The notes under the pieces were generated by a model. The model ran no database searches. It was given only the letters and a program-made list of their open reading frames with translations, and had not been told where the DNA came from. 64,000 nucleotides of DNA from Halosimplex salinum (GTDB lineage Archaea > Halobacteriota > Halobacteria > Halobacteriales > Haloarculaceae): assembly GCF_003730195.1 (NCBI RefSeq), contig NZ_QWGG01000001.1:496001-560000 (forward strand). The letters run 5' to 3'. The translations under genes and the position numbers were made by a program. Below are positions 1 through 64,000 of the stretch, piece after piece; position 1 is the first letter of the stretch; each line of letters opens with the position of its first letter.

Positions 1-2
1 GC

Positions 3-419
3 GACCTCGTCGAGGTGCGCGGGCTGACCGTCCTGGGGCTCTCGGGCAACTACGCGCCGACGAGGTACGACTACGACCGAGCGGACCTCGCGGACGACCG
101 GCGTCGACACTTCACCCGTGCGGAGGTCGAACGGGCCATCGAACGCGGTCGCGAGGTCGACGTCGACCTGCTCCTCACGCACGCGGCACCGCACGGTCTC
201 GTCAGCTACAGCTACGATCCGGGGATCGACGCGATCGACGAGCTGATCGGGGCTGTGGAGCCGTCGCTGTGTCTCGTCGGCCACCACCACACCCACGCGG
301 AGCTGACGATCGGGGAGACTCGCGTCGTCTCGCTGGCGCCGGTCTGGGAGCGGTACTACGACCTCGACCCGGCGACGCTGACGCTGGAGCGGTTCGAGAC
401 GCCGAGCGAGCGAGAGTGA
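3..419 (+). CDS. metallophosphoesterase, C-terminal part (5' end outside window)
   Basis: The frame is open to the left edge, so the gene starts outside the window. The visible part carries a GHHHTHAEL block, the late metal-binding histidine cluster of calcineurin-like phosphoesterases, preceded by an LLLTHAAPHG segment that fits the other metal-binding histidine. Members of this superfamily hydrolyse phosphomono- or diesters with two bound metals in the cytoplasm. The N-terminal Asp and Asn ligands are missing from view, so substrate class cannot be judged. A GTG at 15 is in frame but is probably internal, because readable sequence continues upstream of it. It converges on pdxS with a 22-base gap. 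Confidence 0.7.
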   Translation, partial: DLVEVRGLTVLGLSGNYAPTRYDYDRADLADDRRRHFTRAEVERAIERGREVDVDLLLTHAAPHGLVSYSYDPGIDAIDELIGAVEPSLCLVGHHHTHAELTIGETRVVSLAPVWERYYDLDPATLTLERFETPSERE

Positions 420-441
420 ACGGAAACCGAGAACCGAGCGA

Positions 442-1350
442 TTAGACGCCGCGACCCTGCATCTTCTCTTCCTCGGGCAGGTCGACGTTGGCGTCGCCCT
501 TCATGCCTTCGCCGATGTTCGAGGCGATCTCGGCGAGCGTCTCGGGGTCGTCCCAGTTGTTGACGGCCTCGACGATGGCCGTGCCCATCGCCTCGGGGTC
601 CTCCGCGCCGAAGATGCCCGAGCCGACGAAGATGCCGTCACAGCCGTGGTGCATCATGAGCGCCGCGTCCGCGGGGGTCGCGATGCCGCCGGCGGCGAAG
701 TTGACGACAGGCAGACGGCCCATCTCCGCGGTCTCGTGGACGAGGTCGGCGGGCGCGTCGTTCTCGCGGGCCCACGCCTCGCGCTCCTCGTGGCTCATGC
801 CTTCGAGTTTGCGGATCGCGCTCTTGATGTTGCGCTGGTGGTGGACGGCCTGGTTCACGTCGCCCGTGCCGGCCTCGCCCTTGGTCCGGATCATCGCCGC
901 GCCCTCGTCGATGCGCCGGAGGGCCTCGCCGAGGTTGCGCGCGCCGCAGACGAACGGCGAGGTGAAGTCGCGCTTGTCGATGTGGTACTTGTCGTCGGCG
1001 GGCGTAAGCACCTCGCTCTCGTCGATCATGTCCGCGCCCGTGGCCTCGAGGATCTGCGCCTCCTTCGTGTGGCCGATGCGGGCCTTGCCCATCACCGGGA
1101 TGGACACCTCGTCGATGACCTCGCGGAGCGACGCCGGGTCGGCCATCCGGGCGACGCCGCCGCGCTTGCGGATGTCGGCCGGGACGGCTTCGAGGTTCAT
1201 GACCGCGACGGCGCCCACGTCCTCGGCGATGCGCGCCTGCTCGCGGTTCACGACGTCCATGATGACGCCGCCCTTCTGCATCTTCGCGAACCCGCGCTTG
1301 ACCAGTTCGGTCCCGCGACGGAGTTCCTCCAGATCCGTTTCGTCGGTCAT
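442..1350 (-). CDS. pdxS: pyridoxal 5'-phosphate synthase lyase subunit PdxS
   Basis: This 302-residue protein matches PdxS (Pdx1) along its whole length. PdxS makes PLP from ribose 5-phosphate, glyceraldehyde 3-phosphate and ammonia supplied by the PdxT glutaminase. Catalytic features are present: Asp32 in IMDVVN, Lys89 in VMGKARIGH and Lys157 in [12 protein letters not shown]. PdxS forms a TIM-barrel dodecamer in the cytoplasm. The ATG at 1350 has a TATA-like CGTTAAGTG about 26 bases upstream, suggesting a leaderless mRNA. The partner gene pdxT is not in the window. The long open frames antisense to this gene are GC-driven shadows. Confidence 0.97.
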
Positions 1351-1494
1351 GTCCCGGTCTTCGCGTCGGAATCACTTAACGAGTATCTTTCCCGGCGCGC
1401 TCGACCGGCTCGACCGACTGAACCGCGCGACCGACCCGTCCCGCCGACCCGCCCGACCGCTACCGTTTTGCGCTCGGCGTCCACAGGGAGAGAC

Positions 1495-2268
1495 ATGTCG
1501 GCCGTCACCCGCGCTGGTCGCCGCGTCGAGCGGATCGTCGCCCGCTACTTCGACGCGCCGCTGCCCGAGGCCGAGGGCCTCCCCGCTTCCGTCGCGCCGC
1601 TCCCCCAGTGGCTCGAAGACCTCGGCCTCCGCCTCGCCTGGCCGATCGCGCTCGTCAACCTCGTCGGCACGCTCTTCGGCTTCTGGTACTACGCCGGCCG
1701 TCCGACGGACCTCGCTCCGCCGCTCCTTGGGGGACAGCTCGGCGCCGCACAGCCGCTCGCCTACGCCCTCATCCCGGACTCGCCCGTCGCCACGATGTTC
1801 ATCGGCCTCTCGCTGGTCGCGTGGCGACTCGACCTCGACGCCGGCCCCCTCCACATGCTCGCCTTCTTCGGCTGTATCAAACTCGGCCTCTGGACGCCGT
1901 TCGTCCAGCTGGTCCTCAACGGCCCCGGCGGCATCGCCGCGTGGCTCTACTGGTTCCTGATACTCAGTCACGTCGCGATGGCCGTCGAAGCGTTCCTGAT
2001 CCACCGCTACGCGAGGTTCTCCGTCGGCTCGGTCGCCGTCGCCCTCGCGTGGTACGGCTTCAACGACGTGGTCGACTACTTCTGGCCGCTGCTGGACGGC
2101 CCGCATCACACCTGGCTGCGGGCCGAACCGTTCCTCGCGGCCGGCGTCCCCGACCACTCCGTCGCCGCGCACGACCTCGCCGCGGGGTGGGCCGTCGTGC
2201 TCACGCTCGTCGCGACCTTCCTCGCGCTCGCGACCCGCGTCGAGAAGGTGAAACGCGGCGCGGAGTGA
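1495..2268 (+). CDS. DUF1405 family integral membrane protein
   Basis: This 257-residue protein has about six hydrophobic segments. Family wording such as NLVGTLFGFWYY, the SHVAMAVEAFLIHRY stretch and WYGFNDVVDYFWP matches DUF1405, a conserved membrane family of unknown function in haloarchaea and some Firmicutes. The ATG at 1495 was chosen because the soluble head MSAVTRAGRR starts there and a T-rich CCGTTTTGCG lies about 28 bases upstream; the frame is open further back only because it runs antisense to pdxS. It is divergent from pdxS. The DUF number is from memory; no function is inferred. Confidence 0.82.
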   Translation: MSAVTRAGRRVERIVARYFDAPLPEAEGLPASVAPLPQWLEDLGLRLAWPIALVNLVGTLFGFWYYAGRPTDLAPPLLGGQLGAAQPLAYALIPDSPVATMFIGLSLVAWRLDLDAGPLHMLAFFGCIKLGLWTPFVQLVLNGPGGIAAWLYWFLILSHVAMAVEAFLIHRYARFSVGSVAVALAWYGFNDVVDYFWPLLDGPHHTWLRAEPFLAAGVPDHSVAAHDLAAGWAVVLTLVATFLALATRVEKVKRGAE

Positions 2269-2355
2269 GGCGACGGCGTCGCCCCCGGCGCGGCCGCTCC
2301 GGGAACGTGCTTCCGCGGTCCGAAGCTATACACCGCGCTCTCCCGAGTGAGTGGT

Positions 2356-3201
2356 ATGGTATCGTTCACCGATGCGGAGCGCAGGTCGTTCGCGCGCAAC
2401 GGGTTTCTCACGCGCGACGACCTGCTCCCGGCCGAACTGGTCGAAGACGCTCGCGGGTCCGTCGTCGACGCGATAGACGTCGACCCAGACGACCCCGACC
2501 AGGTGATCGGGTCGGGGTACGAGGTGGCGGTCGAGGGCGTTCCAGAGGAGCCGTTTACCGTGATCGCCGATGCGCTGTTCCCCGCGGCCGAGGCGCTCGT
2601 GGGCGAGGGCGTCCTCGCACCGCCGGGGCCGGGAATGCAGGTCGCGCTCAAGTTCCCGGACGAGGACGCCGCCGACCCGGTCCACGGGCCCAAATCCGTG
2701 GCGGGGCACCTCGACGGCTACGCCGCGTTCGACGAGAATCCCGAAGTCACGACGTTCCAGTTGGGGGCGGCCGTCTATCTGGAGGACGTGGGGCCGCGAG
2801 GCGGCGGCTTCACCGTCTGGCCGGGCTCGCACCGCGTCGCCGCGGCGTACTTCGAGGACCACGCGCTCGAATCGGTCGGCGGCACGCCGAACAACTCGCA
2901 GCTCCCCGCGATGGGCGAGGAGGCGGGCGAGTGGGACTACGACCGCCGATTCTACGAGCAGACCGACCCCTACGAGGTGGCGGGGTCTGCCGGTACGGTC
3001 GTCCTCTGGCACGGCCTGCTGACGCACGCCGCCGGGATCAACACCGGCGAGCGCGCCCGGATGGCCGCGATCAGCCGGTTCTCCCGGGAGGACGTCGAGG
3101 ACATCCGCCGCGACGCCGCGAGCGACCTCTTCGGGTACTGGCCGGCAATGGCCGGCGTTCCGTTCGTCGAAGGCGGGGAGCCGGTCGTTCGGGAAGAATA
3201 G
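2356..3201 (+). CDS. phytanoyl-CoA dioxygenase (PhyH) family oxygenase
   Basis: This 281-residue protein resembles the PhyH branch of Fe(II)/2-oxoglutarate oxygenases. A likely HxD metal motif is seen in GHLDGYAAF, and the distal His is in LWHGLLTHAAG, followed by an Arg-rich strand (GERARMAAISRF) that could bind 2-oxoglutarate. Such enzymes hydroxylate lipids or small molecules in the cytoplasm; the substrate here is unknown. A GTG at 2347 is in frame, but ATG 2356 is preferred because a TATA-like CTATACACC lies about 28 bases upstream, fitting a leaderless start. It converges on valS with nine bases between the stops. Confidence 0.8.
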   Translation: MVSFTDAERRSFARNGFLTRDDLLPAELVEDARGSVVDAIDVDPDDPDQVIGSGYEVAVEGVPEEPFTVIADALFPAAEALVGEGVLAPPGPGMQVALKFPDEDAADPVHGPKSVAGHLDGYAAFDENPEVTTFQLGAAVYLEDVGPRGGGFTVWPGSHRVAAAYFEDHALESVGGTPNNSQLPAMGEEAGEWDYDRRFYEQTDPYEVAGSAGTVVLWHGLLTHAAGINTGERARMAAISRFSREDVEDIRRDAASDLFGYWPAMAGVPFVEGGEPVVREE

Positions 3202-3210
3202 GAACCGCGA

Positions 3211-5922
3211 TCAGCCGACGATCAGGACGGCGTTCTCCGTCTCGATCATCTCGCCCTCGCCGGAGTAGGTGCGGGACTCCTCTATCTCGTACATCTCGCC
3301 GTCGAGTTCGACGCCGGCGACCTGCAGTTTCCCGTCGACTTCCTCGAACTCGCCGGCCTCGATGGCGGCGTCGATGTCGCCGACCTCGCTGCCGTACTCG
3401 GGGCCGACCAGCGAGTAGTCGAGGTCGACGCCGGTGACTTCCGTCGTGACCTCCGGCGGTTCGTCGAGCGTCTCCAGGTCGGCGACGTGCATCGCCTCGG
3501 CGACGGCGTCCTCGAAGCCGGCGATGCCGCCGTACACCTGGACGGTGTCGAGGTCGGCGTTGAGCGGGAGTCCGGAGTCGGTCTTGTAGCGGCGGAGCGC
3601 GGCGATGACCTCCATCGCGCGTTCGCCAGCCTCCAGATCCGCGTCGTAGCCGCGCGTCTCCGGCCAGTCGGTCGTGTGGACGGAGTCCAGTTCCTCGGCC
3701 TCGTCCGTGTAGAGACGCTGCCAGAGCTCCTCCGTGACGTGCGGGAGGAACGGGGCGAACAGCTTCAGGAACGTCCGGTGAGCGGTGACGAGCGCGTACT
3801 CCGTGGAGGCGTCGCCGCCGTCGCTAAGGCGCTGTTTGGCGATCTCCAGGTAGTCGTCGCAGAAGCTGTTCCAGAAGAACGACCGCAGTTCGTTGCGCGC
3901 CTTCGAGAACTCGTAGGCCTCGAACTGCTCGGTGAGCGAGTCGACGGCGTCGTCGAGTTCGGCGAGCATCCAGCGGTCGACGGCCGCGAGGTCGTCCTCG
4001 TCAGGCTCCTCGACGGCGTCGGCTGCCGGCGTGAGCTGGTCGATCAGCCGGGAGGCGTTCCAGAGCTTCTGGAGCAGGCGTTCGCCGGCCTCGAGGTCGC
4101 CCTCCTTGTACGGGAAGTCGTCGCCGACGGAGGCGCTGGCCGACCAGAAGCGGATGGCGTCGACGGGGTACTTCTCCATGACCTCCTCCGGGAGGACGAC
4201 GTTGCCCCGCGAGGAGGACATCTTCTCGCGGTTCTCGTCGAGGACGTGCCCGTTGATCATGACGTTCTCGAAGGGCACCTCGCCGGTGTGCTCGTAGCAC
4301 TTGACGACGGTGTGGAACAGCCAGAACGAGATGATGTCGTGACCCTGCGGGCGCAGGTCGAACTGGTAGAGCTCCGGGTGTTCCATCGTGAACTCGCCGG
4401 CCTCGGCGTCCCAGTCCCAGCCCGCGTTGATGAGGGGCGTGAGCGACGAGGTGGCCCACGTGTCGAAGACGTCCTCCTCCGGGCGGAAGTCGCTGCCGCC
4501 GCACTCGGAGCAGGCGTCGACCGGCGGGTCGTCCGAGAGGGGGTCGACGGGCAGGTCCTCCTTCTCGGCCATGATCGTCTCGCCGCAGTCCTCGCAGTAC
4601 CAGACGGGGATCGGGATGCCCGAGTCGCGCTGGCGGGAGATACACCAGTCCCACTCCAGCCCCTCGATCCAGTGCTGGTAGCGGGTGAACATCTTCTCGG
4701 GGTACCACTCCATCTCGCGGCCCGCTTCGAGGTAGTCGTCGGTGCGGTCGAGCATCTCGACGTACCACTGCTCGGTGACGAGGTACTCGACCTCCGTCTC
4801 ACAGCGCTCGTGGACCTGGACGGTGTGGTCGTGGTCGCGGCTCTCGACGAGCGCGCCGACGTCGTCGAGGTCCTCGATGATCGCCTCGCGGGCCTCCTCG
4901 GTGGACATGCCCTGGTAGTCGCCGGCGAGGTCGGTCATCGTCCCCGACTCGTCGATGGCGATGCGCAGGGGCAGGTCGTGGGCCTGGTACCACTCGATGT
5001 CGGTCTGGTCGCCGAAGGTACAGGACATGACGATGCCGCTCCCGGTCTCCATGTCGACGCGCTCGTCGGCGATGATGGGGACCTCCTGACCGAAGATGGG
5101 GACCTTCGCGGTGCCGCCGACGAGGTGCTGGTTCTCGTCGTCGTCCGGGTGGACGAACACGGAGACGCAGGCCGGCAGGAGTTCGGGGCGAGTCGTCGAG
5201 ATGGTGAAGGTGGCGCCGTCGGCGGCCGCGCCGTCACTGGTCTCCAGCAGGTCGAAGTCGATGTCATTGAACTTCGTGTGCTTGTCCTTGTCCTCCTGTT
5301 CGACCTGCGAGATGGCCGTCTCGCAGTCGGGACACCAGATGGTCGGGGCGCGCTGGCGGTACTCGCGGCCCTGCTCGTACAGGTCGATAAAGGAGAGCTG
5401 TGAGATGCGCTGGACGCGCGGCTCGATGGTCTTGTAGGTGTTCGTCCAGTCGATGGACATCGCGAGCGACTGCATCTCGTCGGTGAACTCCGCCTCGTAG
5501 TCCTGGCAGACCTCGCGGCACTTCTCCTGGAACTCGCGACGGGTGAAGTCCTGGTGGCGGATGCCGAGTTCCTGCTCGGTGAGTCGCTCGGAGGCGATGC
5601 CGTTGTCGTCGTAGCCGAACGGGAAGAACGTGTGCTCCCGCGCCATCCGGTGGTAGCGGGCGGTGAAGTCCTGGAGCGTGTGGGCGTAGAGGTGGCCCAT
5701 GTGGAGGCTCCCGGAGACCGTCGGCGGCGGCGTGTCGATGGAGTAGACGAGGTTGGAGTCGACGTCCGCGTCGCCGTCGTACTCGTAGGTCCCCTCGTCG
5801 ACCCAGCGGTCCTGCCACTTCGGCTCGACCGCTCCGGGGTCGTACTCGCCGGGGAGGGTGTTCTCGGTGGCGCTCTCGTCGGCGGCCGCGTCGTCGCTCG
5901 CGCTCTCGCTGTCGGTGCTCAT
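3211..5922 (-). CDS. valS: valyl-tRNA synthetase
   Basis: This 903-residue class I aminoacyl-tRNA synthetase charges tRNA-Val. The HIGH signature appears as HMGH at residues 74-77, after PPPTVSGSL. The KMSKS loop is EKMSSSRGN about two thirds along. Between them lie the CP1 editing domain and Cys pairs (WCPDCE; YCEDCG with CSECGG) that may hold zinc. An Ala/Ser/Asp/Glu-rich N-terminal tail of about 25 residues is a normal haloarchaeal extension. The ATG is overlapped by the stop of a 33-codon ORF upstream (ATGA), and a GGGAGTGAG sequence lies a few bases before the ATG, so translation may be coupled. Confidence 0.97.
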   Translation of the reverse strand: MSTDSESASDDAAADESATENTLPGEYDPGAVEPKWQDRWVDEGTYEYDGDADVDSNLVYSIDTPPPTVSGSLHMGHLYAHTLQDFTARYHRMAREHTFFPFGYDDNGIASERLTEQELGIRHQDFTRREFQEKCREVCQDYEAEFTDEMQSLAMSIDWTNTYKTIEPRVQRISQLSFIDLYEQGREYRQRAPTIWCPDCETAISQVEQEDKDKHTKFNDIDFDLLETSDGAAADGATFTISTTRPELLPACVSVFVHPDDDENQHLVGGTAKVPIFGQEVPIIADERVDMETGSGIVMSCTFGDQTDIEWYQAHDLPLRIAIDESGTMTDLAGDYQGMSTEEAREAIIEDLDDVGALVESRDHDHTVQVHERCETEVEYLVTEQWYVEMLDRTDDYLEAGREMEWYPEKMFTRYQHWIEGLEWDWCISRQRDSGIPIPVWYCEDCGETIMAEKEDLPVDPLSDDPPVDACSECGGSDFRPEEDVFDTWATSSLTPLINAGWDWDAEAGEFTMEHPELYQFDLRPQGHDIISFWLFHTVVKCYEHTGEVPFENVMINGHVLDENREKMSSSRGNVVLPEEVMEKYPVDAIRFWSASASVGDDFPYKEGDLEAGERLLQKLWNASRLIDQLTPAADAVEEPDEDDLAAVDRWMLAELDDAVDSLTEQFEAYEFSKARNELRSFFWNSFCDDYLEIAKQRLSDGGDASTEYALVTAHRTFLKLFAPFLPHVTEELWQRLYTDEAEELDSVHTTDWPETRGYDADLEAGERAMEVIAALRRYKTDSGLPLNADLDTVQVYGGIAGFEDAVAEAMHVADLETLDEPPEVTTEVTGVDLDYSLVGPEYGSEVGDIDAAIEAGEFEEVDGKLQVAGVELDGEMYEIEESRTYSGEGEMIETENAVLIVG

Positions 5923-6020
5923 CGGGACTCACTCCCGGAGCGTGTCGGGGTCGATGCGGCCGGTGTGGCCGTGGCTGGTGGTCGATGCGCGCTGTCCGTG
6001 GTCGGTGGTGATTCGTGCAT
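5919..6020 (-). CDS. possible 33-residue leader ORF of valS
   Basis: An ATG at 6018-6020 opens 33 codons, rich in Pro, Thr, Ala and Ser, and its TGA overlaps the valS ATG as ATGA. No long hydrophobic stretch or known domain is present, and the track contains no run of Val codons, so classical attenuation by valine is not supported. The arrangement fits translational coupling to valS. It could equally be chance in a GC-rich leader. Confidence 0.35.
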   Translation of the reverse strand: MHESPPTTDSAHRPPATATPAASTPTRSGSESR

Positions 6021-6258
6021 AGGTCTGTGTCGGGATACTCGGCGAGACGATTCGAACGCGGCGTCAGAATGGGTGTAGTGGGGCTAGGGGGCCCCTACAC
6101 GTACGGTGACGGCTACCGAAGCCGGGGGCTCGTTCGAGGCGGGCGTGGCGACTGCTGCGAACGGCCCTGTCATCGACAGAGAGTGGTCGAGGCGGGAAAA
6201 TAACTCTTACGTCATCGCGGCAGGCGCAGACGTGACGACGGTCGAGGCGCCAGCGCCC
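6021..6258. other. intergenic region upstream of valS with a GC hairpin
   Basis: No gene is supported here. At 6073-6100 GTGTA and GGGG pair with CCCC and TACAC around an eight-base loop with a two-base bulge; inside it TAGGGGGCCCCTA is itself a near-palindrome. The site is 53-80 bases upstream of the leader ORF start of valS. An AT-rich GGAAAATAACTC lies at about 6194-6206. Short open frames on the plus strand have no family features. Confidence 0.45.
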
Positions 6259-6600
6259 TCACTCCTCGTCGGTCAGGGGCGGGCGGTCGACGTGCTGGCC
6301 CCAGAACCCCGGGAACTTCTCGACGGTCAGGTCGCCCTCGACGCGGGTCTGGCAGGCGAGTCTGAGGCCGGAGTCGGCGTCGTGCGGCGGGAAGTCCAGT
6401 CGCCACGACTCTCGCCGCGTGGGCTCGCTCGCTTCGCCGTCGACGGTGACGGCGCAGGTGCCACAGGTGCCTTGGCCTCGGCAGTTCGCCCGTTCCGCAC
6501 CGCCGTTGTGCGGGACGATTCCGGCGTCGAGCAACACGTCGCGGAGCACAGCCCCCTCGTCGCAGTCGATCTCGCTGTCGCCGTACCGGACCGTTGGCAT
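6259..6600 (-). CDS. plant-type 2Fe-2S ferredoxin
   Basis: This 113-residue protein has the four cluster ligands of plant and vertebrate type ferredoxins: Cys40, Cys46 and Cys49 in ANCRGQGTCGTC and Cys83 in LRLACQ. It carries single electrons in the cytoplasm. It lacks the long N-terminal insertion typical of the abundant halobacterial ferredoxin, so it is probably a paralogue with its own partner. It ends with an extra acidic tail containing a FPGFWGQH segment. It is divergent from the alcohol dehydrogenase at 6700, with a 99-base shared promoter region. Confidence 0.9.
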   Translation of the reverse strand: MPTVRYGDSEIDCDEGAVLRDVLLDAGIVPHNGGAERANCRGQGTCGTCAVTVDGEASEPTRRESWRLDFPPHDADSGLRLACQTRVEGDLTVEKFPGFWGQHVDRPPLTDEE

Positions 6601-6699
6601 GGCCCTCCTACGGGCGAGCGCCCCTTACAGGTTCGGACCGAACTCCTCCGGGCCGAATCGCGGCGTGGCTTTTTCGGGATTCGGTCCGACGATCCGATC

Positions 6700-7740
6700 A
6701 TGCGGGCTGCCAGACTCCACGAGTACACGGACGACATGGCGAACGGACTCTCGATCGAGAACGTGGACCGACCGGCCGTCACCGCCGGTGACGACGTCCT
6801 GGTCGAAGTCGAGGGCGCCGGCTGGTGCCAGACGGACAACCACATCATCGAGGGGATGTGGGCCGACTACGTCGATCAGGACCTCCCGATGACGCTCGGC
6901 CACGAGAACGCCGGCACGGTCGTCGAGGTCGGGGAGGACGTACAGACGGTCTCCGAGGGCGACCAGGTGATCTGCCACCCGGTCCAGACCTGCGGCGTCT
7001 GTCGCCCCTGCAGGCAGGGCGAGACGATGTACTGCGAGAACCAGTCGTTCAACGGTCTCACCGTCGACGGCGGCTTCGCCGACTATCTCCAGACGGGCGA
7101 GCGCTCCGTGATCCCGCTCCCCGACGGCGTCGACCCGACGGACATCGCGCCCCACGCCGACGCGGGGATCACGGCCTACCACGCGGCGAAGAAGGCCGTC
7201 GGCGACCTGAACCCCGGCGACACCGCCGTGATCGTCGGGGTCGGGGGACTGGGCCACATCGGTCTCCAGTGCGTCGACGCGATGAGCGCCGCCGACATCG
7301 TCGCGCTCGACATCAAGGAGTCGGCTCGCGACCTCGCCGCGGAACTGGGCGCTCACCACACCGTCGACCCGTCGAGCGAGGACGTAGCGCAGGTAATCGA
7401 CGACCTCACCGACGGCACGGGCGCGCGACAGGTGCTCGACTTCGTCGGAGCGGACTCGACGACCGCGCTCGCGCCGGACATCGTCGCCGCCGGCGGCGAC
7501 CACCACATCATCGGCTACGGCGGCCACATCCACGAGCCCTCGCAGGCGCTCGTGAACGGCGAGTTCGCCTTCCAGGGCAACATCGTCGGCCGCTTCACCG
7601 AACTGCAGGAACTGGTCGCCCTCGTCGAGCGCGACGAAGTCGACCTGCACACCAGCCGCTACGACCTGGACGATATCAACACCGTCGCGGAGAAACTCGA
7701 ACACGGCGAAATCGAAGGCAGGGCCGTCGTCACGCCGTGA
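6700..7740 (+). CDS. zinc-dependent NAD(P) alcohol dehydrogenase
   Basis: This 346-residue medium-chain dehydrogenase has the catalytic zinc elements AGWCQTDNH and TLGHENAG, the structural zinc cysteines in CGVCRPCRQGETMYC, and a Rossmann loop GVGGLGHIG followed by an Asp (ALDIKES), favouring NAD. It oxidises alcohols or reduces aldehydes; AdhP-like enzymes are the nearest relatives I recognise. ATG 6700 is preferred: the frame is open upstream, but the preceding 400 bases are antisense to the ferredoxin, and a T-rich GGCTTTTTCG lies about 28 bases before the ATG. Substrate is not determined. Confidence 0.9.
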   Translation: MRAARLHEYTDDMANGLSIENVDRPAVTAGDDVLVEVEGAGWCQTDNHIIEGMWADYVDQDLPMTLGHENAGTVVEVGEDVQTVSEGDQVICHPVQTCGVCRPCRQGETMYCENQSFNGLTVDGGFADYLQTGERSVIPLPDGVDPTDIAPHADAGITAYHAAKKAVGDLNPGDTAVIVGVGGLGHIGLQCVDAMSAADIVALDIKESARDLAAELGAHHTVDPSSEDVAQVIDDLTDGTGARQVLDFVGADSTTALAPDIVAAGGDHHIIGYGGHIHEPSQALVNGEFAFQGNIVGRFTELQELVALVERDEVDLHTSRYDLDDINTVAEKLEHGEIEGRAVVTP

Positions 7741-8193
7741 GCGGGAGACCGGGACAACTTACAGATGGCGCGCGCTGTCGCGGCTCTCGTGCCGCGACGA
7801 AGCCGTGCGAGGGATGAGTAGCGCAGGAGCTTGCGACGAGCAACGCAATCGGCTGGGGAGGTCTGTGGCTGTCCGCGGTGCCGTGCTGTGCCGTGCGGAG
7901 CGGGTGTAGTTCCTGGCGGACTGAAAGGGCGAGGCACGCTCGCGTGCAGTTCAGTCGCCTGAGCGGCCCCTATCCGCGCGAGTGCGGTGCGGTTGTTCGA
8001 GCGCGGATATGCCGCTCAGCGACCGCGTGCGTGCCGAGGGCTTTCCGTGCTTGCTGTCGTTTGCGGTCGATTCGACTCAGAGTGGGCGGGTCGAGGGCTT
8101 TCGTCGCTCGTTGTCGCTCACAGAGACTGTTTCAACTCGTATCGAGCGCGCCTCGCCTTTTTATCGCCCACCGCGAACTCCAACCCGATGGAC
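7741..8193. other. 453-base non-coding region with strong inverted repeats
   Basis: No supported gene lies here; open frames are rich in Arg, Cys and Ser and lack family features. At 7777-7798 GTCGCGGC and GCCGCGAC form an 8-bp stem with a six-base loop. At 7954-8023 there is a much longer hairpin, listed separately. The wording CTGAAAGGGCGAGGC near 7920 looks like sequence I have seen in other haloarchaeal intergenic regions, so this may be a dispersed element; that is recall, not a search. The 3' part approaches the stop of the DUF6807 gene. Confidence 0.6.
7954..8023. other. long imperfect hairpin, candidate structured RNA or dispersed element
   Basis: The left arm reads GTCG, then CTGAGCGGC, then TATCCGCGC. 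The right arm reads GCGCGGATA, GCCGCTCAG, CGAC. These pair as 9 bp, an internal CCC/T bulge, 9 bp, a single C bulge and 4 bp, closing a 21-base loop at 7980-8000. Twenty-two pairs in 70 bases is far beyond the short GC palindromes common in this genome. There is no T-run, so a simple terminator is unlikely. Which strand is transcribed is unknown. Confidence 0.55.
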
Positions 8194-9108
8194 CTACACA
8201 GAATCGACGAACGACTCGTAGGCGTCCTCGACGCGCTCCTCGTCGGGAGTCCCGGAGTGAACCCACAACCCCCACGTCCACGAGAGCGACTCCCCCTCCG
8301 CCAGCGTCTCGACGGTCCCCCACGTCGGGTTCGCGGCCAAAAACCCGAACGGCTCGTCCATGATGAACCAGTTCACCGGGTCAGACCCGTTCTCGGGGTG
8401 GTCGAACATCGCGATACCTGCCGACCACGGCTCGCCGACCGCGGCCGCGCCCGGCCGCCCGTCCAGCGCGCCCGAGTAATCACACCAGCGCCCCGCGGGA
8501 CCGCTCGCGGCGCGCGGCGGCGACGTCTCGCCGGGGTCGGTCCCGTCGGGCAACAGCACTCGACCGCCACGAAGGCTCCGGGCGAATCGCGTGCTCAGGC
8601 CGCTGTAGTGGCCGTGGAGCGTCTCGCTGGAGAGGTGGCGCCGCTGGCCGAGCGCGGTCACCGCCTGCTCCCAGGTGAGGAGGTACCCCTCGTCGTCGGG
8701 TTCGGCGATCCGGATCGTCCGGTCGTCTCCCAGCAACTCCTCGCCGGAGTCGGTCTGCCACGTCGCCTCCTGAGTGATCTCGACGCCCGAACCAGTGCTC
8801 CGTACGTCGTAGGCGCCGGCGTCGGCGAAGCCGTGGGGCTTGCCGGCCGCGGCGTTGGGCTCGGACTCCCAGCAGTTGATCCCGTCGACCAGTTTCTGAC
8901 AGAAGAAGAGGCCGAAGTGCCACGGGTGGTCGTGTGGCGAGGAGACGACGAGGTTCTCGCCGGGCTTGCTGTCCACGCCGGGCGGGAGCGCGACGGTGTC
9001 GAAGCCGGGCTTGCTCCCCGCGGGGTCGGCGTTGTACCGGGTCAGCAGGATATCGTCGGCGAACACCGACACCGTCCCGTCGTCGTCGGTGACACTGAGC
9101 GAGACCAT
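8194..9108 (-). CDS. DUF6807 (PmoA-like) family protein
   Basis: This 304-residue protein matches the family once labelled methane oxygenase PmoA and now DUF6807, with an SSPHDHPWHFGLFF His-rich motif and an LSWTWGLWVHSG motif near the C-terminus. The family probably folds as a beta-rich sugar-binding or mutarotase-like domain; biochemical function is not established, and the methane-oxidation label is not supported. Its ATG overlaps the stop of the upstream Gfo/Idh/MocA gene by one base (TGATG), so the two are surely co-translated. No signal peptide is visible. Confidence 0.85.
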   Translation of the reverse strand: MVSLSVTDDDGTVSVFADDILLTRYNADPAGSKPGFDTVALPPGVDSKPGENLVVSSPHDHPWHFGLFFCQKLVDGINCWESEPNAAAGKPHGFADAGAYDVRSTGSGVEITQEATWQTDSGEELLGDDRTIRIAEPDDEGYLLTWEQAVTALGQRRHLSSETLHGHYSGLSTRFARSLRGGRVLLPDGTDPGETSPPRAASGPAGRWCDYSGALDGRPGAAAVGEPWSAGIAMFDHPENGSDPVNWFIMDEPFGFLAANPTWGTVETLAEGESLSWTWGLWVHSGTPDEERVEDAYESFVDSV

Positions 9109-10187
9109 CAGACCCCCTCCCGTGCCTCGGCCAGCACGTCCTCTGTCGTCACCCGCTCGCCGCCCGATGCTGCGCTCCGATAGATCGCCTCGATAGCGGC
9201 CATCGTCCCGAGGTTGTCCCGGCCGCTCGTCAGCGGTTCGCTCCCGCGCTCGACGCAGTCGGCGAAGTGGAGCAGCTCGTTGACGAAGGCGTCCGAAGTC
9301 GGCAGGTCCGTGTCGAAGTCGTCCATCGCGTCGAAGGACTTGCGGCGCTCGGGGTCGTCGCGCGTGTTGATCCGCGGGGTCGGTGAGCCGACGTACCCCT
9401 CCTGTTGTTCGCCCTCGGGGAGCGTGTGGACGACGCCGTCGTCGCCGACGAGCCAGAACGCCTCGGTGTACGGCATCGCCGGGGCGGACAGCGTCACGGA
9501 GAAGTCGGCGATGGTCCCGGACTCGAACTCCAGCAGTCCGGTCGCGTAGTCCTCCGCGCCGTCGAAGTCGGGACTGACGGAGCGGTCCAGCGCGGAGACG
9601 CCGGCCACGTCGCCGAGGTAGTACCGCAGGAGGTCGAGTTTGTGGACGCTGTAGCCGATGACGCCGCCCCCGCCAGCCATCTCGCCGTCGTAGAGCCAGT
9701 GGCCCGGCGGGAAGAGGTCGCCCTGATTGACCAGCGCGTCACAGCGAGCGTGTCGGATCGCGCCGAGGTCGCCGTCGTCGACGCGCCGCTTCAGCGCGCG
9801 ATACGGCGGGTGGAACCGCTGCATCTGTCCGACCATCAGCCGCAGGTCGCGCTCGGCGGCGAGGTCCACCAGTTCGACGCAGTCTGCCAGATCCGTCGCG
9901 AACGGTTTCTCGACGTGGACGTGTTTGCCGGCCTCCAGCGCGGCCTTCGCGACTTCGTAGTGGACGCTGTGGGGGAGCGTGACGTCGACGGCGTCGACGT
10001 CGGCCTCTTCGAGGAACGTCTCGTGGTCGGTCCAGTAGTCGACGCCGAAGTCGTCGGCGAAGGCGCGGGCGTTCTCCTCGGACACGTCGCAGACGCCTGT
10101 GAGAGTCAGTTTCTCGGGGAAGTCATCGTACGCCGGGCGGTGGAGGTCGGAGATGCCGCCGGCGCCGACGAGTCCTACGTTCGTCAT
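9108..10187 (-). CDS. Gfo/Idh/MocA family sugar oxidoreductase
   Basis: The protein has an N-terminal Rossmann domain (VGLVGAGGISDLH), the EKPFATDL motif whose Lys is typical of this family's active site, and a C-terminal alpha/beta domain. Members oxidise or reduce sugars, inositols or other polyols with NAD(P). I chose ATG 10187; a GTG five codons upstream (10202) is also possible. It is translationally coupled to the DUF6807 gene downstream, a pairing repeatedly seen in carbohydrate catabolic loci, which suggests a shared sugar-related substrate. No transporter for such a sugar is adjacent. Confidence 0.9.
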   Translation of the reverse strand: MTNVGLVGAGGISDLHRPAYDDFPEKLTLTGVCDVSEENARAFADDFGVDYWTDHETFLEEADVDAVDVTLPHSVHYEVAKAALEAGKHVHVEKPFATDLADCVELVDLAAERDLRLMVGQMQRFHPPYRALKRRVDDGDLGAIRHARCDALVNQGDLFPPGHWLYDGEMAGGGGVIGYSVHKLDLLRYYLGDVAGVSALDRSVSPDFDGAEDYATGLLEFESGTIADFSVTLSAPAMPYTEAFWLVGDDGVVHTLPEGEQQEGYVGSPTPRINTRDDPERRKSFDAMDDFDTDLPTSDAFVNELLHFADCVERGSEPLTSGRDNLGTMAAIEAIYRSAASGGERVTTEDVLAEAREGV

Positions 10188-10297
10188 TGTTTCCCTCGAC
10201 ACTCCGCCGCCGGTGCTATTGAAGGTGGCCGCGGCGGCGGGTCTCGCTGCAAGAGGAGAAGGGCGGGGAGTCCGACCGTCGGCCTATCCCGCGACGC

Positions 10298-11200
10298 TCA
10301 GTCGTCAGAGTGCGCGCGCACCCACAGTTCGCCGATCCGCGAGAGGCCGGTCCGGTAGGACTTCCCGTGTTCCTCCTGCTCGATGTAGCCTTTCCCGCCG
10401 GGACCCAGCCGGTCGACGTTGTAGATGACCTTCGAGCGGAAGCTGTCGGTGTACTCCTCTCCGAGTTCCCGGGCCAGCTCTTGGGCCAGCTCCGACACCG
10501 ACTCGAACTCGCCGTGTTCGCCGAGGGTGAAGAGGATGAGTTCCTCGAAGGGTTTGACGTTGGAGAAGGAGGCGACGGGAAGTTCGAGGATGTGCTTGCC
10601 GTCGAACTCCTTGGCGCCGATGGTCGTCCCGCGCTCGTCGAACTCCGAGAGCAGTTCCTCGGCGGCGTCGAGGCGGTCGTCGACCCGGTCGGAGAGGTCG
10701 GGGTCGTCCACCTCGCCCTGCAAGTCCGAGAGCAGATCGATACCGCGGTGGAGTTCCTCGGCGAGTTCAGTCTCGAGGTACTTCTCGGGGACGGTGTAGT
10801 AGGTGTGGATGCGCTGGCGGTCCTCCTCGCGCTCGACCATGATGGAGTGGGCGGCGGTAGCGAAGGCGAAGGAGACCGTGCGCGGCATCGCGGAGATGTT
10901 GACCCACACGTCGGCGCCGTCCTCGCGGTCGAGTTCGGCGTTGATGAGCTCGAACGCCTGTTCGAACGCCTCGTCGTAGTCGTACACGTCCTCGACGACG
11001 AATCGCTCCGTCGCCGCGCCCAGTAGATTGCGGTAGTCCTTCTCCAGTTTCTCGGCGAGGTTGCGGGAGTACTCGACGTTGGCCTCGCTGCCGACCGCGC
11101 CTTCGAGGAGGACGACGCGATCCACGTCGAGCCTGTCGCGCACCAGCGGCGCGATCAGCCGGTCGTAGTCGAACCCGACCGGAACGATGTGTGTCTGCAT
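10298..11200 (-). CDS. CARF-like domain plus winged helix regulator (DUF6293 / HFX_2341 type)
   Basis: This 300-residue protein begins MQTHIVPVGFDYDRLIAPL, with an N-terminal Rossmann-like domain (residues 1 to about 165) holding VVLLEG and NISAMPRTVSFAFATAAH, positions where CARF domains bind a nucleotide. The C-terminal third (about 215-300) looks like a winged helix with ILFTLGEHGEFESVSELAQ. This layout is that of Csa3-like regulators. The family name HFX_2341 or DUF6293 is from memory. No CRISPR or cas gene is in the window. Its own TATA box (TTTATACGC, about 28 bases upstream) shows it is transcribed separately from the symporter operon. Confidence 0.75.
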   Translation of the reverse strand: MQTHIVPVGFDYDRLIAPLVRDRLDVDRVVLLEGAVGSEANVEYSRNLAEKLEKDYRNLLGAATERFVVEDVYDYDEAFEQAFELINAELDREDGADVWVNISAMPRTVSFAFATAAHSIMVEREEDRQRIHTYYTVPEKYLETELAEELHRGIDLLSDLQGEVDDPDLSDRVDDRLDAAEELLSEFDERGTTIGAKEFDGKHILELPVASFSNVKPFEELILFTLGEHGEFESVSELAQELARELGEEYTDSFRSKVIYNVDRLGPGGKGYIEQEEHGKSYRTGLSRIGELWVRAHSDD

Positions 11201-11248
11201 ACTCGGTACGAGACTCCGGTAGCGTATAAAAACCAGCAGACTCGTCGG

Positions 11249-12712
11249 TCAGTCCGCGCGGGTCGCGTACACCGACGCGTCCTCGCCGGGGCTGGCGTTG
11301 GTCAGGAGCGAGACGCCGACAGTCAGGACGAGACCGAGGAGCATGCCGACGACCGAGGCGGACCAACCGCCGAGGTAGCTCCCCGGGACGGGGGTGAACA
11401 CGCTCGACAGGTAGAACAACTGGCTGACGCCGATGCCGACGTACATCCCCCACTTCGTCGTGTTCCGCCAGTACAGGGCGACCAGCACTGGCAGCGCCAA
11501 CTGCGCGAACCCGCCGAAGGCGGTGTCGCCGATCTCCAGCAGCGTCGCGGGCTGGAACAGGCTGGCGACGAACGAGAGCGTGGCGAAGACGGCGACGCCG
11601 ACGCGGCCGAGGAACGCCTCTCGCCGTTCGGTGGCCTCCTCGACGAGCGGGCGATACACGTCGCGGGTGAAGTAGGACGACCCCGACAGCAGCATCGAGT
11701 CGCTGGAGCTCATCATCGCGGCCATCGCGCCGGCGACGACGAGCGCCGCGAACCACGAGGGCGTGTACTCCGCGAGGAGCAGCGGGAGGACGTTCTCCCC
11801 CTCGCCGGCCGCGATGCCGAGCCCGCGCGCCCACGCGCCGAGCATGAACGCCGGGACGAACAGCAGCAGGACGAGCACCGGCCAGAGCGGCAGTGTCCGT
11901 TTGATCACGGCCTTCGACTCGGCGACGAAGAATCGCTGGTTGACCTGCGGGAACATCGTGACGCCGAAGGCGATTGAGATGGCCGTCGAGAGGACGTACT
12001 GGGGCGTGTAGAGCCCGCCGCCGAGCGCGAGGAAGTTCCCGTCCACGTCGCCGAGCGTCGCCGTCGCGCTCCCGACGCCACCGACGGAGACCGCGACCCA
12101 GACGAACGCTGCCCAGACCATCACGAGCATGAACGCCCCCTGGAGGGTGTCCGTCCACGCGACGCCGCGCATCCCCGAGAGCGCGACGTAGCCGATCATG
12201 AACAGGGTGATACCGCCCGCGCCGACCCAGTAGGGGACCGCGCCGCCGGTCAGCGCCTCGATGGCGGTGCCCGCGCCCTGCTGCTGGAGCATGACGTACG
12301 GGAACAGCCAGAAGATGCTGATCGCGGCGACGAGGACGCGCAGCGGGAGCGACCCGAAGCGGTCGCCGAGCATCTCGCCGAGCGTGACGTAGCCGTTCGC
12401 CTTCCCGACGAGCCACTGCTTGTACCCAAGCACGTACCAGAGGATCCCGAAGATGACGCCGTCCATCAGGCCCATGACGAGGATCCACTCCGGGCCGGCG
12501 CCGTAGCTGATGTTCGGGCCGGCGAAGAACGTGAACGCCGAGAGCAGGGTGGCGAAGGTGGTGAAGAGGAGGACGACGGTCCCGAGGGTCCGACTCGCGA
12601 GGTAGTAGTCCTCGGCGGTCCGGTCGGTCAGTCGGTACGCGACGACGCCGATCGCGAGCGCGACGAGCATGTAGCCGACGACGATCCCGATCTGCAGTCC
12701 CACGTCAGCCAT
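11249..12712 (-). CDS. sodium:solute symporter family (SSS) transporter
   Basis: This 487-residue membrane protein has about 13 hydrophobic segments and the SSS wording DYYLASRTLG near the N-terminus and GVAWTDTLQGAFMLVMVW in the middle, as in the PutP, panthothenate and acetate permease group. It imports an organic solute with sodium, a sensible choice in a salt-rich setting. Substrate is not predictable from sequence alone. It overlaps the upstream small membrane gene by eight bases, so the pair is an operon. Confidence 0.92.
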   Translation of the reverse strand: MADVGLQIGIVVGYMLVALAIGVVAYRLTDRTAEDYYLASRTLGTVVLLFTTFATLLSAFTFFAGPNISYGAGPEWILVMGLMDGVIFGILWYVLGYKQWLVGKANGYVTLGEMLGDRFGSLPLRVLVAAISIFWLFPYVMLQQQGAGTAIEALTGGAVPYWVGAGGITLFMIGYVALSGMRGVAWTDTLQGAFMLVMVWAAFVWVAVSVGGVGSATATLGDVDGNFLALGGGLYTPQYVLSTAISIAFGVTMFPQVNQRFFVAESKAVIKRTLPLWPVLVLLLFVPAFMLGAWARGLGIAAGEGENVLPLLLAEYTPSWFAALVVAGAMAAMMSSSDSMLLSGSSYFTRDVYRPLVEEATERREAFLGRVGVAVFATLSFVASLFQPATLLEIGDTAFGGFAQLALPVLVALYWRNTTKWGMYVGIGVSQLFYLSSVFTPVPGSYLGGWSASVVGMLLGLVLTVGVSLLTNASPGEDASVYATRAD

Positions 12713-12926
12713 CGCGACTCACCCCCTCGACGCCGAGTCCCCACGCCCGCCGGGTGAACACCCAGAACACGACCGCCGTGAGCGAGAGCCACCCCGCGTG
12801 CCACCACACCCACACCGGCAGGCCCGCGACCACCGTGTCGCTCCCCCACAGGAACCAGGGGACCGACAGCGCCGCGAGCACCGCCGCGACGACCGACCAG
12901 CCGACCACACGAACTCGATCGCTCAT
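12705..12926 (-). CDS. DUF3311-like small membrane protein, symporter partner
   Basis: This 73-residue protein has two hydrophobic helices separated by a WVWWHAGWLS segment, matching the small partner proteins (DUF3311 type) encoded before SSS symporters. It probably forms a subunit or assembly partner of the transporter. The ATG at 12926 is preferred over an upstream in-frame start at 13007 because the added residues are not membrane-like and a TATA-like AAAGATTAACGG lies about 30 bases before it. The 3' end overlaps the symporter start by eight bases. Confidence 0.75.
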   Translation of the reverse strand: MSDRVRVVGWSVVAAVLAALSVPWFLWGSDTVVAGLPVWVWWHAGWLSLTAVVFWVFTRRAWGLGVEGVSRDG

Positions 12927-13176
12927 GGCCCGACTGTTCGACTCCGATACCGTTAATCTTTCGTCGAACGTCAACGATCCACTCGTTCGAAGAGAAAAGT
13001 TCTTCAATAGGACGAGACGGCGGGGGGTCTGAGAGCCGTCGCGGTCGGCCGGGAGAGAGGCCCCTCAACAGCAGGTATTAGAGTGCTCCAGTGACAAGTT
13101 ACGGCTAGTTCCATGAGGCAGTTCATGGACGGACATTCACCATCACCATCACGCCCCCCACGGGGGCAGTTCATCA
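12927..13176. other. divergent promoter region and dnaG leader
   Basis: The left end holds the promoter of the symporter operon. On the plus strand a TATA-like GGTATTAGAG near 13075 would place dnaG transcription start about 70 bases before its ATG. This leader has a 6-bp GCCCCC/GGGGGC hairpin at 13153-13167, ending ten bases before the ATG, and two copies of GGCAGTTCAT (13117-13126 and 13165-13174). A 43-codon ORF from 13113 overlaps dnaG out of frame and is probably not a gene. Confidence 0.5.
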
Positions 13177-14616
13177 ATGTACGATTCAGCGAAATATCTC
13201 ATCCACGCGGACATCCGAACCAGCGGGGTGGTCGAACGGAGTGACGTCGTCGGCGCCGTCTTCGGACAGACGGAGGGGCTGCTCGGCGACGAACTCGACC
13301 TCCGGGACCTCCAGGAGTCGGGGAAACTCGGCCGCATCGACGTGACCGTCGAGTCCGAGCGCGGGAGTTCCTTCGGCGAGGTGACCATCGCCAGCGGGCT
13401 CGACCGCGTCCAGACGGCGATCCTCGCGGCCGCCCTGGAGAGCATCGAACGCGTCGGCCCGTCGACGGCCGACGTCGAAGTACGCGACATCGAGGACGTC
13501 CGCTCGGCCAAGCGCCGGCAGGTCGTCGAGCGTGCGAAGGACCTCCTCGCGGAGTTCGACGCGACGCGCATGTCGAGCGAGGACCTCGTCGAGGAGGTCA
13601 GACGGAGCGTTCGCGTCGAGGACATCACCGAGTTCCACGGCCTGCCCGCCGGCCCGCGCGTCGCCGACAGCGACGCCATCATCGTCGTCGAGGGCCGCGC
13701 CGACGTGCTGACGCTCCTCCGCTACGGCATCAAGAACGCCGTCGCCGTCGAGGGGACGGACGTGCCCGACGCCGTCGCCGACCTGACCGCGGACCGCACC
13801 GTGACGGCCTTCCTCGACGGCGACCGCGGCGGCGACCTCATCCTCAAGGAGCTGTCGCAGGTCGGCGACGTGGACTACGTCGCGCTCGCACCGACCGACC
13901 GCTCTGTCGAGGACCTCTCCCGGAACGAGGTCATGGACGCCCTCCGCGACAAGGTGCCCTACGAGACGGTCTCGGCCGCCGACGCGGACGCCGACGACAC
14001 GCACGGACTGGCCGCGACCGACGGGAGCACCCAGCCCTCCCCGCCCGACGCCGACGCCGGCACGGTCCGACCGGACGAACCGACCGGCCCGGACTCGACC
14101 GACGCCGTCGACGCCCCGGCCGACACGGCCACCGAACCGACGACAGCGTCCGCCGACGCGGCCGCCGCGTCGAGCGCGTCCAGCGACACCGCGACCACGG
14201 TGAACGAGTTCACCGACGCAGGGCCCGAAGCCTCCGTCGACACCGCGGACGCCGCGGACCCTCCTGACGGCGGGGCAACGGCCGCCGCGGAACCGTCTGA
14301 CGCCGGGGCCGCGGCCGCCGCTCCGCCGGACACGCTCCCCAGCCACGTCGAGGCGGTCGTCGGCGAGTCGACCGGACAGGTGCGCCTCCTCGACGCGGAG
14401 TACGACACCGTCGCCGAGGGGCCTGCCGGAGACGCGTTCGACCTCGTCGAGACGGCGGAACTGGTGCCGTCGACGGTCGTCCTGGACGGCGAGGTGTCCC
14501 AGCGGATCCTCGACGTGGCCGCCCAGCGCGGCGTCGACCTCGTCGTCGCCCGCTCCGAAGGCCAGTACGTCAAACAGCCCGTGACCCCTCGCGTTCTCAC
14601 CGCAGACGAGGTCTGA
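13177..14616 (+). CDS. dnaG: archaeal DnaG-type primase
   Basis: This 479-residue protein has the archaeal DnaG N-terminus (DSAKYLIHADIRTSGVVERSDVVGA) split here as DSAKYLIHADI, a TOPRIM domain with Glu172 in IIVVEGRADV and Asp214/Asp216 in DGDRGGD, and a C-terminal domain. Archaeal DnaG has primase activity and also associates with the exosome. Residues of about 266-385 form a low-complexity Ala/Asp/Thr/Pro linker that is unusually long. The ATG follows a structured leader rather than a leaderless start. It converges with the GNAT gene at 14638. Confidence 0.95.
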   Translation: MYDSAKYLIHADIRTSGVVERSDVVGAVFGQTEGLLGDELDLRDLQESGKLGRIDVTVESERGSSFGEVTIASGLDRVQTAILAAALESIERVGPSTADVEVRDIEDVRSAKRRQVVERAKDLLAEFDATRMSSEDLVEEVRRSVRVEDITEFHGLPAGPRVADSDAIIVVEGRADVLTLLRYGIKNAVAVEGTDVPDAVADLTADRTVTAFLDGDRGGDLILKELSQVGDVDYVALAPTDRSVEDLSRNEVMDALRDKVPYETVSAADADADDTHGLAATDGSTQPSPPDADAGTVRPDEPTGPDSTDAVDAPADTATEPTTASADAAAASSASSDTATTVNEFTDAGPEASVDTADAADPPDGGATAAAEPSDAGAAAAAPPDTLPSHVEAVVGESTGQVRLLDAEYDTVAEGPAGDAFDLVETAELVPSTVVLDGEVSQRILDVAAQRGVDLVVARSEGQYVKQPVTPRVLTADEV

Positions 14617-14637
14617 GGGGAGAGCGGGGACCGTTCT

Positions 14638-15099
14638 CTACTCCGGGAGTTCGCGAACGAGCAGCAGTCCGTCACCGCTCTCGTAGTGGTCGGGCAGGCG
14701 CTCGCGGCGTTCGAAGCCGCGCTCCTCGTAGAACTCGCGCGCCCGGTCGTCCACTTCCCGGACGGTGACGCGGAGGTCGTCGACGCCGATCTCGCGACAG
14801 CGCTCCGTGAGGGCGTCGAGGAGGGCCGAGCCGTGCCCCTCACCCTGGGAATCCGGCGCGACGGCGAGTTCGGCGAGATAACAGGCTTCGTCGTCGCCGT
14901 CGGTCACCGCGAGCGCGTAGCCGACGGGGGTGTCGGCGGCGTCGACCGCTCCGGTCCGCTCCGTCTCTGCAACTAGCAGGATCGGCGGTCCGTCGGGCGC
15001 GACGGCGAGCAGTTCGTCCCACTGCTCGGCGAGGACGGTCGTCTGGATCGCGCGGAGCGCGGGCAGGTCGACGGTCTCGCCGGGACGAACGCGCGTCAT
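14638..15099 (-). CDS. GNAT family N-acetyltransferase
   Basis: This 153-residue protein shows the GNAT fold: ELAVAPDSQGEGHGSALLDAL is the acetyl-CoA pyrophosphate loop (Q/R-x-x-G-x-G/A, here QGEGHG), followed by a REFYEERGFERRERL segment near the end. It transfers an acetyl group from acetyl-CoA to an amine, possibly a protein N-terminus or small molecule. Its ATG overlaps the stop of the DUF92 gene by four bases (ATGA), so it is the second gene of that operon. Substrate is unknown. Confidence 0.88.
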   Translation of the reverse strand: MTRVRPGETVDLPALRAIQTTVLAEQWDELLAVAPDGPPILLVAETERTGAVDAADTPVGYALAVTDGDDEACYLAELAVAPDSQGEGHGSALLDALTERCREIGVDDLRVTVREVDDRAREFYEERGFERRERLPDHYESGDGLLLVRELPE

Positions 15100-16442
15100 A
15101 CGGCGACGATACCGAGGGCGACCGCCGCCAGGGCCGCGGCGACACCGGCCGCCAGCGTCGCGAAGAAGTTGACGCCCTCGTTCTCGAGGACGAGTCCCTC
15201 GACGGTCGCGCCCAGCAGGCTGTCGACCGTCATGCCGACGACGCCGCCGAAGACGACGATGCCGGCGCCGACGGTCCCGACAGTCTCGAAGGTCGTCACG
15301 GCGATGCCGGCGATCAGGAAGGCGCCGGTGAGTCCGGCGAGTTCGCCCTGCCAGGTGACGGCGCCGTCGGTCCCCGGTTCGACCCGCTCGAAGGTGGTTA
15401 TCAGTCGCGGTTCGTCGAACACGCCGCCGATCTCGCTGGAGAGCGTGTCGCTCATCGCCGCGGCGATAGAGCCGGCGAACGCGAACAGGAACAGTTCGGG
15501 CGGCAGTTGCGTCAGCGTCGGACTCGCCGCGGCGCCGAGCACCGCGAACAGCCCGACCAGCGAGTTGGCGAGGACGTTCCCGCTCCCGCGGGCGCCGTCG
15601 TTCTCTTCGGCGATCCCGCGCTGTTCTTTCTCCTCGTACCGGAACTTCGTCGAGAGGCCCCCGACCCCGAAGAAGGTCAACAGCAGGAGGAACCAGCCGA
15701 AGTCGCCGAGCACGATCGTCTGGAGTCCGAGGAAGACACCGGTGATCATCCCCGGGAGCGACGCCGTCTCCAGCGCGTAGGCGAGATACCCCAGCAGGAC
15801 CGTCACGGCGAGCGCGATGGCGACGCTCGAGGTATCGATCTCCAGCGGGAGGTCGGCGAACAGCCAGAGCAGGAGGCCGATGGAGATCATCACGAGCGGG
15901 TCGTCTCGCTCGAAGAGGACGGCCCGGAGGAGCGCGCCGAGCAGCGCGCCGCTGGCGGCGAGGAACGCGGCGAGCGGCCAGTGCATCGACGTCCCGATCA
16001 GGAGCGCCGCCGCGTACTGGCCGGCGCTCCCGGCGAGAAAGCCCGCGACGACGAACCCGGCGGTCGCGAGGATGGGTTCGTCGCGGACGGAGCGGACGAG
16101 GTGCCCGCCGAGGTTCCCCCACGAGAGCAGGAGGACGGTACCGACGAACACCGGAAGTGGCATCGCGAAGCGGACGGCGAGGAGTGCGAGCGCCGCGGCG
16201 GCGAGCGCGAAGCCCGCGAGGCCGTACAGTCGCCCGTCACGGCGGTCGCCGGGGCGGGCGAAGAGTTCGAAGAGCGGGCCCTCGTCGACGTAGTAGAGCG
16301 CGAGGGCCGCGACTGCGAGAAACGGGCCGGGCGCGGCGACGGTCGCGAGCGCCCGACTCGTGGTGCTGGCTATCGGTGGGACGGCCAGCGCGAGCGTCCC
16401 GACGAGGGCGAACGCGCCCGCACGTCGGACTGTCGTTGTCAC
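15096..16442 (-). CDS. DUF92 integral membrane protein (polyprenyl-phosphate metabolism candidate)
   Basis: This 448-residue protein has ten or more hydrophobic segments. Conserved DUF92 wording includes SDTLSSEIG, TWQGELAGLTGA and GGVVGMTVDSLLGATVEG. Plant VTE6, a phytyl-phosphate kinase, belongs to DUF92, so a role in isoprenoid phosphate handling is reasonable. The N-terminal half is longer than in minimal DUF92 proteins and forms an extra membrane bundle. The start is a GTG at 16442, backed by a TATA-like GGTAAGTAG about 26 bases upstream. It is divergent from the cis-prenyltransferase-like gene and overlaps the GNAT gene. Confidence 0.85.
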   Translation of the reverse strand: MTTTVRRAGAFALVGTLALAVPPIASTTSRALATVAAPGPFLAVAALALYYVDEGPLFELFARPGDRRDGRLYGLAGFALAAAALALLAVRFAMPLPVFVGTVLLLSWGNLGGHLVRSVRDEPILATAGFVVAGFLAGSAGQYAAALLIGTSMHWPLAAFLAASGALLGALLRAVLFERDDPLVMISIGLLLWLFADLPLEIDTSSVAIALAVTVLLGYLAYALETASLPGMITGVFLGLQTIVLGDFGWFLLLLTFFGVGGLSTKFRYEEKEQRGIAEENDGARGSGNVLANSLVGLFAVLGAAASPTLTQLPPELFLFAFAGSIAAAMSDTLSSEIGGVFDEPRLITTFERVEPGTDGAVTWQGELAGLTGAFLIAGIAVTTFETVGTVGAGIVVFGGVVGMTVDSLLGATVEGLVLENEGVNFFATLAAGVAAALAAVALGIVAV

Positions 16443-16596
16443 GCTACTGTCGGTATCCCGCGGTGAGCTACTTACCGTTTCCGAACCCGCCCGACTGCTC
16501 CGTCGTGACGAGCGCCGCTTCGCCGCCGCTCGAAGTCGGCGTCGAACCGCCGTTGCCGAGCGTGAGTTTTAGGGCGAACCCCCCTGAAGCGAGTGC

Positions 16597-17205
16597 GTGG
16601 GACTGTACGACCGGTATCTCGCCCTCCGCCTGCGCTACAGTGACGCCGAGCTCCCCGAGACGGTCGCGGTCATCGTCACCGAACGCGACCTGCTGGAACA
16701 GGACGGCTACCGGACCCTGGAGCGGTTTTTCGACTGGGCCGTCGCGTTCGGCGCCGAGCGTATCGTCGTCTACGTGAGCGTCCTCGACACCGAGGTCGTC
16801 GACCGGATCCGCCGCGAACTCGCCGAGGTGGACGCCCCCCGAGAGATAGCCGTCCGCGGGCCGGAGGACGACGAACAGGCCGACGCGCCCATCCTCGTCG
16901 GTATCGGCATGGGCGGCAAACACGAGTTCGCCACCGCCGTCCAGGGGCTCGCCGAGGAGGTCGAGGCCGGTGACCTCGAACCCGCCGACATCGACGAGGG
17001 CGCCATCGAGCGCGAACTCGTCTTCCCGGTCCAGCCCGACCTCGTCATCAAGACCGGCGCCGAGCGGCTCTCCGACTTCATGATCTGGCAGTCCGTCTAC
17101 TCCGAGCTGTACTTCACGGACGTGAACTGGCGGGACTTCCGCCGGCGCGACTACCTGCGCGCATTGCGGGATTACCAGAACCGTCAGCGGCGGTTCGGGC
17201 GCTGA
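16597..17205 (+). CDS. cis-prenyltransferase (UppS) homologue lacking the catalytic Asp motif
   Basis: This 202-residue protein keeps the C-terminal signature of undecaprenyl diphosphate synthases: DLVIKTGAERLSDFMIWQ, YSELYFTDVNW and RQRRFG. The N-terminal catalytic block, normally IIMDGNGRWA, reads VIVTERDLLE, so the essential Asp and the phosphate-binding residues are gone, and the NYGGR element is GMGGK. Length is shorter than the usual 240-310 residues. It may be a non-catalytic subunit, as NgBR/Nus1 is to the eukaryotic enzyme. The GTG start has a GAGTTTTAGG box 29 bases upstream. It is divergent from DUF92. Confidence 0.82.
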   Translation: MGLYDRYLALRLRYSDAELPETVAVIVTERDLLEQDGYRTLERFFDWAVAFGAERIVVYVSVLDTEVVDRIRRELAEVDAPREIAVRGPEDDEQADAPILVGIGMGGKHEFATAVQGLAEEVEAGDLEPADIDEGAIERELVFPVQPDLVIKTGAERLSDFMIWQSVYSELYFTDVNWRDFRRRDYLRALRDYQNRQRRFGR

Positions 17206-17227
17206 GCTGCGCGAAGCGCCCGAAGCA

Positions 17228-17298
17228 CGCGAATCTCTGATTCGCGGCGGTTCGGCCGATAGGCCGAACGTCGAGCGACGAGCGGTGCGAGTCGCTCG
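17228..17298. repeat. array of three perfect hairpins
   Basis: Three stem-loops follow each other downstream of the UppS-like gene: CGCGAATC/GATTCGCG with loop TCT (17228-17246), GTTCGGCC/GGCCGAAC with loop GATA (17250-17269), and CGAGCGAC/GTCGCTCG with an 11-base loop (17272-17298). Each stem is a perfect 8 bp. They could end the UppS-like transcript or form a small RNA. Confidence 0.6.
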
Positions 17299-17305
17299 GA
17301 AGTTC

Positions 17306-17371
17306 GGGAGGTGGAGGCGGACGCGGAGGTGGAGGTGGAGGTGGAGGCGGACGCGGAGGCGGAAGCGGAGG
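17306..17371. repeat. purine-rich GGAGGT/GGAGGC hexamer tract
   Basis: A run of GGAGGT, GGAGGC and GGACGC units covers about 66 bases with almost no pyrimidine on the plus strand. The segment GTGGAGGCGGACGCGGAGG occurs at 17311 and again at 17341, a 30-base period. It is upstream of the gene at 17422 and outside any supported coding sequence. Confidence 0.75.
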
Positions 17372-17421
17372 CGCGACCGGTGTGGCAATTTATGCCGCTG
17401 CTGGGCGAAGTGTTGCCTGTC

Positions 17422-18087
17422 ATGAGCGACCCGCTTCAGCCGCGGATCCTCGACGAGTTGCTCCGCAGGGGTCGGTACCTCTATCCGACCGACGTGGTCG
17501 ACGTGATCGAGCGTTTCCACGGTGTAGAGGGACCCGGCGTCCCGCGGCCTGTCATCAGACGGTACGTCGCCGAGTTGTTGTATCGGCTCGGGTCGAGGGC
17601 GCCGTACACCGTCGAGCGGTTCGAACAGATCCTCGACGGTCGCGTCACCGACCTCGACCTCTGGCTTCCCGACGCCCTCTACGAGGTCGGACCCAGTCGA
17701 GTGAGCGTCTACCCCGCTCGCTGGCACCGGACGCTCGGCGGCGTTCGCGATCCAGTTCGGTACGTCGAAGTCATCGCCGCCGACCTGGCGGCCGCCAGGG
17801 GCGCCACCCCGGACGACCCGTCGCCGCCCGCCCCGAGACGGATCCTGATCGACGCGATGATGGTCCTGGGCGGAACGAGTCGCCCCGCAGCCGGCGGACT
17901 CCTCCAGCGGGCCCGCCTCGACGGCCGGCTCGTCGTCGAACCGTTCCAGAACCCGGAGGCGGACGTCTGGGTCGCCGACGCGGTCAGTCGTCGCCCCGCG
18001 CCGGCCGACTCGACCGCGTCGGCCCGTTCGACGGGCACGGCTGGCCCGACCGAGCGACCCGCAGAACGCGACGCGGGTCGACCGTAG
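17422..18087 (+). CDS. haloarchaeal protein of unknown function
   Basis: I do not recognise this 221-residue protein. It starts MSDPLQPRILDELLRRGR, with helical N-terminal residues (1-60) that look like a small helix-rich binding module (PTDVVDVIERFH, RRYVAELLYRLG), a middle alpha/beta region and a disordered Ala/Pro/Thr/Arg tail from about residue 190. No membrane segment or signal peptide is seen. The ATG at 17422 was chosen because GCAATTTATG lies about 30 bases upstream as a TATA box; the frame is open upstream only through the purine repeat. It converges with thrB. Confidence 0.65.
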   Translation: MSDPLQPRILDELLRRGRYLYPTDVVDVIERFHGVEGPGVPRPVIRRYVAELLYRLGSRAPYTVERFEQILDGRVTDLDLWLPDALYEVGPSRVSVYPARWHRTLGGVRDPVRYVEVIAADLAAARGATPDDPSPPAPRRILIDAMMVLGGTSRPAAGGLLQRARLDGRLVVEPFQNPEADVWVADAVSRRPAPADSTASARSTGTAGPTERPAERDAGRP

Positions 18088-18100
18088 CCGACGCCCAGCC

Positions 18101-18169
18101 AGGCGAGAGGGACCGGCCCGGTCAGGCGAGAGTGACCGACCCGGACAGGCGATAGGGACCGACCCGGAG
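18101..18169. repeat. three tandem 23-base repeats
   Basis: Units starting AGGCGAGAGGGACCGGCCCG, AGGCGAGAGTGACCGACCCG and AGGCGATAGGGACCGACCCG begin at 18101, 18124 and 18147, an exact 23-base period. They sit in the 147-base gap between the converging gene at 17422 and thrB. Copies differ at a few positions. Confidence 0.85.
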
Positions 18170-18234
18170 AGCGGGCTGTCGGGGTCGGGGTGGGAACGAC
18201 TCGTCATCGGACCCGCGATGGAGCGGAGACGGGT

Positions 18235-19110
18235 TCAGTGAAAGGTAGCGCCCTCGCCGATCCGCGTCTGGTAGACGCGGGACTCGACGCCCCTGTCATC
18301 GAAGGCGTCGACCATGGCGGAGGCGATAGCGCGCTGGTCGGACTCGTAGCAGGCGGCGATGACGCTGGGGCCGGCGCCGCTGATAGTGACGCCGGTCGCG
18401 CCGGCGTCGAAGGCGGCCTGCCGGACGTCGTCGTAGCCGTCGATGAGCTTCGCGCGGGCGGGGGTGACGACGGAGTCCTGCATCCCGCGACCGACGAGTT
18501 CCGGGTCCGAGCGGTGCATCCCGGTCGTGAGGGTCGCGGCGTTGCCGACGGTCTCGACGATGTCGTCGACGCGGGCGCCCTCGGGGACGACCTCGCGCGC
18601 GTCTCGCGTCGAGACGACGATGTCGGGGAGGCAGGTCACGAGCGAGATGTCGGCGTCGACCTTCGAGATCCCGCCGGGCGTCGCGATCGTGAACCCGCCG
18701 AGGATGGCGGGCGCGACGTTGTCGTCGTGGGCGTCGCCGGAGACGACGGCCTCGCCCTCGGCGGCGATGGGGACGAGCTCCTTCCGGGTGAGCCCGCGGT
18801 CGTAGAGACGATTCAGCGCGACCGCCGCGGCAGCGGCGCTGGCGGCCGAGGAGCCCAGTCCCGAGGCGGGGCGGACGCCCTTGTCGATCTCGATGTGCGC
18901 GGGGGCGTCCAGCGCCTCGGCGACGGCGCCGACGGTGTTGTCGGCGGGGTCTTCCGGGATGAACTGGCTCCCGGCGCCCGTCACGTCGATGGTCGTCTCG
19001 GGGGCCTTCTCGACCCGAACCACGTCGGCCGGTCTGTCCAGCGCCACACCGAACACGTCGAAGCCACTACCCAGGTTCGCGCTCGTCGCCGGCGCCCGCA
19101 CCGTCACCAT
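18235..19110 (-). CDS. thrB: homoserine kinase
   Basis: This 291-residue GHMP kinase starts MVTVRAPATSANLGSGFD, the homoserine kinase N-terminus, and has the phosphate-binding loop RPASGLGSSAASAAAA and a C-terminal GVTISGAGPSVIA motif. It phosphorylates L-homoserine with ATP, feeding threonine synthesis in the cytoplasm. The ATG at 19110 follows a T-rich CCTTTTTGCC about 29 bases upstream, fitting a leaderless mRNA. Threonine synthase is not in the window; thrS, the user of threonine in translation, is far away at 61.8 kb and not functionally coupled by position. Confidence 0.95.
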   Translation of the reverse strand: MVTVRAPATSANLGSGFDVFGVALDRPADVVRVEKAPETTIDVTGAGSQFIPEDPADNTVGAVAEALDAPAHIEIDKGVRPASGLGSSAASAAAAAVALNRLYDRGLTRKELVPIAAEGEAVVSGDAHDDNVAPAILGGFTIATPGGISKVDADISLVTCLPDIVVSTRDAREVVPEGARVDDIVETVGNAATLTTGMHRSDPELVGRGMQDSVVTPARAKLIDGYDDVRQAAFDAGATGVTISGAGPSVIAACYESDQRAIASAMVDAFDDRGVESRVYQTRIGEGATFH

Positions 19111-19302
19111 ATGCGCCTGAGTTTTCGGACTGCGGGCAAAAAGGTAGCGGACGCACGCCGACACATCGGGATTATCGCGGTCCGGCGACGCCGCAGTTCC
19201 GCACGACGCCGCGGGAACTCGTCGGTCGGCGCTCGAACGCGGGACCGCCGAACCTATCGGGCGAACGAAAGGGCTTTTCCGGTCACCGTGGAACCGGCGG
19301 GT

Positions 19303-20661
19303 ATGATCGGTGTCGTCGGCGGCGGTATCGCCGGGCTCGCGGCCGCGTATCGCCTCCAGCAACGCGGCCACGACGTCCAGGTGTTCGAAGCGAGCGACGA
19401 CGTGGGCGGGCTGGCCGCCGTCTACGAGACGGCCGGCGACCCCATCGAGAAGTTCTACCACCACCTCTCCGCCTCCGAGGGGACGATCGTCGAGTTGATC
19501 GAGGATCTGGGCCTCGGCGACGACCTCGAGTGGCGCTACAAGGTCGACTCCTACTACGTCGACGGCGTGATCCACCCGATGGAGAAGGCGTGGGAGATCC
19601 TCGCCTACCCGCACCTCTCCATCTACGACAAGTTCCGCCTCGCCATGCTCGTCAAGGAGATCGACGTCCGCGGCGGCTGGCCGAAGTTCGACACCTACGA
19701 CGACATCACCGACTTCGAGGACGTTCCCATCAAGGAGTTCCTGCTCGAACACACCACCAGACACGTCTACGAGTCGTTCTGGGAACCGCTGCTCGACGCG
19801 AAGTTCGGCTCCCGGAAGGAGGACGTCTCGGCCGCGTGGCTCCTCGGCCGCGTCAAGTTCCGCGGCGAGCGCGACCCGCTCCGCGGCGAGCAACTGGGCT
19901 ATCTCCGCGGCGGGTTCGGCACGCTGCTCGACGACCTGCTCGCGGCCGTGGGTCATGAGAACGTCACCACGGGTGCGCGCGTGACGGAAGTCGGATTCGA
20001 CGAGGAGTCGACCGTCGAGGCCCCGAACGGAGGTTCGGCGATAGTGAACGGCCGTCGCGTCGAGTCGCTGACCGTCGAGCGGGGCGGTGAGGCGGAGACC
20101 CGCGATGTGGACGCCGTGGTCGTGGCGGCGATGCCCAACGTGCTGGAGGACCTGACGGGCTATCCCTGCGAGATAGACTTCCAGGGGACGGTGTGTTCGG
20201 TGTGGAGCATGGACGAGTCGCTCTCGGACACCTACTGGCTCAACATCAAGGACGAGGCGCCGTTCGGCGTCTTCATCGAGCACACGAACTTCGTGCCGCC
20301 GGAGCGCTACGGCGGCGAACACCTCTACTACACCGCGAGTTACATCCAGGACCCGGCCGAGGACCTCTGGCAGATGTCCGACGAGGAAGTCGAGTCCTAC
20401 TGGCGCGAGGGGGTCGGCGACCTCTTCCCCGACTTCGATTCGGACAGCGTGAACTGGGTGAAGACGGCGCGCAACCCGCGGACGGCGCCCATCTACGAGC
20501 GCGGGTATCTCGACATGGTCGTGCCGTACGACCTGGGCGAGGAGGTCGCCGAGGGCGTCTATTACGCCGGGATGGCGTCGCGCGCGCAGTACCCCGAGCG
20601 GTCGCTCAACGGCGGTATCGAGGCCGGATACGCCTGTGCGGACCTGATCGCCGAGAAGTAG
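19303..20661 (+). CDS. FAD-dependent amine oxidase-like oxidoreductase
   Basis: This 452-residue flavoprotein begins MIGVVGGGIAGLAAAYRLQQ, the FAD dinucleotide-binding motif, followed by VFEASDDVGGLA. A late GVYYAGMASRAQYPERSLNGGIEAG segment (given here in parts: YYAGMASRAQYPER, SLNGGIEAG) contacts flavin in the protoporphyrinogen oxidase and amine oxidase superfamily. Close relatives occur in polysaccharide clusters, but none is nearby. The ATG at 19303 has GGGCTTTTCC about 28 bases upstream. The reaction is unknown; candidates are isoprenoid, sugar-nucleotide or porphyrin oxidation. Confidence 0.85.
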   Translation: MIGVVGGGIAGLAAAYRLQQRGHDVQVFEASDDVGGLAAVYETAGDPIEKFYHHLSASEGTIVELIEDLGLGDDLEWRYKVDSYYVDGVIHPMEKAWEILAYPHLSIYDKFRLAMLVKEIDVRGGWPKFDTYDDITDFEDVPIKEFLLEHTTRHVYESFWEPLLDAKFGSRKEDVSAAWLLGRVKFRGERDPLRGEQLGYLRGGFGTLLDDLLAAVGHENVTTGARVTEVGFDEESTVEAPNGGSAIVNGRRVESLTVERGGEAETRDVDAVVVAAMPNVLEDLTGYPCEIDFQGTVCSVWSMDESLSDTYWLNIKDEAPFGVFIEHTNFVPPERYGGEHLYYTASYIQDPAEDLWQMSDEEVESYWREGVGDLFPDFDSDSVNWVKTARNPRTAPIYERGYLDMVVPYDLGEEVAEGVYYAGMASRAQYPERSLNGGIEAGYACADLIAEK

Positions 20662-20799
20662 TCGGCCGTGAGCGCGTCCGGCGCGACCAGAGGCGCGCTG
20701 TCGTCTGGCAAGTATTCTGAAAACAAACCGCACGTTTTCCACGAATAAGCGTTCGTTCCTGGTGTTCTTGCGTGATGAGAACGCACGTATCGTGCCAAT

Positions 20800-20830
20800 A
20801 CTGAAGTAACAGTGTACCATACTCTTCAGT
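20800..20830. promoter_or_regulatory. inverted repeat upstream of the coiled-coil gene
   Basis: ACTGAAG (20800-20806) and CTTCAGT (20824-20830) form an inverted repeat spaced by 17 bases, ending 12 bases before the ATG at 20843 and spanning the expected TATA position. Centre-to-centre spacing of about 24 bases is close to two helix turns. No regulator is known. Confidence 0.4.
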
Positions 20831-20842
20831 TGGCGGTAACGA

Positions 20843-22246
20843 ATGTGCCACGATCTCTCCCTCGCGGTGTCGAAGCGGCCCGTCGTCGACGGCTACGCGT
20901 ATCCGTCGGTCCGATTGCGAGTCGCGACCGACGCCGACGAACCGGTCGCGGTTCGCGTCGCCGAGTCGATACCGGCTGACGTCGACGAGGCCGCCGTGGG
21001 GTTTCACGCGGACGAGGGGTACGAACACTGGTCCGTGGCGGATGGCGGGCAGATAGTCTACACGAACGTCGTCGAGCCGGAGAAGCCGGTATCGACGCTC
21101 TACGGGGTCGACGCGGCCCCGGACCGTCTGATCGAGTGTCTGGACGCGCCGGCGGTCGAAGTCGCACGAGTCGACGACCTCGACGCGACTGCCGACGCCG
21201 ACTGGACGCCGCTCGACGACGACCGGATCGAGGTGACTATCGACGAACGCGCGGTCGACGGTGACTCCCGCCTCGCGGACCGACAGAACAGTCCTGCGGG
21301 CGGGGATTGGGGCGACTCGGACACTACGATGAACGAAGACGAAACGCGTACGACCGGCGAAACGGACGTCTCGGAACTGGAGTCGGGCGAACGAGACGAA
21401 CGAGCGGAACAACCACGAGAGCGCGACGAGCACGACGAGCGCGACGAGCAGGAAGAACCGACCATGGAAGCGGAAGGTCGGGACGGAACCGCCGATCAGG
21501 GCGCGGACGACGGTGAATCGGACGGTTTCGGAGACGGCGAACCAGCGGAGAGCGACGGTGAACCGGGTGTCCTGACCCGCGGCGGATCGGCGGAGCGCGA
21601 CCAGATCCCGGCGACAGCAGACCGGCAGTCCGGGCCAGATGCGTCGTCAGCGGGCACGCCCGTGCCCGACACGCCGACGCAGCCCGAGCCACACGATTCG
21701 GTGGTCGAACAGTTCGCCGAGGAACTGCGGCGCGACGAACCGTCGTCACAGGCAGTCGCGACGCTTCGGAGCCATCTGGCGCCCGACACGTCGGGGAGCG
21801 TCGACGCGAAGCTGGACCACTGTCTGACGCGGATCGGCGAGCTGAACGCCTACGTCGACGCGCTCGAGGCATTCCTCGACGAGGAGGGGTCGGCCGAGCA
21901 ACTCCTCTCGGAACTGCGCGACGAGCTCCGGGCGGCCGAGGCTCGCATCGACGACGTTACCCGGCGCGTCGAATCGGTCGAGACGGCCCAGTCGAAACTG
22001 GACGACAGGCTCTCTTCCGTCGAGTCGGAGCTCGACGAGCTATCATCGGCGCTCGAGACGGTCGACGAATTCGACGAGTCGCTCCGGGAGACCAGAGTCG
22101 AACTCACCGACGCCGTCGAGGAGGTCGAGACGGACGTGTCGACTCTCGAGGACGACCTCCGGTCCGTCGAACAGTGGCGGTCGACGGTCGTCGACGCGCT
22201 CTCCGGGGCCGAAGGCGTCGGACCCGCGAATCCCGACGGCGACTGA
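20843..22246 (+). CDS. acidic coiled-coil protein (DUF7310-like)
   Basis: This 467-residue protein has three parts: a folded N-terminal domain (about 1-130, MCHDLSLAVSKRPVVDGY), a long disordered acidic linker (about 140-290) rich in Asp, Glu, Arg and Gly, and a C-terminal coiled coil (about 320-450) with heptads such as RVESVETAQSKLDDRLSSVE. No membrane segment is seen. DUF7310 is recalled as a haloarchaeal coiled-coil family; function is unknown. The ATG at 20843 follows an AT-rich leader with an inverted repeat. It converges with the DUF6149 gene across a hairpin. Confidence 0.75.
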   Translation: MCHDLSLAVSKRPVVDGYAYPSVRLRVATDADEPVAVRVAESIPADVDEAAVGFHADEGYEHWSVADGGQIVYTNVVEPEKPVSTLYGVDAAPDRLIECLDAPAVEVARVDDLDATADADWTPLDDDRIEVTIDERAVDGDSRLADRQNSPAGGDWGDSDTTMNEDETRTTGETDVSELESGERDERAEQPRERDEHDERDEQEEPTMEAEGRDGTADQGADDGESDGFGDGEPAESDGEPGVLTRGGSAERDQIPATADRQSGPDASSAGTPVPDTPTQPEPHDSVVEQFAEELRRDEPSSQAVATLRSHLAPDTSGSVDAKLDHCLTRIGELNAYVDALEAFLDEEGSAEQLLSELRDELRAAEARIDDVTRRVESVETAQSKLDDRLSSVESELDELSSALETVDEFDESLRETRVELTDAVEEVETDVSTLEDDLRSVEQWRSTVVDALSGAEGVGPANPDGD

Positions 22247-22273
22247 ACGAGCGAGAGATCGTCCGCGGACTGA

Positions 22274-22293
22274 ACGGGCGATCAGTCGCCCGT
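22274..22293. terminator. bidirectional terminator-like hairpin
   Basis: ACGGGCGA, loop TCAG, TCGCCCGT is a perfect 8-bp stem in the gap between two converging genes. No T-run follows, so termination is inferred from position. CTGAACGGGCG occurs twice around it, at 22270 and 22296. Confidence 0.45.
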
Positions 22294-22308
22294 GGGCTGA
22301 ACGGGCGG

Positions 22309-22896
22309 TTACTCGTCGGTCGACTCGACGCCCGGCGCTTCTTCGACGGCCACGTCGTCGGGCGCTTCCTGCCCGCCGACGACGAGGTCGCCGTCCGCGG
22401 TCTCGACGTACACGTCGTCGGCGAACCCGCCCTCGGCGTAGGGGTGTTCGGGGTCGTCGAGTTTCTCGGGGGTCGACGGGGCGTCGGTGACGCCGCCCGC
22501 CGGAGCGAACCGGCCGAGCGGGTCGTCGATGGAGATGTCGTACCGCTCGAAGAAGTCGCGGTAGCGGTCGTAGTGGTCGCCGAGTTCGTCGCTCGGGAAC
22601 TCCATCATCTCGGTCCAGCCGTGGTTGTAGAAGTCGAAGTTGGCCTGGACGTGGGTGATCTCGCGGGCCTCGGCTTCGGGGTAGCCGTCCTCGAGCGCGG
22701 CGACGTAGGTGTCCATCGTCGCGTCGAAGAAGTCGTCGAGGTGGTCGCGCCGTTCGTCGCGGTGCTCGGGGTCGGCCTTGTCGGCGAAGATGTCCGTGTG
22801 CATCCCGACGAGGCGGTCGTTGACCTTCTCCCCGACGACCGGGAGCGTCAACGCCTGCTTGGCCGCGAAGTGGCGGACGTTCTGTCGGATCTTCAT
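22309..22896 (-). CDS. DUF6149 family protein
   Basis: This 195-residue protein begins MKIRQNVRHFAAKQALTLP and has a central HVQANFDFYNHGWTEMMEFP segment, matching a haloarchaeal family recalled as DUF6149. The N-terminal 130 residues are helix-rich; the tail is acidic and probably disordered. Function is unknown. The ATG at 22896 has no strong TATA box, and the first 30 bases upstream are GC-rich. It is divergent from the oxidoreductase at 23097. Confidence 0.75.
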   Translation of the reverse strand: MKIRQNVRHFAAKQALTLPVVGEKVNDRLVGMHTDIFADKADPEHRDERRDHLDDFFDATMDTYVAALEDGYPEAEAREITHVQANFDFYNHGWTEMMEFPSDELGDHYDRYRDFFERYDISIDDPLGRFAPAGGVTDAPSTPEKLDDPEHPYAEGGFADDVYVETADGDLVVGGQEAPDDVAVEEAPGVESTDE

Positions 22897-23096
22897 CGTG
22901 ACGGAACACGGGGCTGGTCCGTCTTCAACGTCCCGCTCGCCAGCGGGCCCCCGCGGGTCGGACTACCCGGTTCGACCGTTACTGCGCGTTCGAGATGACG
23001 GAACGATCAATATTTGCGTTCGAGGGAGTGTGTTTGCCAATCAACCGCATGGAGAGATAGCAACCCACATTAACCACGGTTACGAAGGTTGCGGGC

Positions 23097-24377
23097 ATGA
23101 GCGCATCCCACGTCATCATCGGTGATGGCATCGCGGGGAGTTCGGCAGCCGAGACGATTCGCGAGGAGGACCCCGACGCCGATATCACCGTGATCACCGA
23201 TGAGGGGGAGGCACTGTACAACCGCATCCTGATCAAAGAGTTCGCGAAGGGCAAACTGCCCGAGGCGCCAATCTCGATCCACGAACCCGAGTGGTACGAG
23301 GAGCGGGACATCGACCTCCAGCTCAACACGTACGTCACGACCGTCGACACCGAGGCCAACGAGATCCACACGCACTCGGGCGACGTGTACGACTACGACA
23401 AGCTCCTCGTCGCGACCGGCGGCACCCCCGCCAGTCTGGCAAGTTACGGCATCGACAACGCCGACGCCGACGGCATCGACCACTTCTGGACGTTCCAGGA
23501 CGCCCGCTCGATCAAGGAGAACGTCGAGAACGCGGACCAGGGGATCATCGTCGGCGCTGGCCTGCTCGGGATCGACCTGGCGGCCATCTGCGGCGCGCAG
23601 GGACTGGACGCCAACTACCTGATGCGCGGCGAGTCCTGGTGGCGCTACGCGCTCGAACCGGAAGGGGCGGAGATCCTCCACGAGGCGATGCGCGAGAAGG
23701 GCGTCACGCCCGTGTTCGAGTCCGGCGTCGACCGCTTCGAGACCGACGAGGACGGACAGGTCGCCGCCGCCGTTGACCCCAACGGCGAGCGCTACGAGGG
23801 CGACTGGGCCGGCGTCGCGATCGGCCTGAGCTTCAACACGGAGTTCCTCCAGGACACGCCGGTCGAGACGAACGACAACGGCATCGTCACGGACGAGTAC
23901 CTGCGGACGAACGTCGACGACATCTACGCTGCGGGCGACATCACCTGGTTCTACGACACCATCCTCGGCGAGATGGGCGAGAACGGCTCCTGGGGCTCCG
24001 CGAAGGAGCAGGGCTCCGTCGCCGCACAGAACATGGTCGAAGACCTCCGCGAGGGCGGCGAGACCGACGACCCCGAGGAGTTCCGCTGGGTCTCCTCGTA
24101 CTCGATCACCCACTTCGACTTCCCGTTCCTCTCCTTCGGTCACCCGACCATCGGCGACGACGACGCCAGCCAGAAGTACAGCGACACGGAGTGGCGTCGC
24201 CTCGCGTTCCAGGACGGCAAGATCGTCGGGGGCGTCCTGATCGGCGACCTGTCACAGCAGTCCAAGTTCAAGCGACTCATCCGCGAGGAACGCGAAGTCG
24301 CCCAGCACAAGGAGCTGCTCATGGAGGAGGACGTCGACATGGACAAACTCGAAGAAGCCGCGCCGAAGCCCGAGTAA
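23097..24377 (+). CDS. FAD/NAD(P)-binding pyridine nucleotide-disulphide type oxidoreductase
   Basis: This 426-residue protein has the two dinucleotide folds of the rubredoxin-reductase and NirB group: HVIIGDGIAGSSAAETIRE (FAD), GIIVGAGLLGIDLAA (NAD(P)), and the FAD-binding YAAGDITWF motif. It moves electrons from NAD(P)H to an unidentified acceptor. A long C-terminal region after residue 330 replaces the usual dimer domain and ends in a charged, helical tail. The 2Fe-2S ferredoxin at 6.4 kb is a possible but unproven partner. A TATA-like CATTAACC lies about 27 bases before the ATG. Confidence 0.88.
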   Translation: MSASHVIIGDGIAGSSAAETIREEDPDADITVITDEGEALYNRILIKEFAKGKLPEAPISIHEPEWYEERDIDLQLNTYVTTVDTEANEIHTHSGDVYDYDKLLVATGGTPASLASYGIDNADADGIDHFWTFQDARSIKENVENADQGIIVGAGLLGIDLAAICGAQGLDANYLMRGESWWRYALEPEGAEILHEAMREKGVTPVFESGVDRFETDEDGQVAAAVDPNGERYEGDWAGVAIGLSFNTEFLQDTPVETNDNGIVTDEYLRTNVDDIYAAGDITWFYDTILGEMGENGSWGSAKEQGSVAAQNMVEDLREGGETDDPEEFRWVSSYSITHFDFPFLSFGHPTIGDDDASQKYSDTEWRRLAFQDGKIVGGVLIGDLSQQSKFKRLIREEREVAQHKELLMEEDVDMDKLEEAAPKPE

Positions 24378-24488
24378 CTCGTCCGTTCGTTTCTCGCTCG
24401 CCGTTTCTCGCCGTTCGGCACGACGCCGGTCGTGACACTCCATCCTACAGTAGCTAGTTTTAAGTAATAGAGCCTACCACTCCGCCCC

Positions 24489-25313
24489 ATGACAGTATCA
24501 GTGGGGGATACGCTAGAAGACTCGGTCAGACGGCTGGTGACCGTGCCGGGGCTGCTGGTGCTCGGGGCCTTCCTGGTGTTCAGACTGACCAATCCGGTGG
24601 TCTACAACACGTTCTTCGCGAGAGCGGTCGAGTTCGCACTCAGCGAGGCTGGCGGGTACACGCTTCAGGACGTGCGATTCGAACTGATAGAGCGGGGCTA
24701 CGACTTCCTGCTTCCCCTGGTCGACGCGATCGACCAGACGGGGATGGACGTCTCGTTCCCGGTCGCGATCGCGCTGCTGGCGATGCTCCCGTTCGTCGCG
24801 GAGTTCCTCCACGTCGTCGGCGTGCGCGCGCTCGCGGCGAACAGGCCGAACACCGTCCCGGTCGACGAGATCACGTCGGGACTGGCGGGCGCGTACGTGA
24901 AGTCGCTGGTCGCGAACTTCGTCGCGGTCGTCCTGATCGTCCTCGGGACGCTGTTCTTCCTGATCCCGGGGATCGCACTCACGGTCCTGTTTTTCTTCGT
25001 CCGCCACCGGATCGTGCTCGCGGGCGACGGGGTGTTCGAGGCGCTCTCACAGAGCTACGCGCTCGTGAAGGAGAACGCGGTGCCGATGGTCGTCCTCGGG
25101 GTCGTCTTCTGGCTGACGTGGTTTCTCACGGTGTTCATCGCGGGGATGGTGCCGCTCGGTGACCTGAGCGGGGCGTTCAGTCGTACCGCGAGCACGGTCG
25201 TCATCGTGTTCGGCGTCTCCTTGCTGACGAGCGCGTACCTGCAGGCGACGGGCGGCGCGGGCGGCCAGGCGAGCGCCGCGCCGGCGGGCCAGAGCGACGG
25301 CCTCGGCGCCTGA
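24489..25313 (+). CDS. multi-pass membrane protein (DUF7847-like)
   Basis: This 274-residue protein has about six hydrophobic segments, including LVANFVAVVLIVLGTLFF and FLIPGIALTVLFFFVRHR. The latter resembles the glycerophosphoryl or DUF975/DUF7847 membrane modules in which an LIPGI turn precedes a long helix. The C-terminal 25 residues are Ala/Gly/Gln-rich. Function is unknown. A clear TATA-like AGTTTTAAGT lies about 30 bases before the ATG. It stands alone, followed by the small gene at 25352. Confidence 0.75.
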   Translation: MTVSVGDTLEDSVRRLVTVPGLLVLGAFLVFRLTNPVVYNTFFARAVEFALSEAGGYTLQDVRFELIERGYDFLLPLVDAIDQTGMDVSFPVAIALLAMLPFVAEFLHVVGVRALAANRPNTVPVDEITSGLAGAYVKSLVANFVAVVLIVLGTLFFLIPGIALTVLFFFVRHRIVLAGDGVFEALSQSYALVKENAVPMVVLGVVFWLTWFLTVFIAGMVPLGDLSGAFSRTASTVVIVFGVSLLTSAYLQATGGAGGQASAAPAGQSDGLGA

Positions 25314-25351
25314 TCGAAGCCGTTTTCCCCGGTCCTGACCGTCTGTCGGAT

Positions 25352-25768
25352 ATGGACAGCGGCGGCAGCAGCGACATGACGCTCGCGTTCGACCTCGACG
25401 CGCTGAAGGAACTGGCCTACCCGGACCGGGTCTTCCAGGACGCGCGTCAGTGGAGCGAGTACGTCGGCGTCGTCTCCGAACAGCCGACGTACGTCGTGAC
25501 GAACTTCACGCGCAAACACCGGGTCCGCCAGGACTTCTTCTCCGGGCCGCGCTCGCGCGCGGAGAGCCTCGAGAACGTCCAGCGACAGTTCGGCACCGAG
25601 CGGCACGTCTTCGTCGGAACCGACGACGAGGACGCCGAACTGGCCGAGGAGGTCGGCTGGGAGTTCCTCGACGTCGGCGACGCGGCGGAGGCGGCCGACT
25701 GGGAACTGGGCGAACCGGAGACGCCCGCGGAGACGGCTGGCGACGACGAGCGCGACGACTGGCCCTGA
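25352..25768 (+). CDS. small haloarchaeal conserved protein (DUF7124-like)
   Basis: This protein of 138 residues (130 if ATG 25376 is used, where MTLAFDLDALKEL starts) has an alpha/beta N-terminal half with YVGVVSEQPTYVVTNFTRKH and an acidic Ala/Glu/Thr tail. The family, recalled as DUF7124, is confined to haloarchaea, and its function is unknown. No cysteine, membrane segment or signal is seen. The start at 25352 gives a Gly/Ser-rich head that may be non-native. Confidence 0.7.
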   Translation: MDSGGSSDMTLAFDLDALKELAYPDRVFQDARQWSEYVGVVSEQPTYVVTNFTRKHRVRQDFFSGPRSRAESLENVQRQFGTERHVFVGTDDEDAELAEEVGWEFLDVGDAAEAADWELGEPETPAETAGDDERDDWP

Positions 25769-25835
25769 TTCTCGGACGCGTGGTTCCTCGCGAGGTATCG
25801 CGGCGTTTAAACGGCCCAGGCCGGTATATCCGGTA

Positions 25836-26369
25836 ATGGCAGAGCCGCGCGTCCCCGGAAGCGAGGGGGCAGACATCGAGTTGCCCTGCGGGGAGACCGT
25901 CGCCGTCCACGACCTCGACATGGGCCTGCGGGAGTACGACTGCTCGTGCGGCGACGCGCACGCGGTCGTGATGGACGTCCACCCGCTGGGTCGGTTCGTC
26001 CCCGAGTTCCTCGGCGACGTGCTCAGGGAGACCATCGAGACGGCCGACGAGTTCCCGGAGTTCACGACGGCCCACGTCATGGGCATCGTCATGGAGGAGT
26101 TCCCCGAGGCGGTCGTCAGCGAGGACCTCTCCGAGGAGGGGAGCGTCGGCTACTCAATGCTCTGGCTGGCCGACTTCGACGCGCGTCGCCTCCACGAGGT
26201 CGTGGTCGAACTGCTGGTCGAACTGATGGACCACGCCGTGAGTCACGCCGACGACGACGAGGCCACCGACCAGTTCGAGCAGTGGCTCCACGAGTTCGAC
26301 GTGGCCGCGTTCGTCGAGCAGTACCGCGAGGAACGCGAGTTCGAGACCGAACACGACTCCGCCGTCTAA
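25836..26369 (+). CDS. DUF5815 family protein
   Basis: This 177-residue acidic protein has the short motif EYDCSCGDAHAVVMDVHP, with two closely spaced Cys and a His that could bind metal, followed by helices. It fits the haloarchaeal family recalled as DUF5815. Another Cys is at residue 27 (LPCGE), so a three- or four-ligand metal site is possible but unproven. TATA-like GCGTTTAAACGG lies about 30 bases before the ATG, giving a likely leaderless transcript. Confidence 0.75.
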   Translation: MAEPRVPGSEGADIELPCGETVAVHDLDMGLREYDCSCGDAHAVVMDVHPLGRFVPEFLGDVLRETIETADEFPEFTTAHVMGIVMEEFPEAVVSEDLSEEGSVGYSMLWLADFDARRLHEVVVELLVELMDHAVSHADDDEATDQFEQWLHEFDVAAFVEQYREEREFETEHDSAV

Positions 26370-26538
26370 CCCTCCCCGGTCGCGGCCGTCGCCGGTCCCC
26401 CGACCGCCTGCGGACGCGGGCCCGTTTGTATGACAGACGCTGACGGACGACCGCGGCGTCGTCTTGCGGTTTGCGGAGATCGGCCGTCTGACGGCTGTCT
26501 GACGGCGTTTAATGGTCGATGGGGGTGTAGCTTCGGAC

Positions 26539-26769
26539 ATGCGCGTACGGCAGCGCGAGTTCGACCGGATCCGCTCCGTGCTCGAAGAGGCCGAGGCAGA
26601 GGGGCCGCTGACGGCCCGGGAGATCCTCGACCTCCTCGAGGAACACGGGGAGGAGTTCGACAGCGCTCACCGCGTCGCGACGGTCCTCGGTCGCCACGCC
26701 CAGTCCGGCGACGTCGAAGTCATCCGCGACCAACCGTACCGATACGAGTTCAGCGAGCGGAGCAACTGA
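26539..26769 (+). CDS. small winged-helix-like protein
   Basis: This 76-residue protein reads as a single helix-turn-helix unit: PLTAREILDLLEEHGEEF (helices), then SAHRVATVLGRHAQSGDVEV with a strand and recognition helix, and IRDQPYRYEF as a wing. Such size suits a DNA-binding regulator or a domain partner. The ATG at 26539 is preferred over an in-frame GTG-like start at 26512 because GCGTTTAATGG lies about 30 bases before it. It is followed by a 263-base gap before carB. Family assignment is not made. Confidence 0.7.
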   Translation: MRVRQREFDRIRSVLEEAEAEGPLTAREILDLLEEHGEEFDSAHRVATVLGRHAQSGDVEVIRDQPYRYEFSERSN

Positions 26770-26952
26770 GGCCGATCCGTCTGTGGAGGAGGTACTGCTA
26801 CCGCGAGCCGCCGCCATATCGTGGTGCATATATGCCTCGTCGTACTCTCTCCGATAGACGTCCCTCCCCGCTCTGAACCGACCGGACTTCGTGGATTTTC
26901 CGCTCTCACAGTCGACGGCCGCCAGACGGCCGGGCGGCGGGCCGACGGGAGA
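26770..26952. other. gap upstream of carB with a TATA-like palindrome
   Basis: No gene is supported. GCATATATGC at 26826-26835 is a perfect palindrome with a strong TATA look, but no start codon lies about 28 bases to either side in a credible frame. It may drive a long carB leader or a non-coding RNA. Confidence 0.4.
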
Positions 26953-26991
26953 GAATACGATATTCGAAACTGCCTTTCGATATCCGTATTC
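26953..26991. promoter_or_regulatory. inverted repeat upstream of the carB TATA box, Lrp-like sites
   Basis: GAATACGATATTCGAAA and TTTCGATATCCGTATTC form an imperfect inverted repeat around a five-base spacer CTGCC. Each arm (ATACGATATTCGAAA; ATACGGATATCGAAA when read in reverse) resembles the palindrome between carA and lrp, TTACGAATTTCGTAA, mainly in the ACGA and TTCG blocks. The repeat ends ten bases before the TATA-like TTTATTA at 27002-27008, whose start of transcription would fall at the carB ATG. A regulator bound here would touch the basal promoter. Confidence 0.55.
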
Positions 26992-27032
26992 TATCGCCGG
27001 GTTTATTACGACGAGCGAACTCTGCCCGAGTA

Positions 27033-30323
<3,291 letters not shown>

Positions 30324-30401
30324 GCGGCGACCACACGATCGAGTTCGGCCGATTTTCGAGCCGGGCGTGGCCGCTTTCCGTCCGAGTCACCAACGGATAG
30401 T

Positions 30402-30548
30402 ATGGCCTATCGAACGACGCTCGGCTGGTCGCTCGTCTCGTCCGGTATCGTCACGCTCGTGCTGACCGTGCTCCCCGGTGACTCGGTCTGGTGGGGCCTC
30501 CTGTTGCTGTCGCTCGGCGTTCTCACCCTGTTGTATCGGCAGTTCTGA
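30402..30548 (+). CDS. 48-residue two-helix membrane protein
   Basis: This short ORF starts MAYRTTLGWSLVSSG and has two hydrophobic segments split by LPGDSVWWG: ending LLLLSLGVLTLLYRQF. It is too short for most gene callers but has the composition of a real membrane hairpin. It follows carB by 78 bases with a G-rich gap and ends 37 bases before the converging SMR gene. No homologue is known to me. Translation is plausible but not proved. Confidence 0.5.
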   Translation: MAYRTTLGWSLVSSGIVTLVLTVLPGDSVWWGLLLLSLGVLTLLYRQF

Positions 30549-30585
30549 GCGGCGCGGTCGGTCGACCGTCCGGTCGCTCGGCCAG

Positions 30586-30909
30586 TCAGTGGCCGCCGCC
30601 GGTGACGTTGAGGCCGACGATGCCGACGACGACGAGGCCGAGGAACGCGATGCGGAGTGGGTCGGCGGACTCGTCGAAGAGGACGATGCCGAGCGCGGCG
30701 GTGCCGACCGCGCCGATGCCGGTCCAGACGGCGTAGGCGGTGCCGACCGGGAGCGTCTCGATGGCCTTCGCGAGGAGGACCATACTGATCACGAGTGCGA
30801 CCGCGGTCGCGGCGGTCGGGACCGGGCGCGTGAGTCCCTCGGAGTACTCCAGGCCGATCGCCCACGCGATCTCGAAGAGTCCAGCCACGCCGAGCAGGTA
30901 CCAGGACAT
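30586..30909 (-). CDS. gdx: SMR family exporter of the Gdx (guanidinium) type
   Basis: This 107-residue protein with four membrane helices has the conserved Glu13 in GLFEIAWAIGLEYSEGL and the LPVGTAYAVWTGIGAVGTA segment, which is closer to E. coli Gdx/SugE than to EmrE. Gdx exports guanidinium in exchange for protons as a dual-topology dimer. The pattern argues for the guanidinium branch rather than a broad multidrug pump; transport was not tested. No guanidine riboswitch motif was recognised upstream. Promoter sequence lies in the 132-base gap shared with the divergent CBS gene. Confidence 0.85.
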   Translation of the reverse strand: MSWYLLGVAGLFEIAWAIGLEYSEGLTRPVPTAATAVALVISMVLLAKAIETLPVGTAYAVWTGIGAVGTAALGIVLFDESADPLRIAFLGLVVVGIVGLNVTGGGH

Positions 30910-31041
30910 GTCCACTGGGTACCGTCGGTCCGGGCCTGTGCCTTCCGATCCGACGACCAGATCGCGTCCGACGGCGGTCGACCGCCCTGCAGTCGGGGGA
31001 AAATCGTCGGTATTTATACTCTGGGTATGTGATGAACTGGT

Positions 31042-31446
31042 ATGGAAGACATCTTCGTCGCCCGACTGATGACGTCGGGTGTGCAGTCGGTGGGGCCGGA
31101 CACGCTCGTCGAAGACGCCGCCGAACTGATGCGGTCCCACGGGATCGGGTCGCTCGTAGTCACCGACGACGACAACCGGCTGGTCGGCATCCTCACGACG
31201 ACGGACTTCGTCGACATCGTCGCCAAGAGCAAGCCGAAAGCGGACACGACCGTCGAGCGGTACATGACGACGGACGTCGTGACGACGACGGCCCAGGCGT
31301 CGATCGTCGAGGTCGCCGACACGATGATGGAACACGGGTTCCACCACGTCCCCGTCGTCGACGACGAGGAGGGCGTCATCGGCATGATATCGACGACGGA
31401 CCTCGCGTCGTACATCTCGACCGCGGAAGCGCCGTCGCCCGCCTGA
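31042..31446 (+). CDS. tandem CBS-domain protein
   Basis: This 134-residue protein is a Bateman pair: CBS1 has IFVARLMTSGVQSVGPDTLVEDA in pieces (LMTSGVQSVGPDTLVEDA) and CBS2 begins VERYMTTDVVTTTAQASIVEVA with VPVVDDEEGVIGMISTTDL. Such free-standing pairs bind adenosine nucleotides and regulate partners. No linked enzyme or channel domain is present. TATTTATACTC about 28 bases before the ATG is one of the strongest TATA boxes in the window. It is followed 130 bases later by a PAS histidine kinase, probably a separate transcript. Confidence 0.9.
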   Translation: MEDIFVARLMTSGVQSVGPDTLVEDAAELMRSHGIGSLVVTDDDNRLVGILTTTDFVDIVAKSKPKADTTVERYMTTDVVTTTAQASIVEVADTMMEHGFHHVPVVDDEEGVIGMISTTDLASYISTAEAPSPA

Positions 31447-31575
31447 CGGCCCCATCAGCCGCGGTTCGACGCTGCTGTCGCCGACCGAGAGCGGCGCCCG
31501 GCCGCTGGGAACGCGGTCCGTCCGGGAGCCGGGCCTCCCGCCATCCTTTTACAGACACGCGACATATTGGGGGGA

Positions 31576-32967
31576 ATGCTCGACGCAGACGCGCTCGGTG
31601 TCCTCGTGGACCACTCGCAGGACAAGATCGCGCTGCTCGACGACGAGGGGACGTTCACCTACGTCAACGCGGCGGTGGAACGGATCCTCGGCCACGACCC
31701 CGCGGATCTGGTCGGCCGAAACGCGCTCGCGTTCATCCACCCGGACGACCAGCCGCCGGTTCGAGCCGTGTTCGCGGAGACGATAGAGAGCGAGACGTTC
31801 ACGGAGACGACGACGGAGTACCGGTTTCGGGCGGCCGACGGACAGTGGGTGTGGATAGAGAGCCGGATGTCGAACCTGACCGATTCGGAACTCGACGGGT
31901 ACGTCGTGAGTTCACGCGACGTGTCCGACCGGATGGCGGCCGAGCGCGAACGCGAAGCGACGGCGATGCGCCTGGAGGAGCTCGCCGCGAACTCCGGGGA
32001 CGTCCTCTGGATGTTCACCGGGGACTGGAGCGAACTCCTGTTCGTCAACCCGGCCTACGAGGACGTGTACGGGATGCCGGTGGCCGAACTGGAACGCGAC
32101 CCGAGCAAGTTTCTGGAGACGATCCATCCCGACGACGTGGCGGCGGTCGAGGAGGCCAAGGCGGCGCTCACGAGCGGGAACCCGGTCGACATCGAGTACC
32201 GCGTCAATCCCGAACGGGACTACGACGTGTGGGTCTGGGTGCGGGGACAGCCGATCCGGGAAGACGGCGACGTCGTCCGGATCGCGGGGTTCACCCGGGA
32301 CGTGACGGAGCGCCACCGCCGCGAGCGACAGCTGTACGTGATGGACAACCTGCTCCGGCACAACCTCAGAAACGACATGAACGTGATCCTCGGCGCCGCG
32401 GAGTTCATCGAGGACCAAGCGCCGGAGCTCTCTGAGAAGACGGCCGTGATCCGCCGGACCGGGGACGACCTCCTCGCGACCGCCGAGAAGGAACGAGACA
32501 TCATCGACTTCCTCGTCGGTGACCCGCAGCCGTCCCGGATCGACCTGGTCGACGCGGTAGACCGGGCCGTCGAGACGGTCCGGGAGCAGTCCCCGGCAGC
32601 GACGGTCGAGTGTTCGCTCCCGGAATGCGCGCCCGTCTACGCGCTCGAGAAACTCGGTATCGCGGTGATCGAACTCGTCGAGAACGCGATCCGGCACAGC
32701 GAGACGGAGCGTCCGACCGTGACGGTCGCGATTCGGACGACCGACGTCCGCACCGAACTGACCGTCGCGGACGACTGTCCGCCACTCCCGACCAACGAGT
32801 CGGACGTGCTGACGGGCGAGCACGAGATGAACGACGTGTACCACAGCACGGGGCTCGGCCTCTGGCTCGTCTACTGGTGCGTGCAGCTGTCGAACAGTAC
32901 CATCGACGTGGAGCGGACGGAGTCGGGCAACCGCGTCCGGATCGAGCTTCCGACGGCGACCGAGTGA
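31576..32967 (+). CDS. PAS-domain sensor histidine kinase (cytosolic)
   Basis: This 463-residue protein has two PAS/PAC modules (about 5-125 and 130-255) and a haloarchaeal-type kinase core: the H box LLRHNLRNDMNVILG with the phosphoacceptor His, then an N box ELVENAIRHSE and a G box STGLGLWLVYW. There is no membrane segment, so it senses a soluble or redox signal. The ATG at 31576 (not TTG 31567) has CCTTTTACAG about 28 bases upstream. No response regulator is adjacent, typical for orphan haloarchaeal kinases. Confidence 0.9.
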   Translation: MLDADALGVLVDHSQDKIALLDDEGTFTYVNAAVERILGHDPADLVGRNALAFIHPDDQPPVRAVFAETIESETFTETTTEYRFRAADGQWVWIESRMSNLTDSELDGYVVSSRDVSDRMAAEREREATAMRLEELAANSGDVLWMFTGDWSELLFVNPAYEDVYGMPVAELERDPSKFLETIHPDDVAAVEEAKAALTSGNPVDIEYRVNPERDYDVWVWVRGQPIREDGDVVRIAGFTRDVTERHRRERQLYVMDNLLRHNLRNDMNVILGAAEFIEDQAPELSEKTAVIRRTGDDLLATAEKERDIIDFLVGDPQPSRIDLVDAVDRAVETVREQSPAATVECSLPECAPVYALEKLGIAVIELVENAIRHSETERPTVTVAIRTTDVRTELTVADDCPPLPTNESDVLTGEHEMNDVYHSTGLGLWLVYWCVQLSNSTIDVERTESGNRVRIELPTATE

Positions 32968-33006
32968 CGGTTCACGGCGACCACCTGACGGTTCACGGCG
33001 ACCACC
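32965..33006. repeat. direct repeat, 2 x 21 bases, over a stop codon
   Basis: TGACGGTTCACGGCGACCAC occurs at 32965 and 32986 (21-base period, last base C). The first copy starts with the TGA stop of the histidine kinase gene. The repeat may be slippage or a short duplication. Confidence 0.85.
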
Positions 33007-33048
33007 CGACCGGTCAATCTATTTCCCCGCGCCGGTCGAAGGACCGGT

Positions 33049-33213
33049 ATGGTTCTCCCGAACTTCCCCCAGTTCTGGAACGAGATCGAACCGGGTCTCC
33101 TGATACTGGTCGGCTTCGTGATGCTCGTCGTCCCCGAACCCGCGACGTCCGTGCTCGGTGCTGGAATCATGCTATTCGGCGCGGCGTGGTTGTTCTACGA
33201 GTGGGGCCGGTAG
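33049..33213 (+). CDS. 54-residue small membrane protein
   Basis: This short gene starts MVLPNFPQFWNEIEPG and holds two hydrophobic stretches: LLILVGFVMLVVP and VLGAGIMLFGAAWLFYEWG. TATA-like AATCTATTTCC lies about 28 bases before the ATG, so a leaderless transcript is likely. A family of such haloarchaeal two-helix proteins is familiar to me, without known function. It sits between the kinase and the MFS gene. Confidence 0.6.
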   Translation: MVLPNFPQFWNEIEPGLLILVGFVMLVVPEPATSVLGAGIMLFGAAWLFYEWGR

Positions 33214-33306
33214 CCGTCTCTGGGCGGGACGGTTCCCTGCCGTCCGAAGGGAACCGCTCGTGTCCGACACCAACTGCCCGACCGGCCGGGAGAGATAGAT
33301 TCGGGT

Positions 33307-34581
33307 ATGGAAATGCTCATAGACTCGGAAGCGGTCGTCCCGAACGTGAGAACTCGGCTCCGTGAGACGAAAGACGAGGGTCGACTCGTTCTCGGAGCGG
33401 TCATCGTCAGTACGTTTTTCATCGGCTTCGGCGGCGGCGTGATATTCCCCATCTTGCCGAATCTCGGTGCCGTTCTCGGGATCTCCCCGTTTCTCGTCGG
33501 CCTCATCCTGAGCGCGAACCGGTTTTCGCGGTTGTTCGCGAACGCGCCGGCCGGGAGCCTCGTGGACCGGTTCGGGACGAGAAAACCGTTCGTCGTCGGG
33601 ATGTTCGTTCAGGGGATCTCCACGTCGGGCTACGTTATCGCCATGATCGCACCGCTTCCCGAAGCGTGGTTCATGGTTGCGCGCCTCCTCTGGGGCGTCG
33701 GGAGCGCGCTCGTCTTCGCGACTGCGTACACGATCGCCGACGATATCAGCGACGGCGGATCGCGGGGATCGAACATGGGGCTCATCAGGGGCGGTGTTCT
33801 CTTCGGGTTCCCGGCGGGAGTGGTCCTCGGTGGGCTCGTCAGCGAACTCTCCGGTAACGTGGTCGCGTTCACCGTCGCCACTGGCTTCGCGTTCTTTGCC
33901 AGTGTCGTCGCGTACCTGACGGTGCCCGAGACACACGTGGAAGGAGGGACAAATCAGTCGGTCAAACCGTGGGACGTCAACACGAGCCTCCCCGCGGTGA
34001 CGGTTGGCCTGGTGAACTTCGCCGTGTTGTTCGTCTACATCGGGGCGCTGTTCGCGACGCTGGTCCTGTTTCTCGACCAGAACCAGCTCAGCGCCTTCGG
34101 TTTCGACGCCCAGGGCTCTTCGGGCCTGTTCATGGGCCTCACCGTCGTGGCCGCGGGGCTGTCGATGTACGTCGGTGGGTACGTCAGCGATCGGAACCAG
34201 TCGCGAGTCCCGGTTTTGCTCGTGTTTCTGTGTGTCACGTCGGTGGGGTTCGTGCTGCTCGCGCTCGCGGATTCGGTACCGACGCTGGCGATCGCCTGCC
34301 TGTGTATCGGACTCGGACAGGGCGGAACCAGCGGGCCACTGATGGCGCTGTTAGGTGACCTCGTCGCCGACGGCGAGATGGGCCGTGCCGTGGGGACGAA
34401 CAACGTGTTCGGGGATATCGGCGGCGGGTTCGGCCCCATTGTCACGCTCCCGGTCGTCGATATCGTCGGCTTCTGGCCCGTCTATCTTTGCTGTGCGGCC
34501 ATGCCGCTCGTCGCGGCCTCGATCCTCCTGGGCGGTGTCCGACGCGAAACCGGGAACTTCCTCCCGAGCGTCGGGTCCTGA
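33307..34581 (+). CDS. MFS transporter
   Basis: This 424-residue protein has 12 hydrophobic segments and the MFS loop motif after helix two, in AGSLVDRFGTRKPFVVG (G-x-x-x-D-R-x-G-x-R). It is probably a drug or metabolite exporter (DHA1-like layout); substrate unknown. Codon use is a little less GC-rich than its neighbours, which is a weak sign of acquisition. I see no strong TATA box at the expected position, so it may belong to a longer transcript starting at the small membrane gene. It converges with carA. Confidence 0.9.
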   Translation: MEMLIDSEAVVPNVRTRLRETKDEGRLVLGAVIVSTFFIGFGGGVIFPILPNLGAVLGISPFLVGLILSANRFSRLFANAPAGSLVDRFGTRKPFVVGMFVQGISTSGYVIAMIAPLPEAWFMVARLLWGVGSALVFATAYTIADDISDGGSRGSNMGLIRGGVLFGFPAGVVLGGLVSELSGNVVAFTVATGFAFFASVVAYLTVPETHVEGGTNQSVKPWDVNTSLPAVTVGLVNFAVLFVYIGALFATLVLFLDQNQLSAFGFDAQGSSGLFMGLTVVAAGLSMYVGGYVSDRNQSRVPVLLVFLCVTSVGFVLLALADSVPTLAIACLCIGLGQGGTSGPLMALLGDLVADGEMGRAVGTNNVFGDIGGGFGPIVTLPVVDIVGFWPVYLCCAAMPLVAASILLGGVRRETGNFLPSVGS

Positions 34582-34665
34582 ACTGGCCGTCTGCTGGCGC
34601 CTCGATCGTGATTTCTGGAGACGAGACTCGCGGTCGCGTCGCCGGGAGAAGAGAGAACGCGCTCG

Positions 34666-35736
34666 TCAGTTCGTCGGCGTCGCGACGGTGTCGTCCTCGG
34701 CGAGGGCGAGCACGTCGTCGAAGAACCCCTTCGAGTCGTTGGGGCCGGGGTTGGCCTCGGGGTGGTACTGGCGCGTGATGATGCCCAGGTCGTCGTTCTC
34801 CAGGCCTTCGGGCGTGTCGTCGTTGACGTTGATCTGCGTGACTTCGAGGTTGTCGCCGGGGTCGGCGACCGTGTAGCCGTGGTTCTGGGTCGTCATGACG
34901 ACGCGGTCGGTCCGCAGGTCGCGCACGGGCTGGTTGACGCCGCGGTGACCGAACTCCATCTTCTCGGTCTCGCCGCCCAGCGCGTTGGCGACGACCTGCT
35001 GACCGAGACAGATGCCCGCGATGGGTTTCTCGCCGACGTAGCTGTCGACGAGTTCGTTGGCCTCCTCGAAGTTCTCCGGGTCGCCCGGGCCGTTCGAGAT
35101 GAACAGCACGTCGGGGTCGAGTTCGGCGATCTCGTCCTCGGTCGTGTCGTGGGGGACGAGGTGGACCGTCGCGTCGCGCTCGACGAGCGAGGAGACGATC
35201 GAGCCCTTCGCGCCGCAGTCGACGAGCGCCACGTCGGGGCCGTCTCCGTCCTCGTTGTAGACGACGGTCTCGGGCGTCGTGACCTGGTCGCCGATGTCGA
35301 CGTGGTCGCTCATGTGCTTGCACTCGGCGAGTTCGTCGAGCGCGTCCTGCTCGGTCACGTCCTCGCCCGCGGCGATGCCGCACTTCATCGCGCCGGAGTC
35401 GCGGATCTCCGTGACGATGTCCCGGGTGTCCAGCTTGTCGACGGCCGGGACGCCCTCCTCCTGGAGCCACTCGGCCACGTCCTCGGTGAGGTCGCGCGCG
35501 ACGACGCCGCGCGGATGCACGCGGTCGGACTCGAAGCGCTCCTCTCGGACGCCGTAGTTGCCGATCAGCGGGTACGAGAAGGTGAGTATCTGCTCCTCGT
35601 AGGACGGGTCAGTGAGGCTCTCCTCGTATCCCGTGTACGCTGTCGTGAAAACCAGTTCACCGCGTGTCGTGCCTGGCGAGCGAGCACGCGCCTCGACGAC
35701 GCGTCCGCCTTCCAGTGCCACGTAGGCGTCCGTCAT
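34666..35736 (-). CDS. carA: carbamoyl-phosphate synthase small subunit (glutaminase)
   Basis: This 356-residue protein has the CarA N-terminal domain and a class I glutamine amidotransferase: catalytic Cys243 in IAGICLGQQV, and His325 and Glu327 in RQYHPEANPG. It frees ammonia from glutamine and passes it to CarB. The ATG at 35736 has a TATA-like GCTTATCACC about 28 bases upstream. The palindrome at 35786-35804 lies 50-68 bases before the start, just above this promoter. It is divergent from an Lrp-type regulator. Confidence 0.96.
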   Translation of the reverse strand: MTDAYVALEGGRVVEARARSPGTTRGELVFTTAYTGYEESLTDPSYEEQILTFSYPLIGNYGVREERFESDRVHPRGVVARDLTEDVAEWLQEEGVPAVDKLDTRDIVTEIRDSGAMKCGIAAGEDVTEQDALDELAECKHMSDHVDIGDQVTTPETVVYNEDGDGPDVALVDCGAKGSIVSSLVERDATVHLVPHDTTEDEIAELDPDVLFISNGPGDPENFEEANELVDSYVGEKPIAGICLGQQVVANALGGETEKMEFGHRGVNQPVRDLRTDRVVMTTQNHGYTVADPGDNLEVTQINVNDDTPEGLENDDLGIITRQYHPEANPGPNDSKGFFDDVLALAEDDTVATPTN

Positions 35737-35785
35737 TACGAGATGCGTATACCATCCCCGGTGATAAGCCTTGCTTTCGAAGCCA

Positions 35786-35804
35786 CGTTACGAATTTCGT
35801 AACG
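35786..35804. promoter_or_regulatory. perfect palindrome between carA and lrp, likely operator
   Basis: CGTTACGAATTTCGTAACG is a perfect 9-1-9 inverted repeat in the 103-base divergent region. Its AATTTC core is also the best TATA-like sequence for lrp, so binding there would block lrp (autoregulation) and could alter carA, whose promoter is about 20 bases to the left. Lrp/AsnC proteins commonly bind such AT-centred palindromes of 13-19 bases. Direct proof of binding is absent. Confidence 0.7.
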
Positions 35805-35839
35805 GTCAAGTGGGCGCCCGGCGAACGGACGTGTATTCG

Positions 35840-36253
35840 ATGGACGAGCTCGACCGTGAGATCCTGAACATCCTCCGCAGGGACGCGCGGACGCCGTACA
35901 CGGAGATCGCAGACAGCGTCGGGACCTCCGAGGGGACCGTCCGTAACCGCGTCGAGTCGCTCGTCGACGAAGGCGTCATCGAGCGCTTTACCGTGGCGAC
36001 GCGGACGGGGAACGTCAAAGCGATGATCGAGGTCGGCGTCGACGTGAGCGTCGACACCCACGACATCAGCGACCGGGTCGCCGACTGGCCCGAGGTCGAC
36101 TTCGCCTGGCAGGTCTCCGGCGAGGAGGACATCGTCTTCGTCGTCGACGCGCAGGACACCGAGCGCGTCAACGAGATCATCACCCAGACGCGAGAGCTGG
36201 AGGAAGTCGTGAGTACGAAGACGAGGTTGATTCTGGACGAACGAGTTGGATAA
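35840..36253 (+). CDS. Lrp/AsnC family transcriptional regulator
   Basis: This 137-residue protein has the N-terminal helix-turn-helix (MDELDREILNILRRDARTPY, IADSVGTSEGTVRNRV) and a C-terminal RAM-like ligand domain (VDVSVDTHDISDRV, FVVDAQDTERVNEII). Such octameric regulators sense amino acids. Its position beside carA and the palindrome suggests control of carbamoyl-phosphate synthesis, perhaps with glutamine or arginine as signal; this is inference. The ATG at 35840 is preferred over an upstream start at 35771 that would run through the palindrome. The final ten codons use an AT-richer codon set than the rest and are repeated just downstream. Confidence 0.92.
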   Translation: MDELDREILNILRRDARTPYTEIADSVGTSEGTVRNRVESLVDEGVIERFTVATRTGNVKAMIEVGVDVSVDTHDISDRVADWPEVDFAWQVSGEEDIVFVVDAQDTERVNEIITQTRELEEVVSTKTRLILDERVG

Positions 36254-36275
36254 CGAGTTCATTCCAGAATCAACC
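36225..36275. other. inverted repeat straddling the lrp stop codon
   Basis: GGTTGATTCTGGA (36225-36237) and TCCAGAATCAACC (36263-36275) are perfect 13-base inverted copies around a 25-base loop that includes the TAA. The RNA could fold as a 3'-end hairpin. It may be a by-product of the local duplication. Confidence 0.65.
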
Positions 36276-36280
36276 GAGTG

Positions 36281-36310
36281 AGGCTAATCCTCGACGAACG
36301 CGTCGGGTGA
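36281..36310 (+). pseudogene. remnant of a second Lrp gene 3' end
   Basis: This in-frame stretch encodes RLILDERVG followed by TGA, exactly the last nine residues of the Lrp protein that ends at 36253, 57 bases earlier. Seven of the ten codons, counting the stop, differ from the first copy, and every difference is silent. This means the two copies diverged as coding sequence before they came together. Recombination between two lrp genes, leaving the old 3' end behind, explains it best. Confidence 0.6.
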
Positions 36311-36438
36311 GGGGCGCGGCGCGAAGCGCCGTGAAAATGCGAGCGGCTCTGCCGCGAGCCGCATCCACGGCACGAAGCGGAGCTGCGAGCGGCGCAGCCG
36401 TGAGCCGGCGCGACGACAGTTTCCGGCGACCAGCGGTG
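36311..36438. repeat. GC-rich hairpin array between lrp and the PHP gene
   Basis: Three stem-loops are seen: CGGCGC/GCGCCG with loop GAA (36317-36331), GCGGCTC/GAGCCGC with a six-base loop (36343-36362), and GCTGCG/CGCAGC with loop AGCGG (36382-36398), the last nested in a CACGGC/GCCGTG stem from 36366 to 36402 as an alternative. Words such as GCGAAGCG and GCGAGCGG recur. No ORF is supported. Confidence 0.55.
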
Positions 36439-37107
36439 TCAGCCCGGGAGTGCCCGGTTCGCGAAGTCTCGGACGTCGTGGATCGCGTCGTACATCGGGA
36501 GCAGGACGCGGTCGGTGAGGTACGTCCGCCGGCCGGGTTCGACGCGGCCGTCGCGGATCGCCGCGACGAGCGACTCGGGAGTGAGTTCGTCGGCGTCGAC
36601 GAGCGTGTGGACGCGGCCGAGTTCGAACGGGAAGTGCGCGTCGCTCCCGCCGACGACCGGAATCCCGCGCTCTTCGGCTATCCTGTCGATGTTCGGCTTG
36701 CGTTCGGGGTGTTTCCCGTTGATCTCGACGGCGTCGAACGGAGCGTCGACCTTCATGACGGTGCTGTCGCGGAACGGGTGGGCGATGATGGCCGCACAGC
36801 CCCGCTCGTGTGCGTCTTCGACGACGTCCGCCGGGTGCGGTTTCTGGTTGTGCGTCCGCCGGGGCGGGTCTGGGCCGACGACGAGAACGTGGCCGTGTCG
36901 GGTCGTGACCTCGATGCCCGGGACGAACACGGGGTCGGCGTTGCTGTACGGGACGCTGTAGTCGTGGTTGGTGAGAGCGAGCCCGTCCAGTCCTCTGTTC
37001 CGGGCCGTCGCGGCCATCAGTTTCGCTCCGTACGGGTCGAAGGCTGTCGGCGCGCCACGCGGGTTGTGGAAGGGCCGCGTGTGGAGATGGAGGTCGACGG
37101 CGTACAC
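36439..37107 (-). CDS. PHP-domain phosphoesterase-like protein
   Basis: This 222-residue protein starts MYAVDLHLHTRPFHNPRG, the first PHP metal motif (HxH), with further His/Asp ligands in LALTNHDYSVPY, AAIIAHPFRD and VVGGSDAHFPF. PHP enzymes hydrolyse phosphate esters with a trinuclear metal site. Size fits a single-domain PHP protein such as those beside RNA or nucleotide metabolism. Divergent from the lipid kinase with a 50-base gap. Substrate is unknown. Confidence 0.9.
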   Translation of the reverse strand: MYAVDLHLHTRPFHNPRGAPTAFDPYGAKLMAATARNRGLDGLALTNHDYSVPYSNADPVFVPGIEVTTRHGHVLVVGPDPPRRTHNQKPHPADVVEDAHERGCAAIIAHPFRDSTVMKVDAPFDAVEINGKHPERKPNIDRIAEERGIPVVGGSDAHFPFELGRVHTLVDADELTPESLVAAIRDGRVEPGRRTYLTDRVLLPMYDAIHDVRDFANRALPG

Positions 37108-37157
37108 GTGGTAACAAGGGGCGACACGCGTAAAGACCTGCCGCCCCGTGTGTACAC

Positions 37158-38063
37158 ATGTACCGCGTGATGGTCCGGAACCCGGAGAGCGGCGACGGAG
37201 CGGACGCGGAGGACGCGCGTCGACGTGCGGACGCGCTCGGTATCGAAGTGAGAGACAGCTCGGAGCCCGGCGACGCCGTCCGACTGGCGCGAGACGCCGC
37301 CGCGGAGGCCGACCAGGTGCTCGCCTGCGGCGGCGACGGCACGGTCAACGAAGTAGTCAGCGGCGTCGACGCCGCCGACGCGCTCGACGACGTTGAGGTC
37401 GGCGTCGTTCCGGCCGGGACCGGCAACAACTTCGCGGGGAACCTCGGTATCGAGTCCGTCCAGCACGCGTTCGAAGTCGCCGAATCGGGCGACCGTCGCT
37501 CCCTCGACCTCGGCGTCGCCGACGGCGACGTGTTCGTCAACTCGTGTATGGGCGGCCTGATCGCGGAGGCGAGCGAGGACACGGCCGACGAGGCGAAAGC
37601 CCGGATCGGATCGCTCGCGTACGCGCTCCAGACGCTGTCGGAGGTCAGGGAGTACGACGGACCGACGCTCGAGGTGCGAATCGGCAAGTCCCACGACCCG
37701 CTGTGGACCGGCGAAGCGCTGGTCGTGCTCGTCGGGAACGGCCGTCGGTTCCTCGGGAGCGGCCGCGGTCAGGCCGACATCGAGGACGGACAGCTAGAGG
37801 TCGTCATCGTCGAGAACGCGCCGGCCATGGACTACCTCGCGGACGAAGCGTTCGGGAAGCTACTGCATCGGAGTCCCGAGCACGTACAGCGGCTCGTGAC
37901 CGACGAACTCGTCGTCTCGACGACCGACCGGCCGATGGCGTTCAGTTTCGATGGCGAGATTGAGGAGCGGCGACAGCTCGACGCGACCGTCCGCCCCGGT
38001 GCGATGCAGGTCCGGGTCGGCGAGGCCTACGAGCCGACGCCGTCGGCCTGGCCGGGCGAGTGA
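37158..38063 (+). CDS. diacylglycerol kinase-like lipid kinase (YegS/DgkB type)
   Basis: This 301-residue protein has the DAGK catalytic nucleotide loop CGGDGTVNEVVSG (about 57-69), then VVPAGTGNNFAGNLG, then a C-terminal beta-rich domain. It phosphorylates a lipid such as archaeol-type diglycerol or an isoprenoid alcohol; the substrate in archaea is not known from sequence. Its ATG overlaps a TGTGTACACA palindrome (37149-37158), and CGCGTAAAGAC lies about 30 bases upstream. It converges with the HEAT-repeat protein. Confidence 0.9.
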   Translation: MYRVMVRNPESGDGADAEDARRRADALGIEVRDSSEPGDAVRLARDAAAEADQVLACGGDGTVNEVVSGVDAADALDDVEVGVVPAGTGNNFAGNLGIESVQHAFEVAESGDRRSLDLGVADGDVFVNSCMGGLIAEASEDTADEAKARIGSLAYALQTLSEVREYDGPTLEVRIGKSHDPLWTGEALVVLVGNGRRFLGSGRGQADIEDGQLEVVIVENAPAMDYLADEAFGKLLHRSPEHVQRLVTDELVVSTTDRPMAFSFDGEIEERRQLDATVRPGAMQVRVGEAYEPTPSAWPGE

Positions 38064-38085
38064 GACCGTGAGCGCCGGTCGGGGC

Positions 38086-40479
38086 CTACCCGGACCGAGC
38101 CGAAACTGGTTCGTCGAGAGCTCCCTCCGCGTCGAGACCGGAGACGGACAGGAGCGCGGAACGGGCGCGCGTCGCGACACGGTCGTCGTCGTCGGCCGTC
38201 GCGTCCCGGACCGCGTCGACGTGGAGCGCGACCGACAGCGGGTCCGACCGGGCCGCCCGTGCGAGCGCGAGCGCGGCGGCCGCGCGCACGTCTTCGTCCT
38301 CGTCCCCGTCAGAGAGGCGGTCTGCCAGCGTGTCGAGAACGGGGAGAACCGCTCTCGGCCGCGTCCGGGCCACCCCGGCCACCGCCTCGGCGGCGTTTTC
38401 GCGGAGCCGGCCGTCATCGGTCTCCAAGTGCGCGGCGACGGCGTCCAGCGAGGGTTCGACCGCTTCCGGGTACGCCTCCGCGAGCGTCGCGAGGACGGAG
38501 GTCGCGTTGACTCGCTCCGCCAGGGACCCGTCACGCGTCGCCGAGAGGACGTCGTCGATGTGGCGTGCGACGAGGTCCGGTCGTTCCTCCGCGACGGCCG
38601 AGAGCACGCCGAGGGCGTTCGAGCGCGCCGAGTCCACCGGGTCGTCGAGCAGCGCGACGACCGCGTCGACCGATTCGCCGACCCGTCGCGGGTCGACGTC
38701 CGCCAGTTTCCAGAGGGCCAGCGCGGCGTTCGACCGGACGTTCCCGTGGTCGTCGGCCAGCCGCTCGACGAACGAGTCGACGGACCCCACCGAGTCGGGA
38801 GCGTCGTCCGCCAGCCGCGCCAGTGCCAGCGCCGCGCTACTGCGGACGGCGTCGTCTTCGTCGCGCAGTAACTCGATGATATCGTCCTGTACGTCCGTCA
38901 GCGCGTCCGGGTTTGCCTCGGCTATCCGTGCGATGGCCCCGGTCGCCGCGGAGCGAATCGCGTCGGCCTCGTCGTCGAGTGACCGTTCGAACACTGCTGC
39001 CAGCGCCGGGGCCGTCTCCGGACGTGCGGCGCCGACGACGCCGAGTCCGGTGAGCGCGCTCGACCGAACGGGAGTGGTGTCGTCGAGACTGTGAAACAGC
39101 CGCTCCGTCACGCCACGGGCGGGTTCCGGAAGAGACGACAGGACCGCTGCACGCTCCCCACCGGTCTGCGCTCGGTCGGGGTCGCCCGGGAGGCTCTCGT
39201 GTGTCGTGACGGAGGCGGTGTCGTCGGTATCGGTGGCGTCCGCAGTCGAGACGAGCGCCGCGGCGTACAGCAGGTTCCCGTGCTGGGCCGGTGAGACGCT
39301 CGACGTGGCTCGTTCGATCTCGTCGAGGCGGTCGAGCAGGGCCGCTGGCGTGTCCTGAGCGGCTCTCGTCACGAGCGCCGGCGCGTTCGTCGCCTCGTCG
39401 AACTCGTCGTCGGCCAGCGCGTCGACGCCGAGCGACGCGGTTCGCTCCGTCCGTTCGAGTTCGTCGTAGGCGTCGTACACCACGTCGATCAGCCGACGGC
39501 GGACGGTCGACGAGCGGTCGGATTCGGCGCGGTCGAGGATCTCCGACTCCCACTCGCGCAGGGTCTCGGGGTGGTGTCTCGCGACGCGCCCGAGCGCCCG
39601 TGCGGCGTCCTCCCGGAGCGTCTGGTTCGACTCCGAGAGCGTCTCGACGAGGAAGGTGACCTCGTCCGCGTCGAGGCGGTCCCCGTCGGACGCACGGCGT
39701 GACAGCCGCCTGGTCCGATTTCGTCGGTCGCGTTTTCCGCCGGGTACCCGGTCGAACTCACTGCGGGTCACCCGCACCGCGAGAAACGCGAGGCCGATCA
39801 GCACGTAGTTCAGGAACTCGCCGACCGGGACTGCGAGCAACGTCCGCAGGCCGAACAGGCCGACGACGGAGACGGCGAGCGTGTAGAAGGTCGACAGTTC
39901 GTAGTGGACGTGTTCGAGCGCGTACCACACGCTCCGGGAGCTGTCGGCGACGCCCCAGACTCGGTCCAGAAACCCGCCGAGATTCCTGAAGTCCCGCCTG
40001 CTGGGGAAGCCAGTGAACGCCAGCGCGAGGCCGACCCACGTCAGTACGAGGACAGCGGCCGTCCGCCCGGGACCGAGCGCCGACAGCCGTGCGGAGACGT
40101 ACGGGACCGTCGCGCCGAGGGGAACGTCCGCGGAGGCGGGCCCGGCGCGTTCGAAGAGCCTGCCGGCGAGTTCGAGACAGGCCAGCGACGCCGCGGTGTT
40201 GGTCACGAGCGGCGCGGTACCGACCAGTGCGCTCTTCCAGGTCGAATCCGCCGGTTCGTGCTGGACGAACCCGCCGCCGTTCCGGTCTCTCGTGAAGTCC
40301 GCCGGCCACCGGTAGAGGACCACTCGCTGGACCTCGATACCGAGCAGTCGACAGGCCGCGGCGTGACCGAGCTCGTGGACGGCCACGCCGGGGAGCGCGA
40401 GCAGGGAGAGGAGATTCGAGAGTGTCGTCGCGGTCCGCGAGCCCATCGACCGGAGCCGCCCGGTCTCCACGGATGCCAT
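38086..40479 (-). CDS. HExxH membrane peptidase-like domain fused to HEAT repeats
   Basis: This 797-residue protein starts with a membrane domain carrying VAVHELGHAAA (His35, Glu36, His39), the zinc motif of M50-type site-2 proteases; Asp163 in GFPSRRDFRNLG is the best candidate for the third ligand. About six membrane segments fill the first 260 residues. From about residue 290 to the end are HEAT-like helical repeats (RSNALGVLSAVAEERPD, RENAAEAVAGVARTRPR). An HEAT-rich partner-binding arm on a membrane peptidase is unusual. ATG 40479 is chosen because the open frame beyond runs antisense to the Nudix gene. Confidence 0.8.
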   Translation of the reverse strand: MASVETGRLRSMGSRTATTLSNLLSLLALPGVAVHELGHAAACRLLGIEVQRVVLYRWPADFTRDRNGGGFVQHEPADSTWKSALVGTAPLVTNTAASLACLELAGRLFERAGPASADVPLGATVPYVSARLSALGPGRTAAVLVLTWVGLALAFTGFPSRRDFRNLGGFLDRVWGVADSSRSVWYALEHVHYELSTFYTLAVSVVGLFGLRTLLAVPVGEFLNYVLIGLAFLAVRVTRSEFDRVPGGKRDRRNRTRRLSRRASDGDRLDADEVTFLVETLSESNQTLREDAARALGRVARHHPETLREWESEILDRAESDRSSTVRRRLIDVVYDAYDELERTERTASLGVDALADDEFDEATNAPALVTRAAQDTPAALLDRLDEIERATSSVSPAQHGNLLYAAALVSTADATDTDDTASVTTHESLPGDPDRAQTGGERAAVLSSLPEPARGVTERLFHSLDDTTPVRSSALTGLGVVGAARPETAPALAAVFERSLDDEADAIRSAATGAIARIAEANPDALTDVQDDIIELLRDEDDAVRSSAALALARLADDAPDSVGSVDSFVERLADDHGNVRSNAALALWKLADVDPRRVGESVDAVVALLDDPVDSARSNALGVLSAVAEERPDLVARHIDDVLSATRDGSLAERVNATSVLATLAEAYPEAVEPSLDAVAAHLETDDGRLRENAAEAVAGVARTRPRAVLPVLDTLADRLSDGDEDEDVRAAAALALARAARSDPLSVALHVDAVRDATADDDDRVATRARSALLSVSGLDAEGALDEPVSARSG

Positions 40480-40629
40480 ACCGTCCGGTATCTCCGTCGG
40501 ACGGATTAGTAGGTTATCATTTTCGGGCGATAGCTGACCGGCGTTCCGGTTCGCGGGCCCGGCGCAGTGCCGTGACGTCGGGTAATCGAAGTCGAAGACT
40601 GTTTGAACCCGCTCTCCGATGTAAATCTC

Positions 40630-41235
40630 ATGAGTTCGGAGGACGCGGGGGCTTCCAGCGAACCCGACGACGCGCCGGGTTCCGGCGCGACGGAGGAGTA
40701 CCACGAGAACGCGGAACAGGCCGTGATCGCGGTCGACGAGAACGACGAGGAGCAGGGGCTCGTCAATCGGCTGGACGCGCACACGGGGGACGGACGGCGC
40801 CACCGGGCGTTCACGTCGCTCCTCTTCGACCAGGAGGGTCGCATCCTGCTCGCCCAGCGCAGTCCGAAGAAGCGCCTCTGGGACACCTACTGGGACGGCA
40901 CCGTCGCCTCTCACCCGATCCAGGGTCAGACGCAGGTCGAGGCCACTCGCGAGCGCCTCGAGGAGGAACTCGGCGTCACGCCCGACCAGTACGACAACCT
41001 CCGGGTGACCGACCGCTTCGAGTACAAGCGCTACTACATGGACGAGGGGCTCGAACACGAGGTATGCGCGGTCCTCAAGGCGACGCTCGTCGACACGTCG
41101 CTCGACCCCGACCCCGACGAGGTCGGCGGCCTGATGTGGGTTCCCTACGAGCGCCTCCACGAACACCCGCGCTGGTACCGGCAACTGCGCCTCTGCCCCT
41201 GGTTCGAGATCGCGATGCGCCGCGACTTCGAGTAG
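40630..41235 (+). CDS. idi: type 1 isopentenyl-diphosphate isomerase-like Nudix protein
   Basis: This 201-residue protein has the Nudix/IDI fold: HRAFTSLLFDQEGRILLAQRS, the box EATRERLEEELG, and EHEVCAVLKATL with the catalytic-type Glu. In canonical IDI-1 a Cys lies in VCGHP or CCSHP; here the sequence is GTVASHP with Ala93. This Cys is essential in the E. coli enzyme, so the activity may be changed or lost. Haloarchaea often carry such Ala-type homologues together with type 2 IDI. The ATG at 40630 has GTTTGAACC about 30 bases upstream. It is divergent from the HEAT gene. Confidence 0.78.
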   Translation: MSSEDAGASSEPDDAPGSGATEEYHENAEQAVIAVDENDEEQGLVNRLDAHTGDGRRHRAFTSLLFDQEGRILLAQRSPKKRLWDTYWDGTVASHPIQGQTQVEATRERLEEELGVTPDQYDNLRVTDRFEYKRYYMDEGLEHEVCAVLKATLVDTSLDPDPDEVGGLMWVPYERLHEHPRWYRQLRLCPWFEIAMRRDFE

Positions 41236-41290
41236 CCGACGACGTTCTCTCGGCGGAAACTACATTCACACCGACGACACATGCGATCGT

Positions 41291-42667
41291 ATGGCACGCG
41301 TCAATCCGGCGACCGGCGAGGCGCTCGACCCGGTCGACGCGGACGACGAGTCGGCCGTCGAACACACGCTCTCGACAGCGAGCGACGCGTTCGAGTCCTG
41401 GCGTGAGCGACCGATCGAGGAGCGCGCCGAACTGATCGAGCGAGCGGGCGCGGTCCTCCGCGAGAACGTCGAGGAGTACGCCCAGTTGATGACGAGGGAG
41501 ATGGGGAAACCCATCGAGAGCGCCCGCGGCGAGGTGCGGAAGTGCGCCTGGGTGTGCGAGTACTACGCCGAACGCGCGCCCGAACACCTGCAGGACCGGC
41601 GGATCGGTGGACAGCCGGGCACGAAGACGTACGTCGCCCACGAGCCGCTGGGGCCGATACTGGCGGTGATGCCGTGGAACTTCCCGTTCTGGCAGGTGTT
41701 CCGCTTCGCCGCGCCGCATCTCACCGCGGGGAACGTCGGCCTGCTGAAACACGCGTCGAACGTTCCGGGGTGTTCACGCGCCATCGCCGAGGTGTTCGAG
41801 CGGGCAGGCTACCCAGACGGCGTCTTCCAGTCGCTGGTCGTCGACGGCGAGACGGCCAACGAGGTCGTCGCCGACGACCGCGTCGCCGCGGTGACGCTGA
41901 CGGGGAGCGAGCGGGCCGGCCGTGCGGTCGGCGAGACGGCCGGTCGCGAACTCAAGAAGTCCGTGCTCGAACTCGGCGGAAGCGACCCCTTCGTCGTGCT
42001 CGACGACGCGGACCTCGACGCCGCGGCCGAGACGGGCGCGACCGCTCGCTGCATCAACTCCGGGCAGTCCTGCATCGCGGCCAAGCGGTTCGTCGTCCAC
42101 GCGGACGTGTTCGACGCGTTCACCGACCGACTCGTCGCGGAGATGGAGTCGCTGACGGTCGGCGACCCGACCGACGAGGACACGGACCTGGGACCGCAGG
42201 CCCGCGAGGACCTGCTGGGTGACCTCCAGGACCAGGTCGAGCGGAGCGTCGACGCGGGCGCGACCGTCGCCTGTGGCGGGGAACCGCTCGACCGCGAGGG
42301 GTTCTACTACCCGCCGACGGTGCTGACCGACGTCCCGCGCGACGCGGCCGTCGCGACCGAGGAGGTGTTCGGTCCGGTCGCTGCGGTGTTCGAGGTCGAA
42401 GACGAGGCGGCCGCCGTCGAACTGGCGAACGACACGGAGTTCGGACTCGGCGCGTCGGTGTGGACCGACGACCTCGACCGGGGAGAACGGATCGCCCGCC
42501 GGATCGACGCCGGCTGTACCTTCGTGAACGAACTCGTCAAGTCCGACCCCCGGCTCCCCTTCGGCGGCGTCGAGAACTCCGGGTACGGCCGCGAACTCGG
42601 TCGCGACGGGATCCGGGAGTTCGTCAACCGGAAGACGGTGTGGGTGCAGTCGGCCGACGGCGGGTGA
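41291..42667 (+). CDS. gabD: aldehyde dehydrogenase, succinate-semialdehyde type
   Basis: This 458-residue ALDH superfamily protein has the catalytic Cys in INSGQSCIAAKRF, the Glu in LELGGSDPFVVLDD, and the substrate-binding wording MPWNFPFWQVFRFAAPHL. It fits the succinate-semialdehyde dehydrogenase group (GabD/SsdA). NAD(P)+ is reduced in the cytoplasm. A C-terminal NRKTVWVQ motif is typical of this group. Gene context offers no GABA pathway, so the natural substrate may differ. It converges with the 7TM histidine kinase with an 18-base gap. Confidence 0.85.
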   Translation: MARVNPATGEALDPVDADDESAVEHTLSTASDAFESWRERPIEERAELIERAGAVLRENVEEYAQLMTREMGKPIESARGEVRKCAWVCEYYAERAPEHLQDRRIGGQPGTKTYVAHEPLGPILAVMPWNFPFWQVFRFAAPHLTAGNVGLLKHASNVPGCSRAIAEVFERAGYPDGVFQSLVVDGETANEVVADDRVAAVTLTGSERAGRAVGETAGRELKKSVLELGGSDPFVVLDDADLDAAAETGATARCINSGQSCIAAKRFVVHADVFDAFTDRLVAEMESLTVGDPTDEDTDLGPQAREDLLGDLQDQVERSVDAGATVACGGEPLDREGFYYPPTVLTDVPRDAAVATEEVFGPVAAVFEVEDEAAAVELANDTEFGLGASVWTDDLDRGERIARRIDAGCTFVNELVKSDPRLPFGGVENSGYGRELGRDGIREFVNRKTVWVQSADGG

Positions 42668-42685
42668 GCGCACCCGGGAGCGCCG

Positions 42686-44524
42686 TCAGTCGTCGGCCTC
42701 TATCTCGGTGGAGACGTCGGCGGTGTCGTCATCTTCGGAGGCGTCGGCGGTGTCGTCATCATTGGAGCCGTCGGTGGTGTCGTCATCGTTGGAGCCGTCG
42801 GCTGTATCATCATCTTCGGCGGCGTGGCTGGTGTCGGTCACGCCGGCCTCGGGCGTCGGGAGGGTGACGACGACGGTACAGCCGTCCCCGCCGTCGTCGA
42901 AGGTGACCGAGCCGCCGCACTCTCTGACGACCCAGTTGACGAGCCAGAGCCCGACGCCGCTCCCGTGTTCGAGCGCCGTCTCCCGCTCCTCCTCGATGAC
43001 GACCCGTTCCTGTCGCTCGATCCCCGGGCCGTCGTCGGTCACCCAGATCTCGACGAGGTCGCCCTCGCTGGGTGACGCGCTCACTCGAACGGACGGATCG
43101 TCGCCGGCGTGTTCGACGGCGTTCTCGAGCAGTTCCTCGAAGGCCCGTTCGAGCGAGGGGCCGCCGACCACGGTGAGGCTGTCGGGGAGGTCGACCCGGA
43201 CGGTCGCGCCGGGGTACGTCGACTCGATCGATGTCGCGAGGCTCTCCAGTCGGGTCTCGACGTCGAACTCCCGGTCCGGTTCGCCGTCGACTATCCGGGA
43301 GATCCGGCCGATCTTCTCGCTTCGCTCGGCGACGGTGTCGACGGTGTCCTCGATGCGGTCGAGTCGGCGACGGGTGTCGCCCTCGGAGAGGTCGACGTCG
43401 CGACGGAGCAGTTCGGCGTTGCCGCGGACGACGTTCAACTCGTTGCGGAGGTTGTGTCGGAGGACGCGGTTGAGCACGTCGAGGCGCTGCTCGTGCTGCC
43501 GACGAGCGGTCACGTCGCGGAAGCTGACGACTCTGCCGGCAGTCCCGCCGTAACTCCTGTACAGCGGTGAGACGCGCACGTCGTAGTAGTGGCGACCGTC
43601 CGCACCGTCGAGTTCGAGTTCGGCCTGTCCGGCCGACACCGACTCGATGGCGTCCGAGAGGTTCGGGGCGGCCGTTCGGATGGGCGTGCCGACGACCGTG
43701 GTGGGGTCGACGTCGAACAGCGTCGCGGCGGCGGGGTTGACGTCGACGATCCGGTCGTCGTCGTCGAGGATCACGATCCGGTCGTCCATCTCGTCGATGA
43801 CGGCTTCCCGGCCCAGCTGGCGCGTCGCGGGCGTGATCGAGAGCAGCCGACCGCGAAAGAGGACCACGGTCATCACCAGACCACAGAAGACGAAGCCGAT
43901 CCCCGTCAGTTCGTACTGTCCGGGGAGGGTCCCGAACACGTTGAGAGCGCCGAGACCGGCCGGGACGAAGATAGCGCCGAGCAGTGCGGTCCCCTGACTG
44001 CGGAAGAACTCGGTCGTCCGGAAGTTCAGCCGGACGAGTTCCAGCCCGCCGACGGCGACGAGGAGGTACGCGTAGCCGACGTGAGCCCACATCGCGAGGC
44101 CGTACTCGGGGGCGAGATAGGACGTGTCGCCGGCGATCGCGATCCATCGATCGGTCCAGACGAGCCCGTGGTCGGCGTTCGTCCAGACCAGCGCGGCGAA
44201 CACCGCCGGTTCGACGAGCAACAGCGCGAGCCGGCGGCGGCCGACCAGTCGCTCGCTGTCGGTGTACGCGAGGACGGTCAGGAGCCACGCGAGCGGCAAC
44301 AGCGCCGTGACCGACGCGGCCACGTTCGACCAGAAGAGCTTCGTGGCGAGCACCGGCGCGGCGAGCGCCATCCCCTGGGCGAGCGCGAGCAGGCTGGCGC
44401 TCACGACGAACGCCGCGAGCGGCTTCGCTCCCCGCGTGTTTCGGAACACCCAGACGAACACGGCGACGCCGCTCCCGACGATGGCGGCGAGCAGGACGAC
44501 CGGCGTGTGGGGCGGCATCGCCAT
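42686..44524 (-). CDS. 7TM-type sensor histidine kinase with PAS domain
   Basis: This 612-residue protein has a seven-helix N-terminal sensor (about 1-225) of the HisKA_7TM class, a PAS domain (about 235-345, VIDEMDDRIVILDDDDRIVDV), an H box VLRHNLRNELNVVRG and a HATPase domain with ENAVEHAGDD and ERRSGVGLWLVNWV-like G box (HGSGVGLWLVNWV). The last 50 residues are four 9-residue repeats of type DDDTADGSN, coded by 27-base units. The start has CACTTATTCGG about 28 bases upstream. Function of the repeat tail is unknown. Confidence 0.9.
   Translation of the reverse strand: MAMPPHTPVVLLAAIVGSGVAVFVWVFRNTRGAKPLAAFVVSASLLALAQGMALAAPVLATKLFWSNVAASVTALLPLAWLLTVLAYTDSERLVGRRRLALLLVEPAVFAALVWTNADHGLVWTDRWIAIAGDTSYLAPEYGLAMWAHVGYAYLLVAVGGLELVRLNFRTTEFFRSQGTALLGAIFVPAGLGALNVFGTLPGQYELTGIGFVFCGLVMTVVLFRGRLLSITPATRQLGREAVIDEMDDRIVILDDDDRIVDVNPAAATLFDVDPTTVVGTPIRTAAPNLSDAIESVSAGQAELELDGADGRHYYDVRVSPLYRSYGGTAGRVVSFRDVTARRQHEQRLDVLNRVLRHNLRNELNVVRGNAELLRRDVDLSEGDTRRRLDRIEDTVDTVAERSEKIGRISRIVDGEPDREFDVETRLESLATSIESTYPGATVRVDLPDSLTVVGGPSLERAFEELLENAVEHAGDDPSVRVSASPSEGDLVEIWVTDDGPGIERQERVVIEEERETALEHGSGVGLWLVNWVVRECGGSVTFDDGGDGCTVVVTLPTPEAGVTDTSHAAEDDDTADGSNDDDTTDGSNDDDTADASEDDDTADVSTEIEADD
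42713..42820. repeat. four 27-base tandem repeats in the kinase C-terminus
   Basis: The units encode DDDTADGSN, DDDTTDGSN, DDDTADASE and DDDTADVST. DNA copies differ mainly at third positions, so the repeat is old or purified at the protein level. It lies at the 3' end of the 7TM histidine kinase gene. Confidence 0.8.
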
Positions 44525-44616
44525 CCTACGGCGAGTTTTCCCGTTCGACCGAATAAGTGTAAGTGACCGGGTATCAAATTTGGATCGAACGGTACGTACC
44601 CGGGGCTGTCACCGGC

Positions 44617-44901
44617 TCAGGGACGGCGGCTCTCGACCGCCGTCCAGACGCCGACGACACCGAGCAAGAGCGCCGGGATCAGCGGCAAGACGAGGTAGGC
44701 GTCGCGCCAGCCGAGACCGATCGACCCCGCGAAGTCGCCCGCGGCCGGGAGCGCGATCAGGCTCCAGGGGATCACGACGAACGCGAGGACGAGGACGGCG
44801 ACGAGGAACCACCCTCGGCGACCGAACTCCTTCGACTCCGGGTCGGCCACGTCGTAGCCCGGCGCCTGCTTCGGTGCACGCGGGTCGGTGCCCTCACTCA
44901 T
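44617..44901 (-). CDS. small two-to-three-helix membrane protein
   Basis: This 94-residue protein has a polar head (MSEGTDPRAPKQAPGYD) and two or three hydrophobic segments, GWFLVAVLVLAFVVIPWS and YLVLPLIPALLLGVVGVW. Its ATG lies inside the last eight bases of the dehydrogenase gene, so it is the second gene of that operon. A GTG nine bases upstream is possible but less likely. No family is recognised. Confidence 0.65.
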   Translation of the reverse strand: MSEGTDPRAPKQAPGYDVADPESKEFGRRGWFLVAVLVLAFVVIPWSLIALPAAGDFAGSIGLGWRDAYLVLPLIPALLLGVVGVWTAVESRRP

Positions 44902-45940
44902 CGAACTCACTGTCGGGGACGACGACGACTTTCCCGAACCCTTCGCGCTCTTCCAGCATCTCGTGGGCGTTGGCGGTCTCGCTCATCGGCAGCGTGTCGC
45001 GGACGCGCACTTCGAAGGTGCCGTCCCACACCTTCGCCAGCACGTCGTCGACCTCGCCGGGCGTGGCCATCGTCGACCCGAGGATCGACAGCTGGTTCCA
45101 GAAGACGCGGTTGATGTTCGTCTCCGGCGTGGCGCCGGCGGTCGCGCCGCAGGTGACGAGCCGGCCGCCCTTTGCGAGGCACTTCAGCGAGTCGTCCCAC
45201 GTCTCGCCGCCGACGTGGTCGACGACCACGTCGACGCCGCGACCGTCCGTCAGGCCGTACATCTCCGAGGCGAAGTCGTTCTCCTCGTAGTTGATCGCGT
45301 GGTCGGCGCCGACCTCGCGGGCGAAGTCCAGTTTCTCCTCGGTGCTCGCGGTGGCGAACACCTCCGCGCCGGCGAAGTCGGCGATCTGTACCGCCGCGTG
45401 GCCCACACCGCCCGAGGCGCCGAGGACGAGCACCGACTCCCCGGCCGAGAGGTCGGCGCGACTCATCAGCATCCGCCAGGCGGTCTGGAACACCAGCGGT
45501 GCCGCTGCGGCCGTCTCCCAGTCGACGCCCTCGGGGACGGCGACGAGGTTGTCCTCGGGCACGGCGGCGTACTCGCCGTGGACGCCGGGGACGTGCTCTC
45601 CGATGATGTGGTAGTCGACGCACAACGACTCCTCGCCGTGGCGGCAGAACTCGCACTCGCCGCAGCTGACACCGGCCGTGACCGCCACCCGGTCGCCCGG
45701 CTCGAAGCGCGTCACGCCCTCGCCGACGGACTCGACGACGCCCGCGGCGTCACAGCCCGGAACGTGAGGCATCTCCAGATCGATCCCCGGGAGCCCTTTG
45801 CGAGTCCACACGTCGAGGTGGTTCAGTGCGCCCGCCTTCACGTCGACGAGCACGTCGTCACGGCCGACCGACGGGTCCGCCCGCTCGGCGTACTCGACAA
45901 CGTCACGATCGCCGTGGCCCGCGTACTGGACTGCGTACAT
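44894..45940 (-). CDS. zinc-binding medium-chain dehydrogenase, quinone-reductase-like
   Basis: This 348-residue MDR protein has the structural zinc motif CGECEFCRHGEESLC and the nucleotide loop VLGASGGVGHAA. The catalytic zinc ligands are altered: GALNHLDVW replaces the usual Cys motif and VPGCDAAG replaces GHE. It may therefore reduce quinones or enones without catalytic zinc. ATG 45940 is preferred over 45967 because MYAVQYAGHG is the usual family start. It forms an operon with the small membrane gene and is divergent from the binding-protein gene. Confidence 0.85.
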   Translation of the reverse strand: MYAVQYAGHGDRDVVEYAERADPSVGRDDVLVDVKAGALNHLDVWTRKGLPGIDLEMPHVPGCDAAGVVESVGEGVTRFEPGDRVAVTAGVSCGECEFCRHGEESLCVDYHIIGEHVPGVHGEYAAVPEDNLVAVPEGVDWETAAAAPLVFQTAWRMLMSRADLSAGESVLVLGASGGVGHAAVQIADFAGAEVFATASTEEKLDFAREVGADHAINYEENDFASEMYGLTDGRGVDVVVDHVGGETWDDSLKCLAKGGRLVTCGATAGATPETNINRVFWNQLSILGSTMATPGEVDDVLAKVWDGTFEVRVRDTLPMSETANAHEMLEEREGFGKVVVVPDSEFDE

Positions 45941-46061
45941 AGGTGGCCCAAGACGCGCTGTGTGCAAAACGATGGCGGCCGGCGCGTCGATCTCGGGGGC
46001 GATTCTCAGATCGTATAATCCGGGGGTAAGGTCATTATGGGCGGTTCACAGACGATACGGT

Positions 46062-47246
46062 ATGTCGTCTACGCTCGGCGGGCAGCGGGAGATCGAGATA
46101 CACCATCACTTCGTGTGGGGGAGTGAGCAAGAGGCGATATCGGTCGTGCTGGACGAGTACACGGACCGACACGCGGACGTCAGGATCTCGGAGGAGCAGA
46201 CCGTGATCAACGCTCTCCGCCTGATGATCAAGAGCCGGATCCTCCGCGAGGACCCGCCGGACGTCTGGGACGAGTGGCCGGGCGCGAACCTCCGTCCCAC
46301 CGTCGAGGCCGGCGCGACGGCCGACATCACGGACCTGTGGGAGCGGACGGGGATGGACGACGCGTACTTCGACGGGATGGTCGACGTCGCCCGCTTCAAC
46401 GGCGAGTACCACGCCGTCCCGCTGGACATGCACCGGATCAGCAACCTCTACTACAACGTCGCGGTCTTCGAAGCCGCCGGGGTTGACCCCGCACGGCTGT
46501 CGGACCCGGACGAACTCGTCGAGGTCCTGCCGGCGCTGGCCGACCACGCCGAGAACCCCGTCGCCGTCTTCGGACGGAACCCGTTCGGACTCCTGCAGCT
46601 CTGGGAGACGCTCTTCCTCGGACACGGCGACCCGAGCGGCTACGAGGAGGCCGTCGGCGGTCGCCCCTCGCCCCACCGCTCGACCCTCGAGGCGGCGTTC
46701 GACACGCTCGGCGCCTGCCTCGAAGCGGGCCCGGAGAACCCCGAGTTCATGGACTCCAGCGACCTGGAGGGGGAGTTCTCCGACGGGGAGACCGCCTGCA
46801 TCAACAACGGCTCGTGGACCACCGGTCACATGGCCGGGAGCGACATGGCGTTCGGCCGCGACTGGGACTGCGTCCCGTTCCCGGGGACCGACGGCGCCCA
46901 CGTCGTCAACACGAACGCCCTCGTCCCCGCGGCGCACACTGCGGGCGACGAGACGGTCGCGGAGTTCCTCGAGTACGTGGGGTCGGCCGAGACGATCGAG
47001 CGGTTCAACACGATCAGCGGGTCGGTCCCGCCGCGGAGCGACGTGTCGGTCTCGGACCTCCACCCGCTGAGCCGACAGCTCCACGAGTCGTTCGGCGGTC
47101 GCGCGACCCAGTTGCCGTCGATGTGTCACGGCCTCGCGGTCCGGCCCGAGCAAGTCGTCGAGCTGAAAGACGCGGTCGCGACCTTCCTGCAGGACCGCGA
47201 CGCCGACGCCGCCGCCGACACCGTCGTCGCCACGCTGTCGGCGTGA
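46062..47246 (+). CDS. extracellular-type solute-binding protein without signal peptide
   Basis: This 394-residue protein has the fold pattern of ABC sugar-binding proteins (family 1): EIEIHHHFVWGSEQEAISVV at the start, PPDVWDEWPGANL, PLDMHRISNLYYN and an NTNALVPAAHTAGDE stretch. Yet the ATG start has no Tat motif, lipobox or hydrophobic segment, and no permease or ATPase gene is near. The TATA-like GTCATTATGG about 28 bases upstream supports this start. It may be a cytosolic binding protein or enzyme. Open frame upstream is antisense to the dehydrogenase. Confidence 0.82.
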   Translation: MSSTLGGQREIEIHHHFVWGSEQEAISVVLDEYTDRHADVRISEEQTVINALRLMIKSRILREDPPDVWDEWPGANLRPTVEAGATADITDLWERTGMDDAYFDGMVDVARFNGEYHAVPLDMHRISNLYYNVAVFEAAGVDPARLSDPDELVEVLPALADHAENPVAVFGRNPFGLLQLWETLFLGHGDPSGYEEAVGGRPSPHRSTLEAAFDTLGACLEAGPENPEFMDSSDLEGEFSDGETACINNGSWTTGHMAGSDMAFGRDWDCVPFPGTDGAHVVNTNALVPAAHTAGDETVAEFLEYVGSAETIERFNTISGSVPPRSDVSVSDLHPLSRQLHESFGGRATQLPSMCHGLAVRPEQVVELKDAVATFLQDRDADAAADTVVATLSA

Positions 47247-47306
47247 CCGCGGCCGACCGTCGGCCAGCATGCTTGCCTTTTTGGTCCGCTGTCGGGTAGC
47301 GATCCC

Positions 47307-48395
47307 ATGGTCGATTTCCAGTCCCGCGACACCAGCCGCGGGGTCGACGACGACGAGGACGAGGGGGAGTCCGAGGAACCGGACGCGTCCGCCAACGAGA
47401 CGGAGTCCGCGTCCGCGGACGACGCCGAGGTACCGGGGGAGTCCGCCGGGGAAGACGAGACGGAGGGGGACGCGGCGACCGAACGAGACGCGTCGGCTCG
47501 GGCGGCTCCGGATCAGGGGGAAGAGCCGGAGGAGTCGCCGGACCCGAGCGCGGACCCGCTCGCGGGGTCGGGAGACGACGACCCGCTCGCGCCGTCCACC
47601 GGCGACGACGCGCTCGACGACTCGTCGGGAGCGACGGGCGACCACCCGTTCGCTGACAGTGCCGACGCCTCGCAGGACCCCGCTGCGCCCGAGAGCGAAC
47701 CCGAATCGTCCGCCGGAGACGCCGGATCCGTCGACGACGAGGCGGTCCAGCGAGAGAGCGCTCAGGAACCGGAGAGCCACGGGGAGGGTCACGGAACTGA
47801 CGAGCGGAGTCACGATCACGCGCACGCAGACACAGACGAACACGGATCGGGCGGTCACGATCACCCACACGAAGGCGAACACGGATCGGGCAGTCACGGA
47901 CACGCGCACGGCGCCGAGGTCGACCTCCTCGGCGTCGCGGTCGTGACGGTATCGTCCACGCGTACACACGAGGACGACCCGAGCGGGGACGTGATCGAGG
48001 CAATTGTGGAGGCCGCGGACCACGAGGTCGTGACGCGCGAGATACTCCGGGACGACCTCGACGGCGTCCAGACCGCGCTCCTGAATCTCACCGGGAGAGA
48101 CGACGTGGACGTCGTCGTCACGACCGGCGGGACGGGCGTCACGCCCGACGACGTGACCGTCGAGGGCGCGCGGCCGCTGTTCGACCGCGAACTCCCGGGC
48201 TTCGGGGAACTGTTCCGCATCCTCTCCTACGAGGAGATCGGCACCCGCGCGATGGCCTCCCGCGCGACCGCCGGTATGGTCGACGGCGTCCCCGTGTTCT
48301 GTCTCCCCGGGAGCGAAGCCGCCGCCCGACTCGGCACCGAGGAACTCGTCGTGGAGGAGATGGGCCACCTCGTGAGTCTGGCCCGCCGCGAGTAG
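47307..48395 (+). CDS. MoaB/Mog-type molybdopterin domain with acidic and His-rich extension
   Basis: This 362-residue protein has an N-terminal disordered acidic half (residues 1 to about 150), a His/Gly-rich segment (about 150-195, HDHAHADTDEHGSGGHDHPH), then a complete MoaB/MogA domain (about 195-362) with TTGGTGVTPDDVTVEGA and YEEIGTRAMASRATAG. MoaB/Mog proteins adenylate molybdopterin before molybdenum insertion. The extension is about 190 residues, double the normal protein. The His-rich part could chelate metal. CTTTTTGGTC lies about 28 bases before the ATG. Confidence 0.88.
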   Translation: MVDFQSRDTSRGVDDDEDEGESEEPDASANETESASADDAEVPGESAGEDETEGDAATERDASARAAPDQGEEPEESPDPSADPLAGSGDDDPLAPSTGDDALDDSSGATGDHPFADSADASQDPAAPESEPESSAGDAGSVDDEAVQRESAQEPESHGEGHGTDERSHDHAHADTDEHGSGGHDHPHEGEHGSGSHGHAHGAEVDLLGVAVVTVSSTRTHEDDPSGDVIEAIVEAADHEVVTREILRDDLDGVQTALLNLTGRDDVDVVVTTGGTGVTPDDVTVEGARPLFDRELPGFGELFRILSYEEIGTRAMASRATAGMVDGVPVFCLPGSEAAARLGTEELVVEEMGHLVSLARRE

Positions 48396-48671
48396 GCCGG
48401 CACCACAGTAATTCGGTACCGGATCGGCGCCGGCAACCGCCGCCGCGTCCCCCGGTCTCCGGAGAAACCGGCGAGCTTCGTTTCACTACTTCAACCTTGC
48501 GGCGTTTCACGTCGGTTAATTCCAGTTGGCGGTCCGGGGCTCGCGAGCCGAAATCGGTCAGTTCCCGTGAACGAACGGAGCCAAAACGGCTGTTTCAGGG
48601 CTTAAAACGCCGTAAATCGGCGTTAACTTCGACACCCCATTAAGTAGAACCGGTCCCAGCCGTCGGATGCA
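48396..48671. promoter_or_regulatory. 276-base promoter region of the Tat-exported protein
   Basis: AACGCCG and CGGCGTT form a perfect 7-bp inverted repeat with loop TAAAT at 48606-48624, 12 bases above the TATA-like CATTAAGTAG (48638-48647), which sits about 30 bases before the ATG at 48672. The left part holds the end region of the MoaB gene and GC-rich palindromes with no gene. Confidence 0.5.
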
Positions 48672-49631
48672 ATGTCCGAACGCACCGCGACCCGACGCAA
48701 CGTGCTCAAGGCGACTGGCGCAGCGCTCGGCGCGGCGGCCCTCCCGTCGGTCGCGTCCGCGTCGACGAACGACTCCGAGTGGACGACCGTCGAGTCTCCC
48801 GTCGGCGGGACGCTCTACGACGTCGAGGAGACGGCCGCCGGCGCGTACGCCGTGGGGGACGCCGGCGTCGTCCTCGAACGCACCCAGAAGGGCTGGCGGA
48901 AGGTGCTCGACGGCGGTCCGACCGGCAACGGCAACAACCTCTACGGCGCGGACGTGACCGACGACGGGGAGCGTCTGTGGTTCGTCGGCTCGTCGGGCGC
49001 CATCGGCGAACTCGACGTGACGACCGGCAACCTGAACGACCACTCGGCGCCGATGGACGTGACGAACAACTTCAACGACGTGTCCGTCACCGGCGAGGCC
49101 GGCGAGGCGAACGTCTACGTCGCCGGCGACTCCGGGAAGATGTACTACAGCTTCGAGAACGGCGCCGGCCAGACCTGGGACGACGTCACGCCCGGGTCGG
49201 GGTCGGCGATCAACGCCGTGGACTTCTGCGAGGACCGGAAGGGTCACATCGTCGACGGCAACAAGTCCGTCTTCCACACCCAGGACGGTTCGACGTGGGA
49301 CAGGATCGGACTCGCCGACGCCAACGTCAACTTCTACGGCGTCGACTCCGACGCTTCCGACGACGTGTGGGTCTCCGGCGGCGGCGGGATGATCTTCCAC
49401 TGGGACGGCACCGAGTGGACGCCCGCCGACACCGGTGACGCGGGCCTGCGTGACATCGAAGTCGAGAACGGCGAGGGCCTCACCGTCGGCGGTGGCGGCG
49501 CAGTCTACGACCGCGAGAGCGGCGAGTGGACCGCCGACACGACGCCGACCGGCCAGAACCTGAAGGCGGTCCTCCGGGAGAGCGAGACCGAGATCGCCGT
49601 CGGCGCTGGCGGGACTATCATCGAGCACTGA
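48672..49631 (+). CDS. Tat-exported beta-propeller-like protein (Ycf48-like repeats)
   Basis: This 319-residue protein has a twin-arginine signal (RRNVLKATGAALGAAALP, then an AxA cleavage site near SVASAST) with an expected mature start near residue 30. The body has repeated units of about 40-45 residues ending in patterns such as YAVGDAGVVLERT, WFVGSSGAIGELD, YVAGDSGKMYYS, and WVSGGGGMIFHWDG, as in photosystem II assembly factor Ycf48-type propellers. It is probably a cell-surface or periplasm-side protein. No lipobox is seen. Function unknown. Confidence 0.8.
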   Translation: MSERTATRRNVLKATGAALGAAALPSVASASTNDSEWTTVESPVGGTLYDVEETAAGAYAVGDAGVVLERTQKGWRKVLDGGPTGNGNNLYGADVTDDGERLWFVGSSGAIGELDVTTGNLNDHSAPMDVTNNFNDVSVTGEAGEANVYVAGDSGKMYYSFENGAGQTWDDVTPGSGSAINAVDFCEDRKGHIVDGNKSVFHTQDGSTWDRIGLADANVNFYGVDSDASDDVWVSGGGGMIFHWDGTEWTPADTGDAGLRDIEVENGEGLTVGGGGAVYDRESGEWTADTTPTGQNLKAVLRESETEIAVGAGGTIIEH

Positions 49632-50055
49632 CCTGCCCGTCACAGACGATTTCGCGACGCGCCCTCCTACCCCATCCCGCCCCACCGCCCCCCGCCGCAC
49701 CGCACCCCGCCGCACCGCACCGTGCCCTCTCCTGCCGCACCGCACCGCATCCCACCCCACCGCACCCCACTGCCCGCCGCCGCACCCCGCCGCACCGCAC
49801 CGTGCCCTCTCCTGCCGCACCGCACCGCATCCCACCGCACCGCACCGTGCCCTCTCCTGCCGCACCGCACCGCATCCCACCGCACCCCACCCCACCGCAC
49901 CCCACCCCACCCCACCCCACCCCACCCCACCGCACCTCTCCCGCCCGTTCCGGTCCCCATTCCTTTCCGCCCTCCATCCGTTGTTAGGCTTCACTGCGGT
50001 ACCCGTTCTCCGGAGCGCGTTCGCGGCGGATGCGGGGTAACCGTTAAGTCGGTCC
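49632..50055. other. G-poor C/A-rich repeat region and GH3 promoter
   Basis: The core of this 424-base gap is the repeat listed separately. To its right, a short unique segment carries the promoter of the glucosidase gene: CCGTTAAGTC (50041-50050) is a TATA-like box about 30 bases before the ATG. No gene is supported; the many Arg/Pro/Trp/Gly-rich open frames are artefacts of the repeat. Confidence 0.6.
49665..49940. repeat. low-complexity CCGCACC/CCCACC repeat with three long copies
   Basis: The plus strand is almost free of G outside CpG-like CGC units. The phrase CGTGCCCTCTCCTGCCGCAC occurs at 49721, 49801 and 49846, and the right end (about 49877-49935) becomes a pure CCCAC/CCGCAC run. 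Copies are 80 and 45 bases apart, so duplication was stepwise. Strand asymmetry is very strong. Confidence 0.85.
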
Positions 50056-50073
50056 TGACTGAACGTCCAGTCA
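50056..50073. promoter_or_regulatory. near-palindromic operator at the start of the GH3 gene
   Basis: TGACTGAACGTCCAGTCA, 16 of 18 positions symmetric, ends one base before the ATG at 50074. In a leaderless gene this overlaps the transcription start, so a bound protein would repress. Its look is like TetR/AcrR-family operators; no such regulator is adjacent. Confidence 0.6.
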
Positions 50074-52254
50074 ATGTCTTCGGACACGGTGGAACGACTG
50101 CTGGCGGACCTCACGCGGGCGGAGAAGGTCCAACTGACGCACGGCGCGGCGGACACCGACGGGACGGCGACGGGGTTCGTCCCGGCCATCGAACGGCTGG
50201 ACATCCCGGGCGTCCGGTTCACGGACGGGCCGCTCGGCGTTCGGACGGACGAACCGGCGACGGCGTTCCCGGCGTCGATGGCGCTCGCGGCCTCCTTCGA
50301 CCCGGGGCTCGCCCGCGAACTGGGCCAGACGCTGGGTCGTGAGGCGAACGCACGGAATCAGGACGTGCTCCTCGGCCCCGGTCTCAACCTCGTCCGCGTC
50401 CCTCATTGCGGGCGCAACTTCGAGTACTACTCCGAGGACCCCGTCGTCACCGGCCGGTTCGCCGCGTCCGTGGTCGACGGCATCGAGTCGGAGGGCGTCG
50501 TCGCCACGCCGAAACACTTCGTCGCGAACAACCAGGAGACGGCCCGCGCCTCGGTCAGCGCCGAGGTCGACGAGCGCGTCCTCCGCGAGCTGTACCTGCC
50601 CGGCTTCCGCGACGCCGTCGACGCCGGCGCCGGCGCGGTGATGTCGTCGTACAACCGCGTCAACGGCACGTTCGCGAGCGAACACCGCCACCTCCTCACC
50701 GAGGTCCTCAAAGACGAGTGGGGCTTCGAGGGGGTCGTGATGTCCGACTGGTTCGGCACGGAGAGCGTCGTCGGGACGGCGAACGGCGGGCTGGACCTCC
50801 AGATGCCCGGCATTTCCGGGAAGGAACTGTTCGAGTCGATGAGTATGGGCGACGATGTACCGGACGGGGAGGAGACCGACGAGGAAGGGACTGGCGACGA
50901 AGCGATGGAGATGGACCCGGACGCGGTCGACTACGCCGACGGGATGCCGGACCCGACCACCGGCGGGCTCTACCGCGAGGAACTGGCCGACGCCGTCGAG
51001 TCCGGCGAGGTCCCCGAATCGCGACTCGACGACATGGCCCGACGGTACCTCTCCGTCCTTGACGAGCACGGACTGCTCGACGGGGGCCGGAACGACGAAG
51101 GCGCCATCGACACGCCCGAACACCGCGAACTCGCCGAGCGCGTCGCGGTTCGCGGGACGGCCCTGCTGGAGAACGACGGCGTCCTCCCGCTCGCTGACGA
51201 CGCCGACGTGGCCCTCGTCGGCCCGAACGTCGACCAGGCCATCACCGGCGGCGGGGGCTCCTCCGAGACGACGCCGTTCACGCAGACCACTCCAATCGAG
51301 GGAATCACCGACCGCGCAGACGGTGCGGTCTCGGTCGCCCACGGCGTCCCCCGAATCGAGGACGTGTCGCTGTTCGACGCGTTCGAAGACGACGGAGCGG
51401 AGGCGGTCGACGGTGGCGACCAGAGTGCGGACGACGAACCCGAGGTGTCCATCGACGAGGCCGTCGCGGCGGCAGAAGACGCGGACGTCGCCGTCGTGTT
51501 CGTCCGCGACGCCGCGACGGAGGCGGCCGACCGCGAGAGCATCGCGCTCCCCGGCGAGCAGGACGAACTGGTCGAGGCGGTCGCCGCGGCCAACGACCGG
51601 ACGGTCGTGGTCGCGAACACGAGCGGCCCCGTCGAGACGCCCTGGCGCGACGACGTGGCCGCGCTCCTCTCGTGCTGGTACCCCGGACAGGCTCACGGCG
51701 ACGCGGCGGGCGCCGTCCTCTACGGGGACAGCGACCCCGGCGGCCGACTCCCGGTCACGTTCGCGCCCGAAGGCGAGTACCCCGCGAACACGGAGCGGCG
51801 CTTCCCCGGCGTCGACGGCGAAGTCCACTACGAGGAAGGGCTGCTCGTCGGCTATCGGCACTTCGACGCGACCGACGCCGAGCCGACGTACCCGTTCGGG
51901 CACGGCCACTCCTACACGACGTTCGAGTACAGCGACGCCGAGGCGATCGACGACGCGACAGTCGAACTCACGGTCGAGAACACCGGAGACCGGCCGGGCC
52001 GCGAAGTGGTCCAGGCGTACGTCGACTCGCCCGCTGCACCCGACGACCTCGACCGGCCGCCCCGGGAACTCGGCGGCTTCGTCGCCCTGTCCCTCGACCC
52101 CGGTGAGTCACGCCGCGTCGCCGTCGCGCTCGACGAACGGGCGTTCGGCCGCTACGACGAAAGCGGCGGCTGGACGGTCGACGCCGGCGAGCACGTCGTC
52201 TCGCTGGGCCGCTCCTCGAGAGACCGCCGCCTCGACGTCGCAGTCGACCGCTAG
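50074..52254 (+). CDS. glycoside hydrolase family 3, beta-glucosidase type
   Basis: This 726-residue protein has the GH3 layout: TIM barrel with KHFVANNQE, the nucleophile Asp in GVVMSDWFGT, then an alpha/beta sandwich with GGGGSSETTPF and a fibronectin type III-like C-terminus (YPFGHGHSYTTFEYS). An acidic insertion (about residues 255-295, DDVPDGEETDEEGTGDE) lies between barrel and sandwich and is not typical. No signal peptide, so it acts in the cytoplasm on small beta-glucosides. Its 3' end overlaps the HD gene on the other strand by four bases. The promoter is CCGTTAAGTC about 30 bases before the ATG. Confidence 0.9.
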   Translation: MSSDTVERLLADLTRAEKVQLTHGAADTDGTATGFVPAIERLDIPGVRFTDGPLGVRTDEPATAFPASMALAASFDPGLARELGQTLGREANARNQDVLLGPGLNLVRVPHCGRNFEYYSEDPVVTGRFAASVVDGIESEGVVATPKHFVANNQETARASVSAEVDERVLRELYLPGFRDAVDAGAGAVMSSYNRVNGTFASEHRHLLTEVLKDEWGFEGVVMSDWFGTESVVGTANGGLDLQMPGISGKELFESMSMGDDVPDGEETDEEGTGDEAMEMDPDAVDYADGMPDPTTGGLYREELADAVESGEVPESRLDDMARRYLSVLDEHGLLDGGRNDEGAIDTPEHRELAERVAVRGTALLENDGVLPLADDADVALVGPNVDQAITGGGGSSETTPFTQTTPIEGITDRADGAVSVAHGVPRIEDVSLFDAFEDDGAEAVDGGDQSADDEPEVSIDEAVAAAEDADVAVVFVRDAATEAADRESIALPGEQDELVEAVAAANDRTVVVANTSGPVETPWRDDVAALLSCWYPGQAHGDAAGAVLYGDSDPGGRLPVTFAPEGEYPANTERRFPGVDGEVHYEEGLLVGYRHFDATDAEPTYPFGHGHSYTTFEYSDAEAIDDATVELTVENTGDRPGREVVQAYVDSPAAPDDLDRPPRELGGFVALSLDPGESRRVAVALDERAFGRYDESGGWTVDAGEHVVSLGRSSRDRRLDVAVDR

Positions 52255-52916
52255 CGCTCCCCGCGCCACTCGGCCTCGAATCGCTCGACGAACGTTTCGA
52301 CGAACGCGGCACGTTCCGCGGCGAGGTCCCGTCCCGCTTCGGTCTCCATCGCGTCGGGCAGTCGCAACAGTTTCTCCCGGACGTGCTGGATCACCGTGTT
52401 GTCGCGGTCGCTCCGGTCGTAGGTCTCGCGCACCGCTCTCTCGGGGTCGTGCATCCCCTGTCCGTGGTGAGCACCGAACGTGAACGCGCGCCCGAGGCCG
52501 ACCGCACCGAGCGCGTCGAGGTTGTCCGCGTCCCGGAGCACCCGCTCCTCGACCGTCGGCGCGTGGTCGAGATCCGTCCGCTCCGCGAAGTCGTACTCCT
52601 CGTGGTGGGCGACGCAGTGACACACCGCGTCGCGGCGCTCCTCGGGGAACTCGGCGGCGTCGAGGAGGTCCCTGACCTCGGGGAGCGTCTCGCGGGGATG
52701 GGTGAACCCCTCGCCGCGCAGGCGGTGGAGGTCGTGCACGAGCGCTGCCGCCCCGACGACCGTGAAATCGGCGCCCTCGTGCTCGGCGAGGCGACGGCCC
52801 AGTCGGTAGACGCGCCAGGCGTGGGCCATGTCGTGGCCGGTGTCGTCGCCGTCGAAGCGGTCGCGGGCCGCGGCGGCGACCCGCTGGTGAACCGCGGGGA
52901 CGTTCTCCGCTCGCAT
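52251..52916 (-). CDS. HD-domain phosphohydrolase
   Basis: This 221-residue protein has a metal-dependent HD motif: DMAHAWRVYRLGRRL (His), ALVHDLHRLRGEG (His-Asp), HCVAHHEEYDF (His) and a late DADNLDALGAVG (Asp), a pattern of small nucleotide or phosphate ester hydrolases. The ATG at 52916 was selected as the first. It is divergent from the MBL hydrolase and overlaps the tail of the glucosidase by four bases. Substrate is unknown. Confidence 0.88.
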   Translation of the reverse strand: MRAENVPAVHQRVAAAARDRFDGDDTGHDMAHAWRVYRLGRRLAEHEGADFTVVGAAALVHDLHRLRGEGFTHPRETLPEVRDLLDAAEFPEERRDAVCHCVAHHEEYDFAERTDLDHAPTVEERVLRDADNLDALGAVGLGRAFTFGAHHGQGMHDPERAVRETYDRSDRDNTVIQHVREKLLRLPDAMETEAGRDLAAERAAFVETFVERFEAEWRGER

Positions 52917-52989
52917 GAGGGAGGGCGCGAGCGCGTCGGGTATAAACGTGGTGTCGTGCGTTTATCAGGTCGACGGTCGTACTGTCCGC

Positions 52990-53664
52990 ATGGTCACGCA
53001 ACTGCGCGACGACGTGTGGTGGATCGACCTGCGCGGCGTCAACGCCTACCTCGTCGACGACGGCGGGGAACTCACGCTCGTCGACGCCGGGATGCCCTGG
53101 CAGGGCGGCGACGTGGTCGACGCCATCGTCGAGGCCGGGTTCGTCCTCGGCGACCTGGACCGCGTGCTCCTCACCCACTACGACCTCGACCACGTCGGTG
53201 GCCTCCCCAGGCTCGACGGACTGGACCTCACGATTTACGCCGGACGGCGCGACGCGCCGCTGATAACCGGTCGGGAGTCGCCGCCGTTCTCGTTCCCGAA
53301 AGGCGCCTTCCAGCGACTGGTCGGCCCCCTGATCACACCGCCGGACAACGAGGTCGTCCCCCTCACCGACGGCGACGAGGTCGGCTCGTTCACCGTCTAC
53401 GAGACGCCCGGCCACACGCCCGGGCACGTCTCGTACGTGAGCGATGATCTCTCGCTGGGTCTTCTGGGCGATCTTGTGTTAGAATCCGGCGGAGGACTGC
53501 GCGTCTCACCGTGGTACATGGCCGACGACACCGGACAGGCACGCGAGAGCGTCCGCAGACTGGCGGTTGACGCACCCGACTTCGAAGTCGCCGCCGTCGG
53601 GCACGGGATCCCCTTCGAGCGAGCCGGGCGAGCCCGCCTCGACGACCTCGCTTCGGGGCGCTGA
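52990..53664 (+). CDS. metallo-beta-lactamase fold hydrolase
   Basis: This 224-residue protein starts with the MBL pattern NAYLVDDGGELTLVDAGMPW and the metal motif LTHYDLDHVGGL, where the second His of HxHxDH is replaced by Asp. This variant is known in the family. Other metal positions are in GHTPGHVSYV and LGDLVLE. It hydrolyses thioesters or similar bonds. The ATG at 52990 has GCGTTTATCAG about 28 bases upstream. It is divergent from the HD gene by 73 bases. Confidence 0.88.
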   Translation: MVTQLRDDVWWIDLRGVNAYLVDDGGELTLVDAGMPWQGGDVVDAIVEAGFVLGDLDRVLLTHYDLDHVGGLPRLDGLDLTIYAGRRDAPLITGRESPPFSFPKGAFQRLVGPLITPPDNEVVPLTDGDEVGSFTVYETPGHTPGHVSYVSDDLSLGLLGDLVLESGGGLRVSPWYMADDTGQARESVRRLAVDAPDFEVAAVGHGIPFERAGRARLDDLASGR

Positions 53665-53730
53665 CCGCAGGACGGGACGGCGGTCACCTCGGCCCGTCTC
53701 ACCGACCGCGAGACGACGATCGAACAGGCG

Positions 53731-54600
53731 TCAGATCCCGCCGTCGTGCATGTCGGTCGCCTCGTCGCTGCCGACGTTGCCCTCGGCGCCGCCCTCGTTC
53801 GAGGCGTGACCCGGCGAGTGGCGGGCGGACCCGCCGGTGAAGTCCGCGTCCCCGCCGCCCCCGCCGCCGGCGAAGTTCCCGTTCTCGAAGTCCGCGGCGG
53901 TCACCGACGACGAGGGCTCGTCGTTCGCCGCGGACGGACCGGTCGGCTCCGACGGTTCGGGCGTCTTCGACGCGCGATACTGCTCGACCAGTTCGGCGCT
54001 CGTGACGACGGCCGAACGCGGAACGGGCTCGTCGCTCGGCCAGTCTCGCCAGAAGACCCGCTCGTGCTGGAGCGCCGTCCGAACCGCGTCCTCGTCGACG
54101 GTGTCCGCCCGGTCGCGGGGCGTCGGTACGCGTCGGTCGAGTTCGCGTTCGACCGTCTCCGGGTCCGCGCAGTGGTTCAATCGGACGGTCAACTCGCCCG
54201 ACCGCACGAGTTCGTAGCTCGCAGTCCCGACGCGGCGGTCACCGCCGGTGTCCCGGCGCAGGACCAGGTCCACGTCGTCGTAGTCGACGGTGGTCTCGCT
54301 GACCAGCGGCCCGAACGGACCGTCGCCGGCGACCGCGAGTCGGTCACGGCCGAACCGGACGCTCGTCCCGGCCGCGCGGGTCGCCGCGAGCGCGAGGACG
54401 CCACTGGCTGCGACGACCGCGGTGACACCGACGAGTACCGCCAGCGACGGCGCCCCGACCCCGTACTGCGCCAGCAGCGACCGGAGCAACACGCCGACTG
54501 CGACGCCGACCAGTGCCGCGACGCCACCGCGGCGGAGCGCGGACGCGACCGCTCCGGTCGGCGACGCCTCGATTCGCGTCTCCGGCGAGTGACTGGACAT
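53731..54600 (-). CDS. membrane-anchored protein of unknown function
   Basis: This 289-residue protein has two membrane helices near the N-terminus (about 27-48 and 53-75), then a soluble alpha/beta domain (VRFGRDRLAVAGDGPFGPLV, VDLVLRRDTGGD) that looks like a PH-type membrane-associated module, and a Gly/Asp/Ser-rich disordered tail with GGGGGGDADF. I do not recognise a family. The start ATG at 54600 follows a rich AAAC stretch. It converges with the MBL gene. Confidence 0.65.
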   Translation of the reverse strand: MSSHSPETRIEASPTGAVASALRRGGVAALVGVAVGVLLRSLLAQYGVGAPSLAVLVGVTAVVAASGVLALAATRAAGTSVRFGRDRLAVAGDGPFGPLVSETTVDYDDVDLVLRRDTGGDRRVGTASYELVRSGELTVRLNHCADPETVERELDRRVPTPRDRADTVDEDAVRTALQHERVFWRDWPSDEPVPRSAVVTSAELVEQYRASKTPEPSEPTGPSAANDEPSSSVTAADFENGNFAGGGGGGDADFTGGSARHSPGHASNEGGAEGNVGSDEATDMHDGGI

Positions 54601-54687
54601 GCGACGTGAACTTCTCTCGAAGAAACAAAAATGTCCCGGCGCCAGTGCGTCGGCCGGCCGGGAGGCGGTGTGATCGAACCCCGCCGC

Positions 54688-55035
54688 TTACTGCTCGTCG
54701 GCGTTCGCCCCGACTTCCGCGGTCAGTTCCTCGGCGACGGTGTCGGCGTCGAACAGCGCGGGGTCCATCCCGAGGACCTGCTGGCCGCTGACGAACTCCG
54801 GGAGGGAGTCGTCCGTGTAGGAGACGATGCGCACGTCGTCGTTGAGGTCCTTCGCGACGACAATAGAGGTCGCCTGCCCGACGTCGGTCAGGACGAACAC
54901 GTCAGCGTCGTGGATGCCCGCCTCTTCGAGCGCGGGTCGGTTCGCGACGCCGTCGACGACGGACACCGTCGCCCCTCGCTCGCGCAACTCGTCGGCCAGC
55001 CCTTCGGTATCACTCCCCGCGAAAACTGCGTTCAT
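54688..55035 (-). CDS. DUF7126 family small Rossmann-like protein
   Basis: This 115-residue protein starts MNAVFAGSDTEGLADELR and has a TrkA-N-like alternation (SVVDGVANRPALEEAGI, DVFVLTDVGQATSIVVAKD) that recalls the NAD-binding half of KTN/RCK domains. Family DUF7126 is recalled and is often encoded next to guaA in haloarchaea, as here, 74 bases after it. The in-frame start at 55071 adds a Gly/His head and is less likely. Function is unknown; a nucleotide-sensing role is possible. Confidence 0.75.
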   Translation of the reverse strand: MNAVFAGSDTEGLADELRERGATVSVVDGVANRPALEEAGIHDADVFVLTDVGQATSIVVAKDLNDDVRIVSYTDDSLPEFVSGQQVLGMDPALFDADTVAEELTAEVGANADEQ

Positions 55036-55108
55036 ACCCCCACCGACGACACCCGGGGGCTTGTGTCTCACGTTTCGCTCGTCGGAAAAATCGGGTCGCC
55101 TGCGGAGT

Positions 55109-56026
55109 CTACTCGTACTCGATCGTCGCCGGCGGCTTGTGGGTCACGTCGTACAGCACGCGCGAGACGTTCTCGTTCTCGCCGGTGATCCGCGACTGGA
55201 TGCGCTGGAGCGTGTCCCAGTCGACGTCCTGCGCGCGGGCGGTCATGCCGTCGCGGCTCTCGACGGAGCGGACTGCGACGACCCAGCCGTGGACGCGGTT
55301 GTCGCCCTTGACGCCCGTCGCTTTGCCGAGTACCGCGGCGAGAGCCTGCCACGGGTCGTGGTCCTCGAGTTCCTCCTCGACGACGTGGTTGGCCTCGCGG
55401 GCGACTTCGAGTTTCTCCTCGGTGACTTCGCCGATGATGCGAACGGCGAGACCGGGACCCGGGAACGGCATCCGCTCTGAGATGATCTCCTCCAGGTCGA
55501 GTTCGCGAGCGACCTCGCGCACCTCGTCCTTGTAGAGGTCGCGCATCGGCTCGACGATGCCCTCGAAGTCGATGCGTTCGGGCAGGCCGCCGACGTTGTG
55601 GTGGGACTTGATCGTCCCCTCGCTCTCGATGCGGTCGGGGTAGATGGTCCCCTGGACGAGGTAGTCCGCCTCGACATCGCGGGCGACCTCCTCGAACTCC
55701 CGGATGAACTGCTCGCCGATGATGTGGCGCTTCTCCTCGGGGTCGGTGACGCCGGAGAGCGCGTCGACGAAGCGGTCCTGTGCTTCGATGATCCGCAGGG
55801 AGTCCATGTAGTCGAACGTCTCGCGGATCTGGTCGGTCTCGCCCTTGCGCATGAGCCCGGTGTCGACGTAGACGGCGGTGAGCTGGTCGCCGATGGCCTC
55901 GTAGGCCAGCGCCGCGGCGGTCGAGGAGTCGACGCCGCCGGAGAGACCGATGACGGCGTTGGCGTCGCCGACGGCGTCGGCGATCTCCTCGATCTTCTCG
56001 TCGATGAACGAGTCGACGTCGACCAT
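55109..56026 (-). CDS. guaA: GMP synthase, ATP-PPase subunit (split GuaA)
   Basis: This 305-residue protein has only the ATP-pyrophosphatase half of GMP synthase: the P-loop [27 protein letters not shown] and a C-terminal dimer domain with [11 protein letters not shown]. In archaea the glutaminase half (guaAa) is a separate gene, not in this window. It makes GMP from XMP. Upstream is a 21-codon ORF whose stop overlaps the guaA start (TGATG), and GGAGGTG lies six bases before that ATG, a rare true Shine-Dalgarno site for this genome. Confidence 0.95.
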
Positions 56027-56091
56027 CAGGCGACACCTCCGACCGGACGACCGGCGCGACCGCGAGAAGCGAGTCGGTGAACTGTCTGCAT
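56026..56091 (-). CDS. 21-residue leader ORF before guaA
   Basis: ATG at 56089-56091 opens 21 codons rich in Arg, Gly and Val, ending in a TGA that overlaps the guaA ATG by one base. GTTTTAG lies about 25 bases before this ATG, so a leaderless mRNA should start on the leader ORF itself. Guanine-nucleotide supply is a strong candidate for coupled control; no peptide function is inferred. Confidence 0.5.
56034..56040 (-). promoter_or_regulatory. Shine-Dalgarno site for guaA
   Basis: GGAGGTG lies seven bases before the guaA ATG, inside the leader ORF. Most genes in this window lack such a site because their mRNAs start at the ATG, so here it decides the internal start. Confidence 0.7.
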
Positions 56092-56237
56092 ACAACTGCT
56101 CGAACTGCGGCGGCTAAAACGGTTGTGAACTCCGGGCTGCCGGCGGCGCGCGTCGCTGATGGACCAGGGATCGGACGGCGAGGCCGTCACTACACGAGCG
56201 GTCAGGAACGAACCCGAAAATCACCGCGGCGGAGTCG

Positions 56238-57890
56238 TCAGGCCCTGATCTCTTCGTCGCGCGCCTCCTCCTGCAGGTCCAGCGCGGCGCCGAGCAGGCC
56301 GACGAACGGCGGGCTGGCGCGGCCGGGTCGCGAGCGGAACTCGGGGTGGAACTGCGTCCCGAAGAAGTAGGGGTGGTCGGCGAGTTCGAGGATCTCCATC
56401 CGGCGGCCGGACTTGCCCGAGAAGCGCAGGCCCGCCGATTCGAGGTCGTCGATGTACTCGGGGTTGACCTCGTAGCGATGGCGGTGGCGCTCGGTACAGG
56501 TGGTGTCCCCGTAGACCCGGTGAGCGAGGCTGTCCTCCTCGATGTCGGTGTCGTGCGCGCCGAGACGCATCGTCCCGCCCATGTCGTCGACGCCCTGCTG
56601 TTCGGGCAGGATGTCGATGACCGGGTGGGGCGTCTCCTCGTCGAGTTCCGCGGAGTGAGCGCCCTCGAGTCCGAGGACGTTCCGGGCGTACTCGACGACT
56701 GCGAGCTGGAAGCCGAGACAGAGGCCGAGGTAGGGGACGCCGTTCTCGCGGGCGTAGCGGATGGCCTCCATCTTGCCCTCGGTGCCTCGCGAGCCGAAGC
56801 CGCCGGGGACGACGACGGCGTCCATGCCGTCGAGCTGGCCGTCGTGGCCGTCCGCGAGCTCTTCGGCGTGGATCCACTCGGTGTTCACGTTCACGTTGTG
56901 GGCGAGGCCGGCGTGTTTCAGCGACTCGTAGATAGAGAGGTAGGCGTCCTCGAGCCCGTACTTCCCGACGAGCGCCACGTCGACGGAGCCGGACTGTTCC
57001 TGGGTGACGAGGTCGCGCCACTCGTTGTGGCGCTCGCTCTTCGGCAGGGCGCGGTCGGAGAGGTCGAGTCGGTCCATGACGTACTCGTCGAGGCCCTCGT
57101 CCTCGACGACGAGCGGGACCTGGTAGATGTCGGGCACGTCGGGGTTCGAGAAGACGGCGTCGGTCGGCACGTCGCAGAACAGCGCGATCTTCTCCTTCGT
57201 CTTGGGGTCCAGCGGGTCGTCGGCGCGGCCGACGAGCACGTCGGGCTGGAGCCCGATCGAGCGCAGTTCCTTCACGCTGTGCTGGGTCGGCTTCGTCTTC
57301 TGTTCGCCGTTCTTCGAGTAGGGGACGAGCGTGACGTGGACGAAGAGGATGTCGTCCTCGTCCTCCTCGTGGGCGAACTGGCGGAGCGCTTCGAGGTAGG
57401 GCATCCCCTCGATGTCCCCCACCGTGCCCCCGACCTCGATGAGGCACACGTCGCTGCCCTCCGCGACCTCGCGGATGCGGCGCTTGATGTCGTTGGTGAC
57501 GTGGGGGATGACCTGGACGGTCTTCCCGAGGTAGTCGCCCGAGCGCTCTTTCTCGATGACGGACTGGTACACCTTGCCCGTGGTCACGTTGTGCTTCGAG
57601 GTCATGTCGATGTCGAGGAACCGCTCGTAGTTCCCCAGGTCGAGGTCGACCTCGCCGCCGTCTTTGAGGACGTACACTTCCCCGTGCTGGAAGGGGTTCA
57701 TCGTCCCCGCGTCGACGTTCAGATACGGGTCGACCTTGACCGCGGTCACGTCGAACCCGGCGTTCGAGAGGAGTCGGCCTGTACTCGCGGCCGTGATGCC
57801 CTTGCCCAGCCCGGACATGACGCCCCCGGTGACGAAAACGAACTTGTTCCCCAGAGTTTCGTCGTACTCTGTCTCTGGCTCCGTCGGCAT
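56238..57890 (-). CDS. pyrG: CTP synthase
   Basis: This 550-residue protein has the N-terminal amidoligase domain ([20 protein letters not shown]) and the C-terminal glutaminase with Cys391 in [10 protein letters not shown] and FHPEF near the end. It makes CTP from UTP, glutamine and ATP. The ATG at 57890 has GGTTTTGGG about 28 bases upstream, and GGGCGG/CCGCCC (57900-57914) forms a short palindrome between that box and the start. The frame is open further upstream, but this start fits the family. guaA follows downstream after a 211-base gap with its own promoter. Confidence 0.96.
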
Positions 57891-58014
57891 ACCGACCGTG
57901 GGCGGTGCCCGCCCAAAACCGTTTCGGGAGCCACTGCAAACCCGGTGGTCTGTCAACGTTTGACGGCCTCGGCCGACGATATCGTGACCTTCGATCACTC
58001 GGCGGGAATCGCGC

Positions 58015-58608
58015 TCAGACGCGGGCCGCGAGAAACTCCGAGACGGCGGCCGCCACGTCGTCCGATTGCCCGACGAAGTGGTGGTCGGCCGCCATCGCCG
58101 CGACCTCGAACCCGCGCTCGGTCGCGCGGTCGACGACCGGCTGCCAGTCGACGGTGTCGTCGCGCTCGCCGTAGACGACCTGCCCGGGACACGCGACGGC
58201 GTCGATAGCCGCGACGGCGTCGAGGTCGTCGCCGATGCGCGCCGCGGGAGCCAGCGCGGAGACGGCGGCGAGGTCGGGCGCGTCGGCCGCCGCGACGAGC
58301 GCGAGACAGCCGCCGAAGCTGTAGCCGAACAGGCCGACCGACTCGTAGCGCTCGCGCGCCCAGTCGAGCGCGTTCGCGACGTCCCGAAGCTCTCCCGTCC
58401 CCTCGTCCCACGGGCCGTAGTCGAAGCGGAGATAGGCGACGCCGCGCTCGACCAGCGCGTCGCCGACAGCGGTCAGCCGCGGATTCGAACGGGAGCCGCC
58501 CATCTGCGGATGGGGCGGGCACGCGACGACGCAGCTATCGGTCGCCTCGGGCGCGTCGAGCGACCCGCGCACGTCTCGAGCGCCGGGGACCACGACTGCT
58601 TCGCTCAC
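58015..58608 (-). CDS. alpha/beta hydrolase (dienelactone-hydrolase-like small type)
   Basis: This 197-residue protein has the nucleophile elbow [12 protein letters not shown], with a Ser nucleophile, an oxyanion wording [18 protein letters not shown], the acid [12 protein letters not shown], and the His in [11 protein letters not shown]. It hydrolyses an ester. A GTG at 58608 is chosen as the start, since [18 protein letters not shown] is a sensible beginning, and AGGTTGAGG lies about 30 bases upstream; an ATG at 58719 gives a Pro/Arg-rich head overlapping the pspA promoter. Divergent from pspA. Confidence 0.82.
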
Positions 58609-58728
58609 GACACGACGAACGCCGCGCCGGCCCCTCAACCTGTCGACGGGCGATACCAGTCCGGGTGTAGCGGTCGGGGACTCGTCATTCACTGAACGTT
58701 TTAAGGGCTCGGGCCCCAAGCGGGGGAT

Positions 58729-59637
58729 ATGGGAATACTCTCGCGGACATCCTACGTCATCCGCTCGAAGATCAACGCCGTCCTGAATCGGGCCGAGGAC
58801 CCCTCCGAGACGCTCGATTACTCCTACGAGCAGCTGCGTGACCAGCTACAGGACGTCAAACAGGGGATAGCCGACCTCACGACGCAGAAGAAGCGCCTGG
58901 AGATCCAGAAGCGACGACTCGAGGAGAACGTCGAGAAACACAACGAGCAGGCGCGCGAGGCCGTTCGACAGGACCGCGACGACCTCGCGAAGAAGGCCCT
59001 CGAGAAGAAGAAACAGAAGATGAACCAGATCGAGGGGCTCGAGACCCAGATCGCCGAACTGCAGGGCCAGCAGGACAAGCTCGTCGAGCAGAAGAACAAG
59101 CTCCAGAGCCGCATCGAGGAGTTCCGCACCAAGAAGGAGACGATGAAGGCCCGCTACGAGGCGGCCGAGGCCAGCACCAAGGTCTCCGAAGCGATGACGG
59201 GCGCCGGCGACGAGTTCGAGGACGTGGGTCGGGCCATCGAGCGCGCCGAGGAGCGCACCGAGGACATGGAGGCGCGTTCGCAGGCGATGGACGAACTCCA
59301 GGAGACCGGCGCGTTCGACGACGTGCTCTCCGACAAGGACCAGATCGACCGCGAACTCGAACAGCTCAGCACGGACAGCTCCGTCGACGCCGAACTCGAC
59401 ACCCTCAAAGGCGAGATGGGCAAGAGCACGAGTTCGAGCGAGACGGAGAGCGAGCGCGAAGCGGCCGACACCGGTGGCTCGGACAGCGGCGGGAGCGGCG
59501 ACGTCGAGAGCGAGTCGGCCGACGTGGACGTGGACGCGCCCGACGTGGACGCCAACGGCGAGGGCGGCGAGGAGGTGTCCGTCGACGAGTCGGAGGTCGA
59601 GGCGGAACTCGAAGAGCTGAAAGAGGACGAACAGTAG
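58729..59637 (+). CDS. pspA: PspA/IM30 family membrane-stress protein
   Basis: This 302-residue protein is PspA-like over its first 200 residues: MGILSRTSYVIRSKINAVL, then long coiled-coil helices (LEIQKRRLEENVEKHNEQ) and a C-terminal acidic tail of about 80 residues with Ser/Asp/Glu/Gly repeats. PspA/ESCRT-III type proteins coat and repair the membrane. GAACGTTTTAAGG lies about 28 bases before the ATG. No phage-shock regulators are nearby. It converges with the SLC13 gene. Confidence 0.92.
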   Translation: MGILSRTSYVIRSKINAVLNRAEDPSETLDYSYEQLRDQLQDVKQGIADLTTQKKRLEIQKRRLEENVEKHNEQAREAVRQDRDDLAKKALEKKKQKMNQIEGLETQIAELQGQQDKLVEQKNKLQSRIEEFRTKKETMKARYEAAEASTKVSEAMTGAGDEFEDVGRAIERAEERTEDMEARSQAMDELQETGAFDDVLSDKDQIDRELEQLSTDSSVDAELDTLKGEMGKSTSSSETESEREAADTGGSDSGGSGDVESESADVDVDAPDVDANGEGGEEVSVDESEVEAELEELKEDEQ

Positions 59638-59683
59638 CGCGGCCGGAAGGGAGACGGCGGCGCCCCGCTCGTTCACTCTGTTC

Positions 59684-61711
59684 TCAGGGCGGCCACATCG
59701 CTGCGATACCCAGCGTCGTGACGACGGCCAGGATCACCTGAAGCGGCGCCCCGACCCTCGCGTAGTCAGTGAACTTGTAGCCGCCGGGCCCGTAGACCAT
59801 GAGGTTCGTCTGGTAGCCGATGGGGGTCACGAAGGCGTTCGCCGCGGCGAACGTGACGGCGATCAGGAAGGGGAACCCGTTGAGTCCGAGTTCCTGGGCG
59901 CTGGTGACCGCGACCGGTATCAGCAGGACGACGGTCGCGACGGGCGTGATGATCGCGGCGACGACCGCGGTGAGCAGGTAGACGAGACCCAGCAGGACGA
60001 GCGCGGGGAGCGTCTCGCCGGCGCCGACGAGGAGCGCGGCGAGGGCGTCGGCGCCGCCGGTCGCTCGCATCGCGACGCCCAGCGGCAGGAGCCCCGCGAG
60101 CAGGAAGACGACGCTCCAGTTGACCGCGTCGTAGGCCTGGTTCGCGGTTATCGTCCCGGTGGCGACGAGCGCGACCACCCCTCCCAGCGCGCCGATGGTG
60201 ATCGGGACGAGGTCGGTCGCCGCGAGCGTGACGACGGTCGCGAGCACGCCGATAGCGACGGGAGCGCGGGCGTCGAGGCCCGGACCGGTCGGCTCGTCGT
60301 CGGACCCTCCGGTCTCGACCGGGGCGAGCGACTCGTCGTCGCCGTCGGTCGGCTGGACGCGCTCGGTGACGACGACGTAGTCGGCTTCCTCGAAGTAGTC
60401 GGCCGAGGCGACCGTCGTCTGGAGCAAGAGCGCGTCGCCGCGTTCGAGTTCGAGTCCGTCGAGCCCCTCGCGTCTGAGGTCGTCCCCGCGCCGGAGCGCG
60501 AGGACGGTCGTGTCGAATCGCTCGCGTAACTGCAGGTCGCCCACCGTTCTGCCGGCGATTCGCGACCCGGGGTGGACGACTGCCTCGACGAGCGTCGCGT
60601 CGTGGGGCGCGGCGGCGAGTCGGTCTTCGGTCACGGCCTCTCTGGACCGCTGAGACAGCCCGTAGCGGTCGGCGAAGCCGTTGACGTCCTGGAGGCTCCC
60701 CCGGACGGTGAGGAGGTCGCCCGCGGCCAGTTCCCTGTCCGTCCCGCTCGCCACGTACGCCTCGCCGTCGCGCTCGATCTGGAGCACGTCCACGTCGTGG
60801 TCCGGGGGTTCGTCGACCGCTCCGGCCGCCTCGCCCTCGTCCGGCCCGGCGGCCGGTTCGTCGAGTGTGTCGGGGCCGTCGGAGCCGTCGGCTGTGTCGG
60901 GGCTGTCGGGTGTGTCGGGGCTGTCGGACCCGTCGGAGCCGTCGAGTTCGGCCGGCGCCCCGTCGTCGACCGCGTCGGCGACGGTGCGGCCCACGAGCGG
61001 GGAGTCGTCGCGGACGACCAGCACGCTCAGATGGCGCTCGAGGTCGTACTCGTCGGTGAAGTCGGCGCCGGCGGGGACGCGCTCGGGGACCAGCCATCGA
61101 CCGACGGTCATCAGATACGCCAGCCCGACGACGAGGACCACGAACCCGACGGGGGTGATCTCGAACATGGAGATGGGGTGGTCGAGGAGCGTCCGCGAGA
61201 GGTCGCTCGCGAGGAGCGTGGTCGACGTGCCGATGAGCGTGAGCGTGCCGCCGAGCATCGCCGCGAACGACAGCGGCATCAGGAGCTTCGACGGGGAAAT
61301 CCCCGCCCGTTCGGAGAGACCGGTGATCATCGGGATGAACACCGCGACGACCGGCGTGTTGTTCACGACGCCCGCGGAGAGGCCGGTCACGCCGACTGTG
61401 GCCCCGAGCAGCCGCGTCTCGTCGCCGCCGGTCACCTCTTCGAGGACGGCGCCGAGGTAGTCGACGACGCCGGTGTGTTCGATGCCGGCGCTCAGGATGT
61501 ACATCGCGAGGATGGTCACGGTCGCCCGGCTGGCGAACCCCTGTATCGCGTCGCCCGCCGTGACGCCGGTGTACGGTTCGAGGACGGCGAGCGCGACGAG
61601 GACGCCGATGGCGGTGATGTCGGGCGGCAACCACTCGCTGACGAACAGCGCGAGCGCGACGGCGATCAGCGCGAAGACGACGACCGCACCCGTCGACAGC
61701 CCGAATAGCAT
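59684..61711 (-). CDS. SLC13-type permease with TrkA-C domains
   Basis: This 675-residue protein has an N-terminal membrane half (about 1-210, with ILSAGIEHTGVVDYLG and NNTPVVAVFIPM), two TrkA-C-like domains (about 205-420) split by a disordered PD/SD repeat (DSPDTPDSPDTADGSDGP), and a C-terminal membrane half with ITPVATVVLLIPVA and TPIGYQTNLMVYGPGGYKFTDY. This matches the SLC13/CitM-like sodium:anion or sulfate permease group. The ATG at 61711 has TTTTATATCGG about 26 bases upstream. Divergent from thrS. Substrate probably an anion; uncertain. Confidence 0.9.
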   Translation of the reverse strand: MLFGLSTGAVVVFALIAVALALFVSEWLPPDITAIGVLVALAVLEPYTGVTAGDAIQGFASRATVTILAMYILSAGIEHTGVVDYLGAVLEEVTGGDETRLLGATVGVTGLSAGVVNNTPVVAVFIPMITGLSERAGISPSKLLMPLSFAAMLGGTLTLIGTSTTLLASDLSRTLLDHPISMFEITPVGFVVLVVGLAYLMTVGRWLVPERVPAGADFTDEYDLERHLSVLVVRDDSPLVGRTVADAVDDGAPAELDGSDGSDSPDTPDSPDTADGSDGPDTLDEPAAGPDEGEAAGAVDEPPDHDVDVLQIERDGEAYVASGTDRELAAGDLLTVRGSLQDVNGFADRYGLSQRSREAVTEDRLAAAPHDATLVEAVVHPGSRIAGRTVGDLQLRERFDTTVLALRRGDDLRREGLDGLELERGDALLLQTTVASADYFEEADYVVVTERVQPTDGDDESLAPVETGGSDDEPTGPGLDARAPVAIGVLATVVTLAATDLVPITIGALGGVVALVATGTITANQAYDAVNWSVVFLLAGLLPLGVAMRATGGADALAALLVGAGETLPALVLLGLVYLLTAVVAAIITPVATVVLLIPVAVTSAQELGLNGFPFLIAVTFAAANAFVTPIGYQTNLMVYGPGGYKFTDYARVGAPLQVILAVVTTLGIAAMWPP

Positions 61712-61834
61712 ACCGGCGAAGGCTCGCCCGCCGATATAAAACGACGGGTCTGTGTTCGCCGCCGGGCGCCCGGTTTCGCCCCCTCGGCCTGGACCCGGCG
61801 GCACACTTTTGCTCGCGCGTCGACACCTCCGAGT

Positions 61835-63694
61835 ATGCGACTCCTGTTCATCCACTCGGACCACCTGGAGTTCGAGGCGCGCGAACAGGCCGGCCCGGAC
61901 GACCTCGCCGAGCAGGAGGGCGTGCCGATGGACGGCCGCATGGAGGAGTGCGTGACCGCGTTTATCAGCGTGGAATCCGACGACGAGACGGACCTCGACG
62001 GCGTCGTCGCGAACGCGACGGACGAACTCCGGGACGTGACAGGACAACTCAACACGAACCGAGTGGTGCTGTACCCCTACGCCCACCTCAGCGAGGACCT
62101 CGCGAACCCGGACGCCGCGAAGACGGTCATGCGGAACCTCGAGAGCGAACTCGAGGCCGACGGCTTCGAGATACTCCGGGCGCCCTTCGGCTGGTACAAG
62201 TCCTTCGAGGTGTCCTGCAAGGGCCACCCGCTCTCGGAGCTCTCGCGGCACGTCTCCGCCCACCGCGACGAGGAGGCGAGCGGTGAGGCGGGAGCGGGCG
62301 AACCCGACCGCGAACCCAGCGAGTGGCTGATCATGTTCCCCGACGGCTCGACCGAGGACGCGGTCGCCGCGAAGGAGGCGGTGAGCGACGATATGCGGGC
62401 GTTCGTCGAGGACGAGGTCGAGGACGTGGTCGCCTCGCCGGGCGAAGAACCGCCCCACGTCGAACTCATGCAGGAGAAGTCCCTCGTCGGTTACGACGAC
62501 CTCTCCGACGTGGGCAACCTGCGCTGGTACCCGCGTGGGAAACTCGTCCGCGACTCCCTGATGGAGTACGTGAACGACCTCGTCGTCGACTACGGCGGGA
62601 TGCCCGTCGAGACGCCGATCATGTACGATCTGGGCGCCCGGCCGATCGACGAACACGCCGGGAAGTTCGGCGAGCGCCAGTACCGCTTCGAGTCGGGCGA
62701 CCGCCGGATGATGCTGCGCTTCGCCGCCTGTTTCGGCCAGTTCTCGATCATGCGGGACATGCACATCGCCGCGAGCGACCTCCCGCTCCGGATCTACGAG
62801 ATGTCGACCTACTCCTTCCGCCGCGAGCAGAAGGGGGAGGTCACGGGGCTGAAGCGACTGCGCTCGTTCACGATGCCGGACATGCACACCGCGACGGCGG
62901 ACATGGACGGCGCTCGCGACGAACTGATGCAGCAGGCGAAGCTCTCGCTACGGACCAGCGACGACCTCGGACTCGACTACCAGCCTGCGCTGCGAATGAC
63001 TCGCGAGTTCTACGAGGACAACGAGGCGTGGGTCGCCGAGGTTGTCGCCGAACTCGACAAGCCGGCGCTGGTCGAGATCATCCCGGAGCGACACCACTAC
63101 TGGTCGGCGAAGATCGACTTCGCGGCCATCGACGGGCTGGGGCGCCCGATCGAGAACCCGACCGTCCAGATCGACGTCGAGAGCGCCGAACGGTTCGACA
63201 TCACCTACACCGACGAGGAGGGGAGCCACCACCCGCCGATCCTCCACTACTCGCCGTCGGGCGGGATCGAGCGGGTCGTCGCCGCGCTGCTGGAGGAGAC
63301 GGCGACGATGGACACGCCGCGGTTCCCGACGTGGCTCTCGCCGACGCAGGTGCGGCTGATCCCCGTCGGCGAGGAACACGTCGAGTACTGCGACGAACTC
63401 GTCGACGACTTCGCCGCGGCCGACGTGCGCGCGGACGTCGACGACCGCTCCGAGACCGTCGGCAAGCGGATCGCTCGTGCCGAGACCGACTGGGTCCCCT
63501 ACTACGCCGTCGTCGGCGACCGCGAACTGGACAGCGGGACGCTCGGCGTCAACGTGCGCGCCGAGGACGAAGAGGTCGACATGACCCCCGCGGACCTCCG
63601 CGAGCACGTCCGCGAAGAGACGGAGGGACTCCCCCGAAAACGGCGCTACCTCCCGAAGCACGTCGGGGACCACCCGAGTTTCACCGGGCGGTGA
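61835..63694 (+). CDS. thrS: threonyl-tRNA synthetase, archaeal type
   Basis: This 619-residue protein starts with the archaeal DTD-like editing domain (MRLLFIHSDHLEFEARE, residues 1-150, with APFGWYKSFEVSCKGHPLSE) instead of the bacterial TGS-N2 editing domain. Then come the class II core (RFAACFGQFSIMRDMH; motif 2 as RREQKGEVTGLKRLRSFTMPD) and an anticodon-binding domain near the end (VRLIPVGEEHVEYCDEL). It charges tRNA-Thr. It abuts the converging gene at 63695 with no base between stops. Confidence 0.95.
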   Translation: MRLLFIHSDHLEFEAREQAGPDDLAEQEGVPMDGRMEECVTAFISVESDDETDLDGVVANATDELRDVTGQLNTNRVVLYPYAHLSEDLANPDAAKTVMRNLESELEADGFEILRAPFGWYKSFEVSCKGHPLSELSRHVSAHRDEEASGEAGAGEPDREPSEWLIMFPDGSTEDAVAAKEAVSDDMRAFVEDEVEDVVASPGEEPPHVELMQEKSLVGYDDLSDVGNLRWYPRGKLVRDSLMEYVNDLVVDYGGMPVETPIMYDLGARPIDEHAGKFGERQYRFESGDRRMMLRFAACFGQFSIMRDMHIAASDLPLRIYEMSTYSFRREQKGEVTGLKRLRSFTMPDMHTATADMDGARDELMQQAKLSLRTSDDLGLDYQPALRMTREFYEDNEAWVAEVVAELDKPALVEIIPERHHYWSAKIDFAAIDGLGRPIENPTVQIDVESAERFDITYTDEEGSHHPPILHYSPSGGIERVVAALLEETATMDTPRFPTWLSPTQVRLIPVGEEHVEYCDELVDDFAAADVRADVDDRSETVGKRIARAETDWVPYYAVVGDRELDSGTLGVNVRAEDEEVDMTPADLREHVREETEGLPRKRRYLPKHVGDHPSFTGR

Positions 63695-64000
63695 TCAGTA
63701 CGGCGGGTACCGCACGGACTCCGTGTCGGTCGAGACCGTCGTGTCGACCGCTTCGGCGTCGACCGCTTCCGCGTCGACGGGTCCGGGGTCGGTGGCGTCC
63801 GCCTCGTCCGCGCACGCGTCCCCGTCGCGACCGAACCCGTCCTCCGGGATCGGCGTCGTCGCGTCGCCCTCCGGTAGTTCCGGGGGGCGGTGGTCGTCCG
63901 CGGGGTCGGCGTCGGTCGTGCGCGCGAGCGAGCGGAGTTCGACCGGCGTCGCCTCGCAGAGTGATTCGCTCGCCTCGAAGTGGTCGAGGTAGTCGGTGAC
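63695..64000 (-). CDS. 3' part of an acidic protein of unknown function (5' end outside window)
   Basis: Read on the minus strand the frame is open from the right edge to a TGA at 63695-63697, about 101 residues. It begins VTDYLDHFEASESLCEATP and has a long acidic, Pro- and Asp-rich tail with repeats like VDAEAVDAEAVD and the end SVRYPPY. Composition fits haloarchaeal coding DNA, and the stop abuts thrS exactly. It cannot be named from this tail. Confidence 0.55.
   Translation of the reverse strand, partial: VTDYLDHFEASESLCEATPVELRSLARTTDADPADDHRPPELPEGDATTPIPEDGFGRDGDACADEADATDPGPVDAEAVDAEAVDTTVSTDTESVRYPPY

Follow-up and report, generated by a model that had tools for sequence, protein, structure and literature searches.

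A haloarchaeal cis-prenyltransferase homologue without its catalytic Asp is probably the NgBR-like subunit of a two-part enzyme and lies beside a conserved DUF92 gene

What does a cis-prenyltransferase homologue do once its catalytic Asp has been lost? The question is raised by one gene in a window of 64,000 nucleotides from Halosimplex salinum (the whole stretch of DNA analysed here, G000:C11:496001-560000), which a first-pass annotation had read as a possible archaeal counterpart of the non-catalytic subunit NgBR/Nus1. The GTG start of this gene agrees with orthologues beginning MGLYDRYL (Table 1), and we refer to its product as CPTL. The protein has a significant PF01255 match confined to residues 97-201 (94 bits, E 1.3e-26; Pfam cut-off 27), and its structure model matches those of UppS and DHDDS at Z ~15, which together place it in the cis-prenyltransferase family. 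The UppS-type C-terminal signature that had been noticed in it is indeed kept, in the span of the PF01255 match and with RFG falling in the RxG columns. CPTL scores under all equivalog cut-offs of the NCBIfam UppS models, and with TERDL and no FSxEN in the aligned columns it is not a catalytic UppS or isoprenyl transferase by its motifs. The family has 40 invariant columns among 46 orthologues, and its N-terminal half is far more divergent than its C-terminal half. In Halorubrum-type loci (L087, L147, L148 and others), CPTL carries an insert of ~10 to 20 residues ahead of the glycine motif and its gene is no longer near UppS.

Table 1 Features of the CPTL locus. Positions are those of the window unless a contig is named.
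Feature	Position	Strand	Basis
DUF92 integral membrane protein (448 aa), a candidate VTE6-family prenyl/polyprenyl phosphate kinase	15096..16442	-	PF01940 at residues 213-432
Divergent intergenic region of 154 bp, DUF92 to CPTL gene	16443..16596	.	Coordinates; arrangement kept in 45/49 loci
CPTL, probable non-catalytic cis-prenyltransferase subunit (NgBR-like), 202 aa, GTG start	16597..17205	+	ORF, Pfam, orthologue starts, alignment
TERDL (residues 28-32) where catalytic enzymes have DGNRR; Thr replaces the Asp that binds Mg/FPP	16678..16692	+	Alignment columns
GMGGK (residues 104-108) replacing NYGGR	16906..16920	+	Alignment; YGGR columns hold MGGK; G104, G106 and G107 invariant
C-terminal RxG motif (R199-F200-G201), absent from the genomic UppS	17191..17199	+	R and G in 104/104 orthologues
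Intact UppS, 310 residues	G000:C11:490307-491239 (= L001:1414-2346)	+	DGNRR, FSTEN and YGGR present

The active-site motifs were read from the columns of a 242-sequence alignment. Plain regular expressions gave four false DGxxR matches in CPTL and several RxG matches in partner tails, hence all motif counts given here are counts of alignment columns. These columns bear out both the loss of the catalytic Asp, with Thr in its place in the window protein, and the replacement of the DGNGR and NYGGR blocks by TERDL and GMGGK, as had been claimed at first pass. Across the CPTL orthologues (n=104), the catalytic column holds T in 78, S in 12, A in 7, G in 2 and D in 2; the two proteins with Asp both belong to family f13, and their block is hard to align. 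In DHDDS this Asp coordinates Mg, and the diphosphate of FPP is bound by R37 and R38 (PMC7573591). The window CPTL has Asp and Leu in place of the two FPP-binding arginines: Asp (D31, +3 from the catalytic position) fills the R37 column (DHDDS numbering) in 102/104 orthologues, and Leu fills the R38 column in 94/104. FSxEN is missing from CPTL, and the region between the FSxEN and YGGR positions is ~44 residues long, compared with 77 in catalytic enzymes.

Acids beside the lost Asp are common in CPTL, as E29 (+1 from the catalytic position) occurs in 86/104 orthologues in addition to the near-universal D31, and the protein could in principle still catalyse prenyl transfer with an atypical active site, in which Glu29 or Asp31 serves for the catalytic Asp. 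We consider this very improbable. D31 occupies the place of the FPP-binding Arg, meaning that the charge is reversed there, and the substitutions D34E and D34N each cost DHDDS more than tenfold in activity (PMC7573591). The missing FSxEN and shortened tunnel region also speak against catalysis. Judged from the alignment, E29 and D31 do not look like a rescue of the lost Asp, and the objection that another acid might compensate for it is countered, at the level of sequence, by the position of D31 in the R37 column.

The first-pass annotation had proposed a search for a second, intact UppS copy, and we find one: the genome holds exactly two PF01255 genes, and the other encodes a complete UppS. 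It sits ~4.8 kb before the window start; the distance to the CPTL gene is 21.4 kb, with both genes on the same strand and non-adjacent. The UppS C-terminus reads YEHREESWRKTRARR, with no RxG. Across 42 haloarchaeal UppS sequences there is no variation in DGNRR, in YGGR or at the positions (R202, R208, S210) that align with the IPP site of the human enzyme. We see that the two protein types divide the motifs reciprocally. Partner-type proteins (n=100) have DGNRR in all 98 that cover that block and an R in the R column of RxG in only six, whereas the CPTL type (n=104) has RxG throughout. Single-copy enzymes keep both DGNRR and RxG (25/25 archaeal and 11/11 bacterial). In the same alignment, human DHDDS has DGNRR and lacks RxG, and human NgBR has TEVEQ together with RLG; both human sequences were verified against PDB chains. 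In human DHDDS/NgBR, the NgBR tail with RxG extends over the interface to the DHDDS active site and contributes to both substrate sites (PMC7573591). CPTL thus shares the marks of an NgBR/Nus1-type subunit, having lost the catalytic Asp and kept the C-terminal RxG, in a genome that encodes a catalytic partner without RxG. Some genomes carry a third, divergent full-length PF01255 gene (G002:C1:478925-479599; G135, with four copies; f10 genomes), which perhaps resembles the short-chain MM_0014 enzyme.

The reciprocal loss also bears on the idea that CPTL is a regulator or scaffold of UppS, for instance a membrane or substrate-channelling partner, which leaves the active site as it is and uses RxG for folding. 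The diverged N-terminal half could carry another role of this kind. However, few elements of CPTL are conserved as strictly as RxG, which is the very motif missing from the partner, and a scaffold needs no such trade, which makes this reading unlikely.

Structure and profile comparisons connect CPTL to NUS1 itself. The single-chain CPTL model (mean pLDDT 83) matches NUS1 (6z1n_B) with Z 14.4 over 180 residues, and the CPTL profile reaches human NUS1 at full length (residues 16-202, E 7e-6), so both fold and full-length similarity agree with the NgBR/Nus1-type assignment. Model confidence is lowest in two segments, residues 166-169 and the RxG tail (198-202), which would fit parts of the protein that are ordered only in a dimer.

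CPTL was found in 116/116 haloarchaeal genomes from 46 genera, and a full UppS in 115/116, the exception being an assembly of ~120 contigs. Convergent pairs of CPTL and UppS genes lie within 6.5 kb of each other in 87/116 haloarchaeal genomes, and within 600 bp in 53. DUF92 lies divergently beside CPTL in 45 of 49 loci, where the usual order has DnaG on the far side of DUF92 and UppS convergent with CPTL. The DnaG-type Toprim protein (window 13177-14616, +) adjoins DUF92/CPTL in most haloarchaeal loci and has no obvious carrier-lipid link. In a sample of 148 genomes from the phylum, PF01255 occurs in 142, and a CPTL-type match is present in all but two of them (140/142, made up of 137 plus three more divergent ones); those two genomes are 87-89% complete. 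The divergent DUF92-CPTL pair occurs in 67 genomes of this sample and the convergent CPTL-UppS pair in 52, each across many families. A neighbourhood survey of UppS-like genes with DUF92 had been suggested at first pass, and it shows the divergent DUF92-CPTL position to be conserved well beyond haloarchaea. The haloarchaeal pair genes are often near each other, unlike those of family f11 of the phylum, where CPTL and UppS are apart. In five genomes sampled from outside these groups, those of Thermoplasmatota, Methanosphaera and an unclassified archaeon, one enzyme alone is encoded and it matches the whole PF01255 profile. The loss of catalytic motifs is also what one would see in a decaying, functionless paralogue, but a gene present in all 116 haloarchaeal genomes, with its 40 invariant columns and a phylum-wide conserved order, leaves that explanation with a negligible chance.

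Taken together, the intact partner, the reciprocal DGNRR/RxG split, the profile and fold match to NUS1, the presence in 116/116 genomes and the frequent pairing with UppS bear out the original NgBR/Nus1-like reading. We regard the identity of CPTL as an NgBR/Nus1-like non-catalytic subunit as strongly supported, and the protein is very probably one half of a heteromeric cis-prenyltransferase that makes the glycosyl carrier lipid. From complementary motifs, co-occurrence, gene linkage and fold, we infer that CPTL pairs with the only full UppS-type enzyme of the genome through the conserved C-terminal dimer interface. As the motif partition suggests, its RxG tail would cross this interface into the UppS active site and complete the FPP and IPP diphosphate-binding sites that UppS cannot complete alone. 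UppS would contribute the catalytic Asp, the arginines, FSxEN and the chain tunnel. The product may be a medium-chain polyprenyl diphosphate, on the way to the archaeal dolichyl (glycosyl carrier) phosphate. Human DHDDS alone is weakly active, and UppS might likewise retain some activity in the absence of CPTL.

In a 79-sequence tree, the CPTL sequences all lie to the same side of a branch with SH-aLRT 100, and the partners likewise for a second branch with 88; this fits one event of duplication and splitting close to the base of the phylum. A clade uniting CPTL and partners was not rejected by the AU test (p 0.73). Neither was the grouping of NgBR with CPTL (p 0.70) nor that of DHDDS with the partners (p 0.59), and the NgBR branch is very long, such that these tests are compatible with either a common or a parallel origin of the eukaryotic and archaeal pairs. 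No Asgard locus turned up as a starting point for a further search. One contig labelled Nealsonbacteria (L171) carries an archaeal UppS close to the Haladaptatiplasma UppS in the tree, and is probably a binning contaminant.

The conserved DUF92 neighbour is a more open lead than the subunit itself. Its PF01940 match (199.8 bits, Pfam) establishes membership of DUF92, and its AlphaFold2 model has a pLDDT of 95. We take VTE6 to belong to the same family. VTE6 is the Arabidopsis phytyl-phosphate kinase (PMC10849223), and by analogy the neighbour may be a polyprenyl-phosphate kinase. According to a phylogenomic study (PMC5088576), the later reactions of archaeal Dol-P synthesis are unknown and most archaea have no homologue of dolichol kinase; the conserved neighbourhood makes DUF92 a candidate for these late steps. 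Tentatively, and with more doubt than confidence, we propose that the arrangement of DUF92 divergent from CPTL, with UppS convergent, is a carrier-lipid locus, in which DUF92 would be the missing archaeal prenyl/polyprenyl (phosphate) kinase, supplying or recycling the substrate for a heteromeric cis-prenyltransferase with a single origin close to the base of the phylum. Against a strict link of DUF92 to cis-prenyltransferases, five genomes without any cis-prenyltransferase match keep DUF92 (G122, G131, G140, G149 and G156, all of family f16; two are >90% complete), and DUF92 is also present in Synechococcus and Methanocaldococcus.

A fold search with the DUF92 model gave nothing significant, the CdsA match (4q2g, Z 5.1 over 124 residues) lying within the noise for helical proteins, and we found no literature on archaeal DUF92 function or assay in a search covering few subscription journals. 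The haloarchaeal protein (window 15096-16442, -) has an extra N-terminal membrane half of 210 residues without a Pfam match, and no dolichol-kinase type match was seen there in Pfam. An internal duplication of DUF92 was considered and is unsupported (profile comparison probability 0.2%). The N-terminal half of the Methanoperedens DUF92 proteins (L151, L154, L163) contains a TTFGDGxxDxI motif, which resembles the GDG motif of dolichol/phytol kinases; a profile search gave no match to such kinases.

The proposal that a haloarchaeal equivalent of NgBR/Nus1 would be new does not wholly stand where archaea in general are concerned. Passages in PMC8131916, citing Emi et al. 2019, describe the Methanosarcina mazei paralogues MM_0618 and MM_1083 as forming a heteromeric cis-prenyltransferase with C45-50 products, and a passage in PMC8904820, citing the same work, states that the archaeal enzyme needs two subunits, so this kind of enzyme is already known. 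No haloarchaeal cis-prenyltransferase pair was found in the literature searched, which included few subscription journals; nor did the universality in haloarchaea, the reach across the phylum, the RxG/DGN trade or the DUF92 linkage appear in those papers. Our data extend a single reported archaeal example to a phylum-wide rule, by which, in genomes of the phylum that encode a cis-prenyltransferase, the catalytic gene lost its RxG tail and a second gene supplies RxG. They also carry a warning for annotation: a haloarchaeal 'UppS' taken singly probably represents one half of the enzyme, and the second 'UppS' has no enzyme function by itself. The pairs are small and soluble, and could serve to study the activation of DHDDS by NgBR, where human defects cause disease; a genetic test is possible in the tractable Haloferax volcanii.

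One of the closest known systems is that of Methanosarcina, in which the genomes examined carry one catalytic gene and one RxG-bearing non-catalytic gene that can be aligned with the haloarchaeal pair; MM_0618 and MM_1083 are presumably orthologous to these genes, with one in each role. Homodimeric UppS of bacteria and archaea shares the C-terminal half, the dimer-interface sequence and RxG with the window protein, but holds both motifs in one gene, whereas the window protein is without the catalytic half. DHDDS/NgBR (Rer2/Nus1) resembles the haloarchaeal pair in having a DGNRR subunit without RxG and an RxG subunit with T-E at the catalytic Asp, on the same fold. It differs by the N-terminal membrane segment of NgBR and the C-terminal helix-turn-helix of DHDDS (PMC7573591); the 202-aa window protein has no such extension, and the product of the haloarchaeal pair is presumably shorter than that of DHDDS/NgBR.
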